Part shown: positions 1-31,619 of the stretch, piece by piece | How positions within the stretch are numbered: the stretch's first letter is position 1 | Layout: the number at the start of each line of letters is the position of its first letter | Virus record (IMG/VR): IMGVR_UViG_3300042566_000378 | Coordinates: 1 to 31,619 of that record | Direction: 5' to 3' (one strand) | Source of the DNA: a virus | Length of the DNA stretch: 31,619 nt | Notes under the pieces: model-generated | Databases searched by the model: none | What the model saw: only the letters and a program-made list of their open reading frames with translations | Told to the model about the DNA's origin: nothing | Position numbers and translations under genes: made by a program

Positions 1-84
1 GTTAGGGTTTAGGTTGTAACGCACACGCACAGTAAGAACTGCTTCGTACTTGTGTGTGCCGTCATCGCAAACATATTTAGACAT
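1..84 (-). CDS. Partial small phage protein, N-terminus only
   Basis: Only the first 28 codons are inside the window; the reading frame is still open at base 1. The start is ATG at 84-82 and the protein begins MSKYVCDDGTHKYEAV. The start is supported by a strong AAGGAG Shine-Dalgarno 7-8 bases upstream. It follows the glutamine amidotransferase gene by 35 bases in the same leftward operon, so it is probably co-transcribed with the amidoligase cassette. I do not recognise the family from this fragment. Confidence 0.7.
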   Translation of the reverse strand, partial: MSKYVCDDGTHKYEAVLTVRVRYNLNPN

Positions 85-119
85 AATTTTCTCCTTGTAT
101 TGTTTTGTGTATCTTTAGG

Positions 120-1028
120 TCAGAATGACCAGTTATCAATCGGGCTATCATAGTTACCTATGGAGTGCGTACCCTGATAGAGTGACTCGGTCTGCGATGA
201 ATAACAATCGCACAACATGCGGTCGTTATGACAGAACCAACAAGCATCACACTTGGGACACAGGTCAGCCATGTCGATGTTGTCATCGTCAAAGTATTCG
301 TCATGACCACACTGAGCACAAGTCCACAACTCAGCCCAAGTGTACTCACTTGTCGTAGGGTCAAACCACGAGATGTCCTTGACATACTTAGACTCACCGT
401 AGGTAGTCTCGGGTGCAGGAGTCTTAGACCAACCACTCGTGTACAGTGAACTACCGCTAGGGGTGTAGGTGTAGCGACTGTACTTGTAGGAGTTGTTAGA
501 CCACCACACACCGTTGTGCCAGTGACCATCGTTCTCGTTGATGATGTAATGGTTCTCATTCACAGCGTGGTTAGCCGACAGAAACACAAGTTTAGAACCT
601 TTGGCAAACTTGGATAGTTTCTTACGCATCTTCTTGCTGTTGAGAATAGATGCGCCACCCATTTGGGGAAGCATCTCCTCAGCAAAGATACGAGTATCGG
701 ATTTACCATTCTTAGCCTCAATGGGTAGCATGCCGTTGTGTGCAACGATAGTTAGTTCGTCACGCCCAACTTGGAACGGGTGACAGTTCTCCAAACTAGT
801 ACCACCATGTGTTGTGATACGAGAGTGGAACAACGCCGGCCCCGAATGCTTGGCACGAACCTTGAGAAAGTCATCAAGAACTTTGTCAAAGTTTAGCCCT
901 GAACTGTGAATGATTTTTTTGCCAGCATGGACAGCGAAACCGAAACCATCAGGATTAGATGATGCACCTGTGGTCAGGTCGGTGATGTCGGCTGTGGTGT
1001 ATTCGGACATGAAAGTTAGCAAACACAT
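120..1028 (-). CDS. Class-II glutamine amidotransferase (Ntn hydrolase) with C-terminal zinc ribbon
   Basis: A 302-residue protein predicted to release ammonia from glutamine for an acceptor made by a partner enzyme. I start it at the ATG giving MCLLTF so that Cys2 becomes the N-terminal nucleophile after Met removal, which this family requires; a TTG nine bases upstream would bury the Cys. AGAAAGGGG ten bases before this ATG supports the choice. Family motifs in order are NPDGFGFA (25-32), FHSRITTHG (67-75), NCHPF (81-85), AHNGML (96-101) and SDTR (110-113). The C-terminal part (about 237-275) holds CAQC, CPKC, CWFC and CDC and is probably a zinc ribbon. It lies 5 bases after an amidoligase gene that also carries zinc knuckles, which suggests joint action. 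The catalytic class is fairly sure; the acceptor is unknown. Confidence 0.85.
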   Translation of the reverse strand: MCLLTFMSEYTTADITDLTTGASSNPDGFGFAVHAGKKIIHSSGLNFDKVLDDFLKVRAKHSGPALFHSRITTHGGTSLENCHPFQVGRDELTIVAHNGMLPIEAKNGKSDTRIFAEEMLPQMGGASILNSKKMRKKLSKFAKGSKLVFLSANHAVNENHYIINENDGHWHNGVWWSNNSYKYSRYTYTPSGSSLYTSGWSKTPAPETTYGESKYVKDISWFDPTTSEYTWAELWTCAQCGHDEYFDDDNIDMADLCPKCDACWFCHNDRMLCDCYSSQTESLYQGTHSIGNYDSPIDNWSF

Positions 1029-1033
1029 AACTA

Positions 1034-2143
1034 TCAAACCCCTTTCTCTGTTGCGTATGTATCGAAGTGTGTATATTTATTGGTGACAGTCCACTCACGG
1101 AACCGTTCCCAGTCGTGTGCACTCTTGATTGAGACATTGTTGCGTGTAGCGTAAGCGTAGTGCGCAACAGCGTGAGCAGCCTCAATGCGTGCAATGAATG
1201 TCGCAGGTCGTAGCGTACCCTTGAAGAAACGCAACTCTAAAGTGTGCGTGTTCTGCAAGTTGATAGCAACATAACGGCGTTGGTTCTGACTATGACCACG
1301 ATAGTGCTTGGCGTAGGTAGCCATCTGCTCTAGTTCGTACTCACTCCACTCGGCGTATGTGGACTCGGAACGACCAGCGATGCGCTTCCACTGCTCAGCA
1401 TTGCGGTAGAACATGGACATGAACCGATACATAGTTGACGGTGATGAGTCAAAGATGTTGCGGTTGATGTGAACATGCAAGCCACAAGTTCTAGTGTTAG
1501 CAGAACGCATACCGAGAGCTGACAACTCTTTCAGGTTTTGCCACGGGAACTCATCACGAGCAAACTTGTAGCCAAGCGGGTGAGACACCATCTCAAAACC
1601 ATGACTCAAAGAGCCATCTTCCTTGAGGTATGTCCACTTGCCGAACAAACTGTTTGCAAGTTCTGCACCGTCACTACGGTCACATTCCGTTGCCTCCATC
1701 TCTAACTCAAAACCTGTAAAGGTTTGGAGATGCTTAGGAAGTTTCTCATCTGCGTTGGCAGTAAAGAATATCGGGTCGGGTTTGTAACTGTACGACCTGA
1801 CATGTCGTGTTTCACGAGGACAACCGTCATCATCATAGTGACGCTCATCGCAATCACCACAATAATGTGTCTCCCTGTCTGAACAGGTTTCACACAAGTT
1901 GTGCTCATGCTGGTCAACCCACACTGTGTGGTTAGAGTGAACCCAACGACCACATGAGTGGCACGACATGGATTCGTCATTGCAGTCGTCACACACAAGT
2001 GCGCTACGACCATGACCATAGTCACGAGCAGGCTCAATCTCGTTCATGTCGTCAAGCGGATACTCGCATTGACAATTCATGCACTCGGCTAGTTCCTCCT
2101 CGGGCTCGTCAGGTACTTCGTTGTTGTTATTGATGTCAGTCAT
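1034..2143 (-). CDS. Amidoligase (GCS/GS-like COOH-NH2 ligase) with N-terminal zinc knuckles
   Basis: A 369-residue protein. Residues 21-98 hold five CxxC pairs (21/24, 51/54, 61/64, 84/87, 95/98), a probable treble-clef or ribbon array. From about residue 141 the amidoligase core is visible: FTGFELEMEA (acidic metal-binding strand), LKEDGSLSHGFEMVSHP (172-188), TCGLHVHIN (219-227) and RYVAINLQNTHTLELRFF (290-307). These are the ordered signatures of the putative amidoligase family related to glutamate-cysteine ligase and glutamine synthetase, which use ATP to join a carboxylate to an amine. The start has ACAGAAAGG five bases upstream. It sits directly before the glutamine amidotransferase and downstream of a second, shorter amidoligase. 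The substrate is unknown; peptide, peptidoglycan or virion protein are all possible. Confidence 0.8.
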   Translation of the reverse strand: MTDINNNNEVPDEPEEELAECMNCQCEYPLDDMNEIEPARDYGHGRSALVCDDCNDESMSCHSCGRWVHSNHTVWVDQHEHNLCETCSDRETHYCGDCDERHYDDDGCPRETRHVRSYSYKPDPIFFTANADEKLPKHLQTFTGFELEMEATECDRSDGAELANSLFGKWTYLKEDGSLSHGFEMVSHPLGYKFARDEFPWQNLKELSALGMRSANTRTCGLHVHINRNIFDSSPSTMYRFMSMFYRNAEQWKRIAGRSESTYAEWSEYELEQMATYAKHYRGHSQNQRRYVAINLQNTHTLELRFFKGTLRPATFIARIEAAHAVAHYAYATRNNVSIKSAHDWERFREWTVTNKYTHFDTYATEKGV

Positions 2144-2187
2144 GATGACCTTTCTGTGTTTGTTGTTGTTTGTTTTGTTACTCGCAA

Positions 2188-2209
2188 AACTCGGAACCGA
2201 TTCCGAGTT
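2188..2209. repeat. Stop-adjacent inverted repeat, copy 1
   Basis: Arms AACTCGGAA and TTCCGAGTT (9 bp) around CCGA. In the leftward transcript it begins 3 bases after the TAG of the 68-residue gene. An A-rich unstructured leader and the ribosome site of the large amidoligase follow. A TTTT directly after the stem in the leftward direction makes it weakly terminator-like. Three related copies lie at 3581-3602, 4137-4154 and 4686-4703. Confidence 0.85.
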
Positions 2210-2212
2210 CTA

Positions 2213-2419
2213 CTACCTTAGTACACCGTTGATATCAACCTTAGACAAATCAAGCACAGGCGTAATCAGCCAAGTGCCCTCACGCTCAAAAGCGGTTATG
2301 TCCTCATGGTCTACAAAAGTGAGACGGTTCTCCTGTTGATTGACACACTGCCAATACAAAATAGCGTCATTCGCTTGTGCTCGTGCAATCACACGACCGA
2401 TGTTGTTATCTGCTCTCAT
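2213..2419 (-). CDS. Small protein between the two amidoligases, unknown function
   Basis: A 68-residue protein beginning MRADNNIGRVIARAQAND. It has no recognisable motif and reads as a small mixed alpha/beta domain. Its ATG overlaps the stop of the short amidoligase (TAATG), and the AGGAG ribosome site lies in the last codons of that gene, so the two are translationally coupled. Its place between two amidoligases suggests an accessory subunit or a substrate carrier, but this is inference only. Its stop is followed after 3 bases by inverted-repeat copy 1. Confidence 0.7.
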   Translation of the reverse strand: MRADNNIGRVIARAQANDAILYWQCVNQQENRLTFVDHEDITAFEREGTWLITPVLDLSKVDINGVLR

Positions 2420-3036
2420 TATTTTTCTCCTGTGTTGTTTGTAAATGAACGGGCAACCGCATCCGTTGCGGTTAGGTAAGACAAGACAACATTCTTATCA
2501 AAAGAATATCGCCAAAATCTAACCTCTACTGTGTTTTTTCTTTCATTGACGGCAGAATACCTACTTTCATAATTACCACCCCAGTCAATATAGTTAGTTG
2601 TTGGGGCTATTGTTGTTGATTGTCGTGATTTTTGAGTAACACCCAAAATGCGCATCCACTTCATAAAGTGCAGAACATTCGCACTATCACCCAATGGTGC
2701 TTTATTGACATGAACATGAACGCCACGCTCGCCCGATGTATCGGGTATCTTCATACCTGAAGCATTTAGCGCAGACAGAAAACGCCAGTCAAACTTATTT
2801 CGGTAATAGTCAATAGTATTAGGTTTAGTGATTACCTCAAAACCATTGTGAAGTGAACTGTCGTACTTGAGTATCAAATCAGGGAACGAACGACTAATGC
2901 GATACGCAATGTCATTGAGCCTAGATTGAGAACCATCAGGTAACTCAAACTCAAACTCCAAACCCAGCAAAAGTTTATCTTTATCTGAATCAGGAACTGT
3001 AAAGTTTGCACGATATTCTTTGATGTATGTTTCCAT
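2419..3036 (-). CDS. Short amidoligase (GCS/GS-like COOH-NH2 ligase)
   Basis: A 205-residue protein with the amidoligase signatures in the right order: LLLGLEFEFELPDG (22-35, acidic metal ligands), YDSSLHNGFEVITKP (58-72), RGVHVHVN (104-111) and RYSAVNERKNTVEVRFW (159-175). Unlike the neighbouring 369-residue amidoligase it lacks zinc knuckles and is close to a minimal domain. The start is ATG at 3036 with AGAAAG about 11 bases upstream. The two ligases differ enough that they are not a recent duplication, so they may act on different substrates or form a mixed complex. The family call is well supported; the reaction product is unknown. Confidence 0.78.
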   Translation of the reverse strand: METYIKEYRANFTVPDSDKDKLLLGLEFEFELPDGSQSRLNDIAYRISRSFPDLILKYDSSLHNGFEVITKPNTIDYYRNKFDWRFLSALNASGMKIPDTSGERGVHVHVNKAPLGDSANVLHFMKWMRILGVTQKSRQSTTIAPTTNYIDWGGNYESRYSAVNERKNTVEVRFWRYSFDKNVVLSYLTATDAVARSFTNNTGEK

Positions 3037-3086
3037 TTTTATTTTTTCTTTCTATCAGTAATTGGTTGTTTATTGTGTGTATGTGT

Positions 3087-3257
3087 TTATGAGTATATGG
3101 TTCTGCCTTTCGATACTTGACGGACAGACTCGGAACGTGCAGCAATTCTTGACTGTTCATCAAAATAACAATTGTTACACACCTGACGAGCATCAAGCGA
3201 GTCAAGGTCACTAAGGTTCCAACAAGACAAACAGTTTTCTTTGTAATCAGAATCCAT
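3087..3257 (-). CDS. 56-residue CxxC/CxxC zinc-binding microprotein
   Basis: The start is ATG at 3257, which overlaps the end of the upstream gene by 11 bases. GAGGGAG seven bases before it supports this start over longer alternatives, whose extra N-terminus is Met/Cys-rich and unlike a protein. Cysteines 9/12 and 27/30 form two CxxC pairs with hydrophobic spacing, a typical small zinc ribbon. The C-terminal half is basic. The function is unknown; a DNA- or protein-binding adaptor is possible. It lies 50 bases upstream of the short amidoligase in the same operon. Confidence 0.65.
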   Translation of the reverse strand: MDSDYKENCLSCWNLSDLDSLDARQVCNNCYFDEQSRIAARSESVRQVSKGRTIYS

Positions 3258-3486
3258 CGTCGTCTCCCTCATCATCAAACATGAACAAATCATCGTCACG
3301 CATGAACTGCACAAACGACACAGCATCATCATAACGATGACACTTGTCAATGTTTAGTCGGTCAATCGCAGACACAATCCAATACTCACCCTTGTTGCCA
3401 ATGTAATCAAGCATGCGAATCGCCCCAAGGCGAGCACGCATCTTCACAGGTACAAGAGCCAACATAAGTTTAGTGCGCTTATCCAT
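3247..3486 (-). CDS. Small phage protein with acidic tail, unknown function
   Basis: A 79-residue protein. Residues 1-60 are mixed and basic at the N-terminus (MDKRTKLMLALVPVKMRARL), and the last 17 residues are strongly acidic (RDDDLFMFDDEGDDDGF). AAAGGATAAC about 9 bases before the ATG is its ribosome site. The end overlaps the zinc microprotein start, so the two are coupled. I do not recognise the family. Charge segregation of this kind occurs in small inhibitors and DNA mimics, but nothing more specific can be said. Confidence 0.6.
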   Translation of the reverse strand: MDKRTKLMLALVPVKMRARLGAIRMLDYIGNKGEYWIVSAIDRLNIDKCHRYDDAVSFVQFMRDDDLFMFDDEGDDDGF

Positions 3487-3601
3487 AGTAGTTATCCTTT
3501 TGTTTTACTCAACCCTTTTAGTTGAGTGTTGCGCCCACGAACCGAAGCCCGTGGACACGCACCCGACTAAAACAATCAGGAACTCGGAACCGATTCCGAG
3601 T
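3487..3601 (-). promoter_or_regulatory. Structured spacer with three consecutive hairpins
   Basis: The leftward transcript of this 115-base spacer can fold three stems in a row: the repeat stem at 3581-3602, CCACG/CGTGG at 3535-3554 and a perfect ACTCAAC/GTTGAGT 7-bp stem at 3507-3527. The last ends about 10 bases before the AAAGGA ribosome site. This is far more structure than a simple intergenic gap needs. Confidence 0.5.
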
Positions 3602-3602
3602 T
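3581..3602. repeat. Stop-adjacent inverted repeat, copy 2
   Basis: Identical to copy 1 over AACTCGGAACCGATTCCGAG plus the final TT. The last base of the repeat is also the last base of the upstream gene's TAA stop, so the stem starts at the stop codon itself. Confidence 0.85.
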
Positions 3603-3775
3603 TATGCAACCTTGTCGCCACGGAAACCCGTACGACTAGCAAGTTGCTTGTGTGCATATTCCCACACATCAACAATTTGATTTACCTCATCTGAGTATTG
3701 CTCTGCGTGCTTATCGGCACGAGCCCACCCAAACAAGTCGATTTCAATTTGCTCTAACATTTCTGCTGTTGTCAT
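3602..3775 (-). CDS. 57-residue small protein, unknown function
   Basis: An open frame of 57 codons plus TAA, beginning MTTAEMLEQIEIDLFGWARA and ending FRGDKVA. It fills what would otherwise be a 250-base gap in a tightly packed operon. It looks helical and amphipathic. CACAGAAAG lies 13 bases upstream of the ATG, matching the leaders of neighbouring genes. Its stop merges with inverted-repeat copy 2. The function is unknown. Evidence is operon fit, codon structure and the shared leader. Confidence 0.6.
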   Translation of the reverse strand: MTTAEMLEQIEIDLFGWARADKHAEQYSDEVNQIVDVWEYAHKQLASRTGFRGDKVA

Positions 3776-3824
3776 GGTTCTATTACTTTCTGTGATTCCC
3801 TACAAGGATTAGTAGAGAGGCGTA

Positions 3825-3860
3825 CCCACCAACACAAACGCTGGTGGGCACAGTCCCCAC
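3825..3860 (-). promoter_or_regulatory. Two overlapping, mutually exclusive hairpins
   Basis: In the leftward transcript GTGGGG, which starts at the last base of a TAG stop, can pair with CCCAC nearby (spanning 3844-3860). The same CCCACC can instead pair with GGTGGG further on (stem CCCACCA/TGGTGGG, 3825-3831 with 3842-3848). Only one can form at a time, as in attenuators. No run of T follows, so it is not a simple terminator. Confidence 0.35.
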
Positions 3861-4051
3861 TAATAACTAGCGTTACAAATAGTATCCAACTGCTTAGCAA
3901 GACGAGCCTCACAAGCATAAGACGACAACAACGCCTCCTCATACTTCTGACGCTTAGGGTCTTGCGGTTCCAAGCCACACATCAACTCAAAGAGAGGATT
4001 GATAACATCTCTTATCTCTTTCATGGCTTGCTCAATATCCGAACGGGTCAT
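3860..4051 (-). CDS. Small helical protein, unknown function
   Basis: A 63-residue protein beginning MTRSDIEQAMKEIRDVINPL. It has heptad-like spacing of hydrophobics, so probably two helices forming a coiled hairpin. ACAGAAAG about 9 bases before the ATG is the ribosome site. It lies between structured spacers in the leftward operon. No family recognised. Confidence 0.6.
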   Translation of the reverse strand: MTRSDIEQAMKEIRDVINPLFELMCGLEPQDPKRQKYEEALLSSYACEARLAKQLDTICNASY

Positions 4052-4155
4052 AATTTTGCTTTCTGTTATCTAACTAATCGTCAGTCACACTCACAGGTGT
4101 GATACGCCTCACGGCGTTTCATAGGGTAGATACAAACTCGGAACCGATTCCGAGA
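4052..4155 (-). promoter_or_regulatory. Structured spacer with three consecutive hairpins
   Basis: The leftward transcript of this 104-base spacer holds the repeat stem (copy 3), then ACGCC/GGCGT closed by a GTGA (GNRA) loop at 4104-4117, then TCACAC/GTGTGA at 4085-4102. The order and density resemble the spacer at 3487-3601 although the sequences differ. Confidence 0.5.
4137..4154. repeat. Stop-adjacent inverted repeat, copy 3
   Basis: CTCGGAA and TTCCGAG arms around CCGA. In the leftward direction it begins one base after the TAA stop of the 169-residue gene. Confidence 0.85.
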
Positions 4156-4665
4156 TTACTTCTGAACGAACCGCTTGTTAGCGATTGCGTTAGCAATCTT
4201 GCGTGCCTCTGCACGAGAGATGCCCTGCTCAACAAGGTCGCTCGCAACATCATTCACGAACTCCTCCTTGCGCCACATCTTCGTAACAACAGGGCGAACA
4301 GTAGGCGCAACACCTTTAGCACGCTGACCCGCAGGAGCCCACGCAATAAAGAACTTCACCTCAACATACGCCTTCTGCGTATCCAACAGATACGCCTTGA
4401 CTGCATTCTCTGCACTGCCATACTTCTTTACAGCACGAGTAATCGCACCGAAATACTTATCAACAGTATCCCACTTGTAATCGGTAAGACGCTTGTCCTC
4501 TTTCGTGTATTCCGCAAACCACTGCTTCTTCGTGAGACCACGCTTACACATATCGTTGTAGCGAATAATCCACGCATCAAAGATAAGGCGTTCACCTTGC
4601 TTCTCCTTTCTGTCTGCTAGAAGGATTGCGCTTGTGGGAAGTCCACTTGCCTTGTTAGTTGCCAT
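4156..4665 (-). CDS. Basic 169-residue protein, unknown function; first gene of accessory operon
   Basis: I start it at the ATG giving MATNKASGLPTSA. ACAGAAAG eight bases upstream and inverted-repeat copy 4 mark this as the start; the open frame runs further upstream but crosses these signals. The protein is Lys/Arg-rich and helical, with a stretch WFAEYTKEDKRLTDYKW and a C-terminal helix-rich segment RAEARKIANAIANKRF. It could bind nucleic acid, but no domain is recognised. It is the first gene after a leftward terminator, so it probably follows the operon's promoter. Confidence 0.65.
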   Translation of the reverse strand: MATNKASGLPTSAILLADRKEKQGERLIFDAWIIRYNDMCKRGLTKKQWFAEYTKEDKRLTDYKWDTVDKYFGAITRAVKKYGSAENAVKAYLLDTQKAYVEVKFFIAWAPAGQRAKGVAPTVRPVVTKMWRKEEFVNDVASDLVEQGISRAEARKIANAIANKRFVQK

Positions 4666-4673
4666 TGTATTTT

Positions 4674-4681
4674 CTTTCTGT
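4674..4681 (-). promoter_or_regulatory. ACAGAAAG ribosome site fixing the start of the 169-residue gene
   Basis: ACAGAAAG sits eight bases before the ATG at 4665. The same leader occurs before starts at 2143, 3775 and 4051, and AGAAAG alone before 1028 and 3036. It matches the 5' part of the sequence complementary to a 16S end of the CCUCCUUUCU type. Confidence 0.6.
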
Positions 4682-4685
4682 GAAA

Positions 4686-4703
4686 CTCGGAACCAGTTCC
4701 GAG
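4686..4703. repeat. Inverted repeat, variant copy 4 (operon leader)
   Basis: CTCGGAAC and GTTCCGAG arms (8 bp) around CA. The centre differs from the other three copies but stays symmetric. This copy is not next to a stop codon; it lies 5 bases upstream of the ACAGAAAG site of the first operon gene. Confidence 0.8.
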
Positions 4704-4937
4704 AATGGATAGAGGCGCACACGGAATTGTGTGAACCGCTGGCAGGGCGCCTGTCCCTGTCACTATATCCTTGTTCGGGGTTGTGTGGTATTAGCCCTTT
4801 GCCTGTATTGGTGTATTCATGTGGGCGCACGCATACACAGGTGCCATGGGGACACAGGCCCCCCGCCCACGTCCGCATAAAAGGGACTCATGTTGTGCAG
4901 AGCCGGAGCTATAATTCTATAGGTTTCCTAGACTGGT

Positions 4938-4986
4938 AGTTTACAAACAAATGGGACCCCCGCCGTTTGTTTTGGCAGGAGTCCCA
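4938..4986 (-). terminator. Rho-independent terminator of the 5607-5030 leftward operon
   Basis: Leftward RNA forms a 14-bp stem ATGGGACTCCTGCC / GGCGGGGGTCCCAT with two G-U pairs, a 9-base loop and TTTGTTTG after it. In the rightward direction the two G-U pairs become C-A mismatches, so the structure is built for leftward transcription. Confidence 0.8.
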
Positions 4987-5029
4987 TGTTCTTTTACCAT
5001 AAGGGTTTTATCGGTTTTCTATAGGGGTG

Positions 5030-5326
5030 TTACCACTTGACTTTGTCGGCCCAGTATGCTGCTGACATTTTGCCTTTTGAGATGTTGCTTGAGTGTCTTG
5101 CTTTGAAGGATTCCCTGCGTTTACGATAGGATTCGGACTCTCCGGCTTTTTTGGGTGAGCCTGATACTCCTTGTTGTCCAAACCGGATTGTCTTTACTTG
5201 GTCGCCTTGTTTGGCTACTACGATGTGGGATTTCTTTGGGTGGTTGGGTGTGCGTTTTGGTTTGTTGTATCCGCTGACCCCAGCTCTTGCGAGTCTTGGG
5301 TCTCGGGATGCTTTTTTCGCTGCCAT
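5030..5326 (-). CDS. Conserved basic phage protein of unknown function
   Basis: A 98-residue protein. The start is ATG at 5326, giving MAAKKASRDPRLARAG. It overlaps the previous stop (TAATG), with AGAGG seven bases upstream. It is strongly basic, with blocks KRTPNHPKKSHIVVAK, IRFGQQGVSGSPKKAGE and the C-terminal KGKMSAAYWADKVKW. From memory this pattern belongs to an uncharacterised family found in many phages, often close to terminase genes; no reaction is known. The high charge suggests nucleic-acid binding. It is the last gene before the leftward terminator. Confidence 0.75.
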   Translation of the reverse strand: MAAKKASRDPRLARAGVSGYNKPKRTPNHPKKSHIVVAKQGDQVKTIRFGQQGVSGSPKKAGESESYRKRRESFKARHSSNISKGKMSAAYWADKVKW

Positions 5327-5607
5327 TAGATAACCTCTATTTTTAGTATCCATCCCCATGGGATGTGGTTTATATCTCCAACTGTTTTCGGGGTGTCACC
5401 CTCAAACTGGAACACGGTGCCGGCAGTAGTCAGGTACTGTTCGTGACAGCCCGGCCAGTATCTGCCGACTGTCTCCGCTACAGCATCCTCTGCTTCATAC
5501 TCTTCTACTTCATGCCAGCCTGAGTGGGGTGCGTAAGCATCCCGCCATGTGACCCGTATCTCACTCCAAGGCTGTATTTGCGAAACCTGCTCTTTACCGG
5601 GGTACAT
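5326..5607 (-). CDS. Small phage protein, unknown function
   Basis: A 93-residue acidic, aromatic-rich protein beginning MYPGKEQVSQIQPWSEIRV and containing WRDAYAPHSGWHEVEEYEAE, then a beta-rich C-terminus. Its layout (strand, W-containing loop, helix, strands) looks like a small single domain. A good AGGAG lies 9 bases upstream. It is the first gene of a two-gene leftward operon that diverges from the terminase operon. No family recognised. Confidence 0.7.
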   Translation of the reverse strand: MYPGKEQVSQIQPWSEIRVTWRDAYAPHSGWHEVEEYEAEDAVAETVGRYWPGCHEQYLTTAGTVFQFEGDTPKTVGDINHIPWGWILKIEVI

Positions 5608-5673
5608 GCTCTAGTTCTCCTGTCATAAACGGGGCTGCGCTTATGGCTCGCCCCGATGTGTATGTGAAACGGG

Positions 5674-5705
5674 AACCATCCCCGTTAGGGATGGTTTTCT
5701 TGCTT
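5674..5705 (+). terminator. Hairpin with T-rich tail, terminator-like
   Basis: AACCATCCC / GGGATGGTT, a perfect 9-bp stem with loop CGTTA followed by TTCTTGCTT. The T-rich tail is on the rightward side. No rightward gene precedes it in the window, so it may act as an attenuator for the late operon, as a stop for antisense transcription, or as a DNA structure. Confidence 0.4.
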
Positions 5706-5725
5706 CCCCCCCTATAGTCCCCCCC
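5706..5725. other. C7-TATAGT-C7 tract upstream of terS
   Basis: Seven C, TATAGT, seven C. On the other strand it reads G7-ACTATA-G7, which contains ACTATAGGG as in T7-type promoters. It could be a promoter core or part of a cos/pac site; the sequence alone cannot decide. Confidence 0.4.
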
Positions 5726-5776
5726 AAACGTTACCTGAGAATCATTCCCACTTTACCTAGCCGTTTACGGCGTCCA

Positions 5777-5792
5777 GGTGACGAAAGTCGCC
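5777..5792 (+). promoter_or_regulatory. GAAA tetraloop hairpin in the terS leader
   Basis: GGTGAC-GAAA-GTCGCC, a 6-bp stem (one G-T pair) with a GNRA loop. It ends 8 bases before the terS ATG, where a ribosome site would normally be; the only purine run (GAAAG) is in the loop. It may restrain terS translation. Confidence 0.4.
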
Positions 5793-5800
5793 TATACAGT

Positions 5801-6226
5801 ATGAGAGAAGAATTGGTTTTAACAGCCCCTCAACAACAGTATCTTGAATGGCTTTGTACGCCTCCTATGGAGCGTCAGCCGTCTACTAAGGCGGCAATGG
5901 CCCGCCATCTTGAGGTGGACGTGAAGACGTTGCGCCGGTGGGAAAAGAAGCCTGCGTTTCGTGAGCAATGGCAATCACGGGTGGATGACATCCAGGGTTC
6001 TCCTGAGCGTACCCAGGGGATTCTTGACATGTTGTACTCTAAGGCTATTGATGGTGACACTAAGGCGGCCCAGTTGTATCTTCAGGCTACGAATCGTATG
6101 GCTCCGCCTACGATTGAGGTTAAGAATGACCGTAAGGCTGCTGAGTTGTCCGATAAAGAGTTGGATGAGTTGATTGCGGCTGTTGCGGCTCGTGAGAAAG
6201 ATTCTCGGTCTCTTAAGGCTGTGTAA
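5801..6226 (+). CDS. Terminase small subunit (putative)
   Basis: A 141-residue protein directly upstream of the terminase large subunit. Residues 25-52 form a helix-turn-helix (STKAAMARHLEVDVKTLRRW) of the kind that opens many phage small terminases. A helical middle (70-100) would serve oligomerisation, and a charged C-terminus (107-141) would contact the large subunit. It would recognise the packaging site on the phage genome and load the motor. The ATG at 5801 lacks a strong ribosome site and has a hairpin 8 bases before it. Its TAA overlaps the next start. The call rests on HTH type, size and position. Confidence 0.75.
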   Translation: MREELVLTAPQQQYLEWLCTPPMERQPSTKAAMARHLEVDVKTLRRWEKKPAFREQWQSRVDDIQGSPERTQGILDMLYSKAIDGDTKAAQLYLQATNRMAPPTIEVKNDRKAAELSDKELDELIAAVAAREKDSRSLKAV

Positions 6227-6348
6227 TGGAACTGAAAGAATGTCGGGTGTGCGGGGAAGAGTTTCCCGAGTCTTGGGAGGATTGTCCTTTCTGTGATGCG
6301 ACACCTAAACGTTCTTCTAAATTTGATGAGGATGACTTTTGGAATTAA
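6226..6348 (+). CDS. 40-residue zinc-ribbon microprotein between terS and terL
   Basis: ATG overlaps the terS stop (TAATG) and the frame runs 40 codons to TAA at 6346-6348, overlapping the terL start by 10 bases. The protein begins MELKECRVCGEEFPESWEDC and has C6/C9 and C20/C23 as two CxxC pairs, a minimal zinc ribbon, then an acidic tail ending DEDDFWN. Overlap on both sides means it is translated with the terminase genes. The function is unknown; a packaging-complex adaptor is a reasonable guess. Confidence 0.7.
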   Translation: MELKECRVCGEEFPESWEDCPFCDATPKRSSKFDEDDFWN

Positions 6349-7901
6349 ATGAACTTTTGCACGAACGTGAATGGCGTTTGTGTCGTGGACCTGATGATGC
6401 GTCAGAGTCTGACCTGGCTGATGCGTTTGAATATTTTTGTTCTAACTATTGGTTTATTCGCCACCCGGAACGGGGGCGTATCTTGTTCGAGATGCGTGAA
6501 GCCCAAGCCGAGACTGTGTATGCGTGGATTTCTAACCGTAACAGTATCGTCCTTAAGGCACGTCAGATTGGTTTTTCTACTTTGGCTGCAGCGTTTGCTT
6601 TTTGGGAGGTTTTCTTTTGGCCTGACCGTTTTGAGGTTATGCTTAGCCGAACGGAACGTGAGGCGGCTAAGTTGCTTCAGAAATCTAAATACGGATACAA
6701 GATGCTTCCTGATTGGATGCGTCAACGTGGGCCCGGGCTGGTGTCTGACAACCAGTTGAAGATGGTGTTTGCTAACGAGTCTGCTTTGGAGTCTTTGCCT
6801 AGCGGCAATGACCCTGCCCGTGGTGAGTCGGTGTATCGTGTGTTTATTGACGAGATGGCTTTCTTGCCTAACAGTGAGGAGGCGTGGGCTTCTATTGAGC
6901 CGATTGCTGACGTTGGTGGTCGCATTGTCTGCCTTAGTACCGCCAAAGGTGAGGGCAATATTTTCCACAGGTTGTGGGTTGGGTCACAAAACGGCACTAA
7001 CAGCTTCAAGGGTATTTTCTTTCCTTGGTCTGCTGGCGACCGTGACGATGCGTGGTACGAGGTTAAAAAGGCCCAGCTTCCCGATTGGCAGTTAGCACAG
7101 GAATACCCCAGCGACCCTGATGAGGCATTTATCCGTTCGGGCCGTCCGGTATTTGACTTGGACATCCTTAGGGCTATTGAGGTTGTTGACCCGATGCGTG
7201 GTCACTTGTACGAAGGCGAGTATAGGACCGATGGTGGCCCCCTGGCTGTATGGGCGGAACCGGAGTTTGACCACGTGTATTGCATTGGTGCTGACGTTGC
7301 TGAAGGCTTGGGGCATGGCGACTATAGCGTTGCCCAGGTTATCGACGCCACAACCGAAGAGGTTGTTGCGGTATGGCACGGACACGTCGACCCGGACTTG
7401 TTTGGTTCTGATGTGTTGTTTGACTTGGGTGATTGGTATAACAATGCTTTGATTGGTGTTGAAAGCAACAACCATGGTCTTACCACTCTCAAGGCTTTGC
7501 AACGTTCGGGCTATAAGAACATCTATAGGCAGCGTAGGCTTGCTCAGCGGTCTCCTCAGGCTACGGAAATGCTGGGGTGGCGTACTACAGCCGCCTCTAA
7601 GCCTTTAGCGATTGACGAGCTTTCTAAGGCGTTGCGTGATTCTGATTTGTTGTTGTTTGACGAGCGAACTATCGCAGAACTTCGAACGTTTGTTCGTGAG
7701 GAGAATGGCAAGATGCACGGTTCGCCTCACGACGACCGTGTTATGGCTTTAGCGATTGCTAATCAGATGTTAAAGCATGTTTGGCTTCCTGAGTATTTGC
7801 CTGACTTGTCTCCCCCAAAGTTCTCTATTGAGTGGTTTGCTACACAAATACAGCCCGAAAAGAAAGAAAAGTTTCATATTGGGCAGTTTAATTCTCGCTA
7901 G
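6339..7901 (+). CDS. terL: Terminase large subunit
   Basis: A 520-residue packaging motor with N-terminal ATPase and C-terminal nuclease. Visible are the terminase-type Walker A KARQIGFST (73-81), Walker B VFIDE (168-172) and the coupling motif LSTAKGEGN (199-207). The nuclease has Asp319 in IGADVAEGLGHGD, Glu375 in IGVESNNHG and the final acidic pair in PHDDRVMALA (465-466). The length is normal for the family. The start is TTG at 6339: a stop lies two codons upstream, no ATG occurs before the conserved core, and GAGG is 8 bases upstream. It overlaps the zinc microprotein. It cuts concatemeric DNA and pumps it through the portal. Confidence 0.95.
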   Translation: MELNELLHEREWRLCRGPDDASESDLADAFEYFCSNYWFIRHPERGRILFEMREAQAETVYAWISNRNSIVLKARQIGFSTLAAAFAFWEVFFWPDRFEVMLSRTEREAAKLLQKSKYGYKMLPDWMRQRGPGLVSDNQLKMVFANESALESLPSGNDPARGESVYRVFIDEMAFLPNSEEAWASIEPIADVGGRIVCLSTAKGEGNIFHRLWVGSQNGTNSFKGIFFPWSAGDRDDAWYEVKKAQLPDWQLAQEYPSDPDEAFIRSGRPVFDLDILRAIEVVDPMRGHLYEGEYRTDGGPLAVWAEPEFDHVYCIGADVAEGLGHGDYSVAQVIDATTEEVVAVWHGHVDPDLFGSDVLFDLGDWYNNALIGVESNNHGLTTLKALQRSGYKNIYRQRRLAQRSPQATEMLGWRTTAASKPLAIDELSKALRDSDLLLFDERTIAELRTFVREENGKMHGSPHDDRVMALAIANQMLKHVWLPEYLPDLSPPKFSIEWFATQIQPEKKEKFHIGQFNSR

Positions 7902-7922
7902 GTAACGATTTTGAGATAGTGT

Positions 7923-8150
7923 ATGACTGTTTTTGTATGCGAAAAGTGTGATTCTAGATTTGTTGGCGACATGCTCCCTCGTCGGGGCTCTATTTGCTTT
8001 AAGTGCCACTTAAAAATGGTTAACATTGGTTTTACCCATGGTAAAGAAAACTTTCATGGTGATACTATTCGTCAGAAGCAACAGCAGATTGTTGCGGATG
8101 CAGCCGCTAAGGGTATTACTGCTGAACCTGTCGGGACTCGCTGGGTGTAA
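7923..8150 (+). CDS. 75-residue CxxC/CxxC zinc protein, conserved in phages
   Basis: The protein begins MTVFVCEKCDSRFVGDML and carries C6/C9 and C25/C28, a clear zinc ribbon, followed by NIGFTHGKENFHGDTI and a helical basic tail. From memory, similar short proteins sit next to terminase genes in other environmental phages; no function is established. No strong ribosome site is seen (GAGATAGTGT precedes the ATG), so the start is moderately sure. It lies between terL and two membrane proteins. Confidence 0.7.
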   Translation: MTVFVCEKCDSRFVGDMLPRRGSICFKCHLKMVNIGFTHGKENFHGDTIRQKQQQIVADAAAKGITAEPVGTRWV

Positions 8151-8156
8151 TACGTT

Positions 8157-8366
8157 ATGGAAATCGTGGCTCTTATCGTACCAATTTTTGTTGCCATAAT
8201 CACAGGGCCAATTGTAGTTGTTTTACAAAAACTACGAAACGAAAACACAAGCCAACATGCTGAATCTAGAAGCTTGTTGGAACATCTAGTTGTTAAAGTT
8301 GACAAGATAGATGAAAGACTAGATGACCATCTTGATGGTCACCACCACGGAAGGGGTGTAGCATGA
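8157..8366 (+). CDS. Small membrane protein with coiled tail, possible holin or antiholin
   Basis: A 69-residue protein. Residues 3-24 are one hydrophobic membrane segment (VALIVPIFVAIITGPIVVVL). The rest is a charged helix with heptad hydrophobics (LLEHLVVKVDKIDERL) ending in a His-rich DDHLDGHHHGR. The layout resembles one-span actinophage membrane proteins of unknown function (DUF2746-like, from memory). Its stop overlaps the start of the next, two-span membrane gene (ATGA). The pair could form a holin/antiholin set, but neither sequence proves it. Confidence 0.65.
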   Translation: MEIVALIVPIFVAIITGPIVVVLQKLRNENTSQHAESRSLLEHLVVKVDKIDERLDDHLDGHHHGRGVA

Positions 8367-8554
8367 ATTATGTTGAAGCTGCGAAACGTGCTTTGGCTAC
8401 CTTTGTTTTTGGGGCTTTATCTGCTCCGGCAACGGCAGCCTGGTTTGACACAGCCACATGGAAAATGGCAGCCGCATCCGGAGTGGCAGCACTAGTAAAC
8501 CTGCTGGTTCGCTGGTCACAAGCATATCTTGCTTCTTTTCCTGAGGAAGTCTAA
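8363..8554 (+). CDS. Two-span membrane protein, candidate holin
   Basis: A 63-residue protein with two hydrophobic segments, about 10-28 (ALATFVFGALSAPATAAWF) and 33-50 (WKMAAASGVAALVNLLVRW), separated by a short polar turn. The pattern and size match r1t-type phage holins, which make membrane holes for the endolysin. It starts within the stop of the preceding membrane gene and ends in TAATG with the portal gene. It lies 10 kb from the endolysin gene, so the lysis genes are split. Confidence 0.6.
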   Translation: MNYVEAAKRALATFVFGALSAPATAAWFDTATWKMAAASGVAALVNLLVRWSQAYLASFPEEV

Positions 8555-10374
8555 TGGCCAGACCAACTAACAAAAGTTTCCTTGCGTCTTACCGACGCAA
8601 AATCGACCACTCTCGTAAATGGCGTAAAGAAGAAAACTACGACAAGTTGTGGCGCAGAATGATTGACCTTTATCGAGGCAAGCATTTTGACGACCTAACA
8701 GACGAAGATAGAATCCTGGTAAACGCTGCTTTTTCGACCATCAACGTTATTGCCCCCAGTGTGGCGGTTAACCACCCCAAAATTACCGTAGGTGCACGCA
8801 AGTCGGAAGACGGCGACAAAGCCGTCGTAACAGAAGCAATTATTAACTATTGGTGGCGTTTTTATGACTGCCAAAAAGAAGTACGCCGAGCAGTTGACGA
8901 CTATCTAATTATTGGACATTCCTGGCTTAAAGTCGGATACCGTTTTGTTGAAGAAGAAAAAGTTAAAGAAGTACACAACTCTGAACACGGAGAAGTGGCA
9001 GACCCATCACAGGGAGTGTCGCTAGAAACAGAAATGGTTGTCCTTGAGGACCGCCCATTTGTCGAGCGTGTATCCCCCTTTGATGTGTTTGTGGACCCTG
9101 ATGCTGATTCGGTTGACAACATGAAATGGATTGCCCAACGCATTCGTCGACCACTATTGGATGTCCGCAACGATGAACGATACAACCGTCAAGCCCGCAC
9201 AGATGCAGTAGCTTCACGCTACAGCAAATGGTCCGCAGATGAAGAACGTCCACGTCAGTCACGAGATGAACGAGACGCCTATGTTGACGTTTGGGAGTTC
9301 TACGACCTCAAACGGCAAACAATGGCTATTTTCTGCGACGGTGGAGAATCTTTCCTAGTTAACCCAACAAAGATGCCATACGCATTCGGCCACCCTTTCG
9401 TGATGATGCGCAACTACGACATCCCCGAGCATTTCTACCCTATGGGCGAATTAGAAGCCATTGAACCGCTTCAATATGAATTGAATGCTACACGCACACA
9501 GATGATGAACCACCGCAAGCGGTTCTCACGCAAGTGGCTGTACAAGGAATCAGCGTTTGACTCTCCTGGTCGTGATGCATTGGAATCCGATGAAGACAAC
9601 GTAATGGTGCCTGTTATTTCTGACGAGCCTTTGTCTTCTGTGGTTCAGGCTATGCCTGCGGTCGTTAACCCACCCGAAATGTACACTTTAACCCAGCAAA
9701 TCATGGGCGACATTGACCGCATTAGTGGTGTTGCAGAGTTCATGCGTGGCGGTGCATCGGAGATTTCCCGCACAGCTACCGAAGCCGCAATGATGCAAGA
9801 CGCACAGAACGCACGCACATCTGACAAACTTGCAGAAGTTGAACGCACTATCGCACGCACAGCTAAGCGTCTTATTGGCCTTGCACAGCAGTACCTTACT
9901 GGTGAGCATGTCGCTCGTGTTGTTGGTTCTGCCGCAATGCCTATTTGGGTTAACTTTGACCGTGATTACATTATGGGCGAGTTTGACTTTGAGGTTGAAG
10001 CTGGCTCTACCCAGCCTGTAAATGAGTCTTTCCGTCGTCAAATGGCTTTGCAAATGGTTGATGCTATGGCTCCATTTGTTAGTGCCGGCGTTGTTGACAT
10101 GGGTGCTTTGGCCCGTCATGTTTTGCAGTTTGGTTTTGGTGTTAAAACACCTGAAGCTTTTCTTGCTGCGCCACCTCCACCTGAAATGGGTATGGAGGGT
10201 GAGCAACCACCTGCAGGTCCACCTATGGGTGCACCGCCGATGGGTGAAATGCCTATGGAACCTGACATGTCGGGTATGCCACCTACAGGTGGTATGCCAA
10301 TGCCAAGTTCTATTCCACCACAGGTTCTCGCTATGATTGAGAATCAAACTGGTGGTTTGCCTAATACAATGTAA
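8554..10374 (+). CDS. Portal protein
   Basis: A 606-residue protein that would form the dodecameric DNA channel at one capsid vertex and dock the terminase. The N-terminal region includes DLYRGKHFDDLTDEDRILVN and FSTINVIAPSVAVNHPKITV, followed by a helical stem region, typical of podovirus-type portals. Around 385-455, a helical stretch (ISRTATEAAMMQDAQNARTS and the following residues) resembles the portal wing and crown helices. Residues from about 535 to 590 are a Pro/Met/Gly-rich tail (GPPMGAPPMGEMPMEP) that looks disordered. Size, position after terL and order before the scaffold support the call. Confidence 0.9.
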   Translation: MARPTNKSFLASYRRKIDHSRKWRKEENYDKLWRRMIDLYRGKHFDDLTDEDRILVNAAFSTINVIAPSVAVNHPKITVGARKSEDGDKAVVTEAIINYWWRFYDCQKEVRRAVDDYLIIGHSWLKVGYRFVEEEKVKEVHNSEHGEVADPSQGVSLETEMVVLEDRPFVERVSPFDVFVDPDADSVDNMKWIAQRIRRPLLDVRNDERYNRQARTDAVASRYSKWSADEERPRQSRDERDAYVDVWEFYDLKRQTMAIFCDGGESFLVNPTKMPYAFGHPFVMMRNYDIPEHFYPMGELEAIEPLQYELNATRTQMMNHRKRFSRKWLYKESAFDSPGRDALESDEDNVMVPVISDEPLSSVVQAMPAVVNPPEMYTLTQQIMGDIDRISGVAEFMRGGASEISRTATEAAMMQDAQNARTSDKLAEVERTIARTAKRLIGLAQQYLTGEHVARVVGSAAMPIWVNFDRDYIMGEFDFEVEAGSTQPVNESFRRQMALQMVDAMAPFVSAGVVDMGALARHVLQFGFGVKTPEAFLAAPPPPEMGMEGEQPPAGPPMGAPPMGEMPMEPDMSGMPPTGGMPMPSSIPPQVLAMIENQTGGLPNTM

Positions 10375-10422
10375 CGAAATTATTACTACTATAGAGCAAC
10401 CATTTTAGGACTCTGGAGAATT

Positions 10423-11205
10423 ATGGAAACCGAAAATTTTGAATCTGAAGCTGTAGACCCCATCTATGATGATGGACAAGTTGAAAGTGCAGAAGAAGCA
10501 GTCTTTGAAGAGACACAACCGGATTACATCGATATTGATAGTTTTGCTGACAAGTATGTCAAAATTACTGTTGATGGAGAAGAGCTGGAAGTTCCTCTAA
10601 AGGAGGCGGTTTCGGGTTATCAACGTCAATCGGATTATACCCGAAAGACACAACAACTAGCAGAAGAACGCCGGAACGTTCAATTTGCACAGGCAATCCA
10701 ACAGGCTTTGGACAATGACCCTAGTGCTACTATTGAACTTCTTAAAAGCCATTATGGTCTTGAACAAACAGAGTCGTATGACGATGATGATTTGTTTGCG
10801 GACCCGATGGAAAAGCAATACCGACAACTTGAGAGTCGCCTTCGTTCCTTTGAGGAACAGCAGGCGTTGAACGAGTTGGAGCGTACGCTTGGTTCTCTTC
10901 AGCAAAAGTATGGCGAAGATTTTGATGCTAACGAGGTGGTATCACAGGCTTTAGCTTTAGGCACTTCAGATATTGAATCTGTCTATAAGCAAATTGCTTT
11001 TGACCGTCTCTACAGCAAAGAGCAGGCGCAACGAGAGTTACAGTCTCGCAAGGCACAGCAGGAACAGAAGGTTGTTCAGGCTAAGCGGTCTAGCGGTATT
11101 GTTGCTGGTGGTTCCTCCTCGCAGTCGTCTTCCGCTGATACTGCACCAATCACTTCATTGAGAGATGCTTTTTCTGTGGCTAAGTCACAGTTGGGTATTT
11201 CATAA
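10423..11205 (+). CDS. Capsid scaffolding protein
   Basis: A 260-residue acidic, helical protein between portal and major capsid protein. Residues 1-38 are acidic, and residues 39-85 have the common scaffold start (YVKITVDGEELEVPLKEAV, then GYQRQSDYTRKTQQLAEERR). Long charged coiled helices span about 125-215. The C-terminus TSLRDAFSVAKSQLGIS is the short amphipathic helix that usually binds the capsid protein. TGGAGAATT precedes the ATG. It would template procapsid assembly and then leave. Confidence 0.88.
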   Translation: METENFESEAVDPIYDDGQVESAEEAVFEETQPDYIDIDSFADKYVKITVDGEELEVPLKEAVSGYQRQSDYTRKTQQLAEERRNVQFAQAIQQALDNDPSATIELLKSHYGLEQTESYDDDDLFADPMEKQYRQLESRLRSFEEQQALNELERTLGSLQQKYGEDFDANEVVSQALALGTSDIESVYKQIAFDRLYSKEQAQRELQSRKAQQEQKVVQAKRSSGIVAGGSSSQSSSADTAPITSLRDAFSVAKSQLGIS

Positions 11206-11226
11206 TTTATTTAGGAGGAAACTCAA

Positions 11227-12165
11227 ATGGCTAACCCCAATTTTGATGCACTGCTTTCAACGACACTTGCTAACTACCGTGACAAGTTGACCGACAACGT
11301 ATTTAGTGCACGCCCACTTACATACTGGCTTATGGACAAGGGTCGCATTCGCACCGAGTCCGGCGGTACAAAGCTTGTTGAGCAGTTGATTTACGGTGAG
11401 AACACCACCGTCAAGTCATACTCAGGTTACGAAACTTTGACCTTGACACCACAAGAAGGCATCTCAGCTGCTGAATACGACTGGAAGCAGTATGCTGCTT
11501 CTATCGCAATCAGCGGTATCGAAGAAGCCAAAAACAATGGTGAGCACGCAATTATTGACTTGCTTGAAGCTAAAATTATGCAGGCTGAAGAGTCTTTGCG
11601 TGAAGGTTTCAACCGCATGTTTTTTGCTGATGGAACCGGCAACGGTGGAAAAGACTGGAACGGTCTTGGAAACTTGGTTGAAAGCGGTAACACAGTTGGT
11701 GGAATTAACTCCGCAACTGCAGGCAACGAATACTGGCGTTCATACGAAGACAACACTGCTGGTGCTTTGACGCTTGCCCAAATGGCAACCGCCTACAACA
11801 GCACCTCTGTTGGTAACGACCATCCTGACGTAATTCTTACAACTCAAACATTGTTTGAAAAGTATGAGTCACTTCTGCAGCCACAATTGCGCTACACTGA
11901 CACAAAGACAGCAGATGCTGGTTTCCAAAACCTGTTGTTCAAGTCAGCACCAATTATGTACGACGTACATGCACCTGCGGGTACAATGTTCTTCCTGAAC
12001 AGCAAGTACATCAAGCTTGTTGGTCACAAAGACAAGTGGTTTGCACAAACCGAGTTCGTACGCCCTGAGAACCAGGACGCACGTTTTGCCCTCATCATGT
12101 GTTACGGAAACCTTGTTGTTTCTAACCGCAAGAAGCAGGGTAAGCTGACTGCAAAGACAGCCTAG
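11227..12165 (+). CDS. Major capsid protein
   Basis: A 312-residue protein with the strongest ribosome site in the window (AGGAGGAAACTCAAATG), fitting the most abundant virion protein. It follows the scaffold, as is usual. The composition and order of parts suit an HK97-fold coat: N-terminal helix, a basic E-loop-like region GRIRTESGGTKLVEQL, the spine helix around EAKIMQAEESLREGFNRMFF, then P- and A-domain strands. The gene ends in three consecutive in-frame stops TAG TAG TAA and is followed by a strong hairpin. No covalent cross-linking can be inferred from sequence. Confidence 0.9.
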   Translation: MANPNFDALLSTTLANYRDKLTDNVFSARPLTYWLMDKGRIRTESGGTKLVEQLIYGENTTVKSYSGYETLTLTPQEGISAAEYDWKQYAASIAISGIEEAKNNGEHAIIDLLEAKIMQAEESLREGFNRMFFADGTGNGGKDWNGLGNLVESGNTVGGINSATAGNEYWRSYEDNTAGALTLAQMATAYNSTSVGNDHPDVILTTQTLFEKYESLLQPQLRYTDTKTADAGFQNLLFKSAPIMYDVHAPAGTMFFLNSKYIKLVGHKDKWFAQTEFVRPENQDARFALIMCYGNLVVSNRKKQGKLTAKTA

Positions 12166-12180
12166 TAGTAATCACAGTTC

Positions 12181-12206
12181 GGGGGAGGGGCTTTTGCCCC
12201 TCCTCC
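12181..12206 (+). terminator. Strong hairpin after the capsid gene, no T tract
   Basis: An 11-bp stem, GGGGGAGGGGC / GCCCCTCCTCC, closed by TTTT. No run of T follows, so it is more likely a partial terminator or a 3' stabiliser that raises capsid mRNA over the downstream genes. The next gene's AGGAGGAAACA ribosome site follows directly. Confidence 0.55.
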
Positions 12207-12227
12207 AAACCCGTTTAGGAGGAAACA

Positions 12228-12887
12228 ATGCCTAAAAATTATTCAACATTGGGTTCACGTGACAGTGATGACAAAGTAAGCGGCAAAAAGGCTGCTAACC
12301 GTGCATCTGCGGACCGTAGTCGTGCAGGTTATTTGTCTAAAGCAAAGTCTGCTTCGGCAAAGTCTGAATCAGCTCGTGACGCTGCTCGTGGTCGTGCCAT
12401 GGGTTCTGCTTCTCGTGGTGTAGCATCTGCAAATAAGTCTGCGGATAAAGCTAGCGCAGCTCGTGATGCGGCCCGTGGTCGTGCCAAAGGTTCAGCTTCG
12501 ACTGGAGTAAGTGCAGCCAAAAAAGCAGCTTCTAAAAAAGCAACCTCTAATCGCTCTGCTGTGCAAAGTGACAAAAAGGGTGGTTCATGGCTTGAAGGTG
12601 CAAGATGGGCTGAGTATGCTGGAAAGATGGAGAAGAAAAGTTCTACAAAAGCAAACAACATGCAGGATGCTTCACGTAGGGTTTCTAAAGCTAAAGCTGC
12701 TGCTTCTAAGTCTGCTGCTAAAGTCGAGGCTTCTCGTGACGCTGCTCGTGGTCGTGCTAAGGGTTCTGCTTCTAGTGGAGCATCTAAAGCTGCAAAGGCT
12801 AGAGAGGTCGCTTCCAAGCGTTCGGCCGCACAGCGTGCGGCTGTATCTTCAAATAGGCGAGCTGCATCACGGGCTGGTCGACGTTAA
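12228..12887 (+). CDS. Histone H1-like Ala/Ser/Lys/Arg-rich repeat protein
   Basis: A 219-residue, extremely basic protein dominated by A, S, K, R and G. It holds three imperfect repeats of the pattern ARDAARGRAxGSASxGxS at residues 49-66, 78-95 and 169-186, with KSA/KKAA linkers. A short different block (WLEGARWAEYAGKMEKKS) lies at about residues 120-138. The composition is like histone H1 tails and DNA-condensing proteins, so it may bind packaged DNA or the inner capsid. A very strong ribosome site (AGGAGGAAACA) and position right after the capsid gene suggest high late expression. A head-decoration or ejected DNA-binding role is inference. Confidence 0.75.
   Translation: MPKNYSTLGSRDSDDKVSGKKAANRASADRSRAGYLSKAKSASAKSESARDAARGRAMGSASRGVASANKSADKASAARDAARGRAKGSASTGVSAAKKAASKKATSNRSAVQSDKKGGSWLEGARWAEYAGKMEKKSSTKANNMQDASRRVSKAKAAASKSAAKVEASRDAARGRAKGSASSGASKAAKAREVASKRSAAQRAAVSSNRRAASRAGRR
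12372..12786 (+). repeat. Three dispersed coding repeats (about 50 bases each)
   Basis: Units start at 12372, 12459 and 12732 and share CGTGACGCTGCTCGTGGTCG with few changes. The first and third are nearly identical for over 35 bases, pointing to duplication within the gene rather than only amino-acid bias. Confidence 0.7.
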
Positions 12888-12909
12888 GGTAACAAAACTA
12901 GCATAGGGT

Positions 12910-13146
12910 ATGAGTAAACAACTTGCCCACACCCTGTATGGCGAACCAGTTAAGGGTATCCGTCCGGCTGCTATGGTCGACGGTGCCCGACTGGCCGCCG
13001 GTTCCGCCCCCTATTTGGGGCGTAATCGTTGTGTCGCCAATAACGACACTTGTGAAGGCCCTAAAGCCAAGAACACCGAGTATTGTATTGGTCACTTGCG
13101 TGCCATGGCTAAGAAGGATGAAGAGGTAAAAGATGACGTCAGTTAA
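12910..13146 (+). CDS. Small zinc-finger protein (C-C-C-H), unknown function
   Basis: A 78-residue protein beginning MSKQLAHTLYGEPVKGIRPA. C41, C48, C59 and H62 (RCVANNDTCEG ... EYCIGH) form a likely zinc site in a small loop-rich domain, with a charged C-terminus. From memory, short Cys/His proteins of this look occur near head-tail genes in actinophages, but none has a known role to my knowledge. It overlaps the tail adaptor start by 14 bases, and that gene's GAGGT site lies inside it. Its own ribosome site is weak. Confidence 0.7.
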   Translation: MSKQLAHTLYGEPVKGIRPAAMVDGARLAAGSAPYLGRNRCVANNDTCEGPKAKNTEYCIGHLRAMAKKDEEVKDDVS

Positions 13147-13831
13147 CGACCTTCGGGCTTTTGTTTATGATGTGACCGATTTGGACGAGGATGATTTGCC
13201 TCGTTCTTTAGTGCATTTGTATATGCAGGATGCGTTTAACCGCATTATTAATATTGAACGTCGTTGGCCTTTTTACGAAACGACATACACATTGTCGACT
13301 ACCGCTAACCAGCGTGACTATCCTATTACTTCTATTGGTACTGGTGATTTACGTGAAGTAATTTCCATTATGGACAACAGCGTTTCGGGTAATCGTTTGG
13401 CAATTATCTCCCTGGATGAGGCTGAGGCTGTATGGAATGGTTCTTTCGATGTTCCCACTCGACCGTTATTTTTTGCTGAGTGGGCTGAAACTATCAAGCT
13501 GTTTCCCAAGCCGGACGTTGCCTACCCGTTAACTATTCGTGGCTACCGTAAGCCCAGCTATGCTTGGGTTACGGATACAACACAATCACCTGACTGTGAC
13601 TATCGTTTCCATCAGGCAATTGCATACTACGCTATCTCCCAGGCTTATAAGCGTCAGGAAGATACTGAGATGTCGGCTGTTTATCAGCGTTCTTTTGATG
13701 AGGCTGTTGGTCTTGCACGTGCGGAGATTATGCGTCCCCCTTCTCATCGTCCAATGATTATGTCTCGTGGCAGTGTGCGCCCCAGCGAAAAGTATTGGCT
13801 TGAGTCTATGGGGAGAACCCTGGGGCAATAA
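13133..13831 (+). CDS. Head-tail adaptor (T7 gp11-like tail tubular protein A)
   Basis: A 232-residue protein that probably forms the ring joining the portal to the tail nozzle. It begins MTSVNDLRAFVYDVTDLDED, followed by a helix bearing QDAFNRIINIERRWPFYE, the pattern of podovirus tubular A proteins (helix with N-R-I followed by a W-P-F strand start). A helical hairpin near residues 155-190 (YRFHQAIAYYAISQAYKRQE) also fits this adaptor fold. GAGGT lies seven bases upstream. It overlaps the nozzle gene by one base. The call rests on motif, size and place. Confidence 0.8.
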   Translation: MTSVNDLRAFVYDVTDLDEDDLPRSLVHLYMQDAFNRIINIERRWPFYETTYTLSTTANQRDYPITSIGTGDLREVISIMDNSVSGNRLAIISLDEAEAVWNGSFDVPTRPLFFAEWAETIKLFPKPDVAYPLTIRGYRKPSYAWVTDTTQSPDCDYRFHQAIAYYAISQAYKRQEDTEMSAVYQRSFDEAVGLARAEIMRPPSHRPMIMSRGSVRPSEKYWLESMGRTLGQ

Positions 13832-15444
13832 TGTCTAACATGCGTGTTTTTAGACAGGATGATTTTACTGGTGGGCTAAACTTGCGAGCCGACCAGTTTC
13901 AGCTTGCCCCTAATGAGTCTCCACGCATGTTGAATGTCGAGATTGACCCTCGTGGTGGTGTTTTTAGTCGTGGAGCAATGCGGTCTATCAACACGACACC
14001 TGTGTCTGCGAACTGGGTTCCGAAGGTTGTTGAACAGTTTTCAGGGACCAACAATAATTACATTATGTTGGGCACTGGATTTAGTGGCTCTACCAATGGT
14101 GGTGTTTTTTGGTCTTTGGGTAGCAACTTTTCTGATTTGGCTGTTCCTGTTTCTTCCGAGGTTGGACCTTCGTTTGCCCCCTGGGGTGGCGACCTGTATA
14201 TTTCTACCGGCTGGACAACCCCCAGTGTTGTGTGGAACGGCACCACTAAAACAACATTGACTGCCAACGGTCCTACATGGCAGAACTCTTACACGACTCC
14301 CGATATTGTAAACAAGCATATGCCCAGTGCTAAGCATTCGGTTACTCATGCTGGCAAAGTTTTTGTCGCAAACACAAGGGAGAACGGTGTTAACCGTCCG
14401 AACGTTATCCGTTGGTCTCATCCGAATAATCCTACAAACTGGCATGCTGATGACTTTATTGAGATTAATGATGGCGGCTCCGAGATTCGTGCTTTGGCTG
14501 TTTTTAGTGGCCACCTTGTTGTTTTTAAACCTAACGGTGTTTATGCGGTATTTGGATATGATTCGGACACTTTCCAAGTTGTTGAAGTTTCTCGTTCAGT
14601 TGGTTGTCCAACGCCTCAGGCTGTTGCGACAACCGAGCGTGGTATTTATTTCTTTTCATACCCTGATGGCTTAATGCTTTACAATGGTGAGCGTGTGCTT
14701 GATTTGTTTGAACCTATCCGTCCTGCTTTGGTGTCGGGTGATATTAACCCCTTGGCTGTTAATCAAATTCATGTCAATTATGTGAATCGTCGTGTGTGGG
14801 TTTCTGTGCCATACGACGAAAACAATATTGTTAATTATCCCAGCACAGTGTTTGTGTATGACCCAACTGTTTCTCAGCGTGGAGCCTGGCTACAGTTTGC
14901 CACTTTTGACGGTCGTGGTGCTGCCGGTGGGTGCACCTTTGTTGAGCGCACTGGTGCTACACGCCACGTTGTTGCTCACCCCACGCAACCCTACGTGCTG
15001 CAGGTTGATTTGTATGGCCAACCATTTGACAATATAACTGGGGTGAACAACCAGTTTACTAGTCGCTACAGAACACGCTGGGTCGATGGCGGTTCTTATA
15101 GTCAAAAGAAAATGTTTAGGCGTCCTGATATTATTGCTAAACAAAACGTTACTGATTCCACTATTAATGTTAATGCTTTTGCTGATTTTGAAGAAGCAGC
15201 TTCAGGTGGTATAAAGAATTATAATATTTTTATTCCCGCTAGTGGTTCCGGAATGATTTGGGGTTCTTCTTTATGGGGTGGTACTACTACTTGGGGTGCC
15301 GCAAATACGGGGTCGCAGATTGTTACTGGTCGCAGTATTGGTCTTGCTAACTGTATTCAACTTGAGTTTACGGGTCCTACTGGTCAGCCGTGGGGCATTA
15401 ACAGTTATACACTTAAATACAATCCTAGGAGGGTTAAACAATAA
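13831..15444 (+). CDS. Tail nozzle / stabilisation protein (T7 gp12-like tubular protein B)
   Basis: A 537-residue beta-rich protein. The N-terminus DDFTGGLNLRADQFQLAPNE, followed by SPRMLNVEIDPRGGV, is the common opening of podovirus nozzle and DNA-stabilisation proteins. The middle shows repeated blade-like strands with YP.GL.LYNG and RVWVSVPYDENN segments, fitting a beta-propeller. It would form the nozzle tip that seals packaged DNA and contacts fibres. TAATG overlap with the adaptor before it and with the small fibre-base gene after it implies coupled translation. Confidence 0.83.
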   Translation: MSNMRVFRQDDFTGGLNLRADQFQLAPNESPRMLNVEIDPRGGVFSRGAMRSINTTPVSANWVPKVVEQFSGTNNNYIMLGTGFSGSTNGGVFWSLGSNFSDLAVPVSSEVGPSFAPWGGDLYISTGWTTPSVVWNGTTKTTLTANGPTWQNSYTTPDIVNKHMPSAKHSVTHAGKVFVANTRENGVNRPNVIRWSHPNNPTNWHADDFIEINDGGSEIRALAVFSGHLVVFKPNGVYAVFGYDSDTFQVVEVSRSVGCPTPQAVATTERGIYFFSYPDGLMLYNGERVLDLFEPIRPALVSGDINPLAVNQIHVNYVNRRVWVSVPYDENNIVNYPSTVFVYDPTVSQRGAWLQFATFDGRGAAGGCTFVERTGATRHVVAHPTQPYVLQVDLYGQPFDNITGVNNQFTSRYRTRWVDGGSYSQKKMFRRPDIIAKQNVTDSTINVNAFADFEEAASGGIKNYNIFIPASGSGMIWGSSLWGGTTTWGAANTGSQIVTGRSIGLANCIQLEFTGPTGQPWGINSYTLKYNPRRVKQ

Positions 15445-15683
15445 TGGCTAGTTTAAACTATACACCATCATCTTTCAGTAACGGCTCTCCCGCCGATGCT
15501 AACCAGGTTAATGCTGTGCTTGCACAAATCAAGGCGTTTGTTGAAACGGAAACCGTCCAAAGAGATGGTTCTGTTAAGGCTACTAACTTGTCTGTTGATT
15601 ATACGACTGTGCCTCAGACGACTGTTTCTACCGCTGACCCTACTGGTGGTAAAAACGGGGATATTTGGGTTAAGGTTATTTAA
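15444..15683 (+). CDS. Small tail-fibre base protein (putative)
   Basis: A 79-residue protein beginning MASLNYTPSSFSNGSPADAN. A helix follows (QVNAVLAQIKAFVE), then strands, and it ends TADPTGGKNGDIWVKVI. This matches the usual N-terminal attachment segment of podovirus fibres, where a helix over the tail is followed by a G-D-I-W strand. Here it is a stand-alone gene, with the FN3-type protein starting one base after its stop. It may anchor or trimerise the following fibre proteins. Confidence 0.6.
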   Translation: MASLNYTPSSFSNGSPADANQVNAVLAQIKAFVETETVQRDGSVKATNLSVDYTTVPQTTVSTADPTGGKNGDIWVKVI

Positions 15684-15684
15684 T

Positions 15685-16797
15685 ATGCCTGGTACTAATG
15701 GCCATACACCCAAGGCGTATAACGCCGGGGTGTGGAAGGATTGGAATGCTGTTCAGGGTAACTTGAATGGCACTTGGCGTCTTGCTTCTGATGTTTTCGT
15801 GCGCCATAATAACGAATGGAAAAAGGTGTGGGTTCGCTTGACTGCGCCTACGGCTGGTTCTTCTAGTATTTCTCATGTGACTGCTACTATTTCGTGGACT
15901 CCTGGCGTAGGTCAGGATGGGTTCAAGTTGTACCGCAATGGTGTTTTTGTTAAGGATGTTATTGGTGCAAACACAACAACTGATGTTGTTCCGGCAATGC
16001 AAACAAATTACACTTATACGGTATCTGCTTTTGCTGGTGCTACAGAAAGTGCACAGATTTCTTGCGGTACTGTAAGTGCGCAAGTTCCAGGCGTTACTGC
16101 TTTTGTTAGCATAAGCCGAGATTGGGGTTATTCTAATAGCACTTGGGACAATCAACCCATATTGTTCAACACTAGTTGTACTGTGGCGGCAAACGCTACC
16201 GGCTATCAGTATTCAAACAATAACGGAGCAAGTGTAGCACATACTGGTGCAGGTGCTATTACTGTTTCTTCAAGTCAAGATTTAACTTACCCTATTGTTT
16301 GGCGAGCTTACATTAATCATAATGGCGTAAACTATTTTGGTGCTTGGTCTAATACTGTTAATATTTATGCTGGTCGTCCGCTTATAAGAAACGCTGCCCA
16401 AAACTTTGATTACAATAAAACAGTTCGTTTTGACCAAACAATTGGCGAAACAGTTGATTTTGGTGCTTTTGGAACTATTGTGGACTCTTACCAATTCCGC
16501 AATGTTAATGCTGTTGGTTCCAGTCTTTTGGCCAACAGTGTTCGTCGTGTCACTTTCCGCAGACCTGCGGGGGCTGGCGGAGACATTGTTATTCCATATG
16601 GTTCATCAACAACATCAGGAACTGGTGACGATGGCGGAAACTACCAGCAAGGACCGTTTACTAATTATGTTTCTGGATTTTATGGTTTAACAACTTTTGG
16701 TTCTTGGTCTGTGTCTTCAGAACCCTACGTAACCTACACTTTGCGTTTTACTGTAAGAAGCATTGCTCAAGCTCCTATTGCTTACAGTATAAGTTAG
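15685..16797 (+). CDS. FN3-containing tail or fibre protein
   Basis: A 370-residue beta-rich protein. The start is ATG at 15685, giving [20 protein letters not shown], one base after the preceding stop; the frame is open further upstream only because it overlaps the previous gene in another frame. The N-terminal 45 residues ([21 protein letters not shown]) form a beta hairpin module seen at phage tail-protein starts. Residues about 50-125 are a fibronectin type III-like domain ([20 protein letters not shown], then [10 protein letters not shown]). The rest is beta sandwich of unknown type. It is probably a host-contact or spacer protein. Confidence 0.7.
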
Positions 16798-16801
16798 TAT
16801 T

Positions 16802-18877
16802 ATGTCTACCGAAACACCACGCAACAATCCCCCGCTACAAATATGGACCGCACCCCTAATGGGGGCTTTGCGGTCTTCTGACGCACGTACACTTCAGCAC
16901 ATATTTACATCACTGCGTGACTATCTTAAAGACATTAATGAAACAATATCGGCCAACTACTACAACCTAAGTATCGGCACTGTGTCCGTGGGAACGGCGG
17001 CGGCAAACATTACAGGCACGTTTCCTAATCAGATTCTAAACTTAACCTTACAGACCGGACCCCAAGGGCCTACCGGCCCAACGGGTCCGACGGGTGCTAC
17101 TGGTGCTACTGGCCCTGTTGGCCCTCAGGGTATTAAAGGAGACACGGGAGACACGGGTCCAGTAGGTCCACAAGGCCCTATTGGTTTAACGGGCCCACAA
17201 GGCCCACAGGGCGTTAAGGGGGACACTGGAGATACAGGACCTCAAGGCATTCAAGGAATCCAAGGAGAGACCGGTGAGACGGGCCCTGAGGGGCCTACGG
17301 GGGCTGGTGGAGCCTTGGGGTACTGGGGGTCGTTTTATGACACTACAGACCAGGCCCTAGCTTCTACCAGTGCCTCCCAGGTTGTTTCATTAAACACAAC
17401 AGCTGATGGCAATGGTGTCACTATAGAGAATGGTGATGAAATTACTTTCGCACATCCTGGTGTTTATGCTTTAACTTTTTCTGTTCAAATAACAAACCTT
17501 GCAAACAGCGTTGAAAAAGCTGTTTTTTGGTTAAAATATAATGGCACTGATTATCCTGATTCTGCTACGGAAATTGACCTTCAACCTCGCAAAGATAGCT
17601 CCACACCTAACCGTCAAGTTTTAACTGTTAATTATGTTGCTGAAGCGACAACAGCTGGTGATTATGTTCAGATTTACTGGTCAGGTACTAGCACTCAGTT
17701 GAAGGTTGAAACCCTCCCTGCAGGCACATCGCCGGTGTATCCTCAGGTGCCTTCAATTATTGTTACCGCTACTCAGGTTATGTACACACAACTTGGACCT
17801 ACTGGTGCTACTGGTGCTACTGGTCCTGCTGGACCTACGGGAGCTACTGGACCTGCTGGTCCTGTTGGACCTGTTGGTCCTGCCGGTCCCGTGGGTGCCA
17901 CTGGTCCTGCGGGTCCTACGGGGGCTACTGGACCTACAGGTCCTACGGGTCCTACTGGTGCTACTGGTGCCACTGGTCCTGCGGGTCCTACGGGAGCTAC
18001 TGGGCCTGCTGGTCCTGGGGTTCCGGTTGGCGGTACAGCAAATCAAGTTTTAGTAAAAGTTAGTTCTACTAATTATGACACAACGTGGACAAGTAGTTTA
18101 AATTTGTCGGCTTGGACTACTTCGGGGCGCAATAACTCTAACGAATGGATTCAGTTTAACAATCATTCAGGTTTGTATTCTCCATTAAACAATGCATACT
18201 TTTATCCAAACAATGCTACGTATGGTTCGTGGCGTAGTGCTGGCGACCGTAATGGTTGGGGTGGTATTGAGTTTGATGTTCCCGGTGGCGGTCAAAGAAC
18301 CCTTATGTTCAGTGGTGGTTTCTCTGGGGTACACCACAACGGAGTCGGCTGGATGTGGTACTTCAACGGACAACAACTCAACACCAACTCATTTCTTCCT
18401 ATCGCAGGCAACAACACAGGGTTCGTAGGTGGTGTTCCCGCTTTCGGTATTCCCGCTTGGAACTTAATGGGTTCGTATCAGTATTACAACCCGTCAGATG
18501 GTCGATTTAAAGACAACCAAAAGCCGCTACCTCTTGGTCTATCTTTCATTAATAGACTTAAACCGACTGAGTACACAAACATATATCCTATTTGGGAAGA
18601 TACTGATTTAAGCGACCCAAATAACACAGAAAAAAAATTGCGTTGGGAGGTCGGTAATCGTTTACGTTCAGGACTTATTGCTCAAGAAGTTAAGCAAGCA
18701 TTAGAAGACGAAGGAGTGGGGGATTACGCCATGTGGGGTTTGGCGGAGAAAGATGACCCTGATTCATTCCAAGCCCTGTCCTATCACGAATTCATCGCAC
18801 CCCTCATAAATGCTGTACAAGAGTTATCTGAACGTGTAAAAGAACTGGAAGCAAAACTGGAGAAAACTAATGAATGA
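16802..18877 (+). CDS. Tail fibre with two collagen-like blocks, C1q-like domain and S74 chaperone
   Basis: A 691-residue fibre in clear modules. Residues 1-84 are an attachment region; 86-170 are Gly-X-Y repeats ([17 protein letters not shown]); about 170-330 are a beta-sandwich resembling C1q/TNF heads ([16 protein letters not shown]). Residues 332-406 are a second Gly-X-Y block, 410-560 a receptor-binding-like beta region, and 565 to the end an intramolecular chaperone. SDGRFK places Ser565 and Lys570 five apart, as in the self-cleaving S74 dyad, and the C-terminal coiled coil [15 protein letters not shown] closes it. After trimerisation the last 127 residues would be cut off. It ends 8 bases inside the endolysin gene. 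Confidence 0.9.
17057..17311 (+). repeat. Collagen-like repeat block 1
   Basis: About 28 Gly-X-Y triplets coded in the fibre gene, rich in GPT, GAT, GPQ and KGDTGDTGP units, with mixed codons and only partial nucleotide identity. Confidence 0.8.
17795..18022 (+). repeat. Collagen-like repeat block 2
   Basis: About 25 Gly-X-Y triplets, mainly GPT, GAT, GPA and GPV. Nucleotide units such as GGTCCTACTGGTGCTACTGG recur, so the block is more homogenised than block 1 and could change length by recombination. Confidence 0.8.
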
Positions 18878-19382
18878 ACCTGTTAAAAAACTAAAAGTAC
18901 CTAAAGAGCTAAGGAAGTACGGCAACGGTAAGTTGCCTGCTTCTGAGTTGCATCCGATTACCGGTGGTGGCACAATGTGGGGTACTGCAGCATTTTGGTG
19001 GAACCACATGGCTGCCGAAGCCGCCACAGCAGGTATCGTCATCGCAGGCGTATCCAACGGATACAGGTCATATGAACAGCAGGAACGTTTATTTCTTTTG
19101 CGTTACTCCTCCAAACCTACTGGTCGCACGCCTGAGGTGACACGCCGTTGGAAACTGAAGAAGTGGTATCTGCGCAAGGGGAAGTCGCCGTCGGCTACGC
19201 CCGGCACATCCCCCCATGGTTGGGGGCTGGCCCAAGATATTGAAGTCCCTGGCCGCACATACAGGTGGATGTGTGAGAATGCTCCTCGCTATGGTTTTTA
19301 TCTTCAGGGGCCGTCTAAGTTGCGTAATGGTAAACCGAATCCTGAGTTTGAGGCTTGGCATTGGCAGTTCTGCCATGTGTAG
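18870..19382 (+). CDS. Endolysin, VanY-type D-Ala-D-Ala carboxypeptidase (M15 family)
   Basis: A 170-residue single-domain peptidoglycan peptidase. Motifs: GYRSYEQQ (64-71) with Arg66, [14 protein letters not shown] (113-126) with zinc ligands His116 and Asp123, and FEAWHWQF (160-167) with catalytic Glu161 and zinc ligand His164. It would cut D-Ala-containing peptide stems or cross-links. There is no signal peptide and no binding domain, so release needs a holin; two small membrane proteins lie 10 kb upstream. It overlaps the fibre gene by 8 bases, so it could also be a virion-associated lysin. Confidence 0.9.
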
Positions 19383-19415
19383 ACGGAACGAAAACATCTT
19401 TATATAGGAGAATGT

Positions 19416-19856
19416 ATGAGCGATTTTGACTTTATGGGATATGGACAGCGTAAGCGGGCAGCTTTGAACCAGTTTGGTGCAAAGGGTGCCTCTGCTACGT
19501 ATGCCAACTTTCTTGCCCAGCAACGTGGGGCTCGTAAAAAGTTTGAGATTGGTCAACAGTATGAAAAGGATGCTCCTCGTACTGTGTCTCGTTTCACACA
19601 ACGTGGTTTGGCTGGTCCTGGTGTTCGTTCCGGGGTTTTTAATCGTGGCATGAATGAGTTGGCTCAAAAGAATTTTGAGGATGTGTCTAATGTCGATTTT
19701 GATTTAAATGCATCGAACAGGCAGTTTGCGTTAGACCAAGCTCAAAACCAAGCTGATTATGATGCACAGATTGCCGAACTTGAAGCACAAAAGCAGGGGC
19801 AAATTGCCCAGGCTGCTGCTACCTTAAACGCTTTTAAACCATTTTTAGGAGGATGA
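19416..19856 (+). CDS. Putative internal virion (ejection) protein, small
   Basis: A 146-residue, mostly helical protein beginning MSDFDFMGYGQRKRAALNQF, with a long Gln/Ala-rich helix at residues 95-140 (FALDQAQNQADYDAQIAELE). ATAGGAGAATGT precedes the ATG. It opens a run of four genes after the endolysin that end in a giant protein, in the position where T7-like phages carry ejection proteins. Alanine- and glutamine-rich helices fit that role. No specific domain is recognised. Confidence 0.6.
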   Translation: MSDFDFMGYGQRKRAALNQFGAKGASATYANFLAQQRGARKKFEIGQQYEKDAPRTVSRFTQRGLAGPGVRSGVFNRGMNELAQKNFEDVSNVDFDLNASNRQFALDQAQNQADYDAQIAELEAQKQGQIAQAAATLNAFKPFLGG

Positions 19857-19857
19857 A

Positions 19858-20697
19858 ATGAGTGATGGTATTCGTGGGGCTAAAAACCCTAAAGTTAATA
19901 TTGGTCAAGCAAAAAATAGAAATACCAATATTCGTAAAGCAAGCAACCCTAAGGTCGATTTACCCAAGGCTAGTAAGCCACCGATTTCTAATGCTGACTT
20001 AATCAGAGAGCTTGAGCGTGGAGATATATCAAAGGGATACAACCAGCAGACGGCTATGCTTGGTCAGGATATAGTGTCTCAAAATAAAAAACGTGAACAA
20101 GAAGGTTACTCTGACGCTCAAAGCGAGGCTTCGTCCAGCCGGCGTGGCAGTGGCGTGTCGTCTTTGGATAGATTTACTCAACAACTTCAAAGTTTGTTGA
20201 GTGGCGGGTATCGTCAGCCATATGATGACTTAATGAGTCAGTTAAACACTATGACCAATGAATCTCAGTCCAGGATTGATACTTCAATGAACGATTTGCA
20301 AACTTTTCTTCAAGGACAAAGCAATCCTTTTGCTAATTTTCAAGCTGCGCAAACACAGTCGAACCCACAGATGACTGCCTTGTTGCAGTCGCAGGGGGTA
20401 GACTCTACTCCACTTCAACAGTATGCTACTGCTGTAAACGCACAGGAGGGTGCGCAGGCTAATGCCTTTCAGAATATGGTTGGCACTTTGAGTGGTTTAC
20501 AAGCTGCACAACAGGCTGGTGCCGTTGGTGACGCAGCTTTAAATCGTGCTAATTTACAGTCAGCTTTGTCTAACTCTAGATTGGGTATGGGTGCTCAAAT
20601 TAATCAGCAGGCTCTTGGTCAACGTAATGATTTAATGCAGATGTTGTTAACAGCTCTTTCTAAAGGTGGAAGAACAAAAGGTAAGGTGAGTTTCTGA
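19858..20697 (+). CDS. Putative internal virion protein with N-terminal decapeptide repeats
   Basis: A 279-residue protein. Residues 5-45 carry degenerate ten-residue repeats (GAKNPKVNIGQAKNRNTNIR, then KASNPKVDLPKASKPP). The rest is helical and Gln/Asn/Ser-rich (DLMSQLNTMTNESQSRIDTS, LSGLQAAQQAGAVG). The same repeat occurs at the C-terminal side of the next protein, so the two may bind a common partner or each other. It starts 2 bases after the previous stop, with AGGAGGATGAA as ribosome site, and overlaps the next ATG by one base. Confidence 0.6.
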   Translation: MSDGIRGAKNPKVNIGQAKNRNTNIRKASNPKVDLPKASKPPISNADLIRELERGDISKGYNQQTAMLGQDIVSQNKKREQEGYSDAQSEASSSRRGSGVSSLDRFTQQLQSLLSGGYRQPYDDLMSQLNTMTNESQSRIDTSMNDLQTFLQGQSNPFANFQAAQTQSNPQMTALLQSQGVDSTPLQQYATAVNAQEGAQANAFQNMVGTLSGLQAAQQAGAVGDAALNRANLQSALSNSRLGMGAQINQQALGQRNDLMQMLLTALSKGGRTKGKVSF

Positions 20698-21686
20698 TGG
20701 ATGAAGAACTTTTAAATCTTTTTCTTCAAGCAACCCAAGGAAACAAGAATGTTAGTTCCACTTTGGGTAACTTAGATAACCCTTTGTTGCTTTTCTTGGC
20801 GGGTCAGTATGACCCTATGGCTGGAGCAACTCCTAGGGGGGGCGAACTGTTTAGCAAATATGCCGGGGACCCTGAGTATCCTGCTGTTAATGCTATTATT
20901 AATTTAATCGAGCAGGATGCTGATAAGTTTCAGGTAAAAACGGCAGCAGCGAAAATGGGTGTTTCCATGGATACAGACATTTTTGATTCTGCCACTTTTG
21001 AAAGCCTTGCTGATGCTCTTTACGATGAATACACTAGCGGCGGTGGTAGCGGTAGTGGTGGCCGTAGTGGCTCTGGTGATTTTTGGGGCTCTTTGTCACG
21101 TAAGGGGTATAGAAACCCTATGGATATTTATTCTTCTTCTGATGTTCCTTTGCCTAAGGTTGCGAGTCAACGCTTGCAGCCGTTGGTGCAGCGTTTGGAA
21201 AAGGCTGAAGAGGAGTATCGTCGTGCTAAAGGCCAGTATGGTGCTGCCGAGTATGCACAGACACAGATGGGGGGCGTGGATTCAGGGAAGGCTATTTCTG
21301 AAGCAAAATCGCCAGCAGTTAAACTTCGTGAAGCCAAGAATCCTAAGGTTAATATTGGTCAGGCTAAGAATCCTAAGGTTAATATTGGTCAGGCCAAGAA
21401 TCCTAAGGTTAGTCTTCGGGATGCCAAGAACCCGGATGTTCAACTTAGTGAGTCCAAGACTGGTTCCAAATCTAGCGGTGCCGCTTCAAAAGCTCTTGAC
21501 CAGTCGGCTATGCTTGCAAGGCAAAAACAGCAAGATATGCTTATTGCTGAAATGAGGCTTAAGGGAATTCAGGATGAAGCCGATTCATATGGTAAGGGTG
21601 TTTTGCGTTATAAGGCTGAACGTGGAGAAACACCACTTGGCGACCAGCTTGGTGGTATTATGCGTTTCATTGCTCAAAATAGGTAA
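20697..21686 (+). CDS. Putative internal virion protein with four tandem decapeptide repeats
   Basis: A 329-residue protein in three parts: a helical N-terminus (1-112), a Gly/Ser linker (SGGGSGSGGRSGSGDFWG, about 113-130), and a charged region. The repeats lie at about 207-252 (SPAVKLRE-AKNPKVNIGQ-AKNPKVNIGQ-AKNPKVSLRD-AKNPDVQLSE) and a helical tail follows. The KNPKV-x-I/L pattern with period ten looks like a repeated short strand or peptide-binding tag. It lies just before the giant gene. The function is unknown; a virion component is likely from context. Confidence 0.6.
   Translation: MDEELLNLFLQATQGNKNVSSTLGNLDNPLLLFLAGQYDPMAGATPRGGELFSKYAGDPEYPAVNAIINLIEQDADKFQVKTAAAKMGVSMDTDIFDSATFESLADALYDEYTSGGGSGSGGRSGSGDFWGSLSRKGYRNPMDIYSSSDVPLPKVASQRLQPLVQRLEKAEEEYRRAKGQYGAAEYAQTQMGGVDSGKAISEAKSPAVKLREAKNPKVNIGQAKNPKVNIGQAKNPKVSLRDAKNPDVQLSESKTGSKSSGAASKALDQSAMLARQKQQDMLIAEMRLKGIQDEADSYGKGVLRYKAERGETPLGDQLGGIMRFIAQNR
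21331..21450 (+). repeat. 30-base tandem repeat, four units
   Basis: Units start at 21331, 21361, 21391 and 21421. The first two are identical except for one base (AAGCCAAGAATCCTAAGGTT versus AGGCTAAGAATCCTAAGGTT differ only near the start), and the others diverge toward the end. Each codes one AKNPKVNIGQ-type unit. Confidence 0.85.
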
Positions 21687-21703
21687 CGAATCCCGTATTA
21701 AGT

Positions 21704-24700
21704 ATGGCTAATCCTTATACAGACCCTAGATACGCTATGGCTCGCCTTATGCGGGAGAAACCCGCTAGCGGTGCTTCTAGTAACCCGCTGTTGCAGGGTC
21801 CTCCTCCCAGCCCGGGTGCTGTCCGCTTGGGGCGGGCAGCCAACAATGCCGCTTTAAATAATCCTAGTTTACGTCAACAAATTGAAGCTATTAATGCCGG
21901 CAAGGAAACCGCCAAGCCGCAGGGTATTATGGGGACCGTTTTGGGGAATCCTATCGCCAAAGTTGGTTTGAATGCTTTGGGTACTTTGGCTATTCCTGGT
22001 CGTGCTACTGTTGCTGGTATTCGAGAAGTTGCGGATATTTTTGATGGTGATGCTAATACTAAGTTTTCTTTTTCTGATTTTAAAAAGAATGTTGGAGATG
22101 TTGAATACGGTTTTGGTAAAGCATTTAAGATTGATACCGGAAGTAAGTGGCTTGACCGTGCTATTGGTTTTGTGGGGGACGTTGCTCTTGACCCGTTAAC
22201 GTATGCTACTTTTGGTGCTGGAACTGGTGTTGGAAAGTTTGCTGGATATTCGGGACGTTTGAAACTTGCTAAGGAAGTTTTAAAGAACACTGGTGACGAA
22301 GCTTTGTCTACTGTTGTCGCACGGGTAGGTCGTTCTGCTTTGCGTGATAAACCTGAAGTTTTGGAACGTGTTGGTGCAAACAAGTTTGGTGTTTATTTCT
22401 TTGGTAAAAGAATTAAAGTTGGCAAAGATGGTGCTGGTCTTCGTGTTCCTATGAGTGGACAAATTGGCGAGATTGGTGAAGCAACTTTAGCTAAGTTGCG
22501 TTTAGCTATTACGGATACTCGTGCTGGCAAATACATGCAGAAGATGACTATGCAGAAAGACATGCTTAATGCACGTCAAAAACTTGCGGCTGGTGCTGCT
22601 AGCCCGAGCGAGGGTGCTGACATTATTAGATTTTTGGATGCTATACCTAAGGAGCGTGCCGCCCGTGGGGCTGCACTTCAAGCGTTTGAGCAGGAAGTTT
22701 TGGCTCTTATTAAGAGTGAAGAGTTTGCTGGGCTTGAAAACTATCGTGGCGATTTGTATAAGTTTCTTGAAAAGCCTGAACTTCTTGATACTGCAACAGA
22801 AGCTCAACGTCATGGTTATGAAGTTTGGAAGGCGTGGTTTGATAAGCACGCAGCCAATGTTAACGCAGGCATAAAAGCTATTGACCCCGAGGGTCATATT
22901 GAAATGCGTCAAAATTATTTTCCAAGAACTTTAACGGATGACGCTATTCGTTACACTCGTGGTGATGGTGTGCATTCTGATGAGTTGCGTAAAGTTTTTA
23001 TGGATGACCCTTTTGCAAAACCTGGTGCTTTTACTCCTAGAAGTTTAACTACCGAAAAGAAGTTTTTTGGCGAGGTGTTAACTGAAGCTGACATGAATAT
23101 TGAATCCCTGAATGCCATCGCTAAACGCAACGGCTTTGAGGGGGATTTCTTTGAGACCGACATTGTGAATGCGGCTCGCAAATATATCTATGATGCTTCA
23201 GACGAGATGGGTATGATTGCAAGAAATCAGGCTTTGATGGAGAGTGGTTTCTTTAAACGCCTTGATGAGATGCGTGTAACGGAATTAGAAATTGATGACG
23301 ATACCATCGCTTTTGCACGTGCAACTCTCGATGCTGCTAAGTCCTCTATGGATAATGTTGACCAGGAGTTCCGCAAGTCTCTAACCGACCTAGCTGTGTC
23401 TGTAAGAACACAGGCAAAATCTGTTGCGGATGAAATGGTTACACAAGAGCAAGGTGTACAAAATATTTCTAAATATTTGTACGACTCCAAGGAGCGAATT
23501 GCTCAACTGGGTCAACTAATTGAGAACGCAAAGACTCGTGTTGCTGCGATGATGGGTGACCCTTCGGAGATTATGCCGTACTCTCTCAGTGATGATTTCC
23601 CAAGTGTTGCTAAACCAATTCTTGACCAGTTTGATTCTATAACAAACGAAATTAGCACATATCAAAGATTGCTTGATGACGCATACACAGAGATGAGTTT
23701 GGGTCGTCTTGGTTTAAACGGTATTGACTCTAGGTTGGTTGAGCTTGAGGATGCAGCCACACGTGCTTATGCGGCGTATTCTGATGCCCGTGAATCTATT
23801 GAATCTGCAATGGAGTTCTCTAATGTACTCCAGGCAAACTGGGATAGTATTGTTATAGGGACCAACCTTGGTGGTTCCGGCGGTTCATACGCAATCTTGA
23901 AATCTATTAAGGATATTCTTGAAACAAGTTCTGTTACTTCTACTGGTGCGGCACGTAAACGTGCTCAAGCGTTAGGTATTAAGGGTAGCCTTGCGCAGTT
24001 CCTTAAGGGTGGGGATTCTAGGTCTGATGCTGGTAAGTATTTCGACTCTGTGTTTGCGGAAATGTCGGGTGCATATACTGGTGCTATCCAGCGTTCCAAG
24101 GTGAACATGACGCAAACAGAGTTTTTGCGTCGTGTTAACAATGCTCTTAGTGATGATGTTTCTTTGATGCAGTTGCGTGAAGCTGCGCTTTACGCTATTG
24201 GCCGAGATATCCGCATACACAACGCTTCTTCTTTTGATGGTTTGCCTGCTATTGTGCAGGAGTTCCACACCAATCTTCGTCGTGTTTTGGATGAGGCTGT
24301 AGAGGTTGACCGTTATCGTTTAACTGCCGGCAAGGCTAATAAGCTTGGTGAGATTGATTCATTTAAGGAACGTTTTGGTCCTACATATCGCAAGGCACGC
24401 TCGCTGCAAAGAGACATAGAGGAGTATGATGCTTTTACTGAGTATCTTACTGAAAGTTTTGTTTCTTCTAGCGCAAGGTTTGCTGACGAGGGTGTTGATG
24501 TACTTGATGGTCCGTTGACGGAAGATGTTGCCAAAAACCTTGAAAAAGCTATTGGCGAGCTTTACTTTGACGGCAGAAAAATAGGTCTGCCTTGGTTGCG
24601 TGACTATATTGACAACCCTGTTAAAACGCTAGGAAAGGCTGTAGGTGAAGAACCAACATTGAATGAGGTTCTTCAAGCTGTGAGAATTAAGAGGCAGCAA

Positions 24701-27700
24701 ACTAAAGCAGCTTTTGACAATGGCGTTGACACTATACAGACAACGGCTAAAGAGTCAAATCTTCTTCGTGGTAAATCAAAAACTGAAGGTGAAATACAAA
24801 TTTCTTTTTCAGAGGTTGTTCAAAGATACAAGAGTGTTCAAGAAAAACTTGGGAAAGATGTTTTTGTTAGTTCTCGCATTATTGATAAAGCATTAAATCC
24901 TGAAATGACCAAAGTTGAGCTTGCAGAAAAGCTTTTAACTTATGAAGCCGTGTCTAACGCTGTCGTAAAGTTTGAAGCCGTTGCTGGCATTATGGCATCT
25001 CATGGTCTTGCCCCTACAGAAGAAATGTGGCGTGGCATTTTGCGTACTGTAAGTTCGCAGTACGGCCCTCAGTTTAAGTCTAAGGTTACCGAGTCTATTC
25101 GTGCTCGTGAAGTTCTTGAGGGTGTTCGTGAAACGTTTATGTTGGAAATGGAAAAGGTTAGAAATATTCCTGATTCATATGCTACCCCTAGTTATGTTTT
25201 TGAAAATGCATTACGTCAGGCTTTGGAGTCTTCTGATGGTGAAATGATTCGTGAAATTCTTGGACCTAGTTTGTCTAATTTTTATGACCCGTTTGATATG
25301 CAGAGACGCATTAAGGGTTTAACTTCACAGATTAGAACTTCAGGAAATGAACTTAGACAGGCTGAAGCGGAACTTGCTGGTTTAACAAGCAAGAATTCAA
25401 CCCAGGCTCAAATTCTTCAACAAAAAATTGGAGACTTGCGTTCAGCTAATTCTCTTTACAAATCTCAAAAAGAACAGTTTGTTAAGAACTTTGTTATGCC
25501 TTGGGCTAAAATGGTTGACCCTACACGTCGCAACCAGCCAGGTCCTGCTATGGAGATTCTTAGAAGGCAAGTCGGTAATGCACCCAAGGGTGACATAGGT
25601 AAGCTTGGTTCTCCTCTTTCTCGTGAAATTAGTGAACAACAAATTTATCGTTGGTTCTCTGATTTGTTTGGTTCCGAAAGACAAGTTTCTGATGTGTGGG
25701 ATGTTGTTGGTGGAAACGCAGACACTATTGTAAGTGATGGTGTTATTAAAACTCGTGGCTCTCTTGACGGTATGCAACGTCAATATATTGATGCTATGCG
25801 TTTCTTCGACCGCATGAGCGACGGGTTCCTTGATGTGGATGCGTTCTTTAAAAATCCTGATGCTTTCCAAAAAACACCATCTAGTTATGCTGCTGTTATG
25901 GATGGGTTCATTAGACAGCTTGAGTCTTCTCTTGGCAGTTTACCACAGGCACAGAATCGTGGCTTTGGTCAGGCTGGCATAACTGAAGGTTCGGGGCTGC
26001 GTGGGTTGACTCCTTTTGAAGCTGTTAGACCTGCGGAAAGAAATGTACGTCAAACAGCACGTGAAGTTTCAATGGCTGAGTCTAAGGCTGCTAAACAGCG
26101 TGAGGTTTTTGAGGCTTTCCGTAATCCTGACTTGTCTCCTGAGGAGCTTTCGGAGCTGGGGTTCACTAAGTCGATGATGTCTGCTCGTGACGCTGTGCTT
26201 GCGCACAACGGTCATCGAGCTACTCTTGAGTATGCGAAAGCAACACAAGATAGGGAGATGATTTCTTTCTTGGATGCTGTTGCTGAACTTGACTTTTCTA
26301 AGTTTACTGATGGTATTGTTGTTGACGTAAACAGAATCCCTATTTATGAGGGTTCTGTTCAGAGGGCTAACACTCGGGCTTATGATGGTCAGATTGCTGG
26401 TTTTCAGCAAGAGATTGCTGGTCTTCAGAAGAGTTTGGAAGATGGTCGTAATGCTATTCTTCGCAAACACAAAAGTGCTGATGGTGCTTGGAAGTCTCCG
26501 GAGTCTGAGGGGTTTGCTTCTATTGAGTTGGATGGCTGGAATCAGCGTCAGGGTCGTCAGATTGAGCGTAGAATTTCTTCTTTGGAATCTCAGGTGGAAG
26601 AGGTTCAGATACAGTCTGCTGGCGGCAATGCGGTTCGTACTGCCGAAGCTGGTGAGGTTGCGCCCGATGGTCGTGTGATTGTCGACTATGAGGAGCAGCC
26701 CGTGTGGGCTACCATGCCTGATGGTTCTCGTTTGGTGTTTACTCCTGAGGAGTGGGACTCACTGTATAGCAAGCCGTTGAATGCTCTTGATGCTAAGAAC
26801 TACAGGGCTAAGATTAAATCTTTGGACAGGGAAATTCGTGGACTTAACCGGGAAATTGGTAAGCAGCGTGAACGTATTGGTGGTCGTGCTTTTTGGGGTA
26901 GGCAGAAACTTCAAGAGATTGTGGATGCTCGTGATGCATTAATTGGTGAGATGCGTTCTATTCAGCGCATTTTGGACACCACAAACGTTGCGTTTAGAAA
27001 CTCTGCTTTAGAGAAGGTTAGAATTTTAACCACACAACAACCCGGTGGAAGTAAACTTATTTCTTCTTGGATTGACGCTATGACAATGAATACTGCTAGG
27101 AATCCTCTTAGTCCTGCTGGAAGATATTGGACAGACGCTAATGGATACAGCATGCGTCGTGTTGCGCAAATTAAAGGTAAAGCCGCTTCAGCAATGGAGA
27201 CTTTGGGCTTCTACCGCAGTAAAGACCCCGTAGCTTTTACCAAGTCTAAACCTTATCACAGCATGACTAATGGTGGTGCTACGGCACGTAGGGCAAACCT
27301 TCAGCAGGCTTGGTCACAAAACTCTTCTTATAAGGTTTTGTTGCGTGATGAGGAGCTTGCTAAAATGGCGGCTTCTGAAGTTTTTGCAGATGCAGACAAG
27401 AAGACACGCATGCTTAGCAAGGCTGCCCGTGAGGCTCGTGTTCTTGCTGACAGGGCTTCTAGAGAGTTTGATATTGTTGAGCGTACTATTCGTGATTCAA
27501 TGACGGGTATTCGCAGGGCGGAGTTTGATGCTGCTCGTGCTGCTAAGGCGCAGTTTGAGTTCCCTGAGGAGATGTTGGATTTTGCTGCTGACATTGAAAT
27601 ACCCATGCGATATACGCTTAATGGTAAGCAGTATGAGGTTCCTTCTGTTGTTCAGATGTTGAGAAATCCTGACAAGTATCTTAAGCAGGCAAATAAAAAA

Positions 27701-29791
27701 GGTAATTTCTTTTTTGATTTGCGTCAAAAGGGTAATGTCGCCATGTGGAAAGATATGGATGAGCAGGCTCGTTCCGCATACACAGTAGGGGCTCTAAAGA
27801 GGGCTTACGATGATGTGATAAAGGATAGTGCTTTTGTCTATTTTAGTTTGCGTGAACCTACTGTTGCACGTATAGCTGAGCTTGAAAATCTTGCAGCTAA
27901 ATGGTCGGATGATATTTCCGTGTTGCGTGAGTCTACTGAGTATATGCGTCAGGTGTTGAAGTGGGAACGTGGTTTGGCTGAGTCTGACATTGTTAATTAT
28001 TCTGATGATATTCTTCGTGAGCGTCTTGACATGTTTGAATTGAGTGAAGAAATTAAAGCGTTGTATGGTGCCGACTTTGATATTACTGCAGATTCTTTGG
28101 GTAGGGTTGAAAATCGTTTGGCTACTCTTCGTTCTCAGGAGTCTTTGTTTGCTGATTTGGCGCAGTCAGCACCATCAACTGCAAGTGCAAAGTCTTTGCT
28201 TACCTCCAAGAAACCTGCCACAGTTGAACGCTGGCGGGGTGTGTTTCAGGATTGGGTTGACGAAAATCGTCAAACACTTAGTGCACTAGCAGAAGCTGAC
28301 TTACTAAACTCCACAAACCGAAAGGTTTGGGATTCATGGATGAAAGCACAAACAGCGGAAGCTCGATTTATTCGTGAACAATCTTCTTTGTCTGCGGCTT
28401 CTAGTGCTCTTGACACGGCAACTGCTGGTGTTATGGTCGAGAAGGTTGTTAAGCCGTTCGAGAAAGAGTTCCGCAAGGTTGCTAAGGAAATGCTTGACGC
28501 AGGTAATTTGCGTATGGCTGACGATATGAACCTTCCTAGTTTTGCTGTGAATAGTGACAGCATGGCTATTTTGAATAACCTTGCTAGAGCACGTGAGGGT
28601 GCTATGGTTCGTGAGTTGGGAAGATTTATGGGTCAATACACTGGTTTCTTTAAAGCATATGCAACCCTTAGCCCTGGTTTCCATGTTCGTAACGCAATCA
28701 GCAACACCTTCCAGTTGTTTGCTGCCGGAGCATCGCCTGTAGAGATGAGTCGTGGTTTGAAACTGTATCGCTCTATGGGTGAGTTTATCAAGAACGGTGG
28801 CACATACGAGGATTGGTTAATGACTTTACCTGAGGGTGTCCGTGCTCGTGCACGCATTGCTGGTGATGTTAACCTTGGTCTTGGTGGTGGTAACGTTGAT
28901 GACGCCTTTAGAGAGTTTGTTGATTTACGAAAAGGTAGACTGGTTAACAACTTTGCTACTAGAGCTTCTAGAAGTTTTGGACGACGTGTTGAAGGCTCGG
29001 CTCGCTTCATGCTTGCTTGGGACTCAGCAGTTAGAGGCGACGATTATGTGTCTGCGTTTAACCGCACCAAGCGATTCTTGTTTGACTATAACGACCCCAC
29101 AATTCTTGATGAGACTGTACGTAACATCATTCCGTTTTGGACTTGGATGAGCCGCAACCTTCCGTTGCAGCTTGTCAACCAGTGGGCCAACCCACGTCCT
29201 TATTTGATTTACGAAAGGTTTGCCAACAACTTTGGTGCTGGCGAGGATGATGTTTTGCCGTCCTACATGCAGGAAACAGGTCACTCTATTAAACTTGGTG
29301 GAGCTATGTGGTTGCACCCTGACCTTCCTCACTCTAAGGTTCGTCAGCAGGTTGAGGAGTTTGGCAATCCTGTAAAGATGATGTCTTATGTTAACCCTGG
29401 TTTGCGTTTGCCTGTTGAGTTGATGGGTAACCGCAAGACGTTTAACGATGCACCTTTTACTGGTGAGTTTAAACCTGTGGATGCTAAGTTTATGCCATTT
29501 TTACCTTTGCTTGCAGCCTTGGGTCAGGTTGAGTACACGCAAGATGGTAAGCCTGTTATGACCGAGAAGGCGCAGTATGCTTTGACTAGTGCGTTACCAA
29601 TGCTTGGTCAGGCTGAACGTTTGTTCCCATCTACGGACGCTGGTGACGGTATGGCTTTAGCCAGGTATTTGGGTATTCCCTTGCGTCAGGTTGATGCGCA
29701 ATCGCAGGACCGAATTAAGCTGGGTCGTTTGGCTGAGATTAATGAGTTGGCTAACAGGAACAAGAAGATAGAAGAAGCGTACGGACAATAA
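21704..29791 (+). CDS. Giant 2695-residue virion protein, probable ejection/internal protein
   Basis: One uninterrupted frame of 8.1 kb, a quarter of the window. The N-terminus (residues 1-60) is Pro/Ala/Asn-rich. Residues about 150-175 contain WLDRAIGFVGDVALDPLTYA, a segment I associate with very large phage virion proteins. Most of the middle is long charged helices and coiled coils (for example AEAELAGLTSKNSTQAQILQ). Near residue 2320 LSPGFHVRNAISNTFQ and near 2475 NIIPFWTWMSRNLPLQ are membrane-active-looking, proline/tryptophan-rich segments also typical of these proteins. No lysozyme, MuF or ADP-ribosylating motif was found by eye. It is last in the late operon, where T7-like phages put the large ejection protein. 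The start has only a weak AGGTAAC upstream. Confidence 0.7.
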   Translation: MANPYTDPRYAMARLMREKPASGASSNPLLQGPPPSPGAVRLGRAANNAALNNPSLRQQIEAINAGKETAKPQGIMGTVLGNPIAKVGLNALGTLAIPGRATVAGIREVADIFDGDANTKFSFSDFKKNVGDVEYGFGKAFKIDTGSKWLDRAIGFVGDVALDPLTYATFGAGTGVGKFAGYSGRLKLAKEVLKNTGDEALSTVVARVGRSALRDKPEVLERVGANKFGVYFFGKRIKVGKDGAGLRVPMSGQIGEIGEATLAKLRLAITDTRAGKYMQKMTMQKDMLNARQKLAAGAASPSEGADIIRFLDAIPKERAARGAALQAFEQEVLALIKSEEFAGLENYRGDLYKFLEKPELLDTATEAQRHGYEVWKAWFDKHAANVNAGIKAIDPEGHIEMRQNYFPRTLTDDAIRYTRGDGVHSDELRKVFMDDPFAKPGAFTPRSLTTEKKFFGEVLTEADMNIESLNAIAKRNGFEGDFFETDIVNAARKYIYDASDEMGMIARNQALMESGFFKRLDEMRVTELEIDDDTIAFARATLDAAKSSMDNVDQEFRKSLTDLAVSVRTQAKSVADEMVTQEQGVQNISKYLYDSKERIAQLGQLIENAKTRVAAMMGDPSEIMPYSLSDDFPSVAKPILDQFDSITNEISTYQRLLDDAYTEMSLGRLGLNGIDSRLVELEDAATRAYAAYSDARESIESAMEFSNVLQANWDSIVIGTNLGGSGGSYAILKSIKDILETSSVTSTGAARKRAQALGIKGSLAQFLKGGDSRSDAGKYFDSVFAEMSGAYTGAIQRSKVNMTQTEFLRRVNNALSDDVSLMQLREAALYAIGRDIRIHNASSFDGLPAIVQEFHTNLRRVLDEAVEVDRYRLTAGKANKLGEIDSFKERFGPTYRKARSLQRDIEEYDAFTEYLTESFVSSSARFADEGVDVLDGPLTEDVAKNLEKAIGELYFDGRKIGLPWLRDYIDNPVKTLGKAVGEEPTLNEVLQAVRIKRQQTKAAFDNGVDTIQTTAKESNLLRGKSKTEGEIQISFSEVVQRYKSVQEKLGKDVFVSSRIIDKALNPEMTKVELAEKLLTYEAVSNAVVKFEAVAGIMASHGLAPTEEMWRGILRTVSSQYGPQFKSKVTESIRAREVLEGVRETFMLEMEKVRNIPDSYATPSYVFENALRQALESSDGEMIREILGPSLSNFYDPFDMQRRIKGLTSQIRTSGNELRQAEAELAGLTSKNSTQAQILQQKIGDLRSANSLYKSQKEQFVKNFVMPWAKMVDPTRRNQPGPAMEILRRQVGNAPKGDIGKLGSPLSREISEQQIYRWFSDLFGSERQVSDVWDVVGGNADTIVSDGVIKTRGSLDGMQRQYIDAMRFFDRMSDGFLDVDAFFKNPDAFQKTPSSYAAVMDGFIRQLESSLGSLPQAQNRGFGQAGITEGSGLRGLTPFEAVRPAERNVRQTAREVSMAESKAAKQREVFEAFRNPDLSPEELSELGFTKSMMSARDAVLAHNGHRATLEYAKATQDREMISFLDAVAELDFSKFTDGIVVDVNRIPIYEGSVQRANTRAYDGQIAGFQQEIAGLQKSLEDGRNAILRKHKSADGAWKSPESEGFASIELDGWNQRQGRQIERRISSLESQVEEVQIQSAGGNAVRTAEAGEVAPDGRVIVDYEEQPVWATMPDGSRLVFTPEEWDSLYSKPLNALDAKNYRAKIKSLDREIRGLNREIGKQRERIGGRAFWGRQKLQEIVDARDALIGEMRSIQRILDTTNVAFRNSALEKVRILTTQQPGGSKLISSWIDAMTMNTARNPLSPAGRYWTDANGYSMRRVAQIKGKAASAMETLGFYRSKDPVAFTKSKPYHSMTNGGATARRANLQQAWSQNSSYKVLLRDEELAKMAASEVFADADKKTRMLSKAAREARVLADRASREFDIVERTIRDSMTGIRRAEFDAARAAKAQFEFPEEMLDFAADIEIPMRYTLNGKQYEVPSVVQMLRNPDKYLKQANKKGNFFFDLRQKGNVAMWKDMDEQARSAYTVGALKRAYDDVIKDSAFVYFSLREPTVARIAELENLAAKWSDDISVLRESTEYMRQVLKWERGLAESDIVNYSDDILRERLDMFELSEEIKALYGADFDITADSLGRVENRLATLRSQESLFADLAQSAPSTASAKSLLTSKKPATVERWRGVFQDWVDENRQTLSALAEADLLNSTNRKVWDSWMKAQTAEARFIREQSSLSAASSALDTATAGVMVEKVVKPFEKEFRKVAKEMLDAGNLRMADDMNLPSFAVNSDSMAILNNLARAREGAMVRELGRFMGQYTGFFKAYATLSPGFHVRNAISNTFQLFAAGASPVEMSRGLKLYRSMGEFIKNGGTYEDWLMTLPEGVRARARIAGDVNLGLGGGNVDDAFREFVDLRKGRLVNNFATRASRSFGRRVEGSARFMLAWDSAVRGDDYVSAFNRTKRFLFDYNDPTILDETVRNIIPFWTWMSRNLPLQLVNQWANPRPYLIYERFANNFGAGEDDVLPSYMQETGHSIKLGGAMWLHPDLPHSKVRQQVEEFGNPVKMMSYVNPGLRLPVELMGNRKTFNDAPFTGEFKPVDAKFMPFLPLLAALGQVEYTQDGKPVMTEKAQYALTSALPMLGQAERLFPSTDAGDGMALARYLGIPLRQVDAQSQDRIKLGRLAEINELANRNKKIEEAYGQ

Positions 29792-29796
29792 GAAAA

Positions 29797-29827
29797 GCCA
29801 CCCCGTAGGGTGGCCTTTCTTTATTCT
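29797..29827. terminator. Bidirectional terminator between convergent operons
   Basis: GCCACCC-CGTA-GGGTGGC, a perfect 7-bp stem. Rightward it is followed by CTTTCTTTATT; leftward by TTTTCTTATT. It starts 6 bases after the stop of the giant gene and ends 7 bases before the stop of the opposing gene. Confidence 0.9.
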
Positions 29828-30099
29828 TCCCAAATGTTTATCCCATCTTTCTCTAGGGCTTCTTTCATGGTGTCCATTAACGCCATTAGTATTGCTACTC
29901 CGATAACCCATGAGTCATGGTCTGCTATTTGCATCCCATGTCCCGCACGCACAGCTTCTATCATGTCTTCTTGCGACATCATTACTGTCATCTCGTAGAA
30001 TGTTCCGTGGGCTTCTACGATGCGTTCTGCGGTGGATTGTATTTCCGCTACGTCTTCGGGGTCGATTAGGTTTTTAATCCAGTCGGGTTCTTCTGTCAT
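29821..30099 (-). CDS. Small acidic protein with hydrophobic helix, unknown function
   Basis: A 92-residue protein beginning MTEEPDWIKNLIDPEDVAEI. It is acidic and helical, with one hydrophobic stretch (WVIGVAILMALMDTM, about 64-78) that is short for a membrane span and followed by a charged helix. It is the last gene of the right-hand leftward operon, and its 5' end overlaps the preceding small gene by 26 bases. No family recognised. Confidence 0.6.
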   Translation of the reverse strand: MTEEPDWIKNLIDPEDVAEIQSTAERIVEAHGTFYEMTVMMSQEDMIEAVRAGHGMQIADHDSWVIGVAILMALMDTMKEALEKDGINIWEE

Positions 30100-30253
30100 T
30101 TGCTACCACTATCCAGTCTTCTGATAAACCATTTACGAACATTCCTAAGCCCATTTCCACTGTGTCTGTTCCGTAGTGTTTGGCTAGTATTTCGTACAGC
30201 TCTCGGGCGTTTATTGGATTGTGGAACGCTACCGTGAACTGTGTTTTGGTCAT
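30074..30253 (-). CDS. 59-residue small protein, unknown function
   Basis: An open frame from ATG at 30253 to TAA at 30074. The ATG overlaps the stop of the upstream gene (ATGA), and the frame fills the gap to the next gene exactly. The protein begins MTKTQFTVAFHNPINARELY and contains DTVEMGLGMFVNGLSEDW, reading as one alpha/beta domain (strand, helix, strand). Translational coupling and operon fit support it. The function is unknown. Confidence 0.65.
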   Translation of the reverse strand: MTKTQFTVAFHNPINARELYEILAKHYGTDTVEMGLGMFVNGLSEDWIVVANDRRTRLD

Positions 30254-30447
30254 TCAGTTTTTTCGGCCTCCGCACGCATTGAGCCTTCCATCGCCGTGGC
30301 TACCATGACGATTTGTTCTACGGCTGTTGGTCCGAACTTTTCCTCTAGTAGTGAGATGATTGCAAAGATGTTTGCTACCAACCAAAACAGGTCAACCTCG
30401 TGGGTTTCCTCTTCGGTTGTTTCATTCGTGTCCGGTGTTAAATCCAT
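30250..30447 (-). CDS. 65-residue acidic helical protein, unknown function
   Basis: It begins MDLTPDTNETTEEETHEVDL, an acidic disordered start, then a helix LFWLVANIFAIISLLEEKFG and a second helix with VEQIVMVATAMEG. The hydrophobic helix is interrupted by charges, so it is more likely a dimerising helix than a membrane span. It overlaps the end of the sigma/DUF1599 fusion gene by 26 bases and the next gene by 4 bases. Confidence 0.6.
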   Translation of the reverse strand: MDLTPDTNETTEEETHEVDLFWLVANIFAIISLLEEKFGPTAVEQIVMVATAMEGSMRAEAEKTE

Positions 30448-31255
30448 AGTCGTCTCCTAGGTTTAGTTTGAAGGTGTCATCCATGAGCATCAACGCTATT
30501 ACCGTGTACCCTACGATGTCTAATAGTGTATCATTCGTTGACTCATTTTGAGCCTGATGACCTAATTTTGTGAGGTTTGCGTATCGTTCTATTTTGTCGC
30601 TCATCCGGACGATGACTCCGTATGTTCCGAACTTCAGGATGTTGCCGTGACCGTAGTCGTGCTGCTTTTTGCAGAGTGTGGCTACCATGTGTCCTGTGTC
30701 CCATGTTTCCCTGAGTCGCATTTCGTGTATCGCCATTAACGCTAGCGATTCGAATGCTCGCTGTGGGCGTTGTACGGTGTCGATTTGTTCCCAATAGATT
30801 TCCGCTAGGCTTTCTATTGTTTCTTGCATGAGGGGGATGTCGATGCTTATGCATCGCTCATCCTGAATGCCAGCCAAGTACATGACCCACTGCATTGCTG
30901 ATTGGTCCCATGTGTCTGCGAGACGGATTGTTTTTCTGATGGTGGTGTCTGTCGCCATTACGCCCTTTAGTTTCTCGAAGGCTGCGTTACGCAGTCTCCA
31001 TACGTGTGTTTTAGTTATGCCAAGTTCATTGGCGATTGCTTGCAGGGATTTTCTTTCGCTTATACAGGCGTTGATTATCCACAGGTCACGTTCTCCTAGT
31101 TGGTCTACGATGATTGCCACTGCTTCTCTGAGTACCATGAGTTCTTCTTGTGAGGTCTCGGGTTCTTCGAATGGCTTTGTCATCATTAAAGCTTCTAGTT
31201 CGTTTTCAGGTGCCCTGTCTGCTGTTGTCCTGATGGGTTTAAATTCATTCGTCAT
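30422..31255 (-). CDS. Sigma-70 region 4-like HTH fused to DUF1599-like (nucleotide modification associated) domain
   Basis: A 277-residue protein with two recognisable parts. Residues 41-100 match sigma region 4: LGERDLWIINACISERKSLQ, then AIANELGITKTHVWRLRNAA, with FEKLKG closing the helix. Residues about 193-262 match the DUF1599 / nucleotide-modification-associated pattern: KKQHDYGHGNILKFGTYGV, VRMSDKIERYANL and NESTNDTLLDIVGYTVIA. That domain is all-helical, MazG-like in motif layout (conserved acids and K-x-x-D-Y-G), and occurs in phages with modified or guarded nucleotide pools. The middle (105-190) is helical and unassigned. It overlaps the nuclease gene upstream by 11 bases. It could be a regulator with a nucleotide-sensing or hydrolysing half. 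Confidence 0.75.
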   Translation of the reverse strand: MTNEFKPIRTTADRAPENELEALMMTKPFEEPETSQEELMVLREAVAIIVDQLGERDLWIINACISERKSLQAIANELGITKTHVWRLRNAAFEKLKGVMATDTTIRKTIRLADTWDQSAMQWVMYLAGIQDERCISIDIPLMQETIESLAEIYWEQIDTVQRPQRAFESLALMAIHEMRLRETWDTGHMVATLCKKQHDYGHGNILKFGTYGVIVRMSDKIERYANLTKLGHQAQNESTNDTLLDIVGYTVIALMLMDDTFKLNLGDDYGFNTGHE

Positions 31256-31619
31256 ATAGCTGGTTATACATCATGTCCATGACTTGTTCGGGTTCTATAA
31301 TCCAGCCTTTTGCTGGATTGTTGGAACGCTTGGCAAAGTCCATCATCTTCAGGTTCTTTTTGTTTTTCTTGATGTACTTCTTAAGTCTCTTAACCGATAC
31401 AACGATGAATGCCCCGGATTCGCCGTCCAGTGTGTAGACGTAGCACCACCATTTTGCTTTGGTGACGTTGATGCCTGACGGTTTCCATATCTGATTACCT
31501 TCTTCGTCTGTCTTACGAAACGCATTCTGCTCCACTTCCACCGCCATGCGGCCATTGCGGTAGCGGTCTGTTTTAACTTCAAACGCTCCGTCAGATAGTG
31601 AATCAAGAAATGATTTGAC
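31245..31619 (-). CDS. PD-(D/E)XK-like nuclease, 5' end outside the window
   Basis: The frame is open to the last base of the window. An internal ATG at 31547 could be mistaken for a start, but the 24 codons before it read VKSFLDSLSDGAFEVKTDRY and continue the domain. DGAFEVKTD gives the D-x(n)-E-x-K core of PD-(D/E)XK enzymes. It is followed by RNGRMAVEVEQ, SGINVTKAKWWCYVY and AFIVVSVKRLKKYI, an order seen in small phage nucleases and resolvases. The C-terminus is Lys-rich then acidic. 124 residues plus stop are present; how much is missing is unknown. It overlaps the sigma/DUF1599 gene. Confidence 0.7.
   Translation of the reverse strand, partial: VKSFLDSLSDGAFEVKTDRYRNGRMAVEVEQNAFRKTDEEGNQIWKPSGINVTKAKWWCYVYTLDGESGAFIVVSVKRLKKYIKKNKKNLKMMDFAKRSNNPAKGWIIEPEQVMDMMYNQLYDE

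Follow-up and report, generated by a model that had tools for sequence, protein, structure and literature searches.

A linked amidoligase and class-II glutamine amidotransferase gene pair, shared by phages and bacterial mobile elements, as a candidate two-part amide synthetase

Adjacent genes for an amidoligase and a glutamine amidotransferase are already known from a few phages. Such pairs were noted by Iyer et al. (2009), according to later papers that cite this work (PMC10580990, PMC3890496, PMC11253131, PMC11318856), and the initial annotation of the DNA analyzed here was right in stating that comparative surveys had noted them. For the pair of phage phiEco32, a peptide of the cell envelope has been proposed as the target (PMC10580990, PMC11253131 and PMC11318856), and a role in entry or superinfection exclusion is likewise proposed in the literature. 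The pair has also been reported in Marvin and OM43 phages, its function in the latter being called unresolved (PMC10580990), and paired amidoligases have been reported in two prophage papers (PMC11253131, PMC11318856), in which the amidoligases of Terrisporobacter and C. clostridioforme prophages lie beside a gamma-glutamyl cyclotransferase. The homologous pair of phiEco32, LUZ24 and UFV-P2 is accompanied by genes for a gamma-glutamyl cyclotransferase and for a RimK-like ligase of the ATP-grasp type.

Here, we compare with these systems a four-gene locus in a stretch of viral DNA of 31,619 nucleotides (IMG/VR record IMGVR_UViG_3300042566_000378, positions 1 to 31,619; hereafter, the window). 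The plus strand of the window carries terminase, P22-like portal, capsid, tail fibre and VanY-type genes, and terminase, portal and other phage genes are present in its viral relatives. An ORF check confirmed as real genes all four frames initially annotated on the minus strand within positions 120–3036, namely (in the direction of reading) a small amidoligase (205 aa, 2419–3036), a 68-residue protein assigned to no known family (2213–2419), a large amidoligase (369 aa, 1034–2143) and a class-II (Ntn, Cys2) glutamine amidotransferase (302 aa, 120–1028). The tight junctions ascribed to this operon hold between the large ligase and the amidotransferase (5 bases) and between the small ligase and the 68-residue gene (a one-base overlap), whereas a gap of 69 bases with a perfect palindrome inside splits the 68-residue gene from the large ligase. 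The amidotransferase most likely starts with the ATG at 1028 (yielding 302 aa), not with the TTG at 1037; the former start places a Cys directly after the Met, and an MC start is shared by 65 of the 67 viral and 63 of the 65 genome homologues.

The amidotransferase comprises an Ntn domain (about 489–1028, minus strand) and a C-terminal Cys-rich tail (about 204–320, minus strand). The protein matches the Pfam family GATase_4 with E 3.9e-6 (26.4 bits vs. a cut-off of 23) and, at the profile level, the structures of GlmS/PurF. An alignment of 18 homologues revealed invariance of M1, C2 (18/18), R70, T73, G75, H97, N98, G99 and D111, as well as of C237, C240, C260 and C263 in the same set. The protein keeps the R-x-x-T-x-G, H-N-G and D motifs, which we take to be equivalent to the glutamine-binding residues in GlmS. 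The assignment to class-II (Ntn) glutamine amidotransferases with an intact glutamine-site pattern is thus supported at the level of sequence, and the conservation of Cys2 expected by the initial annotation is borne out by the alignment.

The large ligase consists of an N-terminal region of Cys pairs resembling zinc knuckles (about 1820–2083, minus strand) and a predicted GS/GCS-fold domain (about 1145–1720, minus strand). It scores above the curated Pfam cut-off for Amidoligase_2 (PF12224; E 8.9e-8, 32.7 bits vs. 22) and matches phrog_16683 with E 1.8e-37; the motif residues G144, E146, E148, K174, D176, E184, H223, H225, R290, N295, E303 and R305 are invariant. A Foldseek search of the PDB with a predicted model (pLDDT 80) returned YbdK, glutamine synthetase, GmaS, PafA and Dop. 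The best of these matches (YbdK, glutamine synthetase, GmaS, PafA) have E-values from 1.7e-5 to 6e-4 at a probability of 0.99–1.00, with low TM-scores (about 0.35), which is expected for a multi-domain model compared with distant members of the fold. The model thus supports the GS/GCS-like fold that had been anticipated for this protein, and the matches include the amide-forming enzymes glutamine synthetase, gamma-glutamylmethylamide synthetase and PafA. LIM-domain matches of the Cys-rich region to PDB entries (E 0.37 or worse) were ignored. No homologue whose substrate has been measured was found.

The most consistent feature of the locus is the linkage between these two genes. Searches with the amidotransferase and the large ligase as queries yielded 24 and 10 viral loci, respectively, and every uncut locus among them has the ligase followed by the amidotransferase on the same strand. 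A profile of the ligase alone retrieved > 580 viral and > 540 bacterial-genome stretches; the 80 best-scoring ones of either kind were kept and de-replicated by merging ligases at 85% identity, so that the resulting sample represents the best-scoring part of the family. Within this sample, and with loci recovered by the ligase alone included in the count, the gene immediately downstream of the ligase, in the same orientation, is the amidotransferase in 67/67 viral groups (from the best 80 of > 580 stretches) and in 59 of the 61 bacterial-genome groups uncut by a contig end (from the best 80 of > 540); in one of the two exceptions (L145), the next gene clusters with amidotransferases by BLAST. 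Between the two genes, viral loci have a median gap of 11 bases and genome loci one of 1 base. The two proteins also co-vary, the correlation of ligase and amidotransferase distances (r 0.93–0.95) being higher than the values obtained in these phages for the ligase paired with nine other genes (0.62–0.88). Among the loci examined, no fusion of ligase and amidotransferase was found. In Clostridioides phage AR1086-1 and related plasmids, the gene after an amidoligase bears the annotation nucleotidyltransferase instead, so that in more distant members an amidoligase can occur without the amidotransferase.

Thus, the conserved core is made of two genes, ligase then amidotransferase, kept together in the nearest relatives from phages and mobile DNA. 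A recurring block of all four genes, which the initial annotation had envisaged, does not exist in these relatives: the 68-residue gene is confined to a small clade and the small ligase to the window. For the pair itself, each of the three points on which that annotation could have failed came out in its favor, with a GS/GCS fold in the predicted structure, an intact Cys2 pattern and recurring linkage. The notion that zinc knuckles added to both proteins serve for docking fared differently. Cys-pair segments are indeed present in the large ligase and the amidotransferase of the window, whereas across the family two or more such segments are found in the ligase of 119 of the 126 pairs and in the amidotransferase of only 79, and most non-actinobacterial cellular pairs have them in the ligase alone. 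The segments of the two proteins are therefore not needed together, and a docking pair is not supported.

The 68-residue protein has no Pfam match. Its gene was observed in eight de-replicated viral groups, always just before the ligase, and is conserved at this position only in the close relatives of the window. The palindrome that follows its stop codon directly, ahead of the large ligase (positions 2188–2209, not assigned to a strand), has the sequence AACTCGGAACCGATTCCGAGTT and forms a predicted hairpin (fold z −4.3). With up to three mismatches, it occurs in four copies in the window vs. 0.04 expected, and the same palindromic element precedes the ligase in two other loci (L007 and L013).

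The small ligase was at first taken for an enzyme dissimilar to the large one, which does not withstand comparison of the two. Its match to Amidoligase_2 (PF12224; E 0.037, 14.3 bits vs. a cut-off of 22) falls below the Pfam threshold; its kinship with this family follows from the matches to phrog_16683 (E 9e-12), which is also the PHROG of the large ligase, and to the large ligase of the window (29% identity, E 5.5e-13). It holds all residues invariant in a 19-member alignment (G25, E27, E29, K57, D59, E67, H107, H109, R159, N164, E171 and R173), and a separate family is rejected on these grounds. A recent copy of the neighboring large ligase is not supported either, as its identity to that ligase (26% in this comparison) is no higher than to other ligases (up to 31%). 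The protein is without the Cys-rich N-terminus, its middle is shortened, and about 40 core residues are lost; its model (pLDDT 77, with a low-confidence middle) matches YbdK and glutamine synthetase at E about 1e-3. The GC content of its gene is 0.39, compared with 0.46 for the window and 48–49% for the neighbors, and its branch is very long (5.64 changes per column). A single-sequence search of viral contigs gave no match, and 30 related records, several of which are fragments, yielded no second ligase. Judged by these comparisons, the small ligase is a shortened, AT-rich and very divergent relative of Amidoligase_2, best viewed as a rare accessory that was probably acquired. Two full-length ligases precede one amidotransferase in the Clostridia loci L156, L157 and L171, and two ligases upstream of one amidotransferase are therefore not unique to the window.

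The same features bear on whether the small ligase is active at all. A decaying or regulatory paralogue without a catalytic role, which would leave only the two-gene core to matter, would agree with its long branch, AT-rich composition, loss of core residues and of the Cys-rich region, poorly modeled middle and absence from the 30 records. We consider this somewhat unlikely in view of the complete set of invariant motif residues (from G25 to R173), the intact frame with its one-base overlap into the next gene and the recurrence of two-ligase arrangements in the three Clostridia loci.

Beyond phages, the pair is found in settings characteristic of mobile DNA. Many Clostridia copies adjoin resolvases, integrases or mobilisation genes: among 103 neighboring proteins scanned, there were 14 resolvases, 12 DUF960 proteins, 5 integrases and 2 NikA-like mobilisation proteins, with a relaxase, a TraG-like ATPase and a Tn916-type excisionase as single examples of neighbors of the pair. 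Actinobacterial neighbors provide few clues (one contains an ArdC N-terminal domain); a plasmid of Mycobacterium intracellulare carries the pair. An occurrence in Asgard archaea, once considered as an argument against a murein target, was dropped, being limited to one of 148 genomes and possibly due to a stray contig.

Overall, the explanation toward which we lean, with slight preference, is that the large ligase (1034–2143) and the amidotransferase (120–1028) together form a single, two-part glutamine-dependent amide synthetase that resides on mobile elements, acts on a peptide carboxylate and is accompanied here by an accessory small ligase. In this scheme, Cys2 of the Ntn amidotransferase would release ammonia from glutamine, and the GS/GCS-fold ligase would spend ATP on activating a carboxylate, probably in the form of an acyl phosphate, which the ammonia would convert to a carboxamide. 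Joint action and ammonia transfer are what we infer from the linkage, the co-variation of distances, the amide-forming fold matches and the invariant glutamine-site motifs, all of which support a joint synthetase. Counted against it are the lack of a fusion, the ligase of the AR1086-1 type with its annotated nucleotidyltransferase, and the TM-scores of about 0.35, as well as a sequence in which nothing indicates a particular target. Phages and bacterial mobile elements would pass the pair on undivided, to the benefit of the element that carries it, a reading supported by the recombination and mobilisation neighbors in Clostridia and by the same gene order in phiEco32 and LUZ24. As target, a host carboxylate borne by a peptide, perhaps one of the cell envelope, would be most likely, with an effect on entry or superinfection exclusion. 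Peptidoglycan is amidated in mycobacteria and clostridia, which makes an envelope peptide a reasonable candidate. The pair occurs also in phages of Gram-negative hosts (Methylophilales), and nothing ties it to the VanY-type protein (D,D-carboxypeptidase family) that the phage itself encodes. The small ligase, if recently acquired, may have a second group as its substrate or substitute its specificity for that of the first ligase.

A different chemistry has to be weighed against this synthetase. The ligase may attach an amino acid or peptide (e.g., a gamma-glutamyl group) to an amine carried by a peptide or metabolite, with the Ntn protein trimming or donating the glutamyl group as an amidase or transferase, so that the pair would belong to a peptide-modification pathway rather than carry out simple amidation. 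YbdK, of the glutamate-cysteine ligase family, is indeed among the PDB structures nearest to the ligase model, and the ATP-grasp ligase and gamma-glutamyl cyclotransferase accompanying the pair in phiEco32, LUZ24 and UFV-P2, like the cyclotransferase adjoining the Terrisporobacter and C. clostridioforme prophage amidoligases, would suit such a pathway. Nevertheless, gamma-glutamyl cyclotransferase (PF06094) is absent in the window and in 19 related records (many of them fragments; the control search matched 9 of 14 genomes), which suggests that the locus can do without this step of the pathway, and the amidotransferase retains intact glutamine-site motifs; we regard this alternative as unlikely. 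Among the window proteins scanned for domains, none had an ATP-grasp match. A modification of phage DNA or nucleotides (a hypermodified base) that shields the element from host defence is very improbable, even with the pair present in phages and conjugative elements that share little beyond DNA exposed to such defence, with DUF1599 ('nucleotide modification associated domain 1') encoded in the window and many relatives, and with the pair located just ahead of replication genes in OM43 phage MEP402, as DUF1599 (so named by annotation only) lies away from the pair and its distances track the ligase poorly (r 0.64), the operon is without a base-modifying partner, and no PADLOC defence model matched.

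A bolder extension of the amide synthetase, which we offer tentatively and think rather doubtful, would see in a dedicated two-subunit enzyme of the GS/GCS fold a tool against host exclusion or defence common to phages and conjugative or mobilisable elements, with the second ligase widening the range of targets in this phage. We know of no characterised precedent for a two-subunit glutamine-dependent amide synthetase of this fold. Both in phages and in bacterial mobile elements, the pair is frequent and its linkage strong, and its clean minimal unit consists of two genes, sometimes with two ligases. The Marvin group of Mycobacterium smegmatis phages provides a culturable model for finding the target by mass spectrometry; a target in the cell envelope or a host protein would explain a statement widely repeated in the phage literature.

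A side-by-side comparison with known systems places the locus as follows. Genes 108–109 of the Marvin/MosMoris mycobacteriophage cluster encode an amidoligase and, downstream in the same orientation, a class-II amidotransferase that belongs to the subfamily of the window's (29–32% identity) and likewise has a Cys-rich tail; unlike the window, they comprise one ligase, are separated by 78 bases and lack the 68-residue gene and the small ligase. In Methylophilales (OM43) phages MEP401/MEP402, the two genes are adjacent as in the window, with the differences of a longer ligase, an amidotransferase without the Cys-rich tail, overlapping genes and only one ligase. Pairs in Clostridia and actinobacterial genomes (e.g., L117, L137, L156, L181) share the order and short spacing and often lie near recombination or mobilisation genes, and differ in being located in cellular genomes, sometimes as tandem pairs (L114, L117, L137). 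To that of the phiEco32/LUZ24/UFV-P2 cassette, the pair is homologous by profile, the hhalign comparison with the phiEco32/LUZ24-type pair (95.5%, E 1.6e-8 and 94.6%, E 6.6e-8) being accompanied by the same gene order. In phiEco32 and LUZ24, a second ligase and a small gene lie upstream of the pair, as in the window. That ligase belongs to COOH-NH2_lig (PF14395) and is without detectable kinship to the small ligase of the window (5% and 0.4% probability vs. the LUZ24/phiEco32 proteins), so that an identity of the two is not supported; a PF14395 search had no match in 20 records and none in its positive control either. AsnB/LtsA-type enzymes that amidate peptidoglycan employ a similar logic, in which a class-II glutaminase domain feeds ammonia to an ATP-dependent amide-forming partner; their synthetase half has the asparagine-synthetase fold vs. 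the GS/GCS fold predicted here, and membership in this group is not claimed. To a pair that a few phages were known to carry, this analysis adds how strong and widespread the linkage is, the mobile-element setting, the assignment of both ligases to one family and the isolated position of the small ligase.

Four copies of a palindrome with the core CTCGGAA-4 bases-TTCCGAG are found in the leftward gene block of the window (2188-2209, 3581-3602, 4137-4154 and 4686-4703), three of them directly preceded by a stop codon. The same palindrome occurs in six copies in L007 and in two copies in L013, both relatives in which it also lies before the ligase gene, and it is absent from the more distant relatives that were checked. 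The copies could be operator sites, RNA-processing hairpins or terminators.

Among the viral relatives, a WhiB-like protein is encoded 3-5 genes past the ligase in 37 groups (loci merged at 85% ligase identity; viral loci near L034, L082 and L104), and a calcineurin-like phosphoesterase is also shared by loci near these three, both labels having been assigned by eye from sequence rather than by family search. The presence of the WhiB-like protein near the ligase suggests actinobacterial hosts for the viral relatives that carry it.

Extra ligases or ligase-amidotransferase pairs in tandem are observed in Nocardia and Actinocatenispora (L114, L117, L122, L123, L137), with up to three ligases per locus. 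At two Clostridioides loci (L194 and L195; plasmid pCd18_2 and phage AR1086-1), the gene after the amidoligase carries a nucleotidyltransferase annotation and stands where the amidotransferase would be; the Clostridioides plasmids and phage AR1086-1 look like related phage-plasmids.

Elsewhere in the window, a single 2695-aa ORF (21704-29791, plus strand) occupies a quarter of the contig. A 277-aa protein (30422-31255, minus strand) has a C-terminal DUF1599 domain (residues 197-256) and, at residues 51-97, a segment weakly resembling sigma-70 region 4; in relatives the DUF1599 protein (126 aa) is encoded by a gene of its own.
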